Source of the DNA: Pedobacter glucosidilyticus DSM 23534 | GTDB taxonomy: Bacteria > Bacteroidota > Bacteroidia > Sphingobacteriales > Sphingobacteriaceae | Direction of reading: 5' to 3' | DNA length: 64,000 nucleotides | Assembly: GCF_000425145.1 (NCBI RefSeq) | Contig: NZ_KE384312.1 | Span: 1 to 64,000 of the forward strand | Shown: piece after piece, positions 1-64,000 of the stretch | Numbering within the stretch: position 1 is the stretch's first letter | Layout: each line of letters opens with the position of its first letter | Notes under the pieces: model-generated | What the model saw: the letters and a program-made list of their open reading frames with translations, nothing else | Told to the model about the DNA's origin: nothing | The model's database searches: none | Program-made: the position numbers and the translations under genes

Positions 1-1
1 G

Positions 2-451
2 AGCTGCACCAAGAACAAAGCAGGCAGATTGATAGAGCGAACTGAACATGCAGAGGTCATTGAAGCCAATAAACAACGAATCGAGCTTAACAAAGAAATT
101 TACCGGAAGCGGCAGGCAATAGTAGAGCATCCCTTCGGGATCATCAAAAGGCAGTGGGATTTCTATTATATCATGACAAAGAAAACCATTAACCACGCAT
201 CAGCTGATGTAGGGCTTATCTTTACCGCCTTTAACCTGCGAAGGATATTCAATATTATTGATAAAAACCTACTGAAAGAGTACCTCAAAGTACTTGCCTT
301 GATTTTGCTGCTACAGAAGGCTTATTTTAAGCACTTATCAGCAACAATTATTTCTTATAGCATGAAAGCAAAAGTGAAAACTACAGATTTTTTAATGCGC
401 TATAATCGCTTATATTTAACTCCTGATAAGCTCGACTTTAACCTATTTTAG
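2..451 (+). CDS. IS1182-like transposase, C-terminal part (cut by window start)
   Basis: The reading frame is already open at base 2 and continues to a TAA at 449-451, so this is the 3' part of a gene that begins outside the window; the TTG at 29 is not its start. The protein carries a VEHPFGIIKRQWDF stretch followed by NHASADVGLIFTAFNLRRIFN. This is the usual C-terminal signature of DDE transposases of the IS1182 group, in which a conserved E lies just after the R-x-x-VEHPFG segment. The tail after the LRR motif is short and polar. Whether the element is intact cannot be judged, because its catalytic N-terminal part lies upstream. No terminal inverted repeat could be recognised in the 70 bases after the stop. 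Its position next to nuclease, Fic and toxin-antitoxin genes fits a mobile or accessory region. Confidence 0.75.
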   Translation, partial: SCTKNKAGRLIERTEHAEVIEANKQRIELNKEIYRKRQAIVEHPFGIIKRQWDFYYIMTKKTINHASADVGLIFTAFNLRRIFNIIDKNLLKEYLKVLALILLLQKAYFKHLSATIISYSMKAKVKTTDFLMRYNRLYLTPDKLDFNLF

Positions 452-469
452 GTTTTTAGACGGACTGAC

Positions 470-483
470 GTTACCACTAATGC
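470..483. repeat. Left member of a 14-bp inverted motif flanking the DUF262 pair
   Basis: GTTACCACTAATGC here matches the reverse complement of GCACTAGTGGTAAC at 4441-4454 at 13 of 14 positions. The two copies lie 41 bp before the first DUF262 start and 11 bp after the second DUF262 stop, so they bracket that module exactly. Similarity does not extend outward on either side. It could be the end of a mobile module or a recombination core. Confidence 0.5.
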
Positions 484-524
484 TAAAAACAACATTCCTC
501 TTCAAATAACACAATAAAGTAAGA

Positions 525-2327
525 ATGAATCTAATAGAATTAATACCCGTCGGGAAAATCATCCTGAATGATAAAACACCTGACAGAAATCCAAGATTTG
601 AACATTATCTAATTCCTTATTATCAAAGGGGCTACAGATGGGATGTAGAACACGTTTCTGCTTTGCTGGAAGACATTCATAATTTTATGCTTACTGACGA
701 AAAAAAGTATTGTTTGCAACCCATTGTATTAGTGCCAACTACCGATGAAAATGGAATAAATATTTGGGAAGTCATTGATGGACAGCAGCGATTGATTACA
801 ATGAATATCATTTTTAACTATCTCAAGCGTCCTAGATATTCTATTAAATTCGAGAAAAGGTGTAAAAGCACTACTTTTTTAGAATCACTTTCCCCAGAAT
901 CCTATAATGATGAAAGTCCGGATTTTCATTTTATGAGTCAGGCATATAAAATTGTGAAAGAATGGTTTGAAGAAAAAACTAAAAATGATGTTGGTTACAT
1001 AGATGACTTTAATTCAACCCTGACCAAAAAAGTTGAAATTATTTGGTATCAGATAGAGGAGCTAAAAGGAATTAAAGATAAAGATGAAGTTGAAAGTAAG
1101 AAGATTGACATTTTTAATCGTTTAAATATTGGCAAAATTCCATTAACCGATGCAGAACTAATCAGAGCATTACTGCTCTCAAAAATTAAACACGGCTTAA
1201 GCGACAGAGAAGCTATACTAAGGCAAGCTGAAATTTCAAACGAGTGGCACAGAATAGAAATGGAATTGAGAAATGATGAGTTTTGGTATTTTCTCAACAG
1301 CAAGCAGTTGGAAGAAACATCATCTACAATTGAATTTATTTTTAAACTAATTGCTGTCAATAACGATAAGAAATACTCAACCTACTTATGGTTTGAAAAG
1401 GAAATCAAATCAGAAAATCCTGTTGAAGAAAAAAATAATGCTATCAGGTTATGGAATCAAACCAAAGAATATTTTGGAAAACTAAAATACTGGTTTGAAA
1501 ATGATTATTTGTATCATCATATAGGGTTTGTTCTGGCTTTAGATGACAATCCTATAAAGGCAATACGCACTATCATTGAAAACTCAAATTGCACTAAGAC
1601 AGCGTTTAAAGAATGGACAATAGGCGAAGTAAAAAAGAAAGTATCCGATATTGATTTAAACAATCTTTCTTATGAAAGAGGCACAGGGGAATTGAAAAAG
1701 GTTTTTCTGTTACATAATATCGCCACATCTGTATTGACGCAAAAAGCACAAAAAAACAGATTTCCTTTCAACTTGTATAAAAAAATGGAAAGCGATGGAG
1801 GGTGGAGCATAGAGCATATTCACGCCCAAGAATCAAAAGAAATGAAAGAACAGAAAGCAATTAGAAAATGGTTGGAAGATACTTTTGAAGCAATTAAAGA
1901 CATCAAAAAAATTGATATAGAATCTGACGATGAGCAAAAAACCATATCAGTAAATGAAGATTTTAAAACGAGAATTTTAGATTTACTAAGCCAAGATAAA
2001 ATTAATGAGGAACTGTTCAATCAAATAAAAAATGACCTGATTCAAATTTTTGATTCTGAATCGGTTCACGTATTAGACAATCTTGCACTGTTGTCAGGTA
2101 AGCACAACTCTTCTTTAAACAATGCGATTTTCCCTGTAAAAAGGAGTAAAATCCTTCAATTAGAAAAAGAAGGAAAATACATCCCACTTACAACAAAAAA
2201 TGTTTTTTTAAAATATTATACCGATTCTGATTTACAACCATACTATTGGAGTAAGGCGGATAAGAAAAAGTATTATGAAGACATTGAGAAATTGTTAAAA
2301 CCATATTTAAGTCAAATAAGCAAGTAA
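525..2327 (+). CDS. DUF262/DUF1524 protein, GmrSD-like nuclease
   Basis: This 600-residue protein has the two halves expected of a GmrSD/SspE-type enzyme. The DUF262 domain shows IPYYQRGYRW at about residues 30-39 and the DGQQR nucleotide-hydrolysis motif at about 85-89. FNRLNIGKIPLTDAELIRA follows near residue 200. A C-terminal DUF1524 HNH-type nuclease domain shows EHIHAQ near residue 430 and a later DNLALL...N-x-x-L-x-N segment. Proteins of this architecture bind and cut modified phage DNA, with NTP hydrolysis by DUF262. The substrate here is unknown. The gene is followed after only 2 bp by a second DUF262 gene, so the two are surely co-transcribed. No Bacteroidota promoter is obvious in the 73 bp upstream. 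The module sits in an accessory region beside a transposase, which supports a defence role by inference. Confidence 0.8.
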   Translation: MNLIELIPVGKIILNDKTPDRNPRFEHYLIPYYQRGYRWDVEHVSALLEDIHNFMLTDEKKYCLQPIVLVPTTDENGINIWEVIDGQQRLITMNIIFNYLKRPRYSIKFEKRCKSTTFLESLSPESYNDESPDFHFMSQAYKIVKEWFEEKTKNDVGYIDDFNSTLTKKVEIIWYQIEELKGIKDKDEVESKKIDIFNRLNIGKIPLTDAELIRALLLSKIKHGLSDREAILRQAEISNEWHRIEMELRNDEFWYFLNSKQLEETSSTIEFIFKLIAVNNDKKYSTYLWFEKEIKSENPVEEKNNAIRLWNQTKEYFGKLKYWFENDYLYHHIGFVLALDDNPIKAIRTIIENSNCTKTAFKEWTIGEVKKKVSDIDLNNLSYERGTGELKKVFLLHNIATSVLTQKAQKNRFPFNLYKKMESDGGWSIEHIHAQESKEMKEQKAIRKWLEDTFEAIKDIKKIDIESDDEQKTISVNEDFKTRILDLLSQDKINEELFNQIKNDLIQIFDSESVHVLDNLALLSGKHNSSLNNAIFPVKRSKILQLEKEGKYIPLTTKNVFLKYYTDSDLQPYYWSKADKKKYYEDIEKLLKPYLSQISK

Positions 2328-2329
2328 CT

Positions 2330-4429
2330 ATGAGTAATAAATTTACTTTCTGGGAATTATGTAATACGTACAATAAAATTGAAGTGCCAATTATTCAAAG
2401 AGACTATGCACAAGGTAGAAATACTGCTGATGTGGAGAAATTGAGAAATAAGTTTGTAAATGATTATTTAATCAAGTCTATAGTGTCTGATGAAAAAATT
2501 GAATTGGATTTTGTCTATGGTTCAATTTTAACCGAGTTAAAGGAAGATGAAAAACAAAAAATTTTCATTCCATTAGACGGTCAACAAAGACTTACAACGC
2601 TGTTTCTTCTTCATTTTTTTATAGCAATTAAAGAGAATCGTCTTGCTAAAATAAAAGATGTACTATTAAGGTTTACCTATGAAACACGACCTTCTGCTCA
2701 CGATTTTTGCAAATTACTATTAGGTGTGGAAACAATTGATAATTTATCTGAAATCAAAAATGAAATAGAAGATTCGGTTTGGTTTAATGAAGAATGGAAA
2801 CACGACCCAACTGTTTCGGGTATGCTGAATATGTTAGATACATTTGCTAACAACGAAGTTCTATTAAAAGCTCCAATAGGGCTTTTAGACCAATTAATTG
2901 GGGATAATAGTGATTTAGTAACTTTTTATTTTACCGATTTAGACCAATTCGGGTTAACTGAGAACCTTTACATTAGAATGAACGCAAGGGGTAAGATGCT
3001 CACGGAATTTGAAAATTTTAAATCTGAATTTTCAAAGATTATCAGGTACAATCATTCATTATTAGAGGTAGTAAAGGACAAAATTGAATACGAATGGGTG
3101 GACAATTTATGGGATTATAGGGCTTCGAATTCTTTTATCATCGATAGTCCTTTTATGGCATATTTAAGTTTTTTGACCGAGATGCTGTATTTTAAGGATG
3201 CGAAGTTTAGAGCAGAATCCTACGAAAGCGACTTTTTAGATTTCAGAGTTCTTAGAGAAGTGTACTCAAAGGAAGAAAACTTAAAATTTCTGATATTTTC
3301 GTTTGATTATATTAAAGAGGTTAAGGAATTTAACCAAGCCATATTATGGGAAGGTGAGTCTTTGCATAGTATTCTAAAATCCATACTAAGCAACAAACGA
3401 GATACAAACGAGCTGTTTATTTATTTCTCAACACTTTTGTACAGTTTTGATAAGAAGCCAAAGGTCAATTTATTAGATTTTATAAGAGTAGTTAGGAACT
3501 TAATTGAAAATACTCCAGATAACTCAAGACGTGAATGGCCAAGGCTAATATCATCATTGAAAAATCTTATTGCAGATGAAAATGTTTATTCGGTATTATT
3601 TGAGTTGAAAGATGAAAATAAATTGCAAGGATTTAATGTTGACCAGAGAAAAGAAGAAGTTTTTAAAGCAAAGTTGATACAGGAATTTAGTGGTTTTAAA
3701 AGCTTGCTATTTGAAATAGAAGACAGCAAAAATTTTAAAGGAAATATTGCGAATATTTTAAAAATACCATTTGTTGATTCAGAGGAAAATTTCAAAGACT
3801 ATGAACTAGAATCAATTGTTTACGAGGAAAAACAGTTAAAGGTGCTAGGTTTAACTTTTGAAGGTTATAAAGAAATTTCAAAGCAAGATTTTAATCCAAT
3901 TTGGGGTAATTTTTTAAATACAACGCTTTACACTCAAACTTATGAATCACGTTTGGTCTATTCTGGATTATTTAAAAAACATCCAGCAATTCTATTGTTT
4001 GCTAAAAGGTTTGCCAAATCCAAATTATCCTTGCTGGATTACATTAAAAAAATTCAAAAAGAATTTATTTTATCATTAGCGAAAAAATTCAATGACTTCT
4101 CAGAGATTAAACGAGTTAAAGACCAGCTCTTTCTTTACTACATCATAAGTGAAAGAATTTATAATCAAACTTATATTCAATTCTTTAAAAACCATAATTT
4201 TAATTTCGGATGGCTTGCAAAGGAAACTGGATATAAATCACTTTTCACAAATGGCATAGAAGGTTGTCAATATTTTCAATCAACAAATCCAATTTTTCAA
4301 ACTTATAACCAACAGTTCAGATATAATCTTGGGCTAAATGAAAACAACACTTTGGATATAGAAGTAATCGGGGGTAATAAAAAAAGAAACCCTTTTGAAT
4401 TAATTTTGAATTGGGCAAATGGAGAATAA
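2330..4429 (+). CDS. DUF262 protein without a recognisable nuclease domain
   Basis: A 699-residue partner of the preceding gene, starting 2 bp after its stop. The DUF262 hallmarks are present: VPIIQRDYAQGR at about residues 19-30, LDGQQRLTTLF near 83, and IRMNARGKMLTEFENFKS near 220, the GmrS-like helix. No EHI-x-x-Q DUF1524 motif is found in the remaining 450 residues, which are rich in K, E and aromatic residues and end in NWANGE. The pair is therefore asymmetric: one protein has DUF262 plus nuclease, the other DUF262 plus a long unassigned C-terminal region. A plausible reading is that this subunit recognises DNA or regulates the partner's nuclease, but nothing in the sequence proves that. 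Stand-alone DUF262 proteins are common in defence islands. Confidence 0.7.
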   Translation: MSNKFTFWELCNTYNKIEVPIIQRDYAQGRNTADVEKLRNKFVNDYLIKSIVSDEKIELDFVYGSILTELKEDEKQKIFIPLDGQQRLTTLFLLHFFIAIKENRLAKIKDVLLRFTYETRPSAHDFCKLLLGVETIDNLSEIKNEIEDSVWFNEEWKHDPTVSGMLNMLDTFANNEVLLKAPIGLLDQLIGDNSDLVTFYFTDLDQFGLTENLYIRMNARGKMLTEFENFKSEFSKIIRYNHSLLEVVKDKIEYEWVDNLWDYRASNSFIIDSPFMAYLSFLTEMLYFKDAKFRAESYESDFLDFRVLREVYSKEENLKFLIFSFDYIKEVKEFNQAILWEGESLHSILKSILSNKRDTNELFIYFSTLLYSFDKKPKVNLLDFIRVVRNLIENTPDNSRREWPRLISSLKNLIADENVYSVLFELKDENKLQGFNVDQRKEEVFKAKLIQEFSGFKSLLFEIEDSKNFKGNIANILKIPFVDSEENFKDYELESIVYEEKQLKVLGLTFEGYKEISKQDFNPIWGNFLNTTLYTQTYESRLVYSGLFKKHPAILLFAKRFAKSKLSLLDYIKKIQKEFILSLAKKFNDFSEIKRVKDQLFLYYIISERIYNQTYIQFFKNHNFNFGWLAKETGYKSLFTNGIEGCQYFQSTNPIFQTYNQQFRYNLGLNENNTLDIEVIGGNKKRNPFELILNWANGE

Positions 4430-4440
4430 ATTGAAAGGAA

Positions 4441-4454
4441 GCACTAGTGGTAAC
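4441..4454. repeat. Right member of the 14-bp inverted motif
   Basis: GCACTAGTGGTAAC is the reverse complement, with one mismatch, of the motif at 470-483 on the other side of the DUF262 pair. It is directly followed by a 23-base motif (4451-4473) that recurs at 6835-6857 after the toxin gene. Confidence 0.5.
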
Positions 4455-4473
4455 AGGCGTAACTGTTGCACAA
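4451..4473. repeat. AACAG-n-C-n-TAACTGTTG motif, copy 1
   Basis: This 23-base stretch aligns without gaps to 6835-6857, with 17 identities including the core TAACTGTTG. Five of the six differences are transitions. It can fold weakly through AACAG and CTGTT. It lies just after the DUF262 module. Confidence 0.45.
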
Positions 4474-4660
4474 CTCACTAAAAAGTTATATAAAATCATT
4501 TTATTAAGTAAAGAAACGTTATTTAAAGCTGATATAAGCTAGGCTCATTTTTTTTGGTGTTTTATTGTTTGTAAAAAAAGCGAGTCTCTAAAAGGCTCAT
4601 TTTAGTTCAGATATAAAGGGTTTAAGAAATTAAGTTTGATATACTAAACTCGAACCAATA

Positions 4661-4695
4661 AAAACCACGAGATTTATCTAAAACCTCGTGGTTTT
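4661..4695 (+). terminator. Intrinsic terminator with no gene in front of it
   Basis: An 11-bp perfect stem (4661-4671 with 4685-4695) with a 13-base loop is preceded by A residues and followed by a T-rich run, so it could work in both directions. It lies 39 bp before the Fic start, and the nearest upstream gene ends more than 230 bp away. Confidence 0.6.
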
Positions 4696-4733
4696 TATTT
4701 ATCTTTAAGTTCTCAAAATATTTTGAATCTAAA

Positions 4734-6032
4734 ATGATTGAACAAGCGCCACAAATTGAAAAAACAGACCAAACTATACCACTCATGGTTAAGTTTCAGA
4801 TGGATGGAAATCTACAGAAAATACAAGATGAATATTTATATTGGGACATTATAAAATATAAAGCTAAAGACTGTACTCCTATAGAACTGTGGAGTGCAAT
4901 AAAGCTATTTCGATTTCTGAGAAGAAAAGAACTTAAATTTCATTCGTTTAAGTTTCATTATGTAGTAACAGATTATATTCAAAAATCCTTACATCAATTT
5001 GATATGCATATTGGTGGAACATTGGGCAGTAATATCGGTATTGCTGAAACTGATAAGACTAAGTTTATGATGAGCTCTATAATGGAAGAGGCTATTTCTA
5101 GTAGCCAAATGGAAGGAGCTAATACTACTAGAAAAAAGGCTAAAGAAATGATTCAGCAAGAGAAAAAGCCTAAAAACAAATCTGAGCAAATGATTTTGAA
5201 CAATTTCATTACTATGAAACATATTGTTCAACAAAAAAGTGAAGATTTGACAGCAGAGAATTTGTTATACATTCATAAACTAATAACCAGTAATACATTA
5301 GATGATAAAGATGATGAAGGAAAATTCAGAGAAAACGATGATGTACATGTAGTAAATCATGTTCATAGTGAGATTGTACACACACCTCCTTTAAAATCTG
5401 ATCTTAAAAAACTCATAGATGACCTATGTCTGTTTTTCAATACTGACACCGAAGAATTTATCCACCCTATAATTAAAGGATGTATTATTCATTTTATGAT
5501 TGGCTGGATACATCCTTTTACAGATGGAAATGGGCGTACTGCAAGGGCTGTATTTTATTGGTATATGCTTAAAAAGGGATATTGGCTAACGGAATATTTG
5601 TCTATTTCAAGAATTATCAAAGATTCCAAATCACAATATGAAAAAGCATACCTCTATTCGGAAATAGATGAAAATGATTTGACTTACTTCATTACCTATC
5701 ATATTAGAACGATGGAAAAAGCATTTGATGCATTGAAAGAGTATATCAACCGAAAACAGAAAGAAGTGTTCCAAGCTGCGAAGTTTATGAAAATACCGGG
5801 AGTAAATGATAGAATGGCACAAATTTTAAAAATAATACACGATGACCCAGACAGAATTCTAAACGCTAAAGAAATGGAATCAAGATTCAATGTGTCAAAC
5901 TTTACTGCAAGAACAGATTTAAAATCATTAGTTGAATTAGGTTTTTTAGAAATCATCCAAGTGAACAAGCAAAAACAAAACTTTTTAAAATCTTCAACAT
6001 TTGAAAACACATTGACAAGATACAAATTATAA
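4734..6032 (+). CDS. Fic-domain protein with N-terminal inhibitory helix and winged helix
   Basis: The 432-residue protein contains the full Fic signature HPFTDGNGR at residues 260-268, with the catalytic His and the Gly-Asn-Gly-Arg phosphate loop, so it should be active in transferring AMP or another nucleotide part to a target hydroxyl. An inhibitory-helix motif of the (S/T)xxxE(G/N) type is seen as SSQMEG at 123-128. This makes it a self-restrained, class II-like Fic protein. The last 70 residues (NAKEMESRFNVSNFTARTDLKSLVELGFLEI) look like a winged-helix domain. The ATG at 4734 is the natural start. It stands alone: no small antitoxin gene precedes it, as expected if inhibition is built in. 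Proteins with this layout occur widely in Bacteroidota, and their targets are mostly unknown. Confidence 0.85.
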   Translation: MIEQAPQIEKTDQTIPLMVKFQMDGNLQKIQDEYLYWDIIKYKAKDCTPIELWSAIKLFRFLRRKELKFHSFKFHYVVTDYIQKSLHQFDMHIGGTLGSNIGIAETDKTKFMMSSIMEEAISSSQMEGANTTRKKAKEMIQQEKKPKNKSEQMILNNFITMKHIVQQKSEDLTAENLLYIHKLITSNTLDDKDDEGKFRENDDVHVVNHVHSEIVHTPPLKSDLKKLIDDLCLFFNTDTEEFIHPIIKGCIIHFMIGWIHPFTDGNGRTARAVFYWYMLKKGYWLTEYLSISRIIKDSKSQYEKAYLYSEIDENDLTYFITYHIRTMEKAFDALKEYINRKQKEVFQAAKFMKIPGVNDRMAQILKIIHDDPDRILNAKEMESRFNVSNFTARTDLKSLVELGFLEIIQVNKQKQNFLKSSTFENTLTRYKL

Positions 6033-6127
6033 TTCATTCATCGTAATTAGAATATAATCTAACGAGTAGTTTACGTTTTGCAAAATCTAAGACACCGTTA
6101 AAATGGAAGCTGTACGGATTTTATTTG

Positions 6128-6135
6128 TATATTTG
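6128..6135 (+). promoter_or_regulatory. Possible -7 box of the toxin-antitoxin operon
   Basis: TATATTTG matches the Bacteroidota -7 consensus TAnnTTTG. It lies 19 bp before the chosen ATG at 6155, so transcription would start between them. No convincing TTG is seen at the -33 position, so support is partial. Its position argues against the in-frame TTG at 6125 as a start codon. Confidence 0.35.
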
Positions 6136-6154
6136 TACGTATGATAAAAATGTT

Positions 6155-6406
6155 ATGGATGCTAAATTAACGTTGAAACTAAATCAAGAAATAATTGAGA
6201 AAGCGAAAATTTATGCTTCTCAAAAAAAAGTTAGTTTATCAAGAATCATTGAAAACTACTTAAACTCCTTAACTAATGATGCTAAGAATGATCGTTCAAT
6301 AGAAATCTCTCCATTTGTAAAAAGTTTGAGTTCGGGTAAAAAAATACCGACCGACTTGGATTATAAAAAAGAGTATTCAGAACATCTTATGAACAAATAC
6401 AAATGA
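6155..6406 (+). CDS. DUF6364-type antitoxin
   Basis: An 83-residue protein starting MDAKLTLKLNQEIIEKAKIYA, the typical opening of the small DUF6364 family: a short beta strand, then a ribbon-helix-helix-like fold (VSLSRIIENYLNSL). The first residues should form the DNA-binding strand and the C-terminal 30 residues should wrap the toxin. The ATG at 6155 is preferred over the in-frame TTG at 6125, because family members begin with this motif and a likely -7 box overlaps the longer version. The stop overlaps the start of the PIN toxin gene by 4 bp (ATGA), the usual arrangement for translationally coupled toxin-antitoxin pairs. Autoregulation at the promoter is likely by family analogy. Confidence 0.75.
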   Translation: MDAKLTLKLNQEIIEKAKIYASQKKVSLSRIIENYLNSLTNDAKNDRSIEISPFVKSLSSGKKIPTDLDYKKEYSEHLMNKYK

Positions 6407-6819
6407 GTAAAAGGGTTTATTTAGATACTAACGTAATACTTGATCTGCTTGGTGAAAGAGAACCGTTTTATTATTCAATTGCTCAGGTTGCAACATTGGC
6501 TGATCAGAAGAAACTACAAATAATTGTTTCTCCTATTTCATTTGCTACTGTAAACTATTTTCTTTCAAAGTTTGAAGGAATTTTAGTTGCTAAAGATAAA
6601 TTGAGAAAATTTAAAGTTCTTTGTGAAATCTCTAGCATAGATGAAACTATCATTGAAAAAGGGTTAAACTCTAATTTTGAAGATTTTGAGGATGCTTTAC
6701 AATATTTTTGCGCTGTTGATTCTGGATGTGAAGTTATCATAACTAGAAATGCAAAAGATTTCAAAAACTCTTTACTTCCGGTAATGTCAGCAGAAGAATT
6801 TATAAAAAGTATCTCTTAA
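6403..6819 (+). CDS. PIN-domain toxin (VapC-like ribonuclease)
   Basis: A 138-residue single-domain PIN protein. The acidic residues expected of the metal site are present: D8 in YLDTNVILDLL, the pair in NFEDFEDALQY, and D in ITRNAKDF. It should therefore be a Mg-dependent endoribonuclease that arrests translation when free of its antitoxin. It overlaps the upstream antitoxin gene by 4 bp. The spacing of motifs (a conserved N-x-x-x-D-x-L at the start, a late T-R-N-x-x-D-F) is that of bacterial PIN toxins, rather than of the ribosome-biogenesis or DNA-repair branches. The RNA target cannot be read from sequence. Confidence 0.8.
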   Translation: MSKRVYLDTNVILDLLGEREPFYYSIAQVATLADQKKLQIIVSPISFATVNYFLSKFEGILVAKDKLRKFKVLCEISSIDETIIEKGLNSNFEDFEDALQYFCAVDSGCEVIITRNAKDFKNSLLPVMSAEEFIKSIS

Positions 6820-6832
6820 AAGTAAGACTCCG

Positions 6833-6857
6833 CACAACAGTCATAACTGTTGTGTAA
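6833..6857. repeat. Hairpin after the toxin gene; copy 2 of the TAACTGTTG motif
   Basis: CACAACAGT (6833-6841) and ACTGTTGTG (6846-6854) form a perfect 9-bp stem with a 4-base loop. No T-run follows directly, so it is not a good intrinsic terminator. Bases 6835-6857 align with 4451-4473 after the DUF262 module, which suggests a shared mobile or recombination end. Confidence 0.5.
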
Positions 6858-6942
6858 GCTCCCTCGTTTTTCAGACCTACTAAATTAGAACTATAGCCGC
6901 AGCTTAGCGAGGCTATTGTAAACATAGCAAAAAAGCACCTTT

Positions 6943-8742
6943 TTAGTTTTTAGCAAAAAAATCTAAGATAGCTTTGGCTTGTTTTAAATTTACAACTTCT
7001 AGCAGTTCTTGTTCTTGTGCCTCTTTTATCTTTTTAACAGATTTAAATCTTTTTAAAAGCTTTTCAGCAGATGTTTTACCGATGCCATCGATCAATTCAA
7101 GCTCGGTTTGCAAAGTACCTTGGTCTCGTTTCTTACGGTGGAAAGTTATTCCAAACCTATGCGCTTCATCTCGTAAATGTTGTATGATTCTTAATGTTTC
7201 TGATTTTTTATCTAAGTACAAAGGATATTGGTCTCCGGGATAGTAAAGTTCTTCTAGCCTTTTGGCGATACCAATAACAGCTAGTTTATCCATAATACCT
7301 AAAGCTTTTAAGCTTTTTACAGCCGAAGATAATTGTCCTTTACCACCATCAATAATTACTAATTGAGGTAAGGATTCGCCTTCTTCTAGTAATCTTTTGT
7401 AGCGCCTAAAAACAGCTTCTTCCATCGTAGCAAAATCATTTGGCCCCTCAACTGTTTTAACGTTAAAATGCCTATAGTCTTTTTTAGAAGGTTTAGCATC
7501 TTTAAAAACAACGATAGCAGAAACCGGATATTTCCCTTGAAAGTTAGAGTTATCAAAACATTCTATATGCTTAGGTAGCTCTTTCAGTCTCAAGTCTTTT
7601 TGCATTTGTGTAAGCAAACGTTCGGTTCTTAAATCAGGATTTAGCTTTTCATATTGTTCTATTTTATCCTTTTTAAAGAATAAAACATTCTTCATAGATA
7701 AGTCTAGCAGTTTCTTTTTTTCACCTTGTTTAGGTACTGTAAAAGTTAGTTTATCATCATCAATATCTATCTCAAAAGGCACCACAATCTCTTTAGATTT
7801 ACTTTGATATCTGCTTCTAAATTCTGATATCGCTAAACTTAAGAGCTCTTCATCCGTCTCATCAAGCTTCTTTTTCATCTCAATGGTTTGCGTTTGGATA
7901 ATGGTGCCATGCATTACTTTGAGATAATTTACAAAAGCAATTTTTTCTTCTGATGCGATACTAAAGACATCTACTTCAGTAATGGAAGAGTTTACAACGG
8001 TAGATTTGCTCTGGTATTTTTCTAAAAGCTCGTATTTCTTTTGTAAACGATGCGCAAGCTCAAAATTAAGTTGTGATGAAGCTTCTAGTATCTGCTCTTT
8101 TAAATTGCGTAATACACCACTTATTTTGCCATTTAAGATATCCTTAATTTCATCAATAGATTGATTATAGTCGGCTTCGTTTTGTAAACCCTCGCAAGGG
8201 CCTTTACAATTTCCAATCTGATATTCTAGGCAAACCCTAAACTTACCAGCTACAATATTGGGTTGTGTAAGTGGCAAGCTGCAAGTACGTAGCTGATAAG
8301 TTTCTTTAATTAAGCCTAGGATAGAGTGCATCATCCCTACGGATGGGTAAGGACCTAAGTATTTTGAGCCATCTTTTACGATACGGCGTGTCCATTGTAT
8401 ACGTGGAAATTTTTCGTTTTTAATCACAATCCAAGGATAAGTTTTATCATCCTTAAGCATGACATTATAACGCGGCTGATGCTTTTTGATGAGGCTATTT
8501 TCTAGTAACCAGGCATCAACTTCAGAGTCTACAATGGTAAAAGTTATATTCCTGATTTTGCTTACCAGTACTCTTGTTTTGGCATTAACTTTATAATTGT
8601 CTTTATTAAAATAAGAGCTAACTCTATTTTTTAAATCTTTGGCTTTCCCAATATAAATCAGCTCGTTAGCATCATCATAATACTGATAAACACCAGGCCT
8701 ATGCGGTATGTTTTTTAACGCTGCTTTGTAATCAAATAGCAT
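6943..8742 (-). CDS. uvrC: Excinuclease ABC subunit C
   Basis: UvrC makes both incisions around a bulky DNA lesion marked by UvrA and UvrB. The 599-residue length is normal for the family. Domains in order: the GIY-YIG nuclease at the N-terminus (GVYQYYDD...ELIYIG, about residues 17-32) for the 3' cut; a cysteine-bearing segment (CLEYQIGNCKGPC); a UVR motif near 195-235 that contacts UvrB; an RNase H-like endonuclease domain starting around IECFDNSNFQG for the 5' cut; and a C-terminal helix-hairpin-helix pair (LIDGIGKTSAEKLLKRF). It is the last gene of a minus-strand run behind the penicillin-binding protein, starting 11 bp after that gene's stop, so it probably depends on the upstream promoter. 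Confidence 0.97.
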   Translation of the reverse strand: MLFDYKAALKNIPHRPGVYQYYDDANELIYIGKAKDLKNRVSSYFNKDNYKVNAKTRVLVSKIRNITFTIVDSEVDAWLLENSLIKKHQPRYNVMLKDDKTYPWIVIKNEKFPRIQWTRRIVKDGSKYLGPYPSVGMMHSILGLIKETYQLRTCSLPLTQPNIVAGKFRVCLEYQIGNCKGPCEGLQNEADYNQSIDEIKDILNGKISGVLRNLKEQILEASSQLNFELAHRLQKKYELLEKYQSKSTVVNSSITEVDVFSIASEEKIAFVNYLKVMHGTIIQTQTIEMKKKLDETDEELLSLAISEFRSRYQSKSKEIVVPFEIDIDDDKLTFTVPKQGEKKKLLDLSMKNVLFFKKDKIEQYEKLNPDLRTERLLTQMQKDLRLKELPKHIECFDNSNFQGKYPVSAIVVFKDAKPSKKDYRHFNVKTVEGPNDFATMEEAVFRRYKRLLEEGESLPQLVIIDGGKGQLSSAVKSLKALGIMDKLAVIGIAKRLEELYYPGDQYPLYLDKKSETLRIIQHLRDEAHRFGITFHRKKRDQGTLQTELELIDGIGKTSAEKLLKRFKSVKKIKEAQEQELLEVVNLKQAKAILDFFAKN

Positions 8743-8753
8743 GATAAATAGAA

Positions 8754-11000
8754 TTAAAACCCTAAACGTTGGTCTAAATCTTCTTTATTTCCTTTGGTGC
8801 TGGTACCTGTATCAGAACCTTGATATTGGCTACAATCTAAAGTTATAGAAGAACCACCTGCTGGGGCTTCAAAATCTCCTTTTCTGATGCCCAAAGACGT
8901 ATCTGCATAAACTTTTTTGATAAAGAGTGCAAAAACTGGTAATGCAGTATTTGCTCCTTCGCCTAAATTGGTGCTTCTAAAATGTATGGCTCTGTCTTCG
9001 CATCCAGTCCAAACTCCGGCTACTAATTGTGGTGTTACAGCCATAAACCAACCGTCAGAGTTATCGTTTGTGGTTCCGGTTTTACCACCTATGGGGTTGC
9101 TTAATCCATAGCGGTATCTTAACCTAACTCCGGTACCTTCTTCTACCACACCTTTAAGCATATAAGTCATTACATAAGCGGTTTGTTCATTTAAAGCTTG
9201 TACCACTTTAGGTTTCCTATCATACAATACATTGCCGTTTTTATCTTCTACTCTTAACAAATAAGTAGGTTCTGTCCAAACACCATGATTTACAAAAGCA
9301 CTGTAAGCGCCAGTCATGTCATAAACAGAAGCTTCAAAAGAACCTAATGCGATAGACGGATAGGGAGGTACATCTGTGGTTATACCCATTCTCTTGGCTA
9401 AAGCAGCAACTGCTGTAGGGCCTACTTGCTGCATCACCCATGCTGTTATAAAGTTTTGAGAGTTAGCAAGGGCTTTCCTTAAAGTTATATATCCGGGTAT
9501 AGAACCGTGTCCTCTTGGGGTCCATGGCTCACCGTAACCAGTTACGGTAAAAGGTACATTATTTACCTGATAACATGGAGATAATCCATTATCTATACCT
9601 ACAGCATAAGTAAAAGGTTTTGCCGTTGAGCCTACTTGGCGGGTTCCCATTTTTACTTGGTCGTATTTAAAATGCTCAAAGCTAATACCACCAACCCAGG
9701 CTTTGATTTCGCCACTTTTAGGGTCCATAGCCATCATAGAATTTCTTAATATCATTTTATAATATTTGATAGAATCTATAGGTCTCATCATGGTATCAAT
9801 ATTACCCCTCCAGCTAAAAATTTCCATGGATGTTGGTGTATTGAAATTATCTTTGATTTCTTCATCAGAAAGCCCTTCTTCTTTTAACATCTTATACCTA
9901 TCAGAGCGTTTCATACCTTGAATAATCAGATTTTCGTTTCCTTTAAAAGGATCTCTGCCTTTCCAATGTGCATTAAATTGCTGTTGCAACGTTTTCATGT
10001 ACTCTTTCTGCGCCTCTTCTGCATAGCGTTGCATTTTAGAATTGATGGTGGTATATATTCGTAATCCATCTCTATCTAAATCATAACTACTTCCATCAGC
10101 TTTTCTGATAGACATTTTTTCAAAAGTTTCCTGAATATCTTTCTTTAAAACAGCTCTAAAATAAGTAGCTAGTCCTTCACTATGGCTGGTTCTGTTAAGC
10201 TCTAAATTTAAATCTTGGGCTTTTAACTCATCAGCTTTTGGCTGCTCCAGAAAACCTTCATCTACCATTTTTTGCATGATCAGGTTACGTCTCCCTAAAG
10301 CTCTTTCTGGGTTTCTGGTGGGCGAGTATAAAGTGGTACCTTTTAAAATACCTACTAAAGTAGCGGCCTGTGCCGGATTAAGTTTTGCAGGTGTTGTATT
10401 AAAGTAAGTACGAGCAGCGGCTTTTATCCCGAAAGAATTATTTCCAAAATCTACCGTATTTAAATACATGGTGATGATTTCTTCTTTGGTATAATTCCTT
10501 TCTAATTTAACCGCTACAATAAGCTCTTTAAGTTTTTGAGGAATTCTTTTAATGACTGATCTTTCTCTGGCTTTATCTGAAAATAGGTTTAGGGCTAATT
10601 GTTGTGTGATGGTACTTGCGCCTTGCTTTTTCCCGATGAGGTTATAAAAAATAATGGTAAATGTTCTTTTAAAATCTATACCAGAGTGGTCTAAAAATCT
10701 TACATCTTCTGTGGCTACCAATGCGTTAATCACATTAGGAGAAATATCTTTAAATCTAATATTTGAACGGTTTTGTACATAGTAATTACCTAATTCAACT
10801 TTATCTTCTGATAGTATTGAAGATGCAAGGTTACTTTTAGGGTTTTCTAAATCTCTGAACGAAGGGAGCTCTCCAAACAAGCCTAAACCAGTTGCACTAA
10901 GAACTAAAATTAGAAAAATTATAAATCCAGCAATACATTTCCAAAAAATACGGTTATACTTTTTGATATCTTCTAAAGAAAGGCTTTCTTTTCTTTGCAT
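8754..11000 (-). CDS. Class A penicillin-binding protein (PBP1A type)
   Basis: A bifunctional peptidoglycan synthase of 748 residues, anchored by one membrane helix at about 17-40. The glycosyltransferase (GT51) domain follows, with ATEDVRFLDHSGID carrying the catalytic Glu and the GASTITQQLALNLF motif. The transpeptidase domain has all three active-site motifs: STAK near residue 455, SQN near 515 and KTGT near 638. It ends with a Ser/Thr/Gly-rich tail rather than an extra domain. Its start lies 1 bp beyond the stop of the upstream TPR lipoprotein gene, so the two are translationally linked, and uvrC follows after 11 bp. Nothing is missing that would suggest loss of either activity. Confidence 0.93.
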   Translation of the reverse strand: MQRKESLSLEDIKKYNRIFWKCIAGFIIFLILVLSATGLGLFGELPSFRDLENPKSNLASSILSEDKVELGNYYVQNRSNIRFKDISPNVINALVATEDVRFLDHSGIDFKRTFTIIFYNLIGKKQGASTITQQLALNLFSDKARERSVIKRIPQKLKELIVAVKLERNYTKEEIITMYLNTVDFGNNSFGIKAAARTYFNTTPAKLNPAQAATLVGILKGTTLYSPTRNPERALGRRNLIMQKMVDEGFLEQPKADELKAQDLNLELNRTSHSEGLATYFRAVLKKDIQETFEKMSIRKADGSSYDLDRDGLRIYTTINSKMQRYAEEAQKEYMKTLQQQFNAHWKGRDPFKGNENLIIQGMKRSDRYKMLKEEGLSDEEIKDNFNTPTSMEIFSWRGNIDTMMRPIDSIKYYKMILRNSMMAMDPKSGEIKAWVGGISFEHFKYDQVKMGTRQVGSTAKPFTYAVGIDNGLSPCYQVNNVPFTVTGYGEPWTPRGHGSIPGYITLRKALANSQNFITAWVMQQVGPTAVAALAKRMGITTDVPPYPSIALGSFEASVYDMTGAYSAFVNHGVWTEPTYLLRVEDKNGNVLYDRKPKVVQALNEQTAYVMTYMLKGVVEEGTGVRLRYRYGLSNPIGGKTGTTNDNSDGWFMAVTPQLVAGVWTGCEDRAIHFRSTNLGEGANTALPVFALFIKKVYADTSLGIRKGDFEAPAGGSSITLDCSQYQGSDTGTSTKGNKEDLDQRLGF

Positions 11001-11001
11001 G

Positions 11002-13905
11002 TTATTTTATATAATTTAAATACTGGTTTAAACTTTCTGTATCCTTTATCAACAGTAAGTTAGGCTCAGAAATTACAAACTTTCTATACGCTGAAGCTGG
11101 TAAATTAAGAATTGTAGGCAATTCTTTTTCTAACTCAAGTAAAGCTTTTTCAGCTAAATCTTTATTATTAAGTTGCGCTCGTATAGCTATTAATTTATCC
11201 GTGGTGCTCACGGTTCTGATTGTTAAATTAACTGTTGATGGTGCAAATTTAGCATAAAAATACTTGGTAAGTTCTGCAAAAGGTTTGGCTACGTTAGTTT
11301 TTGCATCTTTAATGTTAATGATAATGACATGTTGCACCCTAGTATTATTAGAGAATATAATAGCAGCCGGTTTGCTAGGCGTTGGTTTTACAGTTTCTAT
11401 GTCAGCTGGTTTTTCTTCTTTAACAAGGCTTTCTGCTGGTTTTGTTAACGTTTTAGTTTCTTCTTTTGGTTCTATATTCTTCTCAACAGGTTTTTCTATT
11501 ACAGGTTTAATGTCTTTCTCGGGCTTTTTTGCGGCAATTTCTATATTTGGTTTTGGCTTGTTTTCTTTTGTTTGATCTATTTTTGTCTCAACAATTGGTT
11601 GTACCGCCTTTTTTGAAATGGCAATTTCCTCATCCTCAACTTTAGGTATATCAAGTATAACTACATTTGGTTTAGTAGATGTTTGAGACTGATTTGGGTG
11701 ATAAGCTAATAAAGCAGTTGGCCTGCTATAAAAGTTTGTTTTATTATTATTGATAAAGGCTAGTTGCGTTTTTATAGTTGGTGTAGTAATGGTGTCTGTA
11801 GGATAATCAGTAATAATTTTTTGCAGTTGTTCTACAAAAATATTTGGTTTTTGAGTATAACCCAATGCCATTGTTTTAAGGTATAAAAATTTAGGAGCTA
11901 GGTCTGGAAAATTTTCAAATTTAGGACTTAAATTTTCTATTTTTTCAATAGCTTCTTGATATTCTTTTTGTTGATAGAGCTTAAATATAGCCTCGTATTT
12001 TGCGTTTAAATCATTTAACACAGCTTGGTCTGCTTTGTTAAAGTTTGGGTTAATGATAGCTTTAGCGTAAATAGATTGAGGGAAATAATCCGTTAATAAA
12101 GCTTTATATTTATCAGATTGTTGAGGGTTTATATCTTGATAAATTCTATAAAGTTGGTAATAAATTTCGGCCAGTTTCTCGTCTTGAGGGTTGTAGTCTT
12201 TCACAAGCATTTCCAAAGCCTCTATAGATGCTATTTTATCATCCAATACATCTTTGTAAAAAAGGGCAATTTCGTAGCGGGCTGTTTTAATTTTGTTTAA
12301 AGATGCAGTTCTTTTTTCGTTGGTTAAAGGCACCGTATTTAAAAAATCAGCTTTTAAAGAGTCGATATTCTCTGCTCTTGTACTTAAATTATTATTGATG
12401 CTACCCAAATTATTGGCTAAACCAGCAGCATTATTATTTGCAGAAGAACTTCCACTTATTCTCCAGTTATCTTGTAATTTTCTGTTTCCCCATCTCTTCT
12501 TAAAATCACTCATTCCTTGGCTTATTGCTAAAGGATTATTAAAGTAAAAAGAGCCTGCATTTTTATTACTTGCAGATGCCTCGGGTATACTTACAAAAGC
12601 CAAATTTGCATTTTCTTGCCTTTTAACAGCTTCTTTTTCTACTTTAACTTGTATTTTTTCATTGATGTATTGTTCTCTGGCCTCACTGGTTAACGTAGAA
12701 AGCATCAATAACTCCTGTTCTTTCTCTATTAAGGTTAGGCGTTGGGCTAAATACTGTAAGTTATTGGCTTTTATCACAATGTTTTGGTAACCCGGATACT
12801 CTTTAGGTAAACTTTGCAAAGTACTATCATAATAAAGTTGTGCTTGGGTATAATTCTTCAAGGAATCAAAACTCACTTCAGCTAGTTTTAAATAAGATAA
12901 ACCTCTTTGTTTTTGAGAGCCAGGGATAGTATGTGCAGATAATTGATAATACTCTTGGGCCTGTGCCAAATCTTCCTGTTGTAAAAGGGTATTTCCAATT
13001 TGATAATAAATTTGGTCTTTAAATTCTCTGTTTTTATCTTCTTTTAGCAATCTTTTAAGCGTTGCAATTTTATTAAAATCTTTCCCACTAGCATTTTCCT
13101 CTAGTTTAATACGAGCTAAATTTGCATTAAAAGACATTTCAAAAGCTGCATTACTTTTAACTACTTTAGAATAATTAGAGTAAGCGTCTTCCAACTGATT
13201 ATTTTCTTCCTGAAGCTGTGCTAAAATGAATGTCCACCTGGTTTTCTCGTAACGATTTTTAGTGAAATTAACCGCTTTTTGAAGATGAAAGATGGCCGAA
13301 TCTATATCTTCCTTGTATAGGTAACTTTGTGCTAGTGCGGCATTTAACTGGGCTCTGTGGTACTTAAGATTCTTTGCGTAAGCCTTTTGCAGTATGGTAT
13401 CTGCCAAAGCATAATTGTTTATAGCAAAGTAAGATTTTCCTTGCCAGATAAGCCCTTCAAGTGTGTTTTTCTTTTCTTCGGGATAATTGCTACCCACATA
13501 ACCGAAATATTCTAAAGCATTGTAGTAATTTCCTTTTAGATATTCTGATTTTGCTAACAGTAAAAAAGCATCATCTACCCATCTACTTTCAAATTTTTCA
13601 AGGGCTATTTTATTAGCCCGGTTCACTACTTCATTTAAATTTTCAGATTCTGATGATGAACCACTCTCTGTAGGTAAGGGATAAATATCAAGAATTTGGT
13701 TATAATCATCCTTATGAAGATTTCTAATATTGATTTCTGATTCTCTAAGAATTTCAGACGCATTGTAATAAATGTTGTAATGTGCTGTTATATTCTTCAT
13801 CATGGAAGTTTTCTTACCTTTCTTTTTGATGAAGCAACCCGAAGAAAAAACTATAATAAATATGATAAATAGTCTAAAAAGACCATTAGTTTTATGAAAT
13901 TTCAA
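11002..13905 (-). CDS. PorW/SprE-like TPR lipoprotein
   Basis: A 967-residue lipoprotein: the N-terminal hydrophobic stretch ends in FSSGC, giving a lipobox Cys at about residue 24. The N-terminal segment (NITAHYNIYYNASEILRESE...) and a long array of TPR-like helical pairs follow. A low-complexity K/P/E-rich linker lies at about 755-850. The C-terminal module begins near HVIIINIKDAK, with N-x-x-YF-like and LL-x-I-KD positions. This order matches PorW (SprE of gliding bacteria), a periplasmic lipoprotein of the type IX secretion system. That family link is by pattern recognition, not by search. A general TPR scaffold for envelope work is the alternative. Its stop nearly touches the start of the penicillin-binding protein gene. 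Confidence 0.65.
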   Translation of the reverse strand: MKFHKTNGLFRLFIIFIIVFSSGCFIKKKGKKTSMMKNITAHYNIYYNASEILRESEINIRNLHKDDYNQILDIYPLPTESGSSSESENLNEVVNRANKIALEKFESRWVDDAFLLLAKSEYLKGNYYNALEYFGYVGSNYPEEKKNTLEGLIWQGKSYFAINNYALADTILQKAYAKNLKYHRAQLNAALAQSYLYKEDIDSAIFHLQKAVNFTKNRYEKTRWTFILAQLQEENNQLEDAYSNYSKVVKSNAAFEMSFNANLARIKLEENASGKDFNKIATLKRLLKEDKNREFKDQIYYQIGNTLLQQEDLAQAQEYYQLSAHTIPGSQKQRGLSYLKLAEVSFDSLKNYTQAQLYYDSTLQSLPKEYPGYQNIVIKANNLQYLAQRLTLIEKEQELLMLSTLTSEAREQYINEKIQVKVEKEAVKRQENANLAFVSIPEASASNKNAGSFYFNNPLAISQGMSDFKKRWGNRKLQDNWRISGSSSANNNAAGLANNLGSINNNLSTRAENIDSLKADFLNTVPLTNEKRTASLNKIKTARYEIALFYKDVLDDKIASIEALEMLVKDYNPQDEKLAEIYYQLYRIYQDINPQQSDKYKALLTDYFPQSIYAKAIINPNFNKADQAVLNDLNAKYEAIFKLYQQKEYQEAIEKIENLSPKFENFPDLAPKFLYLKTMALGYTQKPNIFVEQLQKIITDYPTDTITTPTIKTQLAFINNNKTNFYSRPTALLAYHPNQSQTSTKPNVVILDIPKVEDEEIAISKKAVQPIVETKIDQTKENKPKPNIEIAAKKPEKDIKPVIEKPVEKNIEPKEETKTLTKPAESLVKEEKPADIETVKPTPSKPAAIIFSNNTRVQHVIIINIKDAKTNVAKPFAELTKYFYAKFAPSTVNLTIRTVSTTDKLIAIRAQLNNKDLAEKALLELEKELPTILNLPASAYRKFVISEPNLLLIKDTESLNQYLNYIK

Positions 13906-13939
13906 AATATTGATTTTAAATATTACAACTAAATACGAG

Positions 13940-13947
13940 CAAATTTA
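13940..13947 (-). promoter_or_regulatory. Possible -7 box for the TPR-PBP-uvrC run
   Basis: Read on the minus strand this is TAAATTTG, an exact match to TAnnTTTG, 35 bp before the TPR lipoprotein start in the 106-bp divergent gap. No clear TTG is found at the -33 distance, so the call rests on one box. Confidence 0.35.
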
Positions 13948-14011
13948 TTTTATATTGCCAATATTCACACTATCGTAAAGATATTAATAAGAGCAGAATA
14001 TTTAGGAAAGG

Positions 14012-14875
14012 ATGAGTAAAAGAAAAAAACTCTCGGCCCGCTTAAAGGAAAAATATAAATTAGTTATTTTAAACGATGATACTTTTGAAGAAAAAGCATC
14101 GTTTAGAGCATCCTTATGGTATTTATTAATAGGAACATCTGCTTTTGCTATTGTGTTAGTTTTTTTAACCATCGTAATCATTAAAATAACTCCATTAAGA
14201 GAGTACATAACCGGTGTTGCCGATATTGATAATAAAAGAGACATTATTTCTACCTACGCCAAGATAGATTCCTTAGAAAAATTAGTGAAGGCAAATGATG
14301 TATACCTCGCCAATCTTAATCAAATCATCAGTGGTAAACCAGATGAAGATAAATTAGCTAAGCCAAAAAATAATAACATCAAATCTGATAGTATAAAATT
14401 GAATCAAAAAATTTCTGATGATGAAAAGGAGCTTAGAAAGCTTATAGAGTCTGAAGGCCGATTTGATTTAAGTGAAGGTAGCACCGGAGCAAAGAGTGGT
14501 ATAGCAACTTTCTCTTTTTTTAGCCCGGTGAAAGGGAAAATATCATCGAAATTTGATAATACTCAACAACATTACGCAGTTGATGTGGTAACCAGGAAGA
14601 ATGAAAACATCAAGTCTACACTAGATGGTACAGTGGTTTTTTCAAATTTTACGCCAGAAACAGGCTATGTCATTGCCATACAGCATGCAAACAATATGTT
14701 ATCTTTTTATAAGCATTGTTCTGCATTGTTAAAGAAAGTTGGTAGCTTCGTGAGGGCAGGAGAGGTAATTGCCGTAGTTGGCGATAGCGGAGAATACACA
14801 ACCGGGCCACATTTGCATTTTGAACTTTGGCTAAACGGTTCGCCAGTTAACCCAGAAAATTATATAACCTTTTAA
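14012..14875 (+). CDS. M23 (LytM) peptidase, membrane-anchored
   Basis: A 287-residue protein with a basic cytoplasmic start, one membrane helix at about 34-58, a helical linker rich in K/D/E, and a C-terminal LytM domain. The zinc and catalytic residues look complete: H-Y-A-V-D near residues 187-191 supplies the His and Asp ligands, and H-L-H near 267 supplies the HxH motif. It should therefore cut peptide cross-links in peptidoglycan from the periplasmic side. A good Shine-Dalgarno-like AGGAAAGG precedes the ATG. The bactofilin gene follows 9 bp later. M23-bactofilin pairs shape cells in several phyla by placing the hydrolase on a bactofilin scaffold, so a joint cell-shape role is a reasonable inference. 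Confidence 0.88.
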   Translation: MSKRKKLSARLKEKYKLVILNDDTFEEKASFRASLWYLLIGTSAFAIVLVFLTIVIIKITPLREYITGVADIDNKRDIISTYAKIDSLEKLVKANDVYLANLNQIISGKPDEDKLAKPKNNNIKSDSIKLNQKISDDEKELRKLIESEGRFDLSEGSTGAKSGIATFSFFSPVKGKISSKFDNTQQHYAVDVVTRKNENIKSTLDGTVVFSNFTPETGYVIAIQHANNMLSFYKHCSALLKKVGSFVRAGEVIAVVGDSGEYTTGPHLHFELWLNGSPVNPENYITF

Positions 14876-14884
14876 ACACAAGTC

Positions 14885-15319
14885 ATGTTTCGGAAAAAAA
14901 AGGAAGATGCCATTAAAGGCGAGCAAAAAGCAGGCGCTATCAATATTGTTGGTGTGGGTACCCAAATTAAAGGTGATTTGGAAACCAGTGGAGATATCAG
15001 GATTGATGGAAAAATAACGGGTAACTTACTATCTAAAGCAAAAGTAGTTATTGGGCAAACCGGTGAAGTTAATGGTAATATACATTCAGACTCGGCAGAA
15101 GTATCTGGCTTGGTAAATGGTAACATTTCCAGCTCAGAAACATTATATTTAAAAGCTACCGCTCAAGTTAATGGCGATATTGTATCTAATAAATTGGTGG
15201 TAGAAAACGGGGCTAATTTTACTGGTCATTGCCAAACAGGTTTATCTCAAACCAAATCTATTTCAGAAAAGAAAAAAATATTTGATGTTAGAGCAGAAAG
15301 ACAAGAAGCCACCGCTTAA
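14885..15319 (+). CDS. Bactofilin
   Basis: A 144-residue DUF583 protein. The core, about residues 18-115, is built of short repeats with hydrophobic positions (INIVGVGTQIKGDLETSGDIRIDGKITGNL...AEVSGLVNGNISSSETLYL), as expected of the right-handed beta helix that polymerises without nucleotide. The short basic start MFRKKKED and the charged tail are typical flanks. It lies between the M23 peptidase and the first ATP synthase accessory gene, and its last 35 bp overlap the start of that gene, so the group is translated from one message at least in part. Confidence 0.9.
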   Translation: MFRKKKEDAIKGEQKAGAINIVGVGTQIKGDLETSGDIRIDGKITGNLLSKAKVVIGQTGEVNGNIHSDSAEVSGLVNGNISSSETLYLKATAQVNGDIVSNKLVVENGANFTGHCQTGLSQTKSISEKKKIFDVRAERQEATA

Positions 15320-15518
15320 AACTGTAAATAATTACATTAAATATTCTGGATTAGCTTTTCAGATGTTTAGTATCATAGGAGTTTTTACCTTTGTAGGATA
15401 TAAAATAGACGAGTCTAGAGCTAGTAAAACACCTATCATCACAGGTATATTAAGTTTACTTGGCGTTATCATCGCGATTTATACAGTATTAAAAGGAATT
15501 AATAAATCTTCAAATTGA
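15285..15518 (+). CDS. AtpZ/AtpI-family membrane protein
   Basis: A 77-residue protein with two membrane helices (SGLAFQMFSIIGVFTFVGYKIDE and PIITGILSLLGVIIAIYTVL), the layout of AtpZ/AtpI-family accessory proteins encoded at the head of F0F1 operons. The ATG at 15285 is preferred to the TTG at 15282. The gene overlaps the bactofilin 3' end by 35 bp in another frame. Family members are linked to c-ring assembly or Mg2+ transport. Which applies here is not evident. Confidence 0.75.
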   Translation: MLEQKDKKPPLKTVNNYIKYSGLAFQMFSIIGVFTFVGYKIDESRASKTPIITGILSLLGVIIAIYTVLKGINKSSN

Positions 15519-15904
15519 GTCTTTCAAAATTTTTTATCTGGTTTACCATTTTTACGCTTTTCTTAATTGGCTTGGCTAGCTTGCTTCAAGGGCCATTAGG
15601 TTTGCAAGCTTTTTTCATTCCTAAATTTTGGGTAATATTTGGCTTCATGGCAGTCATTACCCTTATGGTTTTCTTTGTTTCTTTTATTGGGATACAAAAA
15701 GGAGGTGAGGGACAAGTTTTTGTAGTGATGGGCGCTATAGTTATCAGGCTGTTAATCAGCATGATAGTTGTTCTTTTTTACCTCAGTAAGTTTAAAATAG
15801 ACCCTATTTTATTCGTTATAAATTTTTTTTCTATTTATTTATCCTTTACGACCTTTGAAATTTATTGTTTGTTACTTAACTTGCGCCACCAAATTAAAAA
15901 GTAA
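15515..15904 (+). CDS. Four-helix membrane protein of the ATP synthase cluster
   Basis: A 129-residue, very hydrophobic protein with four predicted membrane helices and few charged residues (one R near VIRLLISM, a basic end RHQIKK). It is probably the Bacteroidota counterpart of ATP synthase protein I, judged by size, helix number and position between the AtpZ-like gene and atpB. I do not recognise a diagnostic motif. Translation appears to begin at TTG at 15515, overlapping the previous stop by 4 bases (TTGA), which suggests coupling. An ATG is not available nearby in the right place. Confidence 0.6.
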   Translation: MSLSKFFIWFTIFTLFLIGLASLLQGPLGLQAFFIPKFWVIFGFMAVITLMVFFVSFIGIQKGGEGQVFVVMGAIVIRLLISMIVVLFYLSKFKIDPILFVINFFSIYLSFTTFEIYCLLLNLRHQIKK

Positions 15905-15918
15905 AAAACACGGAATCA

Positions 15919-17019
15919 ATGGATTTTAGCCACATTTTAAATTATAAAAATTTTGGATTAAAGGCGTTATTCGCACTTTTTTTAGCGTTTTTGTCATTTA
16001 ATGCCTATTCAAATCAAGAAAATGCAACCATTGAACCGGCAGGAGCAGAAGCAGGACATCATGCCGCAGCAGAAGAAAAATTTGATCCAACGGTAACTAT
16101 TTTAGAGCACATCAGCGATGCGCATAGCTGGCACTTATGGGGTCACACAAGTTTACCTCTTCCAGTTATTTTATATACTCCTCAAGGTTTAGAAATTTTT
16201 TCTTCAGCTAATTTAATGGATGAGCATCATGCAGCAAAACCTTATGCTGGTAAGTATTATACTTATGCAAATGAGCATGAGCATATTAAAGTTTTAAAAG
16301 CTGATGGTACTATTGATGAGTCTGTTTCTATTTTAGATTTTTCAATCACTAAAAACGTAGCTGCTATGTTTATATCAGTTATTTTAATTTTAGTGATTTT
16401 TATTAGTGTTGCAGGTTCTTATAAAAAACGTGTTGGAAAAGCACCTAAAGGTTTACAATCTTGGTTAGAGCCCTTAATTGTATTTGTTAGAGATGATATT
16501 GCTCGTCCTAATATTGGATATAAATACGAGAAATTTATGCCTCTTTTATTAACCATATTCTTTTTTATATGGTTTAATAATTTGTTAGGCTTAGTACCTA
16601 TTTTCCCAGGTAGTGCAAACGTAACTGGTAATATAGCAGTTACTATGGTATTAGCGTTTATCGTTCTTGTAGTTGTTAATATCAATGGTAATAAATACTA
16701 CTGGGCGCATATCTTTAAACCAGATGTTCCTTTTTGGTTATTACCAATCATGTGGGTAGTAGAGATTATTGGAGTTTTCTCTAAGCCTTTCGCTCTAATG
16801 GTTCGTTTGTTTGCAAACATTACAGCTGGTCACATTATCGTATTAAGTTTAATATCTCTGATTTTCATCTTTAAAACATTAGCTATCGCTCCGGTATCAG
16901 TTGCTTTCGTTTTGTTTATGGATGTATTAGAACTTTTAGTTGCTTTCTTGCAAGCCTTTATTTTTACCATGCTTACGGCATTGTTTATAGGTACAGCAGT
17001 TGAAGAGCATCATCATTAA
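15919..17019 (+). CDS. atpB: F0F1 ATP synthase subunit a
   Basis: Subunit a forms the two half-channels for protons against the c ring. This protein is 366 residues, well above the roughly 270 of E. coli. The extra length is an N-terminal secreted region (signal-like hydrophobic segment at 14-31, then a His/Glu-rich stretch to about 150) characteristic of Bacteroidota AtpB. The essential Arg is in KPFALMVRLFANITAGH in the fourth helix, followed by the conserved N and the Q of LVAFLQAFIFTML. The C-terminus ends VEEHHH. It lies 14 bp after the preceding membrane-protein gene and 196 bp before atpE. Confidence 0.96.
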   Translation: MDFSHILNYKNFGLKALFALFLAFLSFNAYSNQENATIEPAGAEAGHHAAAEEKFDPTVTILEHISDAHSWHLWGHTSLPLPVILYTPQGLEIFSSANLMDEHHAAKPYAGKYYTYANEHEHIKVLKADGTIDESVSILDFSITKNVAAMFISVILILVIFISVAGSYKKRVGKAPKGLQSWLEPLIVFVRDDIARPNIGYKYEKFMPLLLTIFFFIWFNNLLGLVPIFPGSANVTGNIAVTMVLAFIVLVVVNINGNKYYWAHIFKPDVPFWLLPIMWVVEIIGVFSKPFALMVRLFANITAGHIIVLSLISLIFIFKTLAIAPVSVAFVLFMDVLELLVAFLQAFIFTMLTALFIGTAVEEHHH

Positions 17020-17206
17020 CGGAGAATAAGGATTTAAAGAGAAAAGAGTAAAGATTTCTTAATAAAAGGAAGTTAAAAACTTTAAAAATAAAATAGAAAG
17101 GTTAATAAAGTTTAGATGAATAGTGCTTTATTTCTGAAAAACTATCAACTAACAAACTAACCCAACTCAATAAATAGAAACATTTTGTTTAACAATCATA
17201 TAATAA

Positions 17207-17431
<225 letters not shown>

Positions 17432-17448
17432 GGATCATTATCATTAAC

Positions 17449-17487
17449 AAAACCGGAAATCTAGCGATTGGCTTTATTTCCGGTTTT
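17449..17487 (+). terminator. Terminator-like hairpin between atpE and atpF
   Basis: AAAACCGGAAAT and ATTTCCGGTTTT form a perfect 12-bp stem (17449-17460 with 17476-17487) with a 15-base loop. T residues continue to 17488, then AAAAAG. This has intrinsic-terminator form, yet atpF, H, A and G follow in the same direction without an obvious new promoter. Confidence 0.65.
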
Positions 17488-17526
17488 TAAAAAGACATTC
17501 ATTAGTAATAATATATATAAATTTTT

Positions 17527-18021
17527 ATGGAATTAGTAACTCCTAGTATTGGATTGGTTTTCTGGACATTAGTATCCTTTCTAATTTTACTTGTTATTTT
17601 AAAGAAATTAGCATGGAAGCCCATGTTAGGCGCTATTCATGAGCGTGAGCGTTCTATTGAGGATGCTTTAAACAAAGCAGAATTAGCTAAGCAAGAAATG
17701 GCTCGTTTATCAAATGAAAATGAAGCCCTTTTAAAACAAGCTAAAGCAGAGCGTGATGCTATATTAAAAGAAGCTAAAGAAATTAAAGATCAGATTGTTA
17801 ATGAGGCTAAAACACAGGCTCAGACAGAAGGTGCTAAATTAATTGAGAAAGCAAAATTAGAGATTAATAACCAAAAGATAGCGGCTTTAGATGAGGTTAA
17901 AAACCAAGTTGCTTCTTTATCTTTAGAAATTGCAGAAAAAATTATGCGTCAGCAGTTTAATGATAAGCAAAAGCAAGAAGAACTTGTGGGCGAGTTATTA
18001 AAGGATGTTAAGCTGAGCTAA
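17527..18021 (+). CDS. atpF: F0F1 ATP synthase subunit b
   Basis: The peripheral-stalk subunit: 164 residues with one N-terminal membrane helix (LVFWTLVSFLILLVILKKLAWKP) and then a long, uninterrupted charged helix rich in K, E, A and Q that dimerises and reaches the delta subunit. The conserved polar ring after the membrane helix (KKLAWKPM...I..RE..I..AL) is present. It follows the hairpin after atpE by 39 bp. Length is close to the usual 156-170. Confidence 0.95.
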   Translation: MELVTPSIGLVFWTLVSFLILLVILKKLAWKPMLGAIHERERSIEDALNKAELAKQEMARLSNENEALLKQAKAERDAILKEAKEIKDQIVNEAKTQAQTEGAKLIEKAKLEINNQKIAALDEVKNQVASLSLEIAEKIMRQQFNDKQKQEELVGELLKDVKLS

Positions 18022-18040
18022 ATAAAAAGTAAAAATTTAA

Positions 18041-18083
18041 AATTCAAAACGATGTTTAAGTTTTGGATTTTGATTTTTGAATT
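18041..18083. repeat. Inverted repeat in the atpF-atpH gap
   Basis: AATTCAAAA (18041-18049) and TTTTGAATT (18075-18083) are perfect complements across 25 bases in the 76-bp spacer. The sequence is AT-only around the stem, so it is a weak hairpin. No T-run follows. Confidence 0.35.
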
Positions 18084-18097
18084 AAACTTTTAAAAAA

Positions 18098-18646
18098 ATG
18101 TCAGAAATAAAAGTAGCATCAAGATACGCTAAATCACTTATAGACCTTGCAAAAGAGCAAAATGCTTTAGAACAAGTAAAAGGTGATATGCAATTATTTG
18201 TAGATACAGTTAAAGCAAGTACTGAGTTACAAGCTGTACTTAAAAATCCAATTATTCCAATTGGAAAGAAAAATAGCATCTTAGTTGCAATTTTTGGAGA
18301 TAAAGTGCATGCTACAACTAAAGCTTTTTTAAAAATTGTTATTGATAAAGCAAGAGCTGAAGTGCTATTTGGGACTGCTAAAGAGTTTCTTAACCAATAC
18401 AACCAATACAAAAATATTGTAACCGCTAAGGTAACATCTGCTACAGTTTTATCAGACGCTGCAAAAGCAGACATTATTGCTAAAGTAAAAGAAGTTACAG
18501 GTGGTGAGGTTAGATTAAATGCTACTATAGACGAAAGTTTAATAGGTGGTTTTGTTTTAACCGTTGGTGATAAGCAATTTGATGCTAGTATTTCAAGCAA
18601 ATTAAATCAGCTTAAAAAGGATTTTGCACAAAGAGTAGTAGCTTAA
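18098..18646 (+). CDS. atpH: F0F1 ATP synthase subunit delta
   Basis: The 182-residue OSCP/delta subunit that joins the alpha/beta crown to the b stalk. The helical N-terminal domain opens with ASRYAKSLIDLAKEQNALEQV, and the C-terminal part has the family signature DESLIGGFVLTVGDKQFDASISSKLNQLKK. Length and motif positions are normal. Its start follows a 76-bp AT-rich spacer containing an inverted repeat. Confidence 0.95.
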   Translation: MSEIKVASRYAKSLIDLAKEQNALEQVKGDMQLFVDTVKASTELQAVLKNPIIPIGKKNSILVAIFGDKVHATTKAFLKIVIDKARAEVLFGTAKEFLNQYNQYKNIVTAKVTSATVLSDAAKADIIAKVKEVTGGEVRLNATIDESLIGGFVLTVGDKQFDASISSKLNQLKKDFAQRVVA

Positions 18647-18688
18647 TTAAGTAAAAAAATAAAAATTAATATCTTAAATAAATAAAAG

Positions 18689-20263
18689 ATGGTAGAGGTA
18701 AGACCAGATGAAGTTTCGGCGATTTTACGTCAGCAATTGTCGGGATTCAAGTCTGAAACTGAATTAGAAGAGGTTGGTACTGTACTCCAAGTGGGTGACG
18801 GTATTGCCCGTGTTTATGGTTTAACTAAAGTACAAGCTGGTGAGCTAGTTGAGTTTGAAACTGGTTTACAAGGTATAGTGCTAAATCTTGAAGAAGATAA
18901 CGTTGGGGTGGTATTGTTAGGAGCTTCTGATGAGATAAAAGAAGGTGACACCATTAAAAGAACAAAACGTATCGCATCTATTAAAGTAGGTGAAGGTATG
19001 TTAGGTCGTGTGGTTAACACGCTTGGTCAGCCAATTGATGGTAAAGGCCCTATTACAGGTACAACTTACGAGATGCCTTTGGAGCGTAAAGCACCGGGTG
19101 TAATCTATCGTCAACCAGTTACCGAGCCATTACAAACAGGTATTAAAGCAATTGATGCGATGATTCCTATCGGTCGTGGTCAGCGTGAGTTGGTTATTGG
19201 TGACCGTCAGACTGGTAAATCAGCAGTTTGTATTGATACCATCATCAATCAAAAAGAATTTTACGATGCAGGACAACCTGTATTTTGTATATATGTAGCC
19301 ATTGGCCAAAAAGCAAGTACTGTAGCAAACGTTGTAAAAGCGCTTGACGAAAAAGGTGCTATGGCTTATACCATTGTTGTTGCAGCTTCTGCAGCAGATC
19401 CTGCTCCAATGCAATTCTATGCTCCATTTGCTGGTGCAGCAATTGGCGAATTCTTCCGTGACACAGGTAAACCAGCTTTAATTGTTTATGATGATTTATC
19501 TAAACAAGCAGTAGCTTACCGCGAGGTATCTTTATTATTAAAACGTCCTCCTGGTCGTGAAGCTTACCCTGGAGACGTATTCTATCTTCACAGTCGTTTG
19601 TTAGAAAGAGCTGCAAAAATTAACTCTAACGATTCTATTGCTCAGCAAATGAACGATTTGCCAGAGTCTATCAAAGGTATCGTAAAGGGTGGTGGTTCTT
19701 TAACAGCATTACCAATTATCGAAACTCAAGCGGGTGACGTTTCTGCTTATATCCCTACCAACGTAATTTCAATTACTGATGGTCAGATATTCTTAGAGTC
19801 TAACTTATTTAATGCGGGTGTTCGTCCGGCTATTAACGTTGGTATTTCTGTATCACGTGTAGGTGGTAACGCTCAAATTAAATCCATGAAGAAAGTTGCG
19901 GGTACTTTGAAACTAGACCAAGCACAATATCGTGAGTTAGAGGCATTCTCTAAATTTGGTTCAGATTTAGATGCTTCAACTAAATTGGTTTTAGATAAAG
20001 GAGCTCGTAACGTAGAAATCTTAAAGCAAGGTCAGTTCTCTCCGGTAACGGTTGAAAAACAAGTTGCTATTATTTACGCTGGTACTAAAAATTTAATGAG
20101 AAATGTACCTGTAAATAAAGTAAGAGAATTTGAATTAGAGTATACTACACAATTAGAGCAACGTCATCCAGAAGTTTTGGCAGCCTTAAAAGCTGGTAAA
20201 TTTGATGATAGCTTAACAAGTGTTTTAGAAACAGTAGCAAAAGAGGTTTCTGATAAATATTAA
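18689..20263 (+). CDS. atpA: F0F1 ATP synthase subunit alpha
   Basis: The 524-residue non-catalytic nucleotide-binding subunit of the F1 head. Walker A is GDRQTGKS near residue 170, with the conserved Q and K of alpha subunits. [17 protein letters not shown] marks the Walker B region, and [13 protein letters not shown] carries the arginine-finger segment. The protein starts [17 protein letters not shown], the usual alpha N-terminus that binds delta. The coding region is less A/T-biased at third positions than its neighbours, as expected for a highly expressed gene. Confidence 0.97.
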
Positions 20264-20266
20264 TTT

Positions 20267-20337
20267 TAGTATTGAGTAGGGTGTATCGTGTATGGAGTAA
20301 ATCAATCGCAATACTCACTACTCAATTCTCAATACTA
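20267..20337. repeat. Inverted and tandem ACTCA-type repeats between atpA and atpG
   Basis: TAGTATTGAG (20267-20276) and CTCAATACTA (20328-20337) are perfect complements near the two ends of the 78-bp spacer. The inner part repeats the units AATACTCACTA, CTCAATT and CTCAATAC. The element nearly fills the gap and ends 4 bp before the atpG ATG, so the folded form could block or expose the ribosome site. Confidence 0.45.
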
Positions 20338-20341
20338 GAAA

Positions 20342-21223
20342 ATGGCAAATTTAAAAGAAGTAAGAATTAGAATTGCATCTGTAAGTTCTACTCAGCAGAT
20401 TACCAAAGCTATGAAAATGGTTTCGGCTGCTAAGTTAAAGAGAGCTACTAACGCTATTATACAATTACGTCCTTATGCTAATAAACTAAAAGAGATTTTA
20501 GCTAATCTTTCTGCTAGTTTAGAAGATGGGGTATCTGTATATACTCAGGAAAGAGAAGTTAAAAATGTACTATTAATTGTAGTAACCTCTAATCGTGGGT
20601 TAGCCGGAGCTTTTAATACAAATGCAATAAAAACTGCTAATAATTTAATAGCAGAAAAATATGATTCTTACCACAAAAGTGGTAATCTTCACATCATAGC
20701 TATTGGGAAAAAAGCTCAAGATTATTATGAGAAGCGCAATTATAATGTTATTGGCAACAATAACGAGCTTTACTCAAATCTTAATTTTGAGAACGTTTCT
20801 GCAATTACAGAAAGCGTTATGGATGCCTTTGTTAAAGGGCAATATGATAAGGTAGAAGTTGTTTACAACCAGTTTAAAAACGCAGCAATGCAGATTTTAA
20901 CGGTAGAGCAATTATTGCCAGTGCCTAAAGCAGAGCGTTCTGAGAAACAGGTTTCTAATACAGACTATATTCTTGAGCCTTCTAAAGAAGAAATTGTAGA
21001 GCAATTGATTCCTAAAAATATTAAAATACAACTTTACAAAGCTGTTTTAGATTCTCACGCTTCTGAGCATGGCGCAAGGATGACTGCTATGGATAAAGCT
21101 ACTGATAACGCTGGAGATTTGCTTAAGAAATTGAAATTGGCTTATAACCAAGCTCGTCAAGCAGCTATTACTACAGAACTTTCTGAGATTGTAAGTGGTG
21201 CAGCTGCATTATCTAACGGATAA
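20342..21223 (+). CDS. atpG: F0F1 ATP synthase subunit gamma
   Basis: The 293-residue rotor shaft. It has the conserved N-terminal coil (LKEVRIRIASVSSTQQITKAMKMVSAAKLKRA), the Rossmann-like middle (VVTSNRGLAGAFN), and the C-terminal coil ending ITTELSEIVSGAAAL. Length and both terminal motifs are normal. It is the last gene of the cluster and is followed by a terminator at 21251. The beta and epsilon genes (atpD, atpC) are absent here. In Bacteroidota they commonly form a separate unit. Confidence 0.96.
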   Translation: MANLKEVRIRIASVSSTQQITKAMKMVSAAKLKRATNAIIQLRPYANKLKEILANLSASLEDGVSVYTQEREVKNVLLIVVTSNRGLAGAFNTNAIKTANNLIAEKYDSYHKSGNLHIIAIGKKAQDYYEKRNYNVIGNNNELYSNLNFENVSAITESVMDAFVKGQYDKVEVVYNQFKNAAMQILTVEQLLPVPKAERSEKQVSNTDYILEPSKEEIVEQLIPKNIKIQLYKAVLDSHASEHGARMTAMDKATDNAGDLLKKLKLAYNQARQAAITTELSEIVSGAAALSNG

Positions 21224-21250
21224 GTTCAATTTTAATACAGATATTTTAAA

Positions 21251-21278
21251 AGAGGGTAGGAAACTATCCTCTTTTTTT
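21251..21278 (+). terminator. Terminator of the ATP synthase cluster
   Basis: AGAGGGTAG and CTATCCTCT (21251-21259 with 21264-21272, one G-T pair) form a 9-bp stem with a 4-base loop, followed by a T-run to 21278. It lies 28 bp after the atpG stop. Confidence 0.8.
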
Positions 21279-21294
21279 GTTTCATCAGTGTTAT

Positions 21295-21328
21295 AAAAAA
21301 CACCTCTTTACCATTATGGTTAAAGAGG
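21295..21328 (-). terminator. Terminator for the minus-strand lipoprotein gene
   Basis: GGTTAAAGAGG (21318-21328) pairs with CCTCTTTACC (21303-21312) with one bulged base. On the minus strand the stem is followed by a TG and a T-run (A's at 21295-21300). It lies 30 bp past the stop at 21358. Confidence 0.7.
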
Positions 21329-21357
21329 CGTTAAGGTTAATGTATAAATATATATTG

Positions 21358-21822
21358 TTAAGGTTTTTCCCAGATGATGGTATTATCTGCAGTAAGTGGT
21401 AATACTTTATTATTAAAAGATAGCTTGGTAATTTGCAAAGTACCGCAGCAATCCTGATCAATGAATTTGGTTTCTACTTTTAAAGTATCAGATAAAACAG
21501 TGCCAACTTTTATAATAAACTCATCTGAAATAGCTGTTTGGAAGCTGATGTATCTGGTTGTGCTTACTGTACTATCAATCTTAAAACTGATGTTTTCTTT
21601 TAGTCTAAAACTATAGATGCTTAAATCTGCTTGTTGCTGTTTAGACGAATTGAAAATGAGGCTGTTTAAACTCCTATCAGTAATTTTAAGTCTTAAATTT
21701 TGAACAGGAGCAGCGCATAATACTGCCGGACAAATTTTTCCATCATCCTGAGTATTGCAGCTTATGATGAAAAAGCTTAGCTGAAATAAGAGTATAAATA
21801 AAAGATATTTAAGTTTCATCAT
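21358..21822 (-). CDS. Hypothetical lipoprotein
   Basis: A 154-residue protein I do not recognise. The N-terminus is a hydrophobic signal of about 22 residues ending FFIISC, a lipobox, so it should be lipidated and sit in the envelope. The remainder alternates polar and hydrophobic residues in the way of a small beta-sandwich (LRLKITDRSLNSLIF, ISFKIDSTVSTTRYISFQTAI), with an internal Cys pair (DQDCCGTLQI) and two further cysteines near the N-terminus (CPAVLCAAP). It stands alone between two terminators. Confidence 0.6.
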   Translation of the reverse strand: MMKLKYLLFILLFQLSFFIISCNTQDDGKICPAVLCAAPVQNLRLKITDRSLNSLIFNSSKQQQADLSIYSFRLKENISFKIDSTVSTTRYISFQTAISDEFIIKVGTVLSDTLKVETKFIDQDCCGTLQITKLSFNNKVLPLTADNTIIWEKP

Positions 21823-21908
21823 CTTTTGTTTTAAACAACCTTACGTTTTCTAATGTAGAACTGCTACAATTTTATAAAATAAATTAGCTACTATATCCAA
21901 CTATTTTA

Positions 21909-21916
21909 TATTTTTG
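21909..21916 (+). promoter_or_regulatory. Possible -7 box for the small membrane protein
   Basis: TATTTTTG matches TAnnTTTG and lies 27 bp before the ATG at 21944. A TTG at -33 is not evident. Confidence 0.35.
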
Positions 21917-21943
21917 CAGGCATAAAGCTTTAATATTTAAGTT

Positions 21944-22129
21944 ATGGTAAACGCAAACAACCCTTCTCATTATAAAGTAATTATCCTTGGAGTTTTTGTA
22001 ACTCTTTTTGGTGTATACATTAAGCAATTTATAGAGCACTCTACTGTTGTAGACTTAATTGGATGGGCTTTAACTTTCATTGGTGCATTTATCTCTATTG
22101 GCGGAGTATTCAAAATTTTAAAAGACTAA
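21944..22129 (+). CDS. Small two-helix membrane protein
   Basis: A 61-residue protein with two hydrophobic helices (VIILGVFVTLFGVYI and LIGWALTFIGAFISIGGVFKIL) separated by the polar turn KQFIEHSTVVD. Function is unknown. It has its own likely promoter and a terminator just after the stop, which supports it being a real single-gene unit rather than chance. Confidence 0.6.
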   Translation: MVNANNPSHYKVIILGVFVTLFGVYIKQFIEHSTVVDLIGWALTFIGAFISIGGVFKILKD

Positions 22130-22150
22130 TGAAATCTTAATCATATTTAT

Positions 22151-22177
22151 AAAAGCTCTGAATATTTCAGGGCTTTT
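22151..22177. terminator. Bidirectional terminator between convergent genes
   Basis: AAAAGCTCTGA (22151-22161) pairs with TCAGGGCTTTT (22167-22177, one G-T pair), loop 5. T-runs follow on both strands. It serves the small membrane protein on plus and the patatin gene on minus, whose stop codon lies inside the right arm. Confidence 0.75.
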
Positions 22178-22955
22178 TCTTTTTTAAGCTTAATATAATT
22201 TGCGTTAAAGATTCACTCTCGCGTATTTGCTTTAAAGCTTCTTCATGGGCTATCCAAAATATTTCTTCGGCCCGGCTAATATCAAAAAGACCAGTTTCTC
22301 CTAAACCATGAGGCTCAATTAAAATATCTACTCCTTTTCTTTTTTCTTCCATATCATGATTGGTGGATAAAGTAGCAGCTCTTTCTATCACATGCTTCAT
22401 ATTCCTGAGCTTTTGTATCACCGGTAAATGGTTGCAAGAAGAACCAATAATGTAATCGCAGTTATTTTGTAAAGGCTCTAAAGGGAAATTGTTAAGCACT
22501 CCACCATCAACATAAAAATCTCCTTCTATTTCTATCGGGTTAAAAATACCTGGTATACAACTAGAAGCCATCACCTTATCAATCAAAGTACCCGAACTGA
22601 AATAAGTTAACTTACCCGTATTAAAATTAGTAGCGGTAACGGTTAAAGGTATTTTTAACTTTTCAAAGCTGTTATGAGGAAGGTAATCTAGAAAAAGTGG
22701 AAAAGTAGATTCTAGTTTTAACAGTGCTGGCCTACCTATGGCTAATCTAAATAAGCGAAGTAGTGGCGTTTTCTTAAAGATATTTAAAGCTTCATAAGGG
22801 TCTATTCCATTAGCGAACAAAGCTCCTGCTATAGCGCCTGCACTAGTACCTGTAATTTGGTGGATAGGAATTTTCTTTTCCGTTAGGGCTTTTAAAACAC
22901 CCAAATGTGCAATTCCTCTTATCCCGCCTCCGCTTAAAACAATACCTATTTTCAT
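22167..22955 (-). CDS. Patatin-like phospholipase (RssA/YlbK type)
   Basis: A 262-residue single-domain patatin. The oxyanion-hole run is GIVLSGGGIRGIAHLG at the very N-terminus, the nucleophile elbow is GTSAG near residue 40, and the catalytic Asp is in VDGGVLNNFPL. All dyad residues are present, so it should be an acyl hydrolase acting on lipids inside the cell. No signal peptide or C-terminal beta-barrel is seen. Its start overlaps the stop of the upstream GldB-like gene by 4 bp, so the two are translated together and may act on the same envelope lipid process. Confidence 0.88.
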   Translation of the reverse strand: MKIGIVLSGGGIRGIAHLGVLKALTEKKIPIHQITGTSAGAIAGALFANGIDPYEALNIFKKTPLLRLFRLAIGRPALLKLESTFPLFLDYLPHNSFEKLKIPLTVTATNFNTGKLTYFSSGTLIDKVMASSCIPGIFNPIEIEGDFYVDGGVLNNFPLEPLQNNCDYIIGSSCNHLPVIQKLRNMKHVIERAATLSTNHDMEEKRKGVDILIEPHGLGETGLFDISRAEEIFWIAHEEALKQIRESESLTQIILSLKKKKP

Positions 22956-23998
22956 TTTTGATTGGGCTTGTATTTAGATGCTTTTAATATTTTTTGATAG
23001 TCTTTTTCTAACATCAGTTTTTGTAAAGTTGTTTCAGGATTTTCTTGCATATAGCGCTTTACAATTTGCCAGCCAATAAATAAACCAAGTTTTGGTGCGG
23101 AATTATTCTTATCGCCTAAGCCTGGTGTAAATGGGGCTTCTGATAAGTATTTCTGTATTTTTAAATAATCAGTATCATAAAGTAAATCCTCACTCAAGAA
23201 ATAAGCCCAAATATCAGACTCGAAATTGCTTGCCCATTCGGCTTGTGCTTTGGTGTAGCCAATAAGTATGCTATCAGCAATGGTAGGTTGTACTTTACTT
23301 AAAAAATAAAGAATCTTTCCATTGTAAATCATCTTATCCAACAAGCTTTTTTCTGCATCAGATTCTGGAAATAACTCTTCACGAGCCAATACTTCCATTA
23401 CCCTCGGGGTGATGTTATCCGGTGTAAACCTTCTGCTGATGTATCTTGGAATACTTTCTACCAAAGCGGGGTAAAACTTAGAATCAGGGCCTAAAAACAT
23501 GTCTAAGCCAATACCAATATAATTTTCTCCAATAGGTGTTTGTACCTGAAAACCAGAAATATAGGTGATTAATGTTGGTATTTTAATTTTGGGATAGTAA
23601 TATTTTACATGTTTAAAAGCATCTGTAAGTATAGGAATTTGAGCATCTAAATTTGGATAAACTGCTTGTGTTTCTTTTTGTAAATCCTGATAAGGAGCCC
23701 CGGATAAAACATCTTTTACAATAGGATAATAAGCGGTATCAGATGTTGGTCCCGTATTTAAGATTTTCTCAAAATAATCTTGATAAAAAGCACCATATTC
23801 TTTTTGTAATGGAGGTAATGCTGTAGCAAGCTGGTTTGGGTTTACTTTAGCTAAGTCTTGGTCAAACCTTTTGATAGTAAGCTCTATATTAATATGGCTA
23901 ACATCAACTTTATTTTCTTGCTTACATGATATACAACAAACTAAGCATATCAGAAAAAAAAAAGTACTTTTGAGACAGATTTTTATTTTAAGAATCAT
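22952..23998 (-). CDS. GldB-like lipoprotein
   Basis: A 348-residue lipoprotein with an N-terminal hydrophobic segment ending in CLVCCISC. It continues with NIELTIKRFDQDLAKVNP and EYGAFYQDYFEKILNTG, the conserved opening of the GldB family. GldB was defined as needed for gliding and type IX secretion in Flavobacterium, but homologues occur in many non-gliding Bacteroidota. The late segment with YTKAQAEWASNFESDIWAYF, then YDTDYLKIQKYL and GWQIVKRYM, is also typical. It overlaps the patatin gene by 4 bp. The link to the PorW-like gene elsewhere in this window is suggestive of a type IX system, not proof. Confidence 0.7.
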   Translation of the reverse strand: MILKIKICLKSTFFFLICLVCCISCKQENKVDVSHINIELTIKRFDQDLAKVNPNQLATALPPLQKEYGAFYQDYFEKILNTGPTSDTAYYPIVKDVLSGAPYQDLQKETQAVYPNLDAQIPILTDAFKHVKYYYPKIKIPTLITYISGFQVQTPIGENYIGIGLDMFLGPDSKFYPALVESIPRYISRRFTPDNITPRVMEVLAREELFPESDAEKSLLDKMIYNGKILYFLSKVQPTIADSILIGYTKAQAEWASNFESDIWAYFLSEDLLYDTDYLKIQKYLSEAPFTPGLGDKNNSAPKLGLFIGWQIVKRYMQENPETTLQKLMLEKDYQKILKASKYKPNQK

Positions 23999-24025
23999 AA
24001 AGTTAAATTTTTAATTACCGAAGTT

Positions 24026-24667
24026 ATGAAAAAGATATTATTCCTATTTCCGTTTCTATTTTTAAGTTTTTGCGTTTTGGCACAAGATGAGGAAGAACCA
24101 GCCTTTAAATTAGGATTAACGGCACATCCAACTTTAGGATGGATAAAATCTGATATTGATAATGTAGATGGAAAAGGAGTGAGGTTAGGTTTTTCTTATG
24201 GTCTTTTGGCTGATATAAACTTTGCAGATAATTATGCTTTTAGTACTGGTTTAAAGTTAACCACTATTAATGGTAGAACAGAAACCGTGGCAGGAAGTAC
24301 CAACTCTGAACAGGTTTTTAAATTGCAATACATAGAAATACCAGCTAAGCTTAAACTATTAACCAATGATAACAATGGGGTTAAGTTTTTTGGAGAGTTT
24401 GGTTTAGGGAATGGTTTAAACATCAAGGCTAAACAAGATAATACATCAACCATAACAGCAGACAATGCTGATAACAGAGATATTTATAACCAAACTGCTT
24501 TTTACAGGGGCTCTATCATTATAGGTGCTGGCGCCGAGATTAGCACAACAGGAAGAACCAAAATATTAGCTGGTTTAAGTTTTGATAATGGTTTTACTGA
24601 TATTAAAAAGGGAGATGGCTCTCTAAAAAATGCTTATTTAGGTATAAATATTGGGGTGTTTTTTTAG
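24026..24667 (+). CDS. Outer-membrane beta-barrel (porin family) protein
   Basis: A 213-residue protein with a cleavable signal (MKKILFLFPFLFLSFCVLAQ) followed by alternating strands typical of small eight-stranded barrels: FKLGLTAHPTLGWIKSD, GVRLGFSYGLLADINF, NYAFSTGLKLTTING, EIPAKLKLL and a terminal AYLGINIGVFF with a final aromatic residue. It resembles the PF13568-type porin family abundant in Bacteroidota. Cargo or role is unknown. It is divergent from the GldB-like gene with only 27 bp between, so its promoter probably lies within that coding region. Confidence 0.8.
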   Translation: MKKILFLFPFLFLSFCVLAQDEEEPAFKLGLTAHPTLGWIKSDIDNVDGKGVRLGFSYGLLADINFADNYAFSTGLKLTTINGRTETVAGSTNSEQVFKLQYIEIPAKLKLLTNDNNGVKFFGEFGLGNGLNIKAKQDNTSTITADNADNRDIYNQTAFYRGSIIIGAGAEISTTGRTKILAGLSFDNGFTDIKKGDGSLKNAYLGINIGVFF

Positions 24668-24698
24668 AAGGTAAGCATTTTTAAGCGATTACTTATTT

Positions 24699-26339
24699 AT
24701 GAAAATAGCATTAGCGCAGTTAAACTATCACATCGGAAATTTTGAGCTCAATACTCAGAAAATTATACAAACCATTACAGCGCAGAAAGCAGCTGGGGCA
24801 GATTTAGTTGTCTTTGCAGAGTTGAGTATTTGTGGCTATCCACCCAGAGATTTTCTAGAATATCCGGAGTTTATAGCTTTATGTAAACAATCTGCTTTAA
24901 AAATAGCAGAAGCTTGTGAAGGTATAGCTTGCATTGTGGGTGTTCCGGAGTTGAACCCTGTTATAGAAGGCAAAGATTTGTATAATGCAGCCTATTTTAT
25001 GGCTGATGGGGAAATTAAACAAATTATCAGGAAAGCCTTGTTGCCCACTTATGATGTTTTTGATGAGTATAGGTATTTTGAGCCTGCTCATGAATTTAAA
25101 TGCGTAGATTATAAGGGCTATAAAATAGCCGTTACCATTTGCGAAGATTTATGGAATTTAGGCGATAATCCTTTGTATAAAGCTTGTCCTATGGATGAGC
25201 TGATTAAGGAAGAGCCAGACTTTATGATTAACATTGCGGCTTCGCCTTTTGCTTATCATCATGATGAGCAAAGGATTGTTATACTTTCTCAAAATTGCCA
25301 TAAATATCAAATCCCATTATTTTATGTAAACCAAGTTGGTGCGCATACCGAGTTGATTTTTGATGGTGGTTCTTTGGTTTTTGACAAAGCAGGCGATATC
25401 GTATCAGAACTTAAATATTTTGAAGAGGATGTTCAAATTTTTGATGTTGGACAGGTTAAAAGCTCCATTATTTTAAGTGAAAATCAAGAAAGACCATCAG
25501 ATACAGTACAAGTACACCAAGCCTTGGTTTTAGGTGTTAGAGACTACTTTCAAAAATCAGGATTTAAAAAAGCTATTCTAGGCTTGTCAGGAGGCATAGA
25601 TTCTGCTGTGGTTTGTGCATTAGCATGTGAAGCTTTAGGTGCAGAAAATGTGATGGCTGTATTACTACCTTCTAAGTATTCTTCAGATCATTCTGTTAAA
25701 GATGCTTTAGACCTCGTTAAAAATATAGGATGTAAACATACCACCCTTCCTATAGCGCAAGTAGCAACAGCTTTTGAAGATACCCTAGCTCAAGAATTTG
25801 AAGGCCTTGCACCAAGTTTAGCCGAAGAGAATATACAGGCTCGCTCTCGTGGTGTATTGTTAATGGCCATGTCTAACAAATTTGGCTATGTATTATTAAA
25901 TACCAGTAATAAAAGTGAGGCTGCTGTAGGTTACGGCACTTTATATGGAGATATGTGTGGCGCCATTTCTGTGATTGGCGATTGCTACAAGACTCAAGTT
26001 TTTCAATTAGCCAGATATATCAATAGAAATGGAGAAATTATTCCTGAAAATACAATAGTTAAACCGCCATCTGCGGAATTAAGGCCAGATCAAAAAGATT
26101 CTGACTCTTTGCCAGAATACGATATCCTAGATAAAATACTATTTGAGTATATTGAATTGAAGAAAAGCTCAAAAGAAATTATAGAACAGGGCTTTGATAC
26201 AGATTTGGTTAAAAAAGTTTTAAATCTGGTTAATAATGCCGAATTTAAGCGTTACCAAACGCCTCCCATTTTAAGGGTATCACCTAAAGCTTTTGGAATG
26301 GGAAGAAGAATGCCTATAGTAGGCAAGTATTTATTTTAA
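24699..26339 (+). CDS. nadE: Glutamine-dependent NAD+ synthetase
   Basis: This enzyme makes NAD+ from deamido-NAD+ using glutamine as the ammonia donor. The 546-residue protein has the N-terminal nitrilase-type amidase domain with the Glu-Lys-Cys triad: E in VFAELSICGYP, K in RKALLPTYDVFDE, and C near residue 146 in AVTICEDLW. The C-terminal synthetase domain has the PP-loop GLSGGIDSA near residue 295 and later KSEAAVGYGTLYGDMCG. It is shorter than the roughly 680-residue mycobacterial type and matches the common two-domain bacterial form. It starts 31 bp after the porin gene. Confidence 0.95.
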   Translation: MKIALAQLNYHIGNFELNTQKIIQTITAQKAAGADLVVFAELSICGYPPRDFLEYPEFIALCKQSALKIAEACEGIACIVGVPELNPVIEGKDLYNAAYFMADGEIKQIIRKALLPTYDVFDEYRYFEPAHEFKCVDYKGYKIAVTICEDLWNLGDNPLYKACPMDELIKEEPDFMINIAASPFAYHHDEQRIVILSQNCHKYQIPLFYVNQVGAHTELIFDGGSLVFDKAGDIVSELKYFEEDVQIFDVGQVKSSIILSENQERPSDTVQVHQALVLGVRDYFQKSGFKKAILGLSGGIDSAVVCALACEALGAENVMAVLLPSKYSSDHSVKDALDLVKNIGCKHTTLPIAQVATAFEDTLAQEFEGLAPSLAEENIQARSRGVLLMAMSNKFGYVLLNTSNKSEAAVGYGTLYGDMCGAISVIGDCYKTQVFQLARYINRNGEIIPENTIVKPPSAELRPDQKDSDSLPEYDILDKILFEYIELKKSSKEIIEQGFDTDLVKKVLNLVNNAEFKRYQTPPILRVSPKAFGMGRRMPIVGKYLF

Positions 26340-26352
26340 CTAATGATAAATT

Positions 26353-26784
26353 ATGAGAAAGTTACCTCTTTTAATCCTGATTTTTATGACAACAATGACA
26401 AGTGCTTTTGCACAAACAAAGGCAGAAAAAGAAGTTAGCATAGCCGTAGAAAAGCTACGTGATGCTATGGTTAGCGGTAACCGAGCCGATTTAGAGAGTA
26501 TTGCATCAACCCATTTAAGTTATGGGCATTCTGGAGGTAAAGTTGAAGATAAAGCTGCCTTTGTAGAGGCTATTGCCGGAGGCTCATCTGATTTTGTGAA
26601 AATAGATTTAGCAGATCAAACTATCCAAGTTACAGGCAATACAGCTATTGTTAGACATAAATTATCTGCCGATACCAATGATGGTGATAAACCAGGACAT
26701 GTGAATTTACATATCCTTTTGGTATTTGTAAAGAATAGCGGAAATTGGGAACTATTAGCCAGGCAAGCGGTTAAAATCCTTTAG
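26353..26784 (+). CDS. Secreted DUF4440/NTF2-like protein
   Basis: A 143-residue protein with a signal peptide (LLILIFMTTMTSAFAQ) and one NTF2-like fold of the DUF4440 kind: an opening helix pair (AVEKLRDAMVSGNRADLESIASTHLSYGHSGG), then strands ending in HILLVFVKNSGNWELLARQAVKIL. Members of this family are thought to be small ligand-binding or enzymatic domains. No catalytic residues can be assigned. It follows nadE by 13 bp and is terminated by the hairpin at 26791. Confidence 0.75.
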   Translation: MRKLPLLILIFMTTMTSAFAQTKAEKEVSIAVEKLRDAMVSGNRADLESIASTHLSYGHSGGKVEDKAAFVEAIAGGSSDFVKIDLADQTIQVTGNTAIVRHKLSADTNDGDKPGHVNLHILLVFVKNSGNWELLARQAVKIL

Positions 26785-26790
26785 AAAATA

Positions 26791-26817
26791 AAAAGCTATC
26801 CAAAACGGATAGCTTTT
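26791..26817. terminator. Bidirectional terminator between convergent genes
   Basis: AAAAGCTATCC and GGATAGCTTTT form a perfect 11-bp stem (26791-26801 with 26807-26817) with loop AAAAC, T-run on plus and A-run before it, serving the NTF2-like gene (plus) and the DUF2911 gene (minus). Confidence 0.85.
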
Positions 26818-26837
26818 TTTATCTTTTTGAAGATAAC

Positions 26838-27359
26838 TTATTTTACCACAAAGTCTATATGAACATCTCCCCATGCTAGAGCTACTTCTCCGTTTTTAGC
26901 AATAGTGAAAGTCATTCTTTCCATAAACTCTTTAGCTTTCTCTGCTTTTACAGTAAATCTAAGCGCATCTTCTGCTTCTTTGTATTTGTAATTTCCCCAC
27001 TGGTCCCAAGTTTTGTTAAAAATAACAACCCATTCTTTTTCACCTGGGATAGTAAACAAAGCATATTTACCAGCAGCTAAACTTTTGCCATTAATTTTAA
27101 CGTCTTTACTCACTTCAAACTGAGTGGCTGCATTGGCACCAGTTCTCCATACTTTTCCGTAAGGCGCAATTTCTTTACCAATAGTTCTGCCTTTTATACC
27201 CGGTTGTGCATAATTGATAGTTACTTTAGTGCCATTGCTTAAGGTTTCTGTAACACTTGCAGGCGGACTAGCAGGTTGTTTTTTAGCTTCCTGAGCTTTA
27301 ACTACTACATTCCCGATAAGGAAAAATAGCGTAGACAATAATAAGATTGTTTTTTTCAT
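26838..27359 (-). CDS. DUF2911 secreted protein
   Basis: A 173-residue exported protein (signal MKKTILLLSTLFFLIGNVVVKA). The DUF2911 core is easily seen: GTKVTINYAQPGIKGRTIGKEIAPYGKVWRTGANAATQFE, then INGKSLAAGKYALFTIPGEKEWVVIFNKTWDQWG, and a closing W-x-DVHIDF. The family is widespread in Bacteroidota and has no established function. The lipocalin-like strand pattern suggests a binding role. It follows pgi on the same strand by 60 bp and may be read through from it. Confidence 0.85.
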   Translation of the reverse strand: MKKTILLLSTLFFLIGNVVVKAQEAKKQPASPPASVTETLSNGTKVTINYAQPGIKGRTIGKEIAPYGKVWRTGANAATQFEVSKDVKINGKSLAAGKYALFTIPGEKEWVVIFNKTWDQWGNYKYKEAEDALRFTVKAEKAKEFMERMTFTIAKNGEVALAWGDVHIDFVVK

Positions 27360-27419
27360 GATGTTATTTTTCTTTAGAAACGTTATTATTTATAAAATGT
27401 TGATACACTCATTAAAATA

Positions 27420-29130
<1,711 letters not shown>

Positions 29131-29194
29131 ACTATTCGCATTCGTTTTTGTAACTTACTATATCTTAAATTGCAACATAACACTAATTGAAAAA

Positions 29195-30508
29195 ATGAGA
29201 AAACTGTTTGTTACTTTGCTAGTTGCATTAAGTTTGCAACTTTTTGCACAGAATAAGATAGATGACGTAAAGACATTTACCTTAAGCAACGGAATGAAGT
29301 TTCTGGTTCTGGAAGATGCTTCAATCCCTAACGCCAATATGTACCTGTTTTACAAAGTAGGTTCAAGAAATGAACATCCGGGCATAACCGGCTTGTCGCA
29401 CTTTTTTGAGCACATGATGTTTAACGGAGCTAAAAAATATGGTCCCAAAGAATTTGACCGTACCATGGAGTATAATGGTGGGGCAAATAATGCCTATACC
29501 ACACAAAATGTAACGGTTTATACCGATTGGTTTCCTGCCCAAGCTTTGGAAGTTATATTCGATTTAGAATCAGACCGTATAGCTAATTTGGCGATAGCCG
29601 ATAATATGGTAGAATCTGAAAGAGGTGTAGTACTTTCAGAAAGAAGTACGGGTTTAGAAAACTCGCCATGGAGAATGCTAGGCGAGGCTGTTTATGCCAC
29701 TGCTTTTCAAGAACATCCTTACCATTGGCCTGTAATTGGTTACGAAGAGGATATCAAAAACTGGACAAAACAAGATTTAGAATATTACTTTAAAACTTAT
29801 TATGCGCCCAACAACTGTACGGTTGTTATCTCGGGTAATGTGAAATTTGATGAGGTAAAAAGACTTGCTGAAAAATATATGCAACCTATACCATCTCAGA
29901 AACCAGGTCCTAAAGTTCATTTGGTTGAGCCAAAACAAACCGGAGAGAGAAGAATTGCGGTTCAGAAACAAGTAAGTTCTCCTTATATGATTATTGGTTA
30001 CCATGCGCCAGAAGCACAGCATGCTGATTATTATGCTTTAGACATCTTAAGTGCTATTTTAAGTAATGGAAACTCATCTCGTTTACACAGTAATTTGGTT
30101 GATAAAAACCAATTGGCAACTTCTGTTTTTACAGATTATAGTGCCAGTTTTGATCCCACTTTATTTTCTATTTATGTATCATCTGCAAAAGGAAAATCAA
30201 CAGATGAGATAGAAAAAATGGTTTATACCGAGCTTGAAAAAATAGCTAAGGAAGGTGTTACAGCTAATGAACTACAAAAAATCAAGAACCAGAAATTGAG
30301 TGAGTTTTATGACCAAGTTGAAACCATTAATGGCAAATCTAATAATCTAGGTACTTATGAGGTTTTCTTTGGTGATTATAAAAAGATGTTTACCGCTATG
30401 GATGAATATGCTAAAGTAAGTGTAGATGATGTTAAAAGGGTAGCTGCAACTTATTTCAAAAAATCTAATAGAACAGTCGGAGTTTTAAAAAGTAACACAG
30501 AAGAATAA
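29195..30508 (+). CDS. M16 zinc peptidase, active subunit
   Basis: A 437-residue exported M16 protease (signal MRKLFVTLLVALSLQLFAQ). The inverted zinc motif HFFEH is at about residues 69-73, with the distal Glu in ESERGVVLSE, so the catalytic site is complete. Only half of the classical M16 clamshell is encoded here. The second half is supplied by the next gene, 2 bp downstream, so the pair should form a heterodimer in the periplasm that cuts short peptides. Substrate unknown. Confidence 0.9.
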   Translation: MRKLFVTLLVALSLQLFAQNKIDDVKTFTLSNGMKFLVLEDASIPNANMYLFYKVGSRNEHPGITGLSHFFEHMMFNGAKKYGPKEFDRTMEYNGGANNAYTTQNVTVYTDWFPAQALEVIFDLESDRIANLAIADNMVESERGVVLSERSTGLENSPWRMLGEAVYATAFQEHPYHWPVIGYEEDIKNWTKQDLEYYFKTYYAPNNCTVVISGNVKFDEVKRLAEKYMQPIPSQKPGPKVHLVEPKQTGERRIAVQKQVSSPYMIIGYHAPEAQHADYYALDILSAILSNGNSSRLHSNLVDKNQLATSVFTDYSASFDPTLFSIYVSSAKGKSTDEIEKMVYTELEKIAKEGVTANELQKIKNQKLSEFYDQVETINGKSNNLGTYEVFFGDYKKMFTAMDEYAKVSVDDVKRVAATYFKKSNRTVGVLKSNTEE

Positions 30509-30510
30509 TC

Positions 30511-31905
30511 ATGAAAAGAAATCAATCAATCATAAAAATAGGCTTTTTCTTGCTAATGGTTTTTCCTTTGGCAGTTTTAGCACAGCAAGCTAAGTTTAAG
30601 CTTCCGGCATACGAGAAATTTAAATTAGCTAATGGTTTAACCATATATCTGATGGAGCAACATGAGGTTCCTACGATTAATATAGCAGCGGTAATTCCAT
30701 CAGGGGCAGTTTTAGATGCTGATCAAAAAGGTTTGGCCTCCTTAACAGCTAAAGCTTTGCAATTTGGAACAAAAAGTTACACTAAAGCTCAAATAGAAGA
30801 GCAGATGGACTTTATTGGTGCCTCATACAATACTTATGCTGGTAAAGAATTAGCAGGTTTAAGCGCAAAATTTGCAGCTAAACATCAAGATAAGGTTTTG
30901 CCTATTATAAACGAGCTATTAACAGCGCCAAGTTTTAATGAACAAGAATTTACCAAAGAGAAACAAAGAATACTTACACAATTGGAAAGGGCAAAGGAAA
31001 GTCCGCGTTCTGTAATTGGTAATTATTGGGATAATTTTATGTATGGCAACCACCCTTATGGCAATCCGGTTTCTGGTAGTGTTAGTTCGGTTCAAAATTT
31101 ATCTGTTACCGATGTGAAGAACTTTTATAACAAGAACTATGGGCCTAATGGTGCAGCAATAGCTATTGTTGGAGACTTTAAAGCTAAAGAGATGAAAGCT
31201 AAAATCTCTAAGCTTTTTGGTAAATGGAATAACTCAGTTAATGCCACAGCTATTTCATCAACTATAGAAAGCCCTAAAGAGGCCAGAGTTTTATTGGTTA
31301 ATAAAAGTGATGCCCGTGAAACAACCATGTTGATAGGCGGTAAAGGCGTTAGTCGTAACAATCCAGATTTTGTAGCCATAGAAGTGGTAAATACTGTTTT
31401 AGGAGGTAGGTTTACCTCGTGGTTAAATGATGAGTTAAGAGTAAACTCGGGCTTAACTTATGGTGCTAACAGTCGTTTCTCTACCTTGAAAAATTCTGGT
31501 ACATTTTACATCAGTACTTTTACGGCTACAACAACTACCAAAGCTACGGTTGATAAAGCTTTAGAAGTATTGAAAAAGCTTCAGGAGAAAGGCTTAGATG
31601 AAGCTACCTTACAATCGGCCAAGAATTATGTAAAAGGGCAGTTTCCGCCAGATTATGAAACGCCTGCTCAATTAGCTTCTTTACTTACCGATATGTTTTG
31701 GTATGATTTTAACGAAGACTTCATCAATTCTTTTGAAAATAAGGTAGATGGCCTAACTGTTGAAAAAAGTAAAGAGATTATCCAAAAGTATTTCTCGGCT
31801 AATGATTTGCAGTTTTTATTTGTAGGGAATGCAGCAGAAATTAAGAATGTAGTAAGTGCTTATGGTAAACTGACCGAAAAACAAATCAAAGAGGATAGTT
31901 TTTAA
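30511..31905 (+). CDS. M16 peptidase-like partner lacking the zinc motif
   Basis: A 464-residue exported M16-family protein (hydrophobic signal ending VLAQQ). At the place of HxxEH it reads GLASLTAKAL, so the zinc ligands are missing and it cannot be catalytic by itself. The C-terminal M16 hallmarks, NTVLGGRFTSWLNDELRVNSGLTYG, are well kept. This is the binding and closing half of the M16B heterodimer with the preceding gene, from which it is separated by 2 bp. A terminator follows at 31932. Confidence 0.9.
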   Translation: MKRNQSIIKIGFFLLMVFPLAVLAQQAKFKLPAYEKFKLANGLTIYLMEQHEVPTINIAAVIPSGAVLDADQKGLASLTAKALQFGTKSYTKAQIEEQMDFIGASYNTYAGKELAGLSAKFAAKHQDKVLPIINELLTAPSFNEQEFTKEKQRILTQLERAKESPRSVIGNYWDNFMYGNHPYGNPVSGSVSSVQNLSVTDVKNFYNKNYGPNGAAIAIVGDFKAKEMKAKISKLFGKWNNSVNATAISSTIESPKEARVLLVNKSDARETTMLIGGKGVSRNNPDFVAIEVVNTVLGGRFTSWLNDELRVNSGLTYGANSRFSTLKNSGTFYISTFTATTTTKATVDKALEVLKKLQEKGLDEATLQSAKNYVKGQFPPDYETPAQLASLLTDMFWYDFNEDFINSFENKVDGLTVEKSKEIIQKYFSANDLQFLFVGNAAEIKNVVSAYGKLTEKQIKEDSF

Positions 31906-31931
31906 ATAAATACTGTACACTAAGTACTCTT

Positions 31932-31970
31932 AAAAGTGGATTAACTCTTGTTAATCCACTTTTATTTTTT
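31932..31970 (+). terminator. Terminator after the M16 pair
   Basis: A 14-bp perfect stem (31932-31945 with 31950-31963) and a 4-base loop, followed by A then six T's to 31970. Confidence 0.85.
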
Positions 31971-32082
31971 GGTATAGTAATTGATATCAAAGTTTTAGTT
32001 CTATCTAATTATAATTGATTTAATAATTTTTGCTTTTTATTGATAAAAATATATTAAAATATTTGTTTGTTTGCATAATTTA

Positions 32083-32113
32083 TTGGAATTTTGTTTTTGA
32101 GTAGTTAATTTTG
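32083..32113 (+). promoter_or_regulatory. Promoter of the 148-residue hypothetical gene
   Basis: TTG at 32083-32085 and TAATTTTG at 32106-32113 are separated by 20 bases, a good fit to the Bacteroidota -33/-7 pattern. The ATG is at 32138, 24 bp further on. Confidence 0.5.
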
Positions 32114-32137
32114 TAATCTCACCTAATTTAAAATAAA

Positions 32138-32584
32138 ATGTTTGAGAAGTTGTATTCTATAGTAAAAGAGAATTTAGAGCCACATTTAAATGAGGTAGGT
32201 CAAATTTCTACTAGTGCACACGAAGCTATCATTAACGAAGCATCAGGTACTATTATTGATGTTTTAAAAGCGCAAATTGATAATGGTAAGTTTAATGATT
32301 TGCTAGTTTTCTTTAGTGTATCTAGTATTCAAAACACCGCTTTGGTACGTTCAATAGCATCAAAATATGCTATTAGATTAAACAAGTATTATGGCGTCAA
32401 TATGAATACGGCTAAAACTTTTGCTGATAAGCAGATGCCTGTTATCATGAACAAGCTTATACAAACGGCTAAAAGTAACCCAAAAAATGCAAACGGAATG
32501 TTTGCTTTCTTTAACAAGCTGAGTGGATATTCTATTAATTTTGAGACTTTATTTGGCAAGATGCCTCAATTGCAGTTGGCTTAA
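32138..32584 (+). CDS. Hypothetical helical protein
   Basis: A 148-residue soluble protein without signal or membrane helix, predicted mostly helical (SIVKENLEPHLNEVGQISTSAHEAIINEASGTIIDVLKAQ...). Its spacing of small hydrophobic helices loosely recalls DUF937-type proteins, but I cannot place it with confidence. It is a single-gene unit with a good promoter and a terminator, so it is very likely real and well expressed. Confidence 0.6.
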   Translation: MFEKLYSIVKENLEPHLNEVGQISTSAHEAIINEASGTIIDVLKAQIDNGKFNDLLVFFSVSSIQNTALVRSIASKYAIRLNKYYGVNMNTAKTFADKQMPVIMNKLIQTAKSNPKNANGMFAFFNKLSGYSINFETLFGKMPQLQLA

Positions 32585-32619
32585 ATTTTAAAGGTTAAAT
32601 AAATTAAAATAGTTGAGGG

Positions 32620-32646
32620 AACCGCTTTTATAGCGGTTTTTTTTAT
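32620..32646 (+). terminator. Terminator of the hypothetical gene
   Basis: AACCGCT and AGCGGTT (32620-32626 with 32632-32638), a 7-bp stem with 5-base loop, followed by a run of T's. Confidence 0.75.
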
Positions 32647-32669
32647 GACTAATTTTTTTTGGGAAATAA

Positions 32670-32700
32670 AAAGGAGGTTATGTTTAACATAACCTCCTTT
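32670..32700 (-). terminator. Terminator of the xylose operon
   Basis: A 15-bp palindromic stem (32670-32684 with 32686-32700) around a single central base, giving a GC-containing hairpin 23 bp after the transporter stop. The minus-strand continuation is T-rich. It may also stop plus-strand transcripts. Confidence 0.7.
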
Positions 32701-32722
32701 AAGTATTTCAGGTAATTTGATA

Positions 32723-34387
32723 CTACCAGAATACGGTATAAAGCGCTAGTAAAATACCAAATATTAATAGTGCACCAACAGTAAAGCCTGTATTGGTTTT
32801 AAACATGCTGCTGTCTATCTCTAATCCTTTAGGGTTAACACCTTTTCTGTTTTCTAAAATAGAAATCAAATACATACCAATGATACAAAAGATAAACACA
32901 AAGCCCATTCTATCTAAGAAAGGAATTTCGTAAACACCATTTACATTAACGGCGAATCCTGCTGGGTATAAGAAAGAAAGGTCTGTCCATTCTGGAAGGA
33001 ATTTTAACACTACCGATAAGATAAAACCTCCAATGGTGGCAAACATTGCTGCCGATGAAGTAGTTCTTTTCCAGAAGAATCCTAAGATAAACATCGCAAA
33101 TATACCCGGAGAGACAAAGCCTGTATACTCTTGAATATATTTAAAACCACCTTTTTCTATTCCTAAGTGAGGTGCAATAACTACTGCCAATAGCATAGTT
33201 GCAATGATGGTAATTTTACCTGTTAATACCTGATTAGCTTCAGATGCATTTGGGTTGAATATCTTCTTGTAAACATCTAAAGTAAAGATGGTGGCAATAC
33301 TATTTGCTTTACCCGCTAAAGAAGCTACTACTGCCGCTGTTAAAGCTGCAAAAGATAAACCTTTCAATCCCGGAGGCAATAAGTTTAACAATACTGGGTA
33401 AGCACTATCAGGGTTTACTTCGCCATTAACAAGCATCTCGGTAGTAAAAACTTCTTGTTTGTAGAGTACGTAAGCGGCAATACCTGGCAATACCACAATA
33501 ATAGGCATTAACAATTTTAAGAAAGCTGCAAATAATAAACCTCCTCTGGCAGTTTTTAAATCGGCACCTAAAGCTCTTTGGGTAATGTACTGGTTACAAC
33601 CCCAATAGTTTAAGTTTACAATCCACATACCACCTACCAATACGGTTAAGCCTGGTAAATCAACAAAGTTTTTGTTGTCTTTATCAAAAATCATGTGGAA
33701 ATGATCTTCTGCTTGTGAGGTAATGAGGTTAAAACCATTAAGAACACCGCTAGATCCATTATTTTGAGCTACTAAATCAAGTGCTAAATAAGTGGTTGCT
33801 AAACCTCCTAAGATTAAGAAAAACACTTGGATTACATCGGTATAACCAATAACTTTCATCCCGCCAAGGGTAATGATGATGGAGAATATAGCTAAGGCAT
33901 ACATACAAACCGTAAAGTTTATACCAGATATGCTACTAACTGCTAAAGCTCCTAAGAAAAGGATAGAAGTTAAATTTACCACAACGTAAAGCAATAGCCA
34001 GAAAACGGCCATAATCATGGCAACGGTCTCGTTATAACGCTGGCTTAAGAACTGAGGCATGGTAAATATCTTGTTTTTAAGATATACCGGGATAAAGAAT
34101 ACAGCAACAATAACTAACGTTGCAGCAGCCATCCATTCATAAGTTGCAATAGCAAGGCCTAAGGTGAAGCCAGCGCCACTCATACCAATAAATTGTTCTG
34201 CTGAGATATTGGAAGCGATAAGTGATGCTCCAATTGCCCACCATGTTAATGACCCTTCTGCCAGGAAGTAGTCCTTAGAACTTGCGCTCTCTGCTTTTTT
34301 ACGGTTGTAAATCCATAGTCCGTATCCAGCAACAATCACAAAGTATATTAGAAATACAATGTAATCAGAAGTTTGAAGTGTGTTCAT
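32723..34387 (-). CDS. Sodium:solute symporter, xylose/sugar type
   Basis: A 554-residue SSS-family transporter (SglT-like) with about 14 membrane helices. Characteristic segments are SLTWWAIGASLIASNISAEQFIGMSGAGF near the N-terminus (unwound helix with sodium-site residues) and the YWGCNQYITQRALGA motif. The long C-terminal cytoplasmic loop ENRKGVNPKGLEIDSSMF precedes the last helix. Being the third gene after xylB and xylA, with 36 bp spacing, it most likely brings in xylose with Na+. Glucose or galactose uptake by relatives is the alternative. Confidence 0.85.
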   Translation of the reverse strand: MNTLQTSDYIVFLIYFVIVAGYGLWIYNRKKAESASSKDYFLAEGSLTWWAIGASLIASNISAEQFIGMSGAGFTLGLAIATYEWMAAATLVIVAVFFIPVYLKNKIFTMPQFLSQRYNETVAMIMAVFWLLLYVVVNLTSILFLGALAVSSISGINFTVCMYALAIFSIIITLGGMKVIGYTDVIQVFFLILGGLATTYLALDLVAQNNGSSGVLNGFNLITSQAEDHFHMIFDKDNKNFVDLPGLTVLVGGMWIVNLNYWGCNQYITQRALGADLKTARGGLLFAAFLKLLMPIIVVLPGIAAYVLYKQEVFTTEMLVNGEVNPDSAYPVLLNLLPPGLKGLSFAALTAAVVASLAGKANSIATIFTLDVYKKIFNPNASEANQVLTGKITIIATMLLAVVIAPHLGIEKGGFKYIQEYTGFVSPGIFAMFILGFFWKRTTSSAAMFATIGGFILSVVLKFLPEWTDLSFLYPAGFAVNVNGVYEIPFLDRMGFVFIFCIIGMYLISILENRKGVNPKGLEIDSSMFKTNTGFTVGALLIFGILLALYTVFW

Positions 34388-34423
34388 TCTTTATTTAAGT
34401 TTAGTTTGGAGGACGTGAATTTA

Positions 34424-35755
34424 TTAAAAAATATGTTTATTAAGCATATTTTCAAAAAATTCTTGTTTACCACTTATGGTTTGAGGCTCGCCATGCTGAA
34501 TGGCATAATCTCTTAAATCAGCTAAAGAAAGTTTTCCTTCTTCAAATTCTTTCCCTTTACCAGAGTCAAAAGAAGCGTAACGTTGCGCTCTTAGCTTTTT
34601 ATAATCTGATTTTTCTAAGATTTCTTCTGCTACTAATAAAGCTTTAGCAAAAGTATCCATACCGCCAATATGCGCATAGAATAAATCTGCAGGGTCTGTA
34701 GAATTTCTTCTGATTTTAGCATCAAAATTAATACCTCCACCTTGTAAGCCTCCAGCTTCAACAATCACCAACATAGCTTCTACCAATTCTAAAATGTTAT
34801 TAGGGAATTGGTCTGTATCCCAGCCATTTTGGTAATCGCCTCTGTTAGCATCAATAGAACCTAACATGCCAGCATCGGCAGCAACTTGTAACTCATGTTG
34901 GAATGTATGGCCAGCCAAAGTAGCATGGTTAACTTCTATGTTTAGTTTGAAATCATTTAATAAATCATACTGTCTTAAGAAACCTATAACGGTGGCAGAA
35001 TCATAATCATACTGATGTTTAGAAGGTTCGCAAGGTTTAGGCTCAATAAAGAAAGTTCCTTTAAAGCCATTGCTTCTTGCGTAATCTTTTACGGTGTGTA
35101 AGAAACGAGCAAAATGTTCTTGCTCTCTCTTCATATTGGTGTTTAATAAGGTCATGTAGCCTTCTCTACCACCCCAAAAAACATAGTTTTCTCCGCCTAA
35201 AGCAATCGTAGCATCAATAGCAGCCTTTACTTGTGCGGCACCATGTGTCAATACATGAAAATCTGGATTGGTGATAGCACCATTCATATAACGTTTATGA
35301 GAAAACAGGTTAGCTGTACCCCAAAGTAATTTAATGCCACTTTCTTTTTGCTTTTGTAAGGCATATTCTACCATAGCGTTCAATCTTCTTTCGTTCTCTA
35401 CGATATCGTTAGTATAATCAACAACATCAACATCATGAAAGCAATAGTAAGGAAGGTTCATTTTTGTCATGAACTCAAATGCGGCATCCATTTTGTCTTT
35501 TGCTCTTTCTACAGCATCTGCTTTAACATCCCAAGCAAATTCATGAGTAGGGCCTCCAAATGGATCGGCACCGTTACCATTGAAAGAGTGCCAGTATGCG
35601 CAAGCAAATTTTACATACTCTTTCATGGTTTTTCCTTGAACTATCCTGTTTTCATCATACCATCTAAAAGCTAATGGATTATCTGATTCTCTTCCTTCAA
35701 ATTTAACTTGGTTTATACCTTTGAAGAATTCTTTTTCACCTGTTACGATTGACAT
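34424..35755 (-). CDS. xylA: Xylose isomerase
   Basis: Converts D-xylose to D-xylulose. The 443-residue protein belongs to the long class II group. Its conserved features include the catalytic His-Asp in [10 protein letters not shown], the metal-site run [34 protein letters not shown], and the late metal-binding [16 protein letters not shown] with KAL near [13 protein letters not shown]. All ligands are present. It sits between xylB (11 bp upstream) and the symporter gene. Confidence 0.97.
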
Positions 35756-35766
35756 TTTTGATTGAT

Positions 35767-37251
35767 TTATATGTTATTAATTTTTTGATTGAGTAATTGT
35801 TTCCATTCTTGGTAGGCAGCATCATAAGCCTCTGTTTCCTGAGGTTCTATGGTAGCTAACACCTCTTGATTTTGAAAGGCTTCCTGAGCGTTTTTAAAAT
35901 GTTTAATACCAATACCTGCACCTAAGGCAGCGCCTACGCTACCATCATTCTGATAAAGCTCTATAGGTACTTGGGTAGCTCCGGTAAATGCTTTTCTAAA
36001 TACCTCGCTTAAAAATAAATTTGATTTTCCGGCTCTTATAACTGAGGGGTTTAAGCCATTTTCTCTAATGATATCTAAACCGTATCTGAAAGAAAAAGCA
36101 ATACCTTCTTGTACAGCATTAAAGATATATGCTGCTTGGTGTTGATTTAAATCTATATTAAAAATGTGGGCCCCAATAAGCTTGTTGTTTAACATTCTTT
36201 CTGCACCATTGCCAAAAGGTAAAATTCTGAGGCCTTTACTACCAATTTCTACCTGAGAAGCAAGTTGGTTGATTTCCGGATAGCTTAAATCTTTGGCAAA
36301 AAGTTTTCTTGCCCAGCTGTTTAATATCCCTGTACCATTAATACACAATAAAACACCCGTTCTAATCTGGTTTTGCAAATAATTAACGTGTGCAAAAGTG
36401 TTGATACGAGATTGCTGATCGTAAACCAATTGGTCGCTTACGCCATAGATAACACCAGAAGTACCTGCTGTGGCAGCAACTTCACCTGGTTCTAACACGT
36501 TTAAAGAAAGTGCATTATTGGGTTGGTCGCCAGCTTTATAAGCTACTTGTATACCCGCTTTAAGTTGAAGTATATCTGCAACATCAGTCTTTACCTCGCC
36601 ATGGTTGGAAAATACAGGTTTCAGTTCTGGAAATATGGAAGTATCAAAGCCAAACTCTTTACATATTTTTTCTGATAGCTTGTTGTTTTTAAAATCCCAG
36701 AAAATACCTTCAGATAATGCGCTGATACTGGTTGTAATATGGCCTGTTAACTTCATGGATATAAAATCTCCGGGAAGCATGAGTTTGTATATGTTGGCAA
36801 AAATTTCGGGTTCATTTTCTTTTACCCAAGCCAATTTAGAAGCTGTAAAATTTCCGGGCGAGTTAAGATGATGACTTAAACTTTCTGCTTGGCCTATATT
36901 TTGAAATGCTTTTTCTCCAATGTCTACAGCTCTGCTATCGCACCAGATGATTGCATTTCTTAGCACTTGCTGGTTTTTATCAACTAATACTAAGCCATGC
37001 ATTTGATAAGCTATACCAATACCTATGATGTCTTGTGGGTTGTATTTTTTGGTTTGATGATTTTTTAAGATGGCTTTCTGCGTAAACTCCCACCAGTTTT
37101 CTGGTGATTGTTCTGCCCAGCCTGGTTTAAGAGCGATGATTTCTGCCTCTGTTTCTGGATATTGTGCAGTTGATACAATTTTTTGCGTAAGCGTTTCAAT
37201 AACTGAAACTTTTACAGAAGATGTGCCTATGTCTATACCTAATAAATACAT
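35767..37251 (-). CDS. xylB: Xylulokinase
   Basis: A 494-residue FGGY-family kinase that phosphorylates xylulose to xylulose 5-phosphate. The ATPase opening [16 protein letters not shown], the substrate-contacting YQMHGLV and IWCDSRA segments, and the catalytic Asp in [12 protein letters not shown] are present, as is a second glycine-rich ATP site ([14 protein letters not shown]). It is the promoter-proximal gene of the operon. The palindrome at 37282 lies 31 bp before its start. Confidence 0.93.
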
Positions 37252-37281
37252 AAATGTTTAAGCCAGGTTATAATGGTTAAG

Positions 37282-37295
37282 TGCAACCGGTTGCA
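37282..37295. promoter_or_regulatory. LacI-type operator between xylB and its regulator gene
   Basis: TGCAACCGGTTGCA is a perfect 14-bp palindrome with a central CG, the form bound by LacI/GalR-family dimers. It lies in the 104-bp divergent gap between xylB and the LacI-type gene, so one protein could control both directions. Confidence 0.7.
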
Positions 37296-37355
37296 TAAAG
37301 GTATATTTAATATTTAAATTGTCAAAATATCCTATAATTTTATTTACTTTAAAAA

Positions 37356-38369
37356 GTGAAAAAGAAGGCAACCATTTATGATATAGCTAAAGAGCTTAAT
37401 ATTACGGTATCTACCGTATCTAGGGCTCTTAATAATTTTTCTACGATAAGTGATGCTACAAAAAAAGCTGTTTTTGAGACTGCTGAAAAGTTAAATTATA
37501 GCCCCAATCGTCTCGCATCTTCTTTAAAATCAGGGAAAACACATACCATAGGAGTTATTGTTCCCAGTATGGAAATCCATTTTTTTGCTGTAGTTATTCA
37601 TAGTATAGAGCAAGTATTAAAAGATAATGATTATCGCATTCTTTTGTACCAGTCTGGAGAATCGGTTGAGAACGAGATTAATGGCGTAAAAACCTTGTTA
37701 GAAGCACAGGTGGATGGTATTATCGCTTCTCTTTCTCTTGAGACTGAGGATACTTCACATTTCCAAACACTAATCAAACAAAATAAGCCACTGGTTTTAT
37801 TTGATCGTGTAGATGAAAAGCTAAATGTTCCGACGGTAACTTTAGATGATTATAAAGCTGGTTATTTGGCAACCGAACATTTAATTAAACAAGGTTATCA
37901 AAATATTGCTTTTGTAACTACTGTCCATCAGAATAGTATTTTTGGCAATAGGGTAAAAGGCTATAAGGCCGCTTTAGCTGATTTTAAGTTGAAAGTTAAA
38001 GAAGATCATATTATATATGGAGGGTTATCTATAAAAGATGGGCGTTATGGTGCTGATAAACTTATGAGAGCGCAAGACAAACCCGATGCTATTATTGCTG
38101 GAGATGATTATACTGCCTTAGGTGTTATCAAAAAGTTAAAAGAATTGCAACTTACCCCGCCACACATTGGAGTTATGGGTTTTGCTAATGAAACATTCTC
38201 GGCTTTTATTACACCAAATTTATCTACTATAGATCAACAGGCAGCTAAAATGGGTATAGCATGTGCTGAAAGTTTTGTTAAGATGATTAAAAGTGGCAAT
38301 CCTTATCAAAATGTAGAACATATCGTGATAGAACCTTTAGTTATTAAAAGGCAATCAACCGCAAAATAA
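37356..38369 (+). CDS. LacI-family regulator of the xylose operon
   Basis: A 337-residue LacI/GalR regulator. The DNA-binding domain reads ATIYDIAKELNITVSTVSRALNNFSTIS with the hinge helix NRLASSLKSGKTHTIGVIVP, followed by a periplasmic-binding-protein-like sensor domain. It starts with GTG at 37356; no in-frame ATG fits the domain start better. It is divergent from xylB with a perfect operator-like palindrome between, so regulation of the xylose genes with a sugar as inducer is the natural inference. Confidence 0.88.
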   Translation: MKKKATIYDIAKELNITVSTVSRALNNFSTISDATKKAVFETAEKLNYSPNRLASSLKSGKTHTIGVIVPSMEIHFFAVVIHSIEQVLKDNDYRILLYQSGESVENEINGVKTLLEAQVDGIIASLSLETEDTSHFQTLIKQNKPLVLFDRVDEKLNVPTVTLDDYKAGYLATEHLIKQGYQNIAFVTTVHQNSIFGNRVKGYKAALADFKLKVKEDHIIYGGLSIKDGRYGADKLMRAQDKPDAIIAGDDYTALGVIKKLKELQLTPPHIGVMGFANETFSAFITPNLSTIDQQAAKMGIACAESFVKMIKSGNPYQNVEHIVIEPLVIKRQSTAK

Positions 38370-38445
38370 TACGAGTGTAATATTGCACTTCTTTTTAAAT
38401 GTAAAGTTTTATTATATTTATTTTTGTTTTTAAAACTTTGCATCC

Positions 38446-38910
38446 ATGTCTGAAAAAAAAATAGTTGTACTTTATGTAGATGATGAAGAAAATAATCTAA
38501 TTTCTTTTAAAGCTAATTTCAGAATAAAGTATCAAGTACATACTGCATTAAGTGGCGATGATGCCCTTAAGATTATGGAAACCAAAGCTGTTGATATTAT
38601 TATTACAGACCAAAGAATGCCCAATATGACTGGTGTTGAGTTTTTAGAAAAAGTATTAGAAAAGTTTCCGGAACCTATGCGTATATTACTAACAGGATAT
38701 GCTGATATGAGTGCAGTGATAGACGCCGTTAATAAAGGTAAAATTTTCCATTATCTTAATAAACCTTGGGATGAAGCAGAGCTTGATATGACTATTAAAA
38801 GAGCTTATGACATCTTGTTAGAACGTAAGCAAATAGAAATCATGAATGAAAAATTGGCTACTTCTAATGATCAATTAGAGTTTTTGTTAAGACAAAAACT
38901 TTTATCTTAA
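38446..38910 (+). CDS. Single-domain response regulator
   Basis: A 154-residue receiver protein with a short coiled tail and no output domain. The acidic pocket (YVDDEE), phosphoacceptor Asp near 55 (IIITDQRMP), the T of LLTGYAD and the Lys of LNKPWDEAEL are all present. It closely resembles the receiver half of the hybrid kinase at 39311-40396 (shared YVDDE-x-NNLI-x-FKA, DQRMP, RILLT-Y-D and VIDA-x-NKG), which suggests duplication. Such tails often dock onto kinases or PP2C-type partners. A TATTTTTG box lies at 38419-38426. Its stop codon overlaps that of the convergent receiver gene by 2 bases. Confidence 0.85.
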   Translation: MSEKKIVVLYVDDEENNLISFKANFRIKYQVHTALSGDDALKIMETKAVDIIITDQRMPNMTGVEFLEKVLEKFPEPMRILLTGYADMSAVIDAVNKGKIFHYLNKPWDEAELDMTIKRAYDILLERKQIEIMNEKLATSNDQLEFLLRQKLLS

Positions 38911-39308
38911 CTTTCTTGGCTAATATTATTTATCATTTCTTCAAAAGCTTCAAAGCTATAAGGTTTTTTTAATACTCCAAATACAGATTCGTAAGTAGAA
39001 ATTCTACTGATATCATTTTTATTTAATGATGTTGTAATGGAGATAATACGATAATTGTTTTTGGTTTCTTTCGGCAAGTTTTCAAACTCTTCTATAAACT
39101 GAAAGCCATTCATTACAGGCATCATGATATCTAGTAAAAGTACTGTTAAACTTCCTTTTTCTGGTTCTATAGCTTTAATATCCTGTAAAGCTTCTATAGC
39201 ATTGTCATAAGCTTTAAAGCTATTACATTTGCCTGTGTTTAGAATAAGTTTTTCTGCAATAAAGCAATCTAATTCTCTATCGTCTACAATAATAAAGTTT
39301 AGTTTCAT
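38907..39308 (-). CDS. Single-domain response regulator, last gene of the signalling operon
   Basis: A 133-residue receiver only. Acidic residues are VDDRELD, the phosphoacceptor Asp is near 57 in LLLDIMMPVMNG, followed by the Thr-Thr pair of ISITTSLN and the Lys of GVLKKPYSFEAF. With no output domain it would pass phosphate on or bind a partner protein. The gene begins 2 bp after the hybrid kinase stop and ends head-to-head with the plus-strand receiver gene, sharing a TTAA. Confidence 0.85.
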   Translation of the reverse strand: MKLNFIIVDDRELDCFIAEKLILNTGKCNSFKAYDNAIEALQDIKAIEPEKGSLTVLLLDIMMPVMNGFQFIEEFENLPKETKNNYRIISITTSLNKNDISRISTYESVFGVLKKPYSFEAFEEMINNISQES

Positions 39309-39310
39309 GT

Positions 39311-40396
39311 TTATTTGTTAGGTATTTTGATGGTGAAAGTTGTGCCTTGGTTAAGTTCAGAGTCTACTTCTACTTGTCCGTTTAGTTTTAACAAAGCACT
39401 TTTAACATTAAATAATCCAAAGCCCGAGCCAGCTTCTTTAATATGTGCTCTAAAGAATAAATCAAAAATTTGATTCTTATATTTTTCATCAATTCCAGAG
39501 CCATTATCAGCTACAATAATGGTTGCAATGCCTTTTTCTACGACGATATTTAAGCTAACAAATTTGTCTTCTTTTTCTAATATCTGATATTTAAAAGCGT
39601 TTGATAAAAGGTTGTTGATGATTAAAAAAATAGAAACTCTATCGCTCCAGAAAGATTCTTCTTGTTGTAAATGGATTTTAAAGGCTATGGATAGAGTTTT
39701 AGCATAAATTTCATAAACATCTTCCATTTCTTTGATAAGATCTCTAAAATCAATATCTGTAATTTTGAGTTCGCCTCTTTCTAAGCTGTAATAATCATGC
39801 ATGCTTAAGATGAAATCATCTAGTTTTTGAACAGATTTATTCATCATTTTCAATATTTCTTTTACCTCATCTAAGTTATGGGTATTTAAGGCTAGATTTA
39901 TTCCTCCTGCAATACCTACTAATGGGCCTCGTATATCATGACTTACAGAGTATGCAAATTTATCAAGTTCCGAATAAGCTTTATGTAATTCCTGATTTTT
40001 TAGTGCAAGCATAGAACTTGCCTCGTAAAAATGTACAGCCTCTTCAATAGCACTAATGATATCGGCATCTATCCAAGGTTTTTTTACATATCTAAAAACA
40101 TGTCCTTTGTTAATGGCGTCAATAACCGATTCTATATCTGTATAAGCAGTTAATAATATTCTGATGGGGTATGGGTGTGTACTTCTAATTTCTGCAAAAA
40201 AGTCTACCCCAGTTTTATGGGGCATCCTTTGGTCGCAAAAAATTACTTTTATATCAGGATATTTATTTAAATATTGTAAAGCTTCAGAAGTATTTTGTGC
40301 AGTAAAAATCTGATAATCAAATCTTAATGAGGCTTTGAAGCCTATTAAGTTATTCATTTCATCATCTACATACAGTATCTTAATTTTTTCTGACAT
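39311..40396 (-). CDS. Receiver-histidine kinase hybrid (N-terminal REC)
   Basis: A 361-residue soluble protein: receiver domain at about 1-125 (YVDDE, phosphoacceptor in IFCDQRMPHKTG, KKPW), a helical joint, HisKA-like helix with the phosphorylated His near 150 in FAYSVSHDIRGPL, and a HATPase domain with NLLSNAFKY (N box), VADNGSGID (G1) and GSGFGLFNV (G2). There is no membrane segment. Receivers placed before a kinase core let one phosphorelay protein control the activity of another. With a full membrane kinase 9 bp upstream, a kinase-to-kinase relay is likely. Confidence 0.88.
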   Translation of the reverse strand: MSEKIKILYVDDEMNNLIGFKASLRFDYQIFTAQNTSEALQYLNKYPDIKVIFCDQRMPHKTGVDFFAEIRSTHPYPIRILLTAYTDIESVIDAINKGHVFRYVKKPWIDADIISAIEEAVHFYEASSMLALKNQELHKAYSELDKFAYSVSHDIRGPLVGIAGGINLALNTHNLDEVKEILKMMNKSVQKLDDFILSMHDYYSLERGELKITDIDFRDLIKEMEDVYEIYAKTLSIAFKIHLQQEESFWSDRVSIFLIINNLLSNAFKYQILEKEDKFVSLNIVVEKGIATIIVADNGSGIDEKYKNQIFDLFFRAHIKEAGSGFGLFNVKSALLKLNGQVEVDSELNQGTTFTIKIPNK

Positions 40397-40405
40397 GATT
40401 ATATT

Positions 40406-42556
40406 TTAGCTGATCATGATTTGGTGTATAACGGGTATTTTGATAATAAATTCTGTGCCTTTATCTGGTTCAGTATTGATAAAAATTTGACCGTTGTGTT
40501 TTTTTATAGTATTGTAAGCTATAGACATACCTAAACCTGTTCCTTCTCCCACATCTTTTGTGGTAAAGAAAGGGTCAAAAATTTTATTTCTTGTAGTGTC
40601 AGACATTCCACAGCCATTATCGGTAATATAAATGTTAACAACATCTTCTGTTGCTGTAGTTTTGATGCTTAATAAACCATCTTTACTATGGGTATGTTTG
40701 ACATTGATAGCGTGTATGGCATTAGAGATGATATTTAAAAAAACTTGATTAAGTTTCCCTGGATAGCACTCTACCAAAGGTAATGCTGCATAGTTTTTTT
40801 CTACTTTAATATTGCTATTATTAAGTAAATTATTCATGATAACTAAAGTAGATTCTATCCCTTCATTTATATCAGCTCTTTTTAAGTCATCTTCATCAAC
40901 TCTGGAAAAAATTCTTAGACCTTTAACAATTTCTGCGGTTCTGCTAGCCCCTTCATGAATACCTTTTAGTAAATGGTTAATTTCCATTTTTAGGTAATCG
41001 TAGTCTAACTCCTCTTTATATTCCTCTATTTCTTGCTGTTTTTCTTGTATAGTTTTATCAGACAAACCTATTTTTTCTATCAAATCTACTGCATCAAATA
41101 ACATATTTACGTCTCTAAGTAATGGCGAAACGTTGGAAGTTACAAAGTTAATGGGGTTATTAATTTCATGTGCTATACCGGCAGTTAATTGACCTAATGA
41201 AGCCATTTTTTCTGCTTCAACCAATTGGGTTTGTGCTTGTTTTAAATCTTCAAGCGTATGGCTAAGTTCGTTATTTGTTTCTATCAATTCAACAGTTCTT
41301 TCTTTAACTCTTTGCTCTAATATGGTATTTTGTTCTTTGATAATGCGTTCATTTTCTTTAGCAATTTCTAAAGCTTGTGCTTGCGACTGCTCTTTTTCTT
41401 TTTTAAGAATATTAATTCTATCTGCCAATGCTAAAGAAAGTAATGTTACTTCTAGTGCTGTTCCTATTTGTAAAGAATAATTGGTAAAGGTATTATAAGG
41501 TAATAAGCCGGAGTTTTTTAATATAAATATGATGAGGCCGATGAAAAAGCCGCTCCAGGCAATTAAAAAAAACTTAGCAGGCCTGTAACCTTGTACTGTG
41601 ATGGTTATTGCTACGGTATAGATAACAATAATGGTATAAATGGCGACTATATCAATTAAGCGATAACTTAAAAGGTCGAAACCTATGATTCTGGCTACAA
41701 TGGCACTGGCGTAAACCACCAAAGAGACAATAAATAGTTTGTTGAGTTTAGGCGTTCTGGTTTTTGATTGTAAAAAAAGTCTGATGAATATTACACCCAT
41801 AATGCCTGCTAGGCCCGGAAAAATTATCAAAGCTTTATTAAACAGGTAAGGGGTATTACTAAACAGGTATTTAAATGAATGTCCGGAAAGGGTTATTTGA
41901 GTTAGTAAGGTAAATAAGGTATATAAAACGTAATACACATAGCTTATATCTTTGGTTGAGAGATATAAGAAGCTATTATAAAGAATCATAACCATTAAAA
42001 TACCAATAAGAACACCCCAAAAAATATCATGGCTATTAAGGTATTCTGATATTTTTTGCTCTTTTCCTATATAAATAGGAAGAAACATTTGCTCATGGCT
42101 ATTTACTTTGAGATAATAAGTTTGTTCTGCATTTGCGGCAATGTTTAAATCAAATGTAGGATGTTGATGTTTATACTTTCTGGCATTAAATTTTTTTGTG
42201 TTACTAATTTTCTGAAAGTATAAAACTCCGTTTCTTTGATAATACAGTTCACTATTGTCTAAATAAGAACTTTCTATCATTAAAAGCAATTTGTTTTGAT
42301 TACTTTGATTTTTGATGGTGAATTTTAACCAAAAATTAGCATCACTTAAAGGTAAAATGATAGTTTCTGCGCCAGAGGGCTTAAATGATTGGTTATTTAA
42401 AATATCATTAAAACTTAATTTTTTTGAATCGTCTTGTAAAATAGCAATATGATGACCTATAATGCTATTATCATTCTTAAAAATAATCTTGTGTTGCCCT
42501 AACCCATAAGTGTAAGAACAGCAAAGTATAAGAAAAAGTAAAAGTTTATTCCTCAT
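40406..42556 (-). CDS. 7TMR-DISM histidine kinase
   Basis: A 716-residue sensor kinase. Order: signal peptide (LLLFLILCCSYTYGLG), a periplasmic DISMED2-type carbohydrate-binding-like domain at about 25-165, seven membrane helices at about 175-385, a coiled coil (EKEQSQAQALEIAKENERIIKEQN...), a HisKA with the phospho-His near 463 (LTAGIAHEINNPINF), and HATPase motifs DNGCGM and GTGLGMSIAYN. All catalytic motifs are present. It would sense an external or periplasmic ligand and signal to the receivers encoded immediately downstream. It starts 16 bp after the E1-nitroreductase gene. Confidence 0.9.
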   Translation of the reverse strand: MRNKLLLFLILCCSYTYGLGQHKIIFKNDNSIIGHHIAILQDDSKKLSFNDILNNQSFKPSGAETIILPLSDANFWLKFTIKNQSNQNKLLLMIESSYLDNSELYYQRNGVLYFQKISNTKKFNARKYKHQHPTFDLNIAANAEQTYYLKVNSHEQMFLPIYIGKEQKISEYLNSHDIFWGVLIGILMVMILYNSFLYLSTKDISYVYYVLYTLFTLLTQITLSGHSFKYLFSNTPYLFNKALIIFPGLAGIMGVIFIRLFLQSKTRTPKLNKLFIVSLVVYASAIVARIIGFDLLSYRLIDIVAIYTIIVIYTVAITITVQGYRPAKFFLIAWSGFFIGLIIFILKNSGLLPYNTFTNYSLQIGTALEVTLLSLALADRINILKKEKEQSQAQALEIAKENERIIKEQNTILEQRVKERTVELIETNNELSHTLEDLKQAQTQLVEAEKMASLGQLTAGIAHEINNPINFVTSNVSPLLRDVNMLFDAVDLIEKIGLSDKTIQEKQQEIEEYKEELDYDYLKMEINHLLKGIHEGASRTAEIVKGLRIFSRVDEDDLKRADINEGIESTLVIMNNLLNNSNIKVEKNYAALPLVECYPGKLNQVFLNIISNAIHAINVKHTHSKDGLLSIKTTATEDVVNIYITDNGCGMSDTTRNKIFDPFFTTKDVGEGTGLGMSIAYNTIKKHNGQIFINTEPDKGTEFIIKIPVIHQIMIS

Positions 42557-42572
42557 AAGGTGGATTTAATTT

Positions 42573-44891
42573 TTAACTAACAAATAGAATTTTTTCTAAA
42601 GGTAATCTATGTGATTTTAATTCTATTTGTTCTGCAAAAGAAATTTTTGCTAAAAATACTTCTGCATTATTTTTATCTAATCCTGTTAAAGCTTCAAATT
42701 CTTTTCTTAATGCTGTTAATTCATTTATACTACTTACATCTAAGCCCTTGCCATTTCCATGATTGATTCTTGTAAATAAGTATAAAGGTGATATGAGTGG
42801 GTGTACTGCTAAACCAATTTTTGTTGCAGCAAGCCAAAAACGCTCCATAGCTTGACCGCCTTTAAAAAAACTTTCTAAGCTGTATTTAGGTACACTTATA
42901 AGGCATATTGCCGATGCTGATTCTATTGTTTTTAAGGCCAAAGTATCAAATGCTTTTCCGCCTTTTAATTCCTTTATTGTTTTAACAACTGCAGCATCTT
43001 TAATCATACTCAAGGCAGCAAGTTGCGAGTTACTTAATCCTAAAGTTTTAACATCAATCCCATCTTTGCTTTGTTCGGCATCGGCGGTGGTCCAGCGCAT
43101 CTCTCTATGTACAAAATCATAATGACCCTCTGGGTTTAATAGGCGTATTCTATCGCAAATACCTATCATTTTTCCAAATAATTTAAGGTCTTTTTCTTCT
43201 GTAAAGTATTGAAAATTAATAGGATAAATGCTGTTTGTGATTTCTTGCAGATATGCTAATTGCTTTTCTTCTAGCCTATTTTTTTGTAGCGCATGATTTC
43301 TGTTCGTACATCTTTGATGAATATAAGTTGATAGGTCTTGTGCTAAGGTATTGGTGTTTATTTCTGATTTTTCAAAATAAATAACTGCAACCAGTTGCTC
43401 TTGGCTAGCTATGGGTAAGAAATTTATTTTTGTATTTAAATTAAATGTGAGTGCTTTAAGGTATAAATTTTCAAAAGCTGCACCTAGAGAAATAAAAGAA
43501 GCTGTTTTTTGAAAATCTCCAAAGGAATAAGACCTATTTTCTTCATGAAAAAGATAAAGAAGGCCTTCTTGATAAAGCCATTTCCAAGGTTGGTCGTTTC
43601 CTGTAGATGGAGCTGCTGCTGCTGCATGTATTAATTCTTTAAGTGTATGTTCATCAATAGTAACAGCATTATTGGTTTTAGTAAATGAAACCTGTTGTGC
43701 CAGGTTTATCAAATCTTGTTTGAATAAGGGGTTGTGTGGATTTTTTCTTTCAGAGGCGTTTTCTTGTTTATCAATCTTCGGATTTGCGATGAGTTCTTCT
43801 AAATCAATATAATATCTGCCAGAGGCATGAAATTGGTTAAGTAAGATTCTTCGGCTAACATCGGCAGCTACAGCCCCTCCTAAAGTAACAGAACTGGCAA
43901 GCTGCGGCCAGGTATTGATGGTTTGTTGTACTTCTACCATTGATGCTTTTCCTCTTAAAGAAATATTTTCTGCACCTAACATTTGCAAGATTAATGGTAT
44001 TTTATCTTCATTGCTTAGTTCTTTGATTGTATGCGGGTTAATCCCTTTTAAAGTGCCATGAAGCAATTCCCTGTTGGGTTCTAAATCAAATCTTTCTACA
44101 TCCAGCATTCCTCTATCGCTAGTATCCATCAAAACCGGAATTTGTAATGCTTTGGCTTTGTGTCTGGCAATAATCTTCATGTCGAGGCCATCACATTCAT
44201 CTACTAAAAGATCAAGCTTGCCATCTTTAAGAAAGAAATCATCCAAATTATCTTCCGTTAAGCCTTCTTTAAAACAGGTTACATTTAAAAAAGGGTCTAT
44301 TTCCAGGATTTCACGAGCGGCAACTATCACTTTTGATAAGCCTAAATTACTTACACCGCTTCTTATTCTGTTTAAATTACTAAGTTCAAGTGTATCAAAA
44401 TCTGCTAAGCGTAATTCGCCACAGCCTCTTTCCATCGCTAAAGTAAGCGCAATAGATTGCCCTACAGATAAGCCTACGATACCAATCTTTTTGGTGCTTA
44501 ATAAATCTCTTTCTTCTCTTGTAATTTTATATTGATTACGGTTTGTTCTTACCTCTACAAAAGCATCTCTATCTAAAAGATGTACCATTTTCTTGCTCCA
44601 GGGATAATAAACCCAAACACCGTATTGTTCTAAGCTAAATTCTCCTAGTTCTTCATCAATCAGTTTCTTGTAAACATCTTCTGTAAGCCTTATGGAAGGG
44701 TTTTTTGATTTGATAAGCTCCTGCAATTGGCTCCATATTTCGTCGTAAAAGAATACAACCTGTTGTTGGCTAATTAAATCGTTAAAAATTTGTAGGTCTT
44801 TTGGTTGATGTATTTTAAGTATTAAAGGTTGATAAATTTCTTTAAGATGGTGGTTTAGTTGTAAAAAATGAGAAGTTGTAGTGTTAGACAT
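42573..44891 (-). CDS. ThiF/E1-like and nitroreductase fusion (Rv1355c family)
   Basis: A 772-residue two-part enzyme. The first half is an E1/ThiF adenylation domain: nucleotide loop KIGIVGLSVGQSIAL near 135-150, then LADFDTLELSNLNRI with the Asp and Arg that hold ATP-Mg, and DECDGLDMK. I see no zinc-binding CxxC pairs and no evident catalytic Cys. The second half, from about 410 (LIHAAAAAPSTGNDQPWKWL), is a flavin nitroreductase. This architecture is that of M. tuberculosis Rv1355c (called MoeY), for which no function is firmly established. E1-nitroreductase chemistry elsewhere activates a carboxylate and oxidises heterocycles in peptide natural products, so a small-molecule role is plausible. 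It is preceded after 10 bp by a GNAT-like gene. Confidence 0.8.
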   Translation of the reverse strand: MSNTTTSHFLQLNHHLKEIYQPLILKIHQPKDLQIFNDLISQQQVVFFYDEIWSQLQELIKSKNPSIRLTEDVYKKLIDEELGEFSLEQYGVWVYYPWSKKMVHLLDRDAFVEVRTNRNQYKITREERDLLSTKKIGIVGLSVGQSIALTLAMERGCGELRLADFDTLELSNLNRIRSGVSNLGLSKVIVAAREILEIDPFLNVTCFKEGLTEDNLDDFFLKDGKLDLLVDECDGLDMKIIARHKAKALQIPVLMDTSDRGMLDVERFDLEPNRELLHGTLKGINPHTIKELSNEDKIPLILQMLGAENISLRGKASMVEVQQTINTWPQLASSVTLGGAVAADVSRRILLNQFHASGRYYIDLEELIANPKIDKQENASERKNPHNPLFKQDLINLAQQVSFTKTNNAVTIDEHTLKELIHAAAAAPSTGNDQPWKWLYQEGLLYLFHEENRSYSFGDFQKTASFISLGAAFENLYLKALTFNLNTKINFLPIASQEQLVAVIYFEKSEINTNTLAQDLSTYIHQRCTNRNHALQKNRLEEKQLAYLQEITNSIYPINFQYFTEEKDLKLFGKMIGICDRIRLLNPEGHYDFVHREMRWTTADAEQSKDGIDVKTLGLSNSQLAALSMIKDAAVVKTIKELKGGKAFDTLALKTIESASAICLISVPKYSLESFFKGGQAMERFWLAATKIGLAVHPLISPLYLFTRINHGNGKGLDVSSINELTALRKEFEALTGLDKNNAEVFLAKISFAEQIELKSHRLPLEKILFVS

Positions 44892-44901
44892 CTTTTAAGA
44901 T

Positions 44902-45717
44902 TTAGGAGAAAATATCAAATTCATCAAAGTCTTGTGTTTTAAGCTGAGCTGAAGGCAAAGAAGTATTGGCTATTGCAGCCTTTAAATCCCAATTTTCTAG
45001 ATTTGGTATTTGGATTTCATAATGTATTTCTATTTGTTTTTTTCTGAGCTCTTCTAAACGGGTGATGGTTAAATTTTCTCTCAGTTTGAAAATGGTTTCT
45101 CTTTCCTCCTCAACTGCTTTACTTAAAAACTCTGGGTCTTTAAGTATCATGGTGGTAGCAATTAAATCTAATTTTGGGTAGTAAAAAGTACCATTATTAC
45201 CTATACTGGTTTCTATTTCGTAACCAGAATTTATGCCCATTTGTACGGTATAGGGTGCACATAATGCAAAAATAGATTTTATACCGATTTGTGTAGATAT
45301 AGCCACACAAGCTCTTGATAGAAAAATGCTACCTACCCCATAACCTGCTATTTCTCTAGAATTCCATAAGCCACAAAATTCGCCTGTACCTTGTTGTGCA
45401 TAATTGTAAACTAAGGTGGTTATAGCAGGGTCTAGGGCTTTAGTGGCTTCTTCTATGGGTAAGGGTTGACTTCCACCGGCAACATGTATACGTACCCCTC
45501 CATAAACTTTCTTTTTATCTAATGATTCAACAATGAGAACAAAGGCTCCTGGGTTGTCTACCCACTCGTTTTTTGAGGAAGTAACTTTGGTAACGCCAAT
45601 ACTCGTAAGCACATTTTTATGTCCTTCTACAAACAGCGCACAGGTTTCTGGATCGTCTATCGCCCTAAACGCTCTTAATCTTACTTCGGGTTTTTCTTTA
45701 TTTAAATAAGACTCCAT
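44902..45717 (-). CDS. GNAT-fold / N-acyl synthase-like protein
   Basis: A 271-residue cytosolic protein and first gene of the five-gene signalling operon. It has a GNAT-like pattern: VRLRAFRAIDDPETCALFVEGHKNVL, then a strand pair around GGVRIHVAGGS, EFCGLWNSREIAGYGVGSIFLSRACVAISTQIG, and a closing CAPYTVQMGINSGYE strand-helix. The EFCGLWNSRE segment recalls the E-x-x-R motif of N-acyl amino acid and LuxI-type synthases, but this is only a resemblance. A charged helical tail follows. The ATG at 45717 is preferred over the adjacent TTG at 45720. Being next to the Rv1355c-like gene suggests they act on the same compound. Confidence 0.6.
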   Translation of the reverse strand: MESYLNKEKPEVRLRAFRAIDDPETCALFVEGHKNVLTSIGVTKVTSSKNEWVDNPGAFVLIVESLDKKKVYGGVRIHVAGGSQPLPIEEATKALDPAITTLVYNYAQQGTGEFCGLWNSREIAGYGVGSIFLSRACVAISTQIGIKSIFALCAPYTVQMGINSGYEIETSIGNNGTFYYPKLDLIATTMILKDPEFLSKAVEEERETIFKLRENLTITRLEELRKKQIEIHYEIQIPNLENWDLKAAIANTSLPSAQLKTQDFDEFDIFS

Positions 45718-46085
45718 CAATTTTGTACAAGTATGGTTTTTAAATTTAACGTATTCTAAGAATCTTATACCAGTTTAATGGCTTAAAAGTTATTAATATT
45801 TTTTATTAAGGCTGAAAATAGCAAATAATATAGCTTTTATAAGTTTCTAATAAATTTTATTGTTAAAATAAGTTTATGCTGATAAGTTATAATCTAAAAG
45901 ATACTAAGTGTTGTTACTTCTAATTTAAGGATTAAAAAATCTCAAAAAGAATAAAAATTAAAAGCATTTACTAAAAAATACACATTTCATAGTGTAAATA
46001 AGCAATATTTTTTACAAATTGGCATCGCCGTAGCAACCAATTTAAAATTTTAGAATTAAGTAACAAAAACAACAGAAATTTCCAA
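45718..46085. other. Divergent control region between the signalling operon and uxaC
   Basis: 368 bp, very AT-rich, without a gene. It must hold promoters for both directions, but no exact TTTG/TAnnTTTG pair stands out. Near uxaC, AAATTGG (46016-46022) and CCAATTT (46037-46043) form an inverted repeat around GGCATCG, which is also the half-site of the operator-like motif upstream of the LacI gene at 52697. Confidence 0.5.
46016..46043. promoter_or_regulatory. Operator-like inverted repeat upstream of uxaC
   Basis: The 7-bp arms AAATTGG/CCAATTT enclose CATCGCCGTAGCAA. The sequence GGCATCG (46021-46027) matches one half of GGCATCGATGCC at 52697-52708. It lies 43 bp before the uxaC ATG. Binding by the LacI-type protein encoded at 51590 is an inference. 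Confidence 0.4.
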
Positions 46086-47492
46086 ATGAAAGAAGGCGCA
46101 GTAATACCAGAGGATTTTTTACTTTACAGCAAGCAGGCAAAGGTTTTATATCATGATTATGCTAAGGATTTACCTATCATAGATTATCACAATCATCTTC
46201 CTCCACAAGAGATTGCAGAAAATAAGAAATTTAGTACTTTAACTGAAATTTGGTTAAAAGGAGATCATTACAAATGGAGGGCTATGAGGGCTCTTGGTGT
46301 AGATGAAAATTATATCACCGGCAGTGCTTCTGATGAGGAAAAGTTTATGGCTTGGGCTAAAGTGGTTCCTGCAACAGTAAGAAATCCACTTTTTCATTGG
46401 ACACACATGGAACTTAAAAATCCTTTTGACGTTCAAAATTTCTTAAACGAGCAATCGGCATCAAAAATTTACAGTCATGCTAATGAGCTTTTAGCACAAG
46501 ATAATTTTTCTACACAAGGCTTATTAACCCAGTTTAATGTGGTGATGGTAGGTACTACAGATGATCCTTGTGATGACTTAAAATACCATAAGCAATTACA
46601 AGAAAGCGGCTTTGCAGTAAAGGTAAAACCATCTTTTCGTCCGGATAAATCTTTGTTAATTGGCGATGTAAATGCTTACAGAGCTTATATCAAAAAATTA
46701 TCAGCAGCATCGGGCATACAAATTACAGATGTTGAGTCTTTAATTGCAGCTTTAAGAAATAGGGTTGATTATTTTGAAGCTCATGGTGCAAGTATATCAG
46801 ACCATGGTTTACAAGCTATCCCATCAAAGTTAACTTTAACAGATGCCCAAAAACAAGAATACAAAAAGCTTTTAGCTGGTGATGTGGATACTTTCTCTGA
46901 TCCAGATGCTTTTGCTGGATATGTTTTAACAGAGTTAGGTAAAATTTATCATGAAAAAGGTTGGGTACAGCAATTCCATTTAGGTGCTATACGTAATAAC
47001 AACCACGGGATGATGAGAAAATTAGGTCCGGATACTGGTTACGATTCTATTGCCGATTTTAAACAAGCAGAAAGTCTTTCTAATTTCTTAGGCAATCTTT
47101 CTTTAGAAGACCAATTAACCAAAACCATTCTTTATAACCTTAACCCTGCTGATAATGATGTTTTTGCTACCATGATAGGCAATTTTGCCGATGGGAAAAC
47201 AAAAGGTAAAATGCAATTTGGCTCGGGCTGGTGGTTCTTAGACCAAAAAGATGGGATGGAGAAACAATTAAATTCCTTATCAAATATGGGAGTTCTGAGT
47301 ACTTTTGTTGGGATGTTAACAGATTCTAGAAGTTTCCTTTCTTACTCCAGACATGAATATTTCAGAAGAATATTATGTAATCTTTTAGGTTCTGAGATGG
47401 AGAATGGCCAAATCCCTGATGATGAAAAATGGATTGGACAAATTGTTAAAGATATTTGCTACTATAACGCTAAACAATACTTTAATTTATAA
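46086..47492 (+). CDS. uxaC: Glucuronate (galacturonate) isomerase
   Basis: First step of hexuronate breakdown: converts galacturonate to tagaturonate and glucuronate to fructuronate. The 468-residue length is standard. Metal- and substrate-site motifs are visible: IIDYHNHLPPQEIAENK, QFHLGAIRNNN and FGSGWWFLDQKDGM, with the late SFLSYSRHEYFRRILC typical of UxaC. It heads a tight group, with kdgK starting on its last base (TAATG). The reductase and dehydratase that join it to 2-keto-3-deoxygluconate are not in this window. Confidence 0.95.
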   Translation: MKEGAVIPEDFLLYSKQAKVLYHDYAKDLPIIDYHNHLPPQEIAENKKFSTLTEIWLKGDHYKWRAMRALGVDENYITGSASDEEKFMAWAKVVPATVRNPLFHWTHMELKNPFDVQNFLNEQSASKIYSHANELLAQDNFSTQGLLTQFNVVMVGTTDDPCDDLKYHKQLQESGFAVKVKPSFRPDKSLLIGDVNAYRAYIKKLSAASGIQITDVESLIAALRNRVDYFEAHGASISDHGLQAIPSKLTLTDAQKQEYKKLLAGDVDTFSDPDAFAGYVLTELGKIYHEKGWVQQFHLGAIRNNNHGMMRKLGPDTGYDSIADFKQAESLSNFLGNLSLEDQLTKTILYNLNPADNDVFATMIGNFADGKTKGKMQFGSGWWFLDQKDGMEKQLNSLSNMGVLSTFVGMLTDSRSFLSYSRHEYFRRILCNLLGSEMENGQIPDDEKWIGQIVKDICYYNAKQYFNL

Positions 47493-48511
47493 TGAGTAAA
47501 ATATTAACCTTTGGTGAGCTATTACTAAGAATTTCTCCGGACGCAAACGGAGCATGGTTAAAAAATAATGAAATCCCAATTTTTGTTGGCGGAGCCGAGC
47601 TAAATGTAGCTACCGGCTTAGCCATTTGGGGTGCTGATGTTTCTTTCTTTACTGCTTTACCAGATCATGACCTAACCAAAGAAATTTTAGGTTATATAGA
47701 AAATTTAAATATTGATGCTTCAAGAATCGCTTTACAAGGGGAGCGTATAGGGATTTATTACCTTACCCAAGGTAAAGATTTAAAAAGTGCCGGGGTTATC
47801 TATGATAGGGCATATTCATCATTTTATGCTTTAAAGCCAGGTGATGTAAATTGGGATAAAGTATTGGAAGGCGTAAGCCATTTTCAGTTTAGTGCTATTT
47901 GTCCTGCTGTTTCGCAAAATGCTGCAAACGTTTGCCTAGAAGCTGTGAAAGCTTGTAAAGCAAAAGGTATACATGTTTCTTTAGACTTGAATTACAGAGC
48001 AAAGCTTTGGAAATATGGTAAAAGCCCGGTAGAAATTATGCCAGAAATTGCTTCATATTGTGATTTAATTATGGGTAATTTATGGGCTGCTCATCAAATG
48101 TTGGGTACTGCATTAGATGATACCTTGATAGTACAAGATGCTAAGGAAGCTTATCTTAAACATGCCGAAAAAACATCTTTAGAGATAATGAGTAAATTTC
48201 CTAACTGTAAAGCAGTAGCCAATACCTTTAGGTTTGAAAACGGCGAGGGCATTAATTATTATACCACATTTTATCAAGAAGGTACACTACATGTATCTCA
48301 GCAATATCAGGTTGATAAAATTATCAATAAAGTAGGAAGTGGAGATGCCTTTATGGGTGGTTTACTTTTTGGTATATCATCTGGTTACAGCACACAAGAT
48401 ACCTTAGAATTTGCTACGGCTGCTGCTTTTAAAAAGCTATTTATCCCAACAGATTCAACATCAACAACTAAAGAAGAAATATTACAAACCATAAAAGACT
48501 ATGCCGCATAA
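47492..48511 (+). CDS. kdgK: 2-keto-3-deoxygluconate kinase (PfkB family)
   Basis: A 339-residue ribokinase-fold enzyme expected to phosphorylate 2-keto-3-deoxygluconate to KDPG. It begins ILTFGELLLRISP, has the substrate glycine pair FVGGAELNVA, and the C-terminal catalytic motif NKVGSGDAFMGGLLFG with the base Asp. The alternative sugar specificities of PfkB kinases are set aside because the next gene encodes the aldolase that takes KDPG. It overlaps uxaC by 1 bp and kdgA by 11 bp. Confidence 0.9.
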   Translation: MSKILTFGELLLRISPDANGAWLKNNEIPIFVGGAELNVATGLAIWGADVSFFTALPDHDLTKEILGYIENLNIDASRIALQGERIGIYYLTQGKDLKSAGVIYDRAYSSFYALKPGDVNWDKVLEGVSHFQFSAICPAVSQNAANVCLEAVKACKAKGIHVSLDLNYRAKLWKYGKSPVEIMPEIASYCDLIMGNLWAAHQMLGTALDDTLIVQDAKEAYLKHAEKTSLEIMSKFPNCKAVANTFRFENGEGINYYTTFYQEGTLHVSQQYQVDKIINKVGSGDAFMGGLLFGISSGYSTQDTLEFATAAAFKKLFIPTDSTSTTKEEILQTIKDYAA

Positions 48512-49157
48512 ACAAACTGTCTTAGACACCATTATTGGCCAGGGGATGCTACCTCTGTTTTATCATGAAGATAAAGAGCTAAGCTTAGCTATCATTAAAA
48601 CCTTATACGAAGCGGGTGTAAAAACGCTAGAATATACTAACCGTGGTCCGGCTGCTTTAGAAAATTTTAGATATTTAAAATCACAATTAAAAGATCTTCC
48701 TGATTTTTACTTAGGGATAGGAACCATTAAAAACACCAAAGAGGCACAAGATTTTATTGATGCTGGTGCCGATTATATTGTATGCCCTACGGTAAATATT
48801 GCGGTGGGCCAATTGGTAAATAGCCTTGATATGCTTTGGATACCTGGCTGTATGACACCTACAGAAATTAGTACTGCACAAGGTGTGGGTGCATTATTGA
48901 TTAAACTTTTCCCTGCAAATGTTTTAGGGACAGGTTTTGTAAGTGCGATAAGAGAACTTTTTGTTGGGCAACATTTTATGCCAACAGGAGGTGTTGAAAT
49001 TGAAGAAAAAAATATTCGAGAGTGGTTTAAAGCAGGTGTTTCTGCAGTTGGAATGGGGAGCAAACTCATCAGTAAAGATGTGATGCAAAACAGAGCTTTA
49101 GACGAGTTAGCAAAAAACACAGCAGAAGCTTTTAGGCTGATAAAACTTTGTAAATAA
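48501..49157 (+). CDS. eda: KDPG/KHG aldolase
   Basis: Splits 2-keto-3-deoxy-6-phosphogluconate into pyruvate and glyceraldehyde 3-phosphate. The 218-residue class I aldolase has the base Glu in VKTLEYTNRGPAAL, the Schiff-base Lys in LLIKLFPANVLG, and the phosphate-binding end FMPTGGVE...SAVGMGSKLI. All are in place. It overlaps the kinase gene by 11 bp, so the pair is translationally coupled. The transporter gene follows 28 bp later. Confidence 0.93.
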   Translation: MPHKQTVLDTIIGQGMLPLFYHEDKELSLAIIKTLYEAGVKTLEYTNRGPAALENFRYLKSQLKDLPDFYLGIGTIKNTKEAQDFIDAGADYIVCPTVNIAVGQLVNSLDMLWIPGCMTPTEISTAQGVGALLIKLFPANVLGTGFVSAIRELFVGQHFMPTGGVEIEEKNIREWFKAGVSAVGMGSKLISKDVMQNRALDELAKNTAEAFRLIKLCK

Positions 49158-49185
49158 ATCCAAATTATATAAACCAAAAATAAAT

Positions 49186-50751
49186 ATGACGAACGAAAAA
49201 ATAGGAAAATTTAGGTGGACGGTATGTGCCATGTTATTTTTCGCTACAACAATCAATTATCTGGATAGACAGGTACTTTCACTTACGTGGAAGGATTTTA
49301 TTTCTCCTGAGTTCCACTGGACAAATAATGATTACGGTAATATTACGGCACTTTTTTCTATTTTTTATGCTGTATCCATGCTATTTGCAGGAAGATTTGT
49401 GGATTGGATGGATACTAAAAAGGGATTTTTGTGGGCTATAGGTGTTTGGTCTGTAGGTGCCTGTCTTCACGCTTATTGTGGTATAGCTACATCTGGTATT
49501 ATTACCGGGAATTGGTTTGTAGGATTTCAAGGGGCTAAAGAATCATTAGAAGTGGTTAACGATACTGCTTTAATCATTTCTGTAAGTGTAACCTTATTTA
49601 TTTTCGCTCGTCTTGTTCTTGCTGTTGGTGAAGCTGGAAATTTTCCTGCTGCTATAAAAGCAACGGCAGAGTTTTTTCCCAAAAAAGATAGGGCGTTTGC
49701 TACTAGTATTTTCAATGCTGGCGCAACGGTAGGTGCTTTGGCAGCTCCGGTTACTATACCTTTCATAGCTGCTGCTTGGGGTTGGGAGATGTCATTTATC
49801 ATTATAGGTGCGCTAGGTTTTGTTTGGATGGGTTTCTGGATATTTTATTATAAAAAACCAGAGGTGCATCCAAAAGTTAATGCTGCTGAATTGGCTTATA
49901 TCCAGCAAGATATTATTGCAGACAGGAAATTGGTAGATTATGTTGAAGAAACTAGCACTAAGGCTTCTTTTGCCGATTGTTTCAAGTATAAACAAACTTG
50001 GGCATTTGCTTTTGGTAAGTTTATGACGGATGGAGTATGGTGGTTTTTCTTGTTCTGGGCACCTGCTTATTTAAGTTCTGTTTATGGAATGGATTCTACA
50101 GAAAGTGCATTACCATTATTTGTATTGTATATTATAACCTTACTTTCAATCATTGGAGGTTGGTTACCTACCTATTTTGTTGATAAAAAAGGTATGAATC
50201 CTTATGAGGGACGTATGAGAGCCATGTTAATATTTGCTTTTTTCCCGTTACTGGCATTACTTGCGCAACCTTTAGGTGGTATTTCTTATTGGATACCAGT
50301 TATTATTATTGGTATTTCCGGAGCGGCACACCAAGCTTGGTCTGCAAATATTTTCACTACTGTAGGAGATATGTTTCCTAAAAAGGCTATTGCTACTGTA
50401 ACAGGCATAGGAGGTATGGCTGGGGGTTTAGGCTCGTTTCTTATTAACAAGGGTTCTGGTTTATTATTTGATTTTACGCAAAAGAACTGGAGCACTGTTA
50501 ATGGAGTAAATGTTACAGAACAATATCCTCAATTGAAAGATGCTGAGCAGGCAAAAGCTTTCTTTACAGAAAAAGGAGTTGCTAATACGGAAGAGTTTCT
50601 GAAACAGTTATCTGCTTCTGGTGAGACTGTTGTAAATGGAATTAATTCTGGATATATGATTATATTTTCTATCTGCGCCTTTTGTTATTTGATTGGCTGG
50701 GTGGTTATGAAATCACTAGTTCCAAAATATAGCCCTATTAAAGGATTATAA
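49186..50751 (+). CDS. MFS transporter, hexuronate (ExuT/ACS) type
   Basis: A 521-residue major facilitator with about 12 membrane helices. The ACS-family opening FFATTINYLDRQVLSL and the motif-A-like RFVDWMDTKKGF in the first loop are typical of ExuT-like uronate/H+ symporters. It is about 80 residues longer than E. coli ExuT. Extra sequence is found after helix 3 (residues near 95-130) and between helices 11 and 12 (around 435-495). It closes the uxaC-kdgK-eda group, which points to galacturonate or glucuronate as cargo. Confidence 0.87.
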   Translation: MTNEKIGKFRWTVCAMLFFATTINYLDRQVLSLTWKDFISPEFHWTNNDYGNITALFSIFYAVSMLFAGRFVDWMDTKKGFLWAIGVWSVGACLHAYCGIATSGIITGNWFVGFQGAKESLEVVNDTALIISVSVTLFIFARLVLAVGEAGNFPAAIKATAEFFPKKDRAFATSIFNAGATVGALAAPVTIPFIAAAWGWEMSFIIIGALGFVWMGFWIFYYKKPEVHPKVNAAELAYIQQDIIADRKLVDYVEETSTKASFADCFKYKQTWAFAFGKFMTDGVWWFFLFWAPAYLSSVYGMDSTESALPLFVLYIITLLSIIGGWLPTYFVDKKGMNPYEGRMRAMLIFAFFPLLALLAQPLGGISYWIPVIIIGISGAAHQAWSANIFTTVGDMFPKKAIATVTGIGGMAGGLGSFLINKGSGLLFDFTQKNWSTVNGVNVTEQYPQLKDAEQAKAFFTEKGVANTEEFLKQLSASGETVVNGINSGYMIIFSICAFCYLIGWVVMKSLVPKYSPIKGL

Positions 50752-50782
50752 CTTATATATTGTTTTTTAAGCAGTTACGTAA

Positions 50783-51008
50783 AGAGGTTGTTTCAGAAAT
50801 CATATTTGTCACATTGAGTAGATCTTTGTTGTCATCCTGAGGTCTAATATATTTCATATAAATCAATATGAAATGACGTTTTTTACAAAATACAATAATC
50901 CTGATAATCAGTTTATTATAAAAAACGTCAATGGTAGCGAAGTCGAAGGATAAAAAAGGCTTCGACTCCGCTCAGCCTGACATAAAGTGGTGATTTGAGA
51001 CAGCCTCT
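50783..51008. repeat. MITE-like element with terminal inverted repeats
   Basis: Its ends AGAGGTTGTTTCA (from 50783) and the complement of TGAGACAGCCTCT (to 51008) match over about 18 bp with a few differences. Inside are a perfect 12-bp inverted repeat (50874-50885 with 50919-50930) and a 12-bp hairpin around AGTCGAAG/CTTCGACT (50937-50948 with 50960-50971, one mismatch). CTTCGACTCCGCTCAG-type repeats are scattered through many Bacteroidota genomes. There is no coding capacity, so it would move only with an outside transposase. Confidence 0.6.
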
Positions 51009-51146
51009 TTTTTTTATGGAATCTTTATAATATTTACCAGTATTTAAGCCTATGGTTGTATCGGTCTGAATTTTTGGGTTATCATATTATTAGGCTGATG
51101 ATGATTTTTTTTGTTATGAGGAGGAGATTTCAAGATTATATTTCAG

Positions 51147-51168
51147 GGGGGCTTAGTGTATTTTTTTA
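51147..51168. repeat. 22-bp direct repeat, copy 1
   Basis: A G-run, CTTAGTGTA and a T-run, identical to 51286-51307. The two copies bracket the 11-bp tandem array. Confidence 0.75.
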
Positions 51169-51237
51169 CTGAAAATGCCAAATTTTATACCCCCTCCAGA
51201 TGCTGGAAACGCACTTTTTAAGATTAGCTTTCTGGTG

Positions 51238-51281
51238 GGTAGCTGTAAGGTAGCCGTAAGGTTGCTGTAAGCTAACTGTAA
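51238..51281. repeat. 11-bp tandem repeat, four units
   Basis: Units in order: GGTAGCTGTAA, GGTAGCCGTAA, GGTTGCTGTAA, GCTAACTGTAA. They follow one another without spacers, and the array is followed at once by GCAAG and then the second 22-bp repeat. The 11-bp period is one helical turn, so each unit would present the same face. Confidence 0.8.
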
Positions 51282-51285
51282 GCAA

Positions 51286-51307
51286 GGGGGCTTAGTGTAT
51301 TTTTTTA
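51286..51307. repeat. 22-bp direct repeat, copy 2
   Basis: Identical to 51147-51168, 139 bp to the right. Both copies end in seven T's and an A. Confidence 0.75.
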
Positions 51308-51589
51308 AAAAAAATAGTTGTCCGTTCTGAGGGGTATTTATGGTGTTAAAAAATAGATAATTTCTGAAAGGTTTTTTGGGTTAGACTAGGATTTTATCAG
51401 ATACACCAGGGTTGTTTTTTCGGTTTAAATATTTTTATTGGGTAAGTATTAACATCAAGCATATATTCTTTAAAATATTGTTCATATAGATTAGTGGGTT
51501 TGATTGTCAACAATACTTTGATAAGATGTGGTAAGTTTCACGAGCTTATTTGGGGTAATGGCATAAGTTGTTTGAATGATCATTTACTA

Positions 51590-52603
51590 TTATACTCCAT
51601 TAGGATGAAGCGTGGTATCTAGCATAATAGATTCAAACTCTTCTATTGGGTATTTACTTTCAATAATACTGATAAGCATTTCTGCAGCTTTTTCGCCCAT
51701 CTCAAAGGCCGGTTGCCTGATATAGGAAAGGGAAGGATTCAACAACTCTACTAATTCTGAATTACTAAAACCTGCAACAAGAATATCATGATGATGAGTA
51801 GCATATTTTTTCATGGTACTTAAACAGCCAGTACTTAATCTGTCGCTGGCAACAAAAATGGCGTCTGGAGGATTGTCATGTGATAGAAATTCTCTCACAG
51901 CAATTTCTACTTCTATTTGATCACGGCCACCGTGTTTACAATATTTAATAAGTTCTTTATCTATAGGGATATGATGTTGTCTTAAAGCTTCTTCATAGCC
52001 TTTTTGTCTTTCGGCTGTAATAGAAAGCTGCGAAGCATTTGCCAAATGAGCAATACGTTTACATCCTTTACTAATTAAAAATTCTGTAGCTTCAAAAGCA
52101 CCTTTAAAATTATTGCTAGATACTTTATGGGTATTCATAGAATTTAAAATTCTATCGAAAAAAACTATAGGTAAACCTTGGTCATGTAATTTTTCAAGAT
52201 GGCTATAATCTTTAGTTTCTGCACTTAAAGATACCAGTAAACCGTCAACAGATCTGTTTGCTAAATGTTCTACGTTAATAACTTCGCGTTCATAACTATC
52301 ATGAGTTTGGGAGATGATAACATGGTAACCTTTACTATAAGCTACAGATTCTATACCGTCAATAGCTTGAGAAAAAAACTGATTAGCAACCTCGCATACA
52401 ATCACACCAATAGAATAGCTTCTTCTTTCTTTTAGACTTAATGCAATAGGATTTCTTTTGAAATTAACTTTCTCGGCATATTCTAAAACTATCTTTTTAG
52501 TTTCTTCACTAATTTCATATCCACCTCTTAAGGCTCTGGATACAGTTGAAGTAGATAGATTTAAAGCTTTGGCAATATCTTTTATCGTAGTAGGTTTAAA
52601 CAT
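51590..52603 (-). CDS. LacI-family regulator of the pectin/uronate locus
   Basis: A 337-residue LacI/GalR protein. The helix-turn-helix and hinge read TIKDIAKALNLSTSTVSRALRGGYEIS...NPIALSLKERRSYSIGVIV, followed by a sugar-binding sensor domain. The ATG at 52603 is preferred to an in-frame TTG at 52630, because it places the DNA-binding domain at the normal N-terminal position. It is divergent from susC, with two GGCATCGAT-type motifs in between, and convergent to the uronate genes. A uronate or KDG-like inducer is likely. SusCD loci are more often run by HTCS or sigma/anti-sigma pairs, so LacI control is less common. Confidence 0.85.
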   Translation of the reverse strand: MFKPTTIKDIAKALNLSTSTVSRALRGGYEISEETKKIVLEYAEKVNFKRNPIALSLKERRSYSIGVIVCEVANQFFSQAIDGIESVAYSKGYHVIISQTHDSYEREVINVEHLANRSVDGLLVSLSAETKDYSHLEKLHDQGLPIVFFDRILNSMNTHKVSSNNFKGAFEATEFLISKGCKRIAHLANASQLSITAERQKGYEEALRQHHIPIDKELIKYCKHGGRDQIEVEIAVREFLSHDNPPDAIFVASDRLSTGCLSTMKKYATHHHDILVAGFSNSELVELLNPSLSYIRQPAFEMGEKAAEMLISIIESKYPIEEFESIMLDTTLHPNGV

Positions 52604-52696
52604 TAGGCTGGGTGGTTTTAAAAGCTTCAAGATAAATTTAGAAAAAATATATTTAAAAGCGTTTTTTAAGTTAAAAAATGTTGATTTAACACTTAC

Positions 52697-52720
52697 GGCA
52701 TCGATGCCGGCATCGATTGC
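52697..52720. promoter_or_regulatory. Tandem operator-like motifs upstream of LacI and susC
   Basis: GGCATCGATGCC (52697-52708) is a perfect 12-bp palindrome and is followed without a gap by GGCATCGATTGC (52709-52720), a near copy. Both have a central CG as in LacI-family sites. They lie 94 bp before the LacI ATG and 166 bp before the susC ATG. Confidence 0.6.
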
Positions 52721-52885
52721 GCATTTTTTTTAAACCAGTTACTTCTTTTTTCTTTAAAAACTGATTACCATTGTTTAAGCCAATTAAATAAATAGACCAT
52801 TTCAATAAAAGACTTCTTGCAACAAATGCTAACCTAGTGAGTGCTTTGTGAAGTGTATTTATTTATTAGCAACCATTAATTATAA

Positions 52886-55800
52886 ATGAATATGATTAGA
52901 AAAGCTCTACTATTACTAACGATATCGTTAGTTGTTTTAAATTCGATTTTTGCACAAACCAAACAGTTGAAAGGGATTGTAAAAGACGAGACAGGAGAAC
53001 CTTTAGTGGGTGTTTCTGTGGGTGTGAAGAATACCTCAACGGGTGCACAAACAAATATTGATGGTAATTTTACTATAAATGTTGCTGAAGGTGCCATTTT
53101 AACTTTCAGATATATGGGGTATAAGCCTCAAGAAATTACCGTAAAGGGACAAACAACCCTAAATGTTATACTTCAATCTAATACCTTAGAACTTCAGGAA
53201 GTTGTTGCAATAGGCTATGGTACCACTACTAGAGAGTCTTTAACAGGTTCAGTATCTTCCGTTACAGCCAAACAATTACAAGATATGCCGGTGAGTACAG
53301 CTGCCGAGGCATTAGCTGGTAGGTTGGCAGGGGTACAGGTGACTACTACAGAGGGGGCTCCAGGTGCTGATATTTTAATAAGAGTTAGGGGAGGAGGATC
53401 TATTTCAGGAGATAATACACCTCTTTTTGTTGTAGATGGTATTGTGGTAGAAAATGCGCTGTCTATATTATCTCCACAAGAAATTCAATCCATAGATGTT
53501 CTAAAAGATGCTGCATCTACTTCTATCTATGGTGCAAGAGGAGCAAATGGTGTTGTCATTATTACAACAAAAGGAGGAAAAGAAATGCCTACACAAATTA
53601 CCTATAATGGTTTTGGAGGTGTTAGAAATATCACAAACAAAATTGAAGTGATGAATCCTTATGATTTTGTACAGTATCAATATCAGATTTATAATTATAA
53701 TACTAATGAACAAACCAGAAATTCTTTCACAGATAGATATGGAAGATATGAAGATTTAGATATTTATAAATCTATGCCATTTGTTAATTGGCAAGATGAA
53801 GTATTTGGTAGAGATGCATATAGTCAAACACATGTATTGGGGGTTTCTGGAGGTACAAAAGCAACAACTTATAATTTCACATTAAATAGGGCTGATGAAG
53901 ATGGAATTATGCTTAATTCTGGCTACAAAAGAACTTTAGCATCATTCCGTTTCGATCATAAAGTAAATAAAAAATTAAAAGTTGGGTTAAACTTTAGATA
54001 TAGTGACCAAGATGTTACTGGTGTAGGTACTTCAAATACCGGAACACAAAGTAATAATCGTTTAAGAAACGCAGTTAGATTTAGACCTTTTATAGGCCCT
54101 GGTTTAGAATCAGAAGTTGATGAATTTGATCCAGAGTATACTAATTTAACAAACTTAGCTAGTCCAGTATTATTGGCTAATAATGAAATTAGAGAAGATG
54201 GCAGAATAAATACTAATTTGAATGGATATTTTAATTTAGAATTGGTTAAAAACCTAACTTTTAGAAGTGTTTTGGGGTATGTTACCAATGATAGAGTTCA
54301 AAACTTCTTTTATGCACCTCCAAGTGGTGTAACCAGGACAAATAATGCAAATAACCAACCAGTTGTTGATATTCGTAAATCAAATGACTACAGTGTTACA
54401 AATTCTAATACTTTAAATTATTCTAAAAAGTTTGGTAAGCATCAAACTGAATTCTTGTTAGGACAAGAAACTTATATTTGGAAAGGTTTTACGGATAACA
54501 AAACTATTCGTTGGTTGCCACTAGGAATTACCCCTGAACAAGCTTTTGCAAGTATACAAAGAGCTGTCCCTCCGGCAGACCAATTTCAATCTCCACCATC
54601 AACAGGCGTTTCTGAAAATAGAATACTATCTTTTTTTGGTAGGGTAAATTATAATTATCAGGGAAAATATTTAGCTACAGCATCTTTAAGATATGATGGT
54701 TCATCAAAATTTAATAGGGATAATGGATTTGCGGCTTTTCCGGCGGTTACGTTAGGATGGAGGATTTCTGAAGAGAAGTTTATGTCTAATATTAAAGGCG
54801 ATTGGCTAAACAATATGAAAGTAAGATTTAGTTTAGGCTCGGCTGGAAATAATAGAATTGGAGATGACTTATTTAAAACTGTGTATGGTTCAAGTGCTAG
54901 CGATGGCTACGCTTTTGGTACATCAATTACACCTAGCTCTTATCCGCTTTCTTTAGCAAATTCTAATCTAAGATGGGAGAAAACAACTTCGCGTAACTTG
55001 GGTCTAGATTTAGATTTATTTGGCTCTAGATTGACTGCTAATGTTGATTTTTATCTGAATACTGTTAATGATTTGCTTTTTGATGTTGATATTCCAAAAG
55101 AGGCCGGAAACCCTACACAGGTACAAAATGTTGGTGCTACCCAAAATAAAGGTTTTGAAATCCAATTAGCTGGAGCCGTTATAACTAACAAAAAGTTTAC
55201 TTGGAACGCTAATTTTAATATTGGTGTTAATAGAAATAAAGTAGTAAGCTTAGGCTTAGATGCTTCTGGTAATCCATTAGTATCAAGATTAATAGGTTCT
55301 GGCTGGGCTTCAGCTAGTAATCAGTATCAAGATTTCTTATTACAAGTTGGACAACCTATTGGGCAGTTTTATGGATACGTAACTGACGGTTATTATAAAA
55401 TAGAGGATTTTGATATTACCCAAAATACAAATGGTAGCTTTTCTTATGTTTTAAAAGACGGAATTCCAAATTCTTTTAATTTAATAGGTAATAGAGCCCC
55501 TCAGCCAGGAGATTTAAAACTAAAGAAGCTTTCTCCTGTAGATCCTAACTCGGCAAATCCTTATAGGGTTGATGCTAATGATAGAACAGTTTTAGGTAAT
55601 GCGCAACCAAAATTTACAGGAGGGTTGAATCAACAATTCGCTTATAAGAATTTTGATATGAGTGTTTTTCTTAATTGGTCCGTAGGAGGAAAAGTTTATA
55701 ATGCTAATAACCTAGAATTCACAAGCCAATATTTATACCGAGATAATAATATGTTGGCAGTTGTGAATAATAGATGGAAATGGTATAATGAAAGTGGTGT

Positions 55801-56152
55801 TTTGGTAACAGAGCCTACAGCTTTGGCTGCTTTAAATGAGAATACAACGTTTTGGACACCTTCTTCTGGTGCCTATTTTCTTCATTCTTACGCTATTGAA
55901 GATGCCTCATTCTTAAGAATAAGCAATTTAACATTAGGCTATACTATGCCACAAGATTTAATTAGAAAGTCAAAGTTTATCTCTAATCTTAGAGTGTATG
56001 CAACAGTAAATAATTTATGGACTATCACTGGATATTCTGGGTTTGATCCAGAAGCTAATACAAGAAGAGCTAGTCCATTAACGCCAAGTGTAGATTATGC
56101 AGCATACCCAAGAAGTAGATATGTATTGGCAGGTATAAATATGACATTTTAA
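52886..56152 (+). CDS. SusC-like TonB-dependent outer-membrane transporter
   Basis: A 1088-residue SusC/RagA protein that imports glycan fragments across the outer membrane using TonB energy. A signal peptide (ALLLLTISLVVLNSIFAQ) is followed by a carboxypeptidase-regulatory-like domain (KGIVKDETGEPLVGVSVGVKNTSTG). The SusC signature is LQEVVAIGYGTTTRESLTGSVSSV. A plug domain (IRVRGGGSISGDNTPLFVVDG; IYGARGANGVVIITTKGG) and a 22-strand barrel ending in ...RYVLAGINMTF follow. No N-terminal secretin/TonB-short (STN) domain is present, so it is not expected to signal to an anti-sigma factor. It is paired with susD 64 bp downstream, next to pectate lyase genes. Confidence 0.95.
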   Translation: MNMIRKALLLLTISLVVLNSIFAQTKQLKGIVKDETGEPLVGVSVGVKNTSTGAQTNIDGNFTINVAEGAILTFRYMGYKPQEITVKGQTTLNVILQSNTLELQEVVAIGYGTTTRESLTGSVSSVTAKQLQDMPVSTAAEALAGRLAGVQVTTTEGAPGADILIRVRGGGSISGDNTPLFVVDGIVVENALSILSPQEIQSIDVLKDAASTSIYGARGANGVVIITTKGGKEMPTQITYNGFGGVRNITNKIEVMNPYDFVQYQYQIYNYNTNEQTRNSFTDRYGRYEDLDIYKSMPFVNWQDEVFGRDAYSQTHVLGVSGGTKATTYNFTLNRADEDGIMLNSGYKRTLASFRFDHKVNKKLKVGLNFRYSDQDVTGVGTSNTGTQSNNRLRNAVRFRPFIGPGLESEVDEFDPEYTNLTNLASPVLLANNEIREDGRINTNLNGYFNLELVKNLTFRSVLGYVTNDRVQNFFYAPPSGVTRTNNANNQPVVDIRKSNDYSVTNSNTLNYSKKFGKHQTEFLLGQETYIWKGFTDNKTIRWLPLGITPEQAFASIQRAVPPADQFQSPPSTGVSENRILSFFGRVNYNYQGKYLATASLRYDGSSKFNRDNGFAAFPAVTLGWRISEEKFMSNIKGDWLNNMKVRFSLGSAGNNRIGDDLFKTVYGSSASDGYAFGTSITPSSYPLSLANSNLRWEKTTSRNLGLDLDLFGSRLTANVDFYLNTVNDLLFDVDIPKEAGNPTQVQNVGATQNKGFEIQLAGAVITNKKFTWNANFNIGVNRNKVVSLGLDASGNPLVSRLIGSGWASASNQYQDFLLQVGQPIGQFYGYVTDGYYKIEDFDITQNTNGSFSYVLKDGIPNSFNLIGNRAPQPGDLKLKKLSPVDPNSANPYRVDANDRTVLGNAQPKFTGGLNQQFAYKNFDMSVFLNWSVGGKVYNANNLEFTSQYLYRDNNMLAVVNNRWKWYNESGVLVTEPTALAALNENTTFWTPSSGAYFLHSYAIEDASFLRISNLTLGYTMPQDLIRKSKFISNLRVYATVNNLWTITGYSGFDPEANTRRASPLTPSVDYAAYPRSRYVLAGINMTF

Positions 56153-56216
56153 TCAGTAAAAAATAATTACTAGATATAACGTGTGTTTACAAACCTTGTA
56201 TAAAACGAAAAGTATT

Positions 56217-58070
56217 ATGAATCAATTAATAAAATATAATGTTGTGGCAATGGGTGTAGTAGTATTGTCACTTCTATCTTCTTGTAAAGATTATCTGAAA
56301 ATTGATAATCCTTCTACTATATCAGAAACAGTGGCTTTTGGATCTTTAAATGAAGCAAACTCAACAGTTGTAGGTGTTTACGCTAAACTGCCAGGGGATA
56401 ATGGCTATGGAAGTCGTTTATCCTTATCTTTTTCTCAAGGAGCTGACGATTTTAAAGTAGATGGCGCTTACAATCCTTTACAAACCAGAGGTCTTAGTCA
56501 TTATGGTGCCAGCCCTAATTTACCTGATTTAAAAGCACCTTATGAGCAGTTATATTCAGGAATTGAAAGAGCTAATATGTGTATTAAATATATCCCATTA
56601 TCTCCTATTTATAATTCTGGGACAGAAACAGAAAAGGTAGGAATGAGGAAATTGTTAGGAGAAGCATTAACATTGAGAGCACAATTTTACCTAGAGTTGC
56701 TAAGAAATTGGGGAGATTTACCCGCTCGTTTTGTGCCAGCATCTGATATTACAGACCAGTATATAGGCAAAGAAGACAGAGATGTTATATATGATCGCTT
56801 ATTGGAAGATTTGAGAGAAGCTGCAACTCTTGTGCCATGGAGGTCACAAACAAGTGATAACACACCAACAAGAATTACAAAGGGTGTAGTTAAAGGATTA
56901 AGAGCAAGAATAGCATTAACAAGAGGTGGTTATTCTTTAAGAAGAAATCCACAAGTTATGGCTAGAAAAGATGACTATTTAACTTACTACACCATAGCTA
57001 GAGACGAGTGTAAAGAGATTATTGAAAGTGGAGAACATGGCTTAAATCCAAATTTTGAAAACTTATTTAAGTCTTTACATACTTCCAAATCTGTTGAAGT
57101 TGGAAGAGAAATGATGTTTACAGTTGGAGCAGCAGGAACTACAGGAGCTACCAATACAAAAATGGCTTACAGTAATGGGATAAGACAAAATGCTAGTTCT
57201 TCCTATGGCCAAGCAAACGGTTTAAATGCCGCTATTGCAACTTATTTCTATGAGTTTGACAGAGAAGATTTAAGAAGGGATGTAACATTGGCTTATTACT
57301 CAATTTCAGCAACTAATACCAAAGAATTAACAACTTCTTTAGTTATGAGAGAGGGTAAATTTAGAAAATATTGGACAGCCATAAGAGATGCTTCTCAAAA
57401 CTTAGGTGTTAACTGGGCTATCTTACGTTATGCAGATATTTTATTAATGTATGCTGAAGCCGAAAACGAATTGAGTGGTCCTGAAAATGCTAAAAGTGCG
57501 TTAAGACAGGTGAGAGAAAGAGCTTTTCCACAGAGTCAATGGCCAACACAGGTTACCAATTATATTAATACAGTTTCTGCAAATAAAGAAACCTTCTTTA
57601 ATGCCATTATGCAAGAGCGTTTATTAGAGTTTGGAGGTGAGGGAATCAGAAAATATGATCTAATAAGATGGAATAAATTAGCTTCAAACATAGAAGAGAC
57701 CAGACAAAAAATGAGAGACTTTAGAGATGGAGTGGGTGTTTATGCTAATTATCCAAGATATGTATATTATATACCATCGCCATTTATTAATGCTGCTACC
57801 ATACCTGGGGAATTAGCTAATCTTAATTTATTTGGAGGTAATATTAATACCGTCATGTATACCCCAGGATTAGGCACAAGTACAGCACCTGCAGGTTATA
57901 CCACCGTTAGATGGAGAGATGCTGTGAATGATACAGGTAATAGTGAAAGATTTATAACAGGCGTAGATGGTATTGCACATGCTTTCGTACCCAACTCAAG
58001 AGAACTGCTTCCTATTCATAGTGATATCATTGGAGCTAATTTTAGGTTAACTCAAGACTATGGCTATTAA
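56217..58070 (+). CDS. SusD-like surface glycan-binding lipoprotein
   Basis: A 617-residue RagB/SusD lipoprotein (lipobox SLLSSC) that caps the SusC pore. N-terminal SusD pattern DYLKIDNPSTISETVAFGSLNEANSTVVGVYAKL, the TPR-like helices (EALTLRAQFYLELLRNWGDLPARF) and the C-terminal NWAILRYADILLMYAEAENEL...IMQERLLEFGGEGIRKYDLIRWNKL are all family hallmarks. The ATG at 56217 is chosen because it puts the signal peptide at the start; the longer in-frame version adds 12 residues of non-signal sequence. It follows susC and precedes the DUF5123-type lipoprotein by 20 bp. Confidence 0.95.
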   Translation: MNQLIKYNVVAMGVVVLSLLSSCKDYLKIDNPSTISETVAFGSLNEANSTVVGVYAKLPGDNGYGSRLSLSFSQGADDFKVDGAYNPLQTRGLSHYGASPNLPDLKAPYEQLYSGIERANMCIKYIPLSPIYNSGTETEKVGMRKLLGEALTLRAQFYLELLRNWGDLPARFVPASDITDQYIGKEDRDVIYDRLLEDLREAATLVPWRSQTSDNTPTRITKGVVKGLRARIALTRGGYSLRRNPQVMARKDDYLTYYTIARDECKEIIESGEHGLNPNFENLFKSLHTSKSVEVGREMMFTVGAAGTTGATNTKMAYSNGIRQNASSSYGQANGLNAAIATYFYEFDREDLRRDVTLAYYSISATNTKELTTSLVMREGKFRKYWTAIRDASQNLGVNWAILRYADILLMYAEAENELSGPENAKSALRQVRERAFPQSQWPTQVTNYINTVSANKETFFNAIMQERLLEFGGEGIRKYDLIRWNKLASNIEETRQKMRDFRDGVGVYANYPRYVYYIPSPFINAATIPGELANLNLFGGNINTVMYTPGLGTSTAPAGYTTVRWRDAVNDTGNSERFITGVDGIAHAFVPNSRELLPIHSDIIGANFRLTQDYGY

Positions 58071-58090
58071 TTAATTTTAAAACATTAAAG

Positions 58091-59713
58091 ATGAAAAATA
58101 GAGTATTTATAAAACTTAGTTACCTACTTATAGTATTGCTAGTAGCATCAGTTTTGCATTCATGTAAAAAAGATGTATTGTTAGATGACTATTCAGGTTT
58201 ACGTATGTTTACCCCAACCACTGTGGCAAGAATAATAAGTGGAGAGTCTAATGTTAAAATAGAATGGAAGCCTAGTATTTTTGTTGAAGAAGAAATCATA
58301 AATTATAAAATAGAGGTTGCTAGGGATTCATCCTTTTCAGATATAGAATACACTACACAAGTAGATACGGCAGGTGTAACCATCAACTTCCCCGATTTGT
58401 TAATTAGGCAACGTTATGTGGCTAGAATAAAATCACTCGGAATTAATGGTAGAGAAGACTCTAAATGGCTAATTACTCAGCCCTTTAGTATAGTAGGGGC
58501 GCAAATTTTTACTTCGGCAACTACTACAGGCGATGCAGCCGAATTAAGATGGACTTTTAGGAATGGATTAACTAAATTGACCATTACTCCTGAGGTTGGA
58601 GCGGCGTATGATATTAATTTAACAGTTAATGATAAAGACCCACAAAACGCTAATTTGGGCTTTAAATTACTGAGCGGACTACCATCTTTAGCCGGTTTTA
58701 GGGCAGAAATTTTTGCTGGAAGCTTAAGCTTAGGTACAATTGAATTTAGAACAAAAGCACCAGTTGGTACAGGAGCTATAATTGACCTAACTGGAATAAC
58801 CAATAGACCTTCAGTTCTTTCTGATACACTTAGGAGTGCAATACCAGCAGGTAGTACTATTATTCTAAAGAAAGGACAGCAATATACCATAGCAACAACC
58901 ATTTCTTTGGATAGAACGGTTACCATTGTAAGTGAAGATAACTTCAATCCAGGAAGGGCAGAGATATTCTTTACCAGTAACTTTAATTTTGCCCCAGGTG
59001 CAACTATAGATTCAATTAAATTTAAGAATATTACTTTAAGAAGTGATAATCCAACATCAAGGTATGTATTTAATACTACCCAAGCTGCAACTATAGATAA
59101 GATGATATTTGATGAGTGTTTAATTACCTCCTTTAGAGGGATATTTAGACAACAATCAGCTGCTTCCGTTGTAAAATTATTTAGTATTAATAATTCTATT
59201 GTTACCGATATTGGTAATTACGGATTAATATCTGTAGATAATATAGCTTGTACAACTCAAAATATATCTGTTACCAATAGTACAATATATAAGGCAGATA
59301 GGATAATTGTGAGTAGAAGTAATTCAAATTCAGTTGTTATTTCTAATTGTACTTTTAACGAGGCCCCTGTAGCTGCAAGTTATATAGTTGATTACTCTAC
59401 TTCGCCAACCAATGTTGTGGCTAATGGTATAAAACTAAATAACAATATTTTCGGGATAGGAAGACTAGCCGGTACTAGTACAGAAATACGTGGAATTAGA
59501 ACTTCTACCACTACTGCTATATTAGATGCTTCCACATCTTTCTTTACATCAGATTTAACTTTTAATGTTGCAAACCCTAATCCAGGATTTACTGGATATA
59601 GCAAACCATCTACAGATTTATTTACTAATCCAACAGCAGGAGATTTTAAAATAAAAGATGCCACTTTCGTGGGTAGAAATACATCAGGAGATCCTAGATG
59701 GAGGATAAATTAA
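58091..59713 (+). CDS. DUF5123/DUF4957-type lipoprotein with Fn3-like N-terminus
   Basis: A 540-residue lipoprotein (lipobox SVLHSC). After the anchor there is a fibronectin-III-like module (VKIEWKPSIFVEEEIINYKIEVARDSSFSDI...YVARIKSLGINGREDSKW). From about residue 225 a right-handed parallel beta-helix follows, with repeating short strands (TIILKKGQQYTIATTISLDRTVTIVSEDN...IDSIKFKNITLRSDN), as in DUF4957/DUF5123 proteins of pectin loci. No acidic catalytic cluster is evident, so it may bind rather than cut homogalacturonan, acting as the SusE-like surface protein of this locus. Its gene comes straight after susD. Confidence 0.75.
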   Translation: MKNRVFIKLSYLLIVLLVASVLHSCKKDVLLDDYSGLRMFTPTTVARIISGESNVKIEWKPSIFVEEEIINYKIEVARDSSFSDIEYTTQVDTAGVTINFPDLLIRQRYVARIKSLGINGREDSKWLITQPFSIVGAQIFTSATTTGDAAELRWTFRNGLTKLTITPEVGAAYDINLTVNDKDPQNANLGFKLLSGLPSLAGFRAEIFAGSLSLGTIEFRTKAPVGTGAIIDLTGITNRPSVLSDTLRSAIPAGSTIILKKGQQYTIATTISLDRTVTIVSEDNFNPGRAEIFFTSNFNFAPGATIDSIKFKNITLRSDNPTSRYVFNTTQAATIDKMIFDECLITSFRGIFRQQSAASVVKLFSINNSIVTDIGNYGLISVDNIACTTQNISVTNSTIYKADRIIVSRSNSNSVVISNCTFNEAPVAASYIVDYSTSPTNVVANGIKLNNNIFGIGRLAGTSTEIRGIRTSTTTAILDASTSFFTSDLTFNVANPNPGFTGYSKPSTDLFTNPTAGDFKIKDATFVGRNTSGDPRWRIN

Positions 59714-59720
59714 TTTCAAA

Positions 59721-59760
59721 AAGCTGTTTCACTTTCTAAATAGGAAAGATGAAACAGCTT
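59721..59760 (+). terminator. Hairpin between the surface lipoprotein and lyase genes
   Basis: AAGCTGTTTC (59721-59730) pairs perfectly with GAAACAGCTT (59751-59760), and inner bases CTTTC/GAAAG extend the stem past a bulge. Only a weak T-rich stretch follows, so partial termination or mRNA end protection are both possible. AAAAGGAGAAG lies just downstream as a ribosome site for the lyase. Confidence 0.5.
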
Positions 59761-59781
59761 TATTTATAAAAGGAGAAGATT

Positions 59782-61299
59782 ATGGGAGTGAAAAGTTTCA
59801 TATTAGCTATTTCATTAGCAGTTGTTTTTTTATTTGCTAGTTGTAAAAAGAATAATGTTTCAACAAAAGAAGATGTAGTCATCAATCCACCACCTGTGGG
59901 TAATGATAATGTTCCTGTAAAAGTAACAGAAACAGCTTTTGCTTTCCCTGGTGCAGAAGGTGCAGGTAAAAATACAACTGGCGGTAGAGGAGGAAGAGTT
60001 ATTAAAGTGACTAATCTTAATGATAGCGGAACAGGAAGTTTAAGAGCTGCTATAGAGACAACAGGGCCGCGGATTGTAGTTTTTGAAGTATCTGGTAATA
60101 TTAAACTAAGAAGCAGGTTACAAATCAGAAATGGAGACCTTACCATTGCCGGGCAAACAGCTCCTGGAGACGGGATATGCTTACAAGACTATGAAACTAA
60201 TATAACGGCTAATAATGTAATCATCCGTTACCTAAGATTTAGATTAGGAGACACCAACGTAGCCACTATAGAAAGTGATGCTTTATGGGGCAGAGAAATT
60301 GAAAACATTGTTTTAGACCATTGCTCTATGAGTTGGTCTATAGATGAAACTGCATCCTTTTACCATACCAAAAACTTTACCATGCAATGGTGCTTCATTA
60401 CGGAGAGTATGAACAACTCTGGCCATGTCAAAGGTGCACATGGTTATGGCGGTATTTGGGGGGGTAACCCAGCAACTTTTCATCATAACTTAATAGCGCA
60501 CCATACAAACAGAAATCCACGCTTTGATGGAGGAAAACGATACAGTAATGGAAGTGGTACGGGTTTAAGTAAATATGGTGCAGATAAAATAGATTATCGG
60601 AATAATGTTGTTTATAACTGGAGCGGTAATAGTACTTATGGCGGAGAAAATGGCGAGTATAACATGGTAAATAATTACTATAAATATGGTCCTGCTACCC
60701 CAACAAATAGAAGAAATAGAATTATGCAAGTTTCTAAAGATAATGCTACTTCTGCTCCAAATCCCACAGAATATGGCTTAGGTTATGGAACTTTTTATAT
60801 CGCAGGAAATTTTGTTTTTGGCAACGCAGCGGTTACAGCAGATAATTGGACAGGAGGTGTCGATTTTGATTCGGGTATTACAAGAACAATGGCGCAAAGA
60901 ACAACACCGTTTCCTGCAACAGATATACCAGTACATAGTGCAGAACAAGCCTTCGAAGCAGTATTAACTTATGGTGGGGCAAGTTTAAAACGTGATGCTA
61001 TAGATACCCGAATTGTTGGAGAGGTTAGAAATGGTACAGCAACATTTAGCGGTTCTGTATCAAGGCTTTTAGGTATAATAGATAAACAAAGCGATGTAGG
61101 TGGTTGGCCATTTTTAACACAAACCAGTGTTTTAACTGATACCGATGGTGATGGGATGCCTGATGATTGGGAAAAAGCTAAGAAGTTAGACCATACCAAA
61201 GCCAATGCTAGTAGCAAAGATTTAAGCACAGGATACGATAATATTGAAGTTTATGTCAATAGTTTAGTCGGTACTATCACAGAAAATCAGTATAAATAA
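59782..61299 (+). CDS. Pectate lyase, PL1-like, lipoprotein (copy 1)
   Basis: A 505-residue lipoprotein (lipobox LFASC) with the polysaccharide lyase family 1 fold. FPGAEGAGKNTTGGRGGRVIKVTNLNDSGTGSLRAAIE is the conserved opening, IVLDHCSMSWSIDETASFY gives the calcium-site Asp/His run, and NRNPRFDG holds the catalytic R-x-P-R type motif. Expected reaction: calcium-dependent beta-elimination of polygalacturonate at the cell surface. The tail has DTDGDGMPDDWE, a dockerin-like calcium loop. It starts 12 bp after a strong AAAAGGAG ribosome site, unusual for this phylum. Confidence 0.88.
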   Translation: MGVKSFILAISLAVVFLFASCKKNNVSTKEDVVINPPPVGNDNVPVKVTETAFAFPGAEGAGKNTTGGRGGRVIKVTNLNDSGTGSLRAAIETTGPRIVVFEVSGNIKLRSRLQIRNGDLTIAGQTAPGDGICLQDYETNITANNVIIRYLRFRLGDTNVATIESDALWGREIENIVLDHCSMSWSIDETASFYHTKNFTMQWCFITESMNNSGHVKGAHGYGGIWGGNPATFHHNLIAHHTNRNPRFDGGKRYSNGSGTGLSKYGADKIDYRNNVVYNWSGNSTYGGENGEYNMVNNYYKYGPATPTNRRNRIMQVSKDNATSAPNPTEYGLGYGTFYIAGNFVFGNAAVTADNWTGGVDFDSGITRTMAQRTTPFPATDIPVHSAEQAFEAVLTYGGASLKRDAIDTRIVGEVRNGTATFSGSVSRLLGIIDKQSDVGGWPFLTQTSVLTDTDGDGMPDDWEKAKKLDHTKANASSKDLSTGYDNIEVYVNSLVGTITENQYK

Positions 61300-61311
61300 T
61301 ATCATTATTGT

Positions 61312-62784
61312 ATGAAATATAAGGGATTACTTTTTGTATTATTCGTGTTTGGTTTTATTGCAATAGCATGTAAGAAAAAAGGTAGTACACCAGAAGAACC
61401 TGTAAAACCACCTACTGGTCCAACACCGGTAAATGAGGTAGCACTAGCTTTCCCTGGTGCAGAAGGTTTTGCTAAAAATATTACAGGCGGACGTGGAGGT
61501 AGAGTTATTAAAGTAACCAATCTTAACGATGCAGGTACCGGAAGTTTACGAGCAGCAATAGAAGCTACAGGTGCAAGAATTATAGTGTTTGAAGTTTCTG
61601 GAACTATTGTTTTAAAAAGCCGACTTCTTATAAGAAATGGTGATGTCACCATAGCTGGACAAACAGCACCTGGAGATGGGATATGTTTAAGAGATTATGA
61701 GGTGGGTGTTGATGCTGATAATGTAATTATTAGATTTCTTAGGTTTAGAATGGGCGATGCTGCTCAGCAAGAAGGAGATGCACTAGGTGGCAGATTCAGG
61801 AAAAGAATTATGGTAGATCATTGTTCTATGAGTTGGTCTACTGATGAATGCGTGTCTTTTTACGCAAATGAAGATTTTACTTTACAATGGTGTATCATTG
61901 CAGAAAGCTTAAGGAACTCTGTACATGGGAAAGGGGCGCATGGTTATGGCGGAATTTGGGGTGGTAGAAGAGCCTCATTTCATCATAACTTAATGGCTAA
62001 TCATGATAGTAGAAATCCAAGACTTGGAGAAGAAGCAGGTAAAGCTTTTGCCTTAACAGATTTGGTGGATGTTAGAAATAACGTATTCTATAACTGGGGT
62101 AATAATAGCATGTATGGCGGCGAAGCCATGAATGTTAACATTGTAAATAATTACTATAAACCCGGACCCGCTACTTCAAAAAACGAGCGCATATTATCTA
62201 TAGACAAAAATAAAACTACAGGTACCGAAGTATTTGATATATGGGGTAAATTTTATGTAGATGGTAATTTTGTAGATGGAAGCACAAGAGCAACTAATGA
62301 TAACTGGACTTTTGGAGTTTATAATCAATTTCATAACAGTTACGGTACAATTTCAGAAGCAGATAAAGCCAGTATGCGTTTAGCAAGTGCTTTACAAATC
62401 AATAATAACGTAACCACTCACTCTGCTTCAACAGCTTATGAGAGAGTTTTAGAATATGCAGGAGCATCATTTAAAAGAGACGCTGTAGATGCCAGAATTG
62501 TACTTCATGTTAAGAATAAAACTTTTACTGCACAAGGTTCTAATGGTAGTACCAATGGTATTATAGATACACAAACAGATGTTGGTGCTTGGCCAATACT
62601 CAATCAAACTGCTGTTTTAACTGATACCGATGGTGATGGCATGCCTGATGATTGGGAAAAAGCGAAAAAATTAAATCATACCAAAGCCAATGCTAATGGC
62701 AGAGATTTAAGTACTGGTTATGATAATATTGAGGTTTACATCAATAGTATTGTTAGCACCATAACAGAAAATCAGATTAAATAA
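61312..62784 (+). CDS. Pectate lyase, PL1-like, lipoprotein (copy 2)
   Basis: A 490-residue paralogue of the preceding gene, 12 bp downstream. Same order: lipobox AIAC, FPGAEGFAKNITGGRGGRVIKVTNLND, MVDHCSMSWSTDECVSFY, SRNPRLGEE, and a C-terminal DTDGDGMPDDWEKAKKLNHT. The last 60 residues are almost the same as those of copy 1, also at DNA level (61129-61209 against 62613-62693 differ at about six of 81 bases), while the catalytic middle differs more. This suggests recent duplication with gene conversion of the 3' end. Confidence 0.88.
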   Translation: MKYKGLLFVLFVFGFIAIACKKKGSTPEEPVKPPTGPTPVNEVALAFPGAEGFAKNITGGRGGRVIKVTNLNDAGTGSLRAAIEATGARIIVFEVSGTIVLKSRLLIRNGDVTIAGQTAPGDGICLRDYEVGVDADNVIIRFLRFRMGDAAQQEGDALGGRFRKRIMVDHCSMSWSTDECVSFYANEDFTLQWCIIAESLRNSVHGKGAHGYGGIWGGRRASFHHNLMANHDSRNPRLGEEAGKAFALTDLVDVRNNVFYNWGNNSMYGGEAMNVNIVNNYYKPGPATSKNERILSIDKNKTTGTEVFDIWGKFYVDGNFVDGSTRATNDNWTFGVYNQFHNSYGTISEADKASMRLASALQINNNVTTHSASTAYERVLEYAGASFKRDAVDARIVLHVKNKTFTAQGSNGSTNGIIDTQTDVGAWPILNQTAVLTDTDGDGMPDDWEKAKKLNHTKANANGRDLSTGYDNIEVYINSIVSTITENQIK

Positions 62785-64000
62785 ATGGAAAAAATATATA
62801 GCCTAATAAGCATCTTTTTTTTATTTACGATGGCTGCTATTGCACAGCCTATAGCTTTTCCTGATGCAGAAGGGTTTGGTAAATATACCACTGGCGGTAG
62901 AGGAGGAAAAGTTTATGTAGTAAGCAACTTAGATGATGATGGCGAAGGGAGTTTAAGAGCAGCAGTAACAGCTAAACACCCCAGAATGGTAGTTTTTGCT
63001 ATATCCGGAACTATACATCTAAAATCTCGATTAAATATCAGTAAAAATATAACCATAGCAGGCCAAACCGCACCTGGTGATGGTATTTGTATTGCCGATT
63101 ATCCCGTTAGTTTAGTTGGGGATAATATCATCATCAGATATTTACGCTTTAGATTAGGAGACCGTTACCAAAATAAAGGTAAGGTCCCTGGTTCTGGTAG
63201 CGATGATGCTATGAGTATCTCTAAAAGAAAAAATGTAATAATAGATCATTGTAGTTTTAGTTGGAGTACCGATGAAGTTTTATCAGCCTATGGCGGAGAT
63301 AGCACTACGTTACAATGGAATATTATCTCAGAGCCATTAAACTATTCTTACCATTTTGAAGATGGTGATACCGATTTTGAAAAACATGGTTACGGAGGTA
63401 TTTGGGGTGGTTCAAATTTATCTGCACATCATAATCTTTTTATCCATTGTAACAGCAGATCACCTAGGTTTAACGGTGCTCGTTTAGGTGCAACAGATGA
63501 ATTTGTTGATTTTAGAAATAACGTTATCTACAACTGGGGGCATAATAATATTTACGGAGGCGAGGGAGGTCAATATAATATTGTTAATAATTATTACAAG
63601 TTTGGGCCATCAACCAATAAAAATGTATTATACAGAATTGTTAATCCTTCGGTAGATAAAAATGGTAAACATGGGCAATTTTATGTGGCCGGAAATGTAG
63701 TTTACAAAGCATCAGAAACTACAAAAAATAATCGTAAAGGAGTTCATTTTGATAAAAAAGCTGATAGCTTAAGTAAAGAAAAAGCTATTGTTAAACAGTC
63801 TTTTAAAGTTTTGGATGATGTAAATCAATCCGCAAAGAAAGCTTATAAATTAGTTCTAAAAGGCGTAGGTGCAAGTTATAAAAGAGATACTTTAGATAGC
63901 AGATTGATAAACGATGTTAAGAAACAAAAAGGTAAAATTATCGATGTACAAGGCGGCTTTAAACATGGTACACCGTATGAGCTAAGTAAAATTGCTTGGC
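62785..64000 (+). CDS. Pectate lyase, PL1-like, secreted (copy 3, cut by window end)
   Basis: Starts with ATG directly after the stop of copy 2 (TAA-ATG) and stays open for 405 codons to the window edge. The N-terminus is a plain signal peptide (YSLISIFFLFTMAAIAQ) with no lipobox Cys, so this copy should be released or periplasmic, unlike copies 1 and 2. Lyase motifs: FPDAEGFGKYTTGGRGGKV, IDHCSFSWSTDEV, HGYGGIWGG and NSRSPRFNGA. It has an insert of about 14 residues (SEPLNYSYHFEDGDTDFEKH) before the HGYGGIWGG motif that copies 1 and 2 lack. The 3' end is not seen. Confidence 0.88.
   Translation, partial: MEKIYSLISIFFLFTMAAIAQPIAFPDAEGFGKYTTGGRGGKVYVVSNLDDDGEGSLRAAVTAKHPRMVVFAISGTIHLKSRLNISKNITIAGQTAPGDGICIADYPVSLVGDNIIIRYLRFRLGDRYQNKGKVPGSGSDDAMSISKRKNVIIDHCSFSWSTDEVLSAYGGDSTTLQWNIISEPLNYSYHFEDGDTDFEKHGYGGIWGGSNLSAHHNLFIHCNSRSPRFNGARLGATDEFVDFRNNVIYNWGHNNIYGGEGGQYNIVNNYYKFGPSTNKNVLYRIVNPSVDKNGKHGQFYVAGNVVYKASETTKNNRKGVHFDKKADSLSKEKAIVKQSFKVLDDVNQSAKKAYKLVLKGVGASYKRDTLDSRLINDVKKQKGKIIDVQGGFKHGTPYELSKIAW

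Follow-up and report, generated by a model that had tools for sequence, protein, structure and literature searches.

MITEs are small, non-coding, dispersed elements of constant length that have no transposase of their own, and sites of the PHO-box type consist of 11-bp direct repeats bound by response regulators. CRISPRs contain repeats of ~23-50 bp with unique spacers of similar length. REPINs, as outlined in the sections cited, are short, extragenic and non-autonomous repeats found in some genomes only, and the RAYT gene associated with them is mostly single-copy and carries an adjacent repeat (PMC3116915; PMC8049555). The parC site of plasmid R1 is described in the cited passage as being composed of 11-bp iterons, two in 22 bp (PMC4949242). 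In the literature listings searched on REPIN/RAYT in Bacteroidetes, 11-bp repeats in Sphingobacteriaceae, iterons in Bacteroides, REP/MITE in Pedobacter and DUF6266, no published description of the element analyzed here was found.

The window, i.e., the whole stretch of 64,000 nucleotides analyzed, contains the exact 22-mer GGGGGCTTAGTGTATTTTTTTA twice, at 51147-51168 and 51286-51307, 139 bp apart. This pair explains all three 20-mers repeated within 1 kb across the 64-kb window. Between the two repeats, an 11-bp array at 51238-51282 (4.1 copies, 82% matches) obtained a Tandem Repeats Finder score of 62, the best of 27 rows in the window, while the runner-up array scored 42. Lag-11 matches over 34 positions numbered 28 at 51238, compared with a maximum of 24 in 200 dinucleotide shuffles of the window. 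The element is flanked by two convergent genes, named by eye as an MFS transporter (end 50751) and a LacI-type regulator (end 51590), and the gap separating them is ORF-free. A sequence-only reading of this DNA had described identical 22-bp repeats around four 11-bp units in a gap without genes, and all three points were borne out; its remark that units of 11 bp keep no reading frame also holds. A chance origin of the window array and boxes was ruled out by the shuffles and by further copies in the genome. The parts of the element are as follows.

51145..51307, + strand: whole dispersed element, 163 bp; limits from the alignment to the other genome copies, with non-homologous flanks outside.
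51147..51168, + strand: left 22-bp repeat; core box CTTAGTGTATT at 51152-51162, invariant in 9/9 aligned copies.
51169..51237, + strand: interior spacer; contains the stretch GCTGGAAACGCACTTTTT, conserved in the nine-copy alignment.
51238..51281, + strand: four head-to-tail 11-bp units, GGTAGCTGTAA, GGTAGCCGTAA, GGTTGCTGTAA and GCTAACTGTAA; unit class also in 9/399 family genomes.
51286..51307, + strand: right 22-bp repeat; invariant core box CTTAGTGTATT at 51291-51301.

Two further observations concern the surroundings. The gene order in 46086-52630 resembles, by eye, a hexuronate block (uxaC-, kdgK- and kdgA-like genes, MFS transporter, LacI regulator). A separate high-copy intergenic repeat containing GGCTTCGACTCCGCTCAGCCTGACA is located at 50782-51014; it includes an imperfect inverted pair (50874-50893 and 50911-50930), and many partial copies of it were present in the window's own genome (G000), in G010, G012 and G013 and in others.

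When G000 (62 contigs, 4.02 Mb) was searched for the repeat, as the sequence-only reading had proposed, three further full copies with both boxes were found. The four copies are that of the window on contig C3, C13:73904-74066, C4:141608-141770 and C15:4049-4212 (minus strand), the latter three being 77-82% identical to the window copy. A 21-base box pattern with ≤3 mismatches detected seven boxes in G000, all within the four copies, and none with the reversed control; the same search revealed no boxed autonomous copy in G000. A lone box-like sequence, CTTAGTGTATTTTTTT, with no array or partner, was observed at G000:C2:111827 (L006). Among the 18 genomes of the genus, the boxed element was present in three, namely G000, G010 (Pedobacter glucosidilyticus UBA7667) and G002. 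It was represented there by ten copies at seven distinct sites, the third G002 copy having been added by a profile search of 399 family genomes. These sites were spread over all kinds of intergenic regions, and the 1.5-kb flanks of distinct loci had no common homology beyond scattered short matches. The window element almost certainly belongs to a dispersed repeat family. The sequence-only reading would have been refuted by an array that is unique and absent in relatives, and the window element is neither.

The two direct boxes CTTAGTGTATT were spaced by 138-139 bp in all ten copies, and the interior was only ~67% alike between species. In the nine-copy alignment, 22 of 22 box columns were invariant, as were 19 of 44 in the array and 22 of 93 elsewhere; comparing the box with the 41 invariant columns among 137 non-box columns gave a Fisher p of 1e-10. 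The tenth copy, the third of G002, displayed one change in the left box. No 11-bp periodicity beyond the array was detected in the interior of the six boxed copies tested. The pair-of-boxes pattern matched six stretches in GTDB r220 contigs, a search that may not cover the window's own genome; three were P. glucosidilyticus copies and three were unrelated coding or tandem-repeat sequence. The matches outside the genus, i.e., these last three and two in IMG/VR, were rejected, all lying inside such sequence. A phage or plasmid origin was rejected, as blastn found the element in 0 of 50,697 phage records and 0 of 72,556 plasmid records.

The 11-bp unit is distributed more widely than the boxes. 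The array pattern GTNGCNNTAAN (three units, ≤1 mismatch) was identified in 9 of 399 Sphingobacteriaceae genomes (G000, G010, G047, G102, G168, G180, G265, G274 and G358) and the reversed-pattern control in 0 of 399. Arrays of this class are generally multi-copy within a positive genome. In G000, two unboxed arrays were detected, C15:58688-58730, which is common to G010, and C13:4441-4472. Among the matches listed, 27 array loci from seven of the nine genomes were analyzed, with at least one further G102 array left out. Mean identity in the 210 bp upstream of these 27 arrays was 0.385 at lag 11, 0.349 at lag 22 and 0.322 at lag 33; the corresponding values for 133 control windows taken from these loci were 0.263, 0.265 and 0.279. 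In the relatives, the array forms part of a longer stretch with 11-bp periodicity. IMG/VR contigs L293, L292, L291, L294 and L289/L290 also contained arrays matching this degenerate pattern; L293 has, in addition, 11-bp-periodic sequence upstream (lag-11 0.44-0.46), and in L292 the array lies at the end of a small gene judged HTH-like by eye.

At four of the 27 array loci, the array was located 115-118 bp before the ATG of a gene encoding a protein of 219-240 residues. A four-member profile detected this family in 8 of 399 genomes (G001, G018, G047, G102, G168, G265, G274 and G358), with one match in six of them, two in G274 and three in G018, two of the latter being fragments. In all 11 gene-family loci, the two G018 fragments included, an array started 111-123 bp before the ATG with a score of 17-21 of 21; seven of these loci were independent of the four seed loci, and the array was present in 7/7. 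Among the comparison ORFs in array loci, 109 of 118 scored ≤14 and nine scored ≥19; only scores were computed, and we infer that these nine are the ORFs behind the arrays used to choose the loci. Array-positive and gene-positive genomes overlapped in six of 399 (hypergeometric p 4e-10; 2e-5 without the three seed genomes), and solo arrays occurred alongside the gene in G047, G102, G168, G265, G274 and G358. The dN/dS of the family was ~0.13 in two comparisons, the third being saturated in dS, indicating that the companion protein is real.

Ten members of the family had no significant Pfam or PADLOC match, and one family member and the protein P0005 had none in NCBIfam or PHROGs. The HUH pattern was found in 1/10 members and was not conserved, and Pfam Y1_Tnp matched 0/10. 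Among the companion proteins, P0001 had no match in phages and no relative in viral contigs, and P0004 had no match in plasmids. By profile search, no family gene was detected in G000, G010 or G002. The unboxed array of G000 at C13:4441-4472 lies 140 bp before P0005, a 235-aa ORF with no convincing homolog in the 399 genomes and no match to the companion profile; P0005 may be a family member in view of its location and of a short basic motif, the only two points in favor.

Two candidate relatives of the companion family were rejected. Despite a likeness by eye, the family had no DUF6266 profile match and hhalign against one DUF6266 protein was not significant; a 187-aa gene beside the C15 copy also looked alike by eye and was unsupported by hhalign. 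A DUF6266 protein had no match in phages or plasmids. A DUF6266 gene (Pfam E 9e-31) was observed beside a solo array in G102 (L261, G102:C6:12200-20300), with an upstream region containing 11-bp repeats of its own, TGCGGAGCTGG, TGCGGAGAAGG and TGCGGACTAG. Other orphan families of Bacteroidota perhaps share such 11-bp-repeat upstream regions.

The gene and its upstream array are 82% identical in G265 and G358 along an 883-bp alignment, which starts ~226 bp upstream of the ATG, stops directly past the stop codon and is sharply delimited at both ends. The 1.5-kb flanks were unrelated save for short stretches, one of which looks by eye like a tRNA gene common to several loci. Since the alignment between these two related species is bounded by unalignable flanks, the array-gene unit appears to move. 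Five solo arrays of G265/G358 retained sequence as far as the approximate position of the start codon, and three of the five retained traces of about the first 30 bases of the gene. Array-gene units were also observed on opposite sides of the same HxlR-azoreductase pair (names by eye) at L253 and L255 in G274 and G168.

With moderate confidence, we favor the explanation that the window element is a non-coding, non-autonomous dispersed repeat carrying a phased protein-binding array, with the direct boxes as its recognised ends. Such an element would have spread at an earlier time within a single Pedobacter-like lineage of bacteria. The array would consist of helically phased sites for a protein sitting on one face of the DNA, and the two direct boxes would mark the ends that are recognised. 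The element may be related, as a gene-less form, to the array-plus-gene units found in other Sphingobacteriaceae. In those units, the orphan protein, or a host factor recruited by the array, would help to copy or maintain array-bearing DNA, a role somewhat like that of the RAYT gene with its REPINs. The window array is likely a protein-binding site, a prediction from its one unit per helical turn, the conserved unit class and the lack of RNA or protein coding. The link of the window element to the array-gene units is inferred more weakly and is no more than plausible, since the wider periodicity is missing from the boxed copies. With no 11-bp periodicity in their interiors outside the array, the unit alone would carry their homology to the gene-linked arrays, which speaks against simple homology. 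Of the three candidates in the sequence-only reading, the protein-binding array and the scar of a mobile element were strengthened, in view of dispersed copies with fixed geometry, unrelated flanks and array relatives that move with a gene, and the small-RNA gene was not.

The RAYT/REPIN arrangement may serve as the closest working analogy. Short, non-autonomous extragenic copies scattered over the chromosome of some genomes only, and a mostly single-copy companion gene with an adjacent repeat, are common to both as far as the relatives of the window element are concerned. Unlike REPINs, neither the window element nor the 27 relatives displayed a palindromic hairpin doublet, the boxes are direct instead of inverted, and boxed copies number three to four per genome. 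The companion protein, moreover, had no tyrosine-transposase (Y1) match or recurrent HUH motif. Since neither a hairpin doublet nor a HUH transposase, two defining features of REPIN/RAYT systems, was found when looked for, the element was not filed under them. Like MITEs, the window element is small, non-coding, dispersed and of constant length, but it has direct-repeat ends and no terminal inverted repeats, the only inverted pair near its ends being a low-complexity T/A run; no target duplication was seen at the orthologous loci of G012 and G013, which lack more than the element, and no insertion sequence with matching ends was found. It differs from CRISPRs, as had been stated from the sequence, in having two boxes only and a spacer that is homologous between copies.

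A broader proposal, which is possible but doubtful, is that these sequences represent a new kind of self-spreading sequence, in which a long 11-bp-periodic platform and its one fast-diverging orphan gene would move together as a unit of ~880 bp with sharp bounds and no recognisable transposase or inverted ends, leaving solo arrays dispersed along the chromosome. The boxed window element would then be a gene-less, end-boxed offshoot.

Alternatively, the array might be a cis-regulatory operator, i.e., a site for a host transcription factor such as a response regulator acting on 11-bp direct repeats, with the copies forming a regulon. The constant distance of 111-123 bp before the ATG of the companion genes is as expected for an upstream activating site, and the unit class is conserved across genera. 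As in the PHO box, the units are 11-bp direct repeats, with CTGTAA resembling the CTGTCA half of that box. However, the arrays do not precede a consistent gene set as PHO boxes would, the window copy is located between convergent genes, and the intergenic regions that harbor the seven boxed sites are of every kind. When the four gene-bearing loci were excluded, 12 of the 23 solo arrays were between tandem, six between convergent and five between divergent genes, and only 4 of the 12 in tandem placement were oriented with the genes, indicating that solo arrays are not tied to promoters. Clustering revealed no common neighbor that would explain the solo arrays, the orphan family excepted. We consider an operator unlikely.

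A chromosome-organising or partition-like site, in which iterons would bind a filament-forming protein (like ParR on R1 parC) for positioning or packing of DNA, is quite unlikely. As in plasmid iterons and R1 parC, the 11-bp units are arranged head-to-tail with one unit per helical turn, and the long 11-bp-periodic region of the relatives, the several copies per chromosome and the stable vertical inheritance in G000/G010 are in agreement with such a site. Unlike those systems, the element is chromosomal and dispersed, and none of the plasmid records matched it; no partition or replication genes, and no ParM-like neighbor, were recognised by eye in the ORF lists alongside. A distribution over 9/399 genomes is also patchy for an essential site, and the companion gene lacks significant Pfam, NCBIfam, PHROG or PADLOC matches.

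The orthologous loci bear on the view that the element is inert debris, i.e., a fragment of intergenic DNA, duplicated long ago, that bears a micro-satellite by chance and has no present function or mobility. Three of the four G000 copies had orthologous flanks in G010 and are therefore old; the window copy did not. The LacI gene has another MFS paralogue as its neighbor in G010 and G013, and the short gap between the two contains no element. The elements of C4 and C13 were absent from the orthologous loci in G012 and G013. At these loci, no clean empty site or target duplication was found; the stretch missing in G012 and G013 is longer than the element, and hence there is no clean junction. 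At C4, the preceding gene takes its stop codon from the left box and has a C-terminus unlike the one in G012 and G013, which fits an insertion. In the orthologous pairs, substitutions numbered 9 in 488 bp of the element and 19 in 810 bp of the flanks; at this depth, the element does not stand out as specially conserved, which is what debris would predict. Against this, the boxes are invariant and the length is fixed at 138-139 bp in the ten copies despite interior differences of up to a third, and arrays of this class occur again in other genera and before a gene under purifying selection. Inert debris is thus very improbable.

Folding of the window copy was no better than that of shuffles on either strand (z -0.45). 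Among the nine copies, one from G002 (G002_a) reached z -3.4 on the + strand, the other eight ranging between -1.8 and +0.8, and on the minus strand another (G002_b) reached -2.1, the rest ranging between -0.5 and +1.5. A structured small RNA or RNA element is hardly credible. In its favor are a hairpin of 7 bp, capped by a GUAA loop, which the interior units of the G000 and G010 copies can form and in which one pair has changed on both sides, and the single G002_a value. Against it, the consensus fold has an unfavorable (positive) covariation term and a helix that is broken in G002, no Rfam match reached the gathering score (best E values of 2-7, the chance level), and no consistent fold signal was detected in the array loci of the 27 relatives.

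Returning to the dispersed, protein-binding repeat, conservation between genera was stronger in the array unit than in the adjacent proteins, for some of which identity was only 18-25%. The binder may therefore be a conserved host protein instead of the orphan protein. Small repeat families of bacteria are often ignored, and a repeat class tied to one orphan gene offers a handle on the spread of non-transposase genes. As the companion family had no significant match in the databases searched, a structural or a binding study would be immediately informative. Binding of the array by either the orphan protein or a filament protein of the host would make this a new system of DNA-guided copying or chromosome structuring in Bacteroidota.
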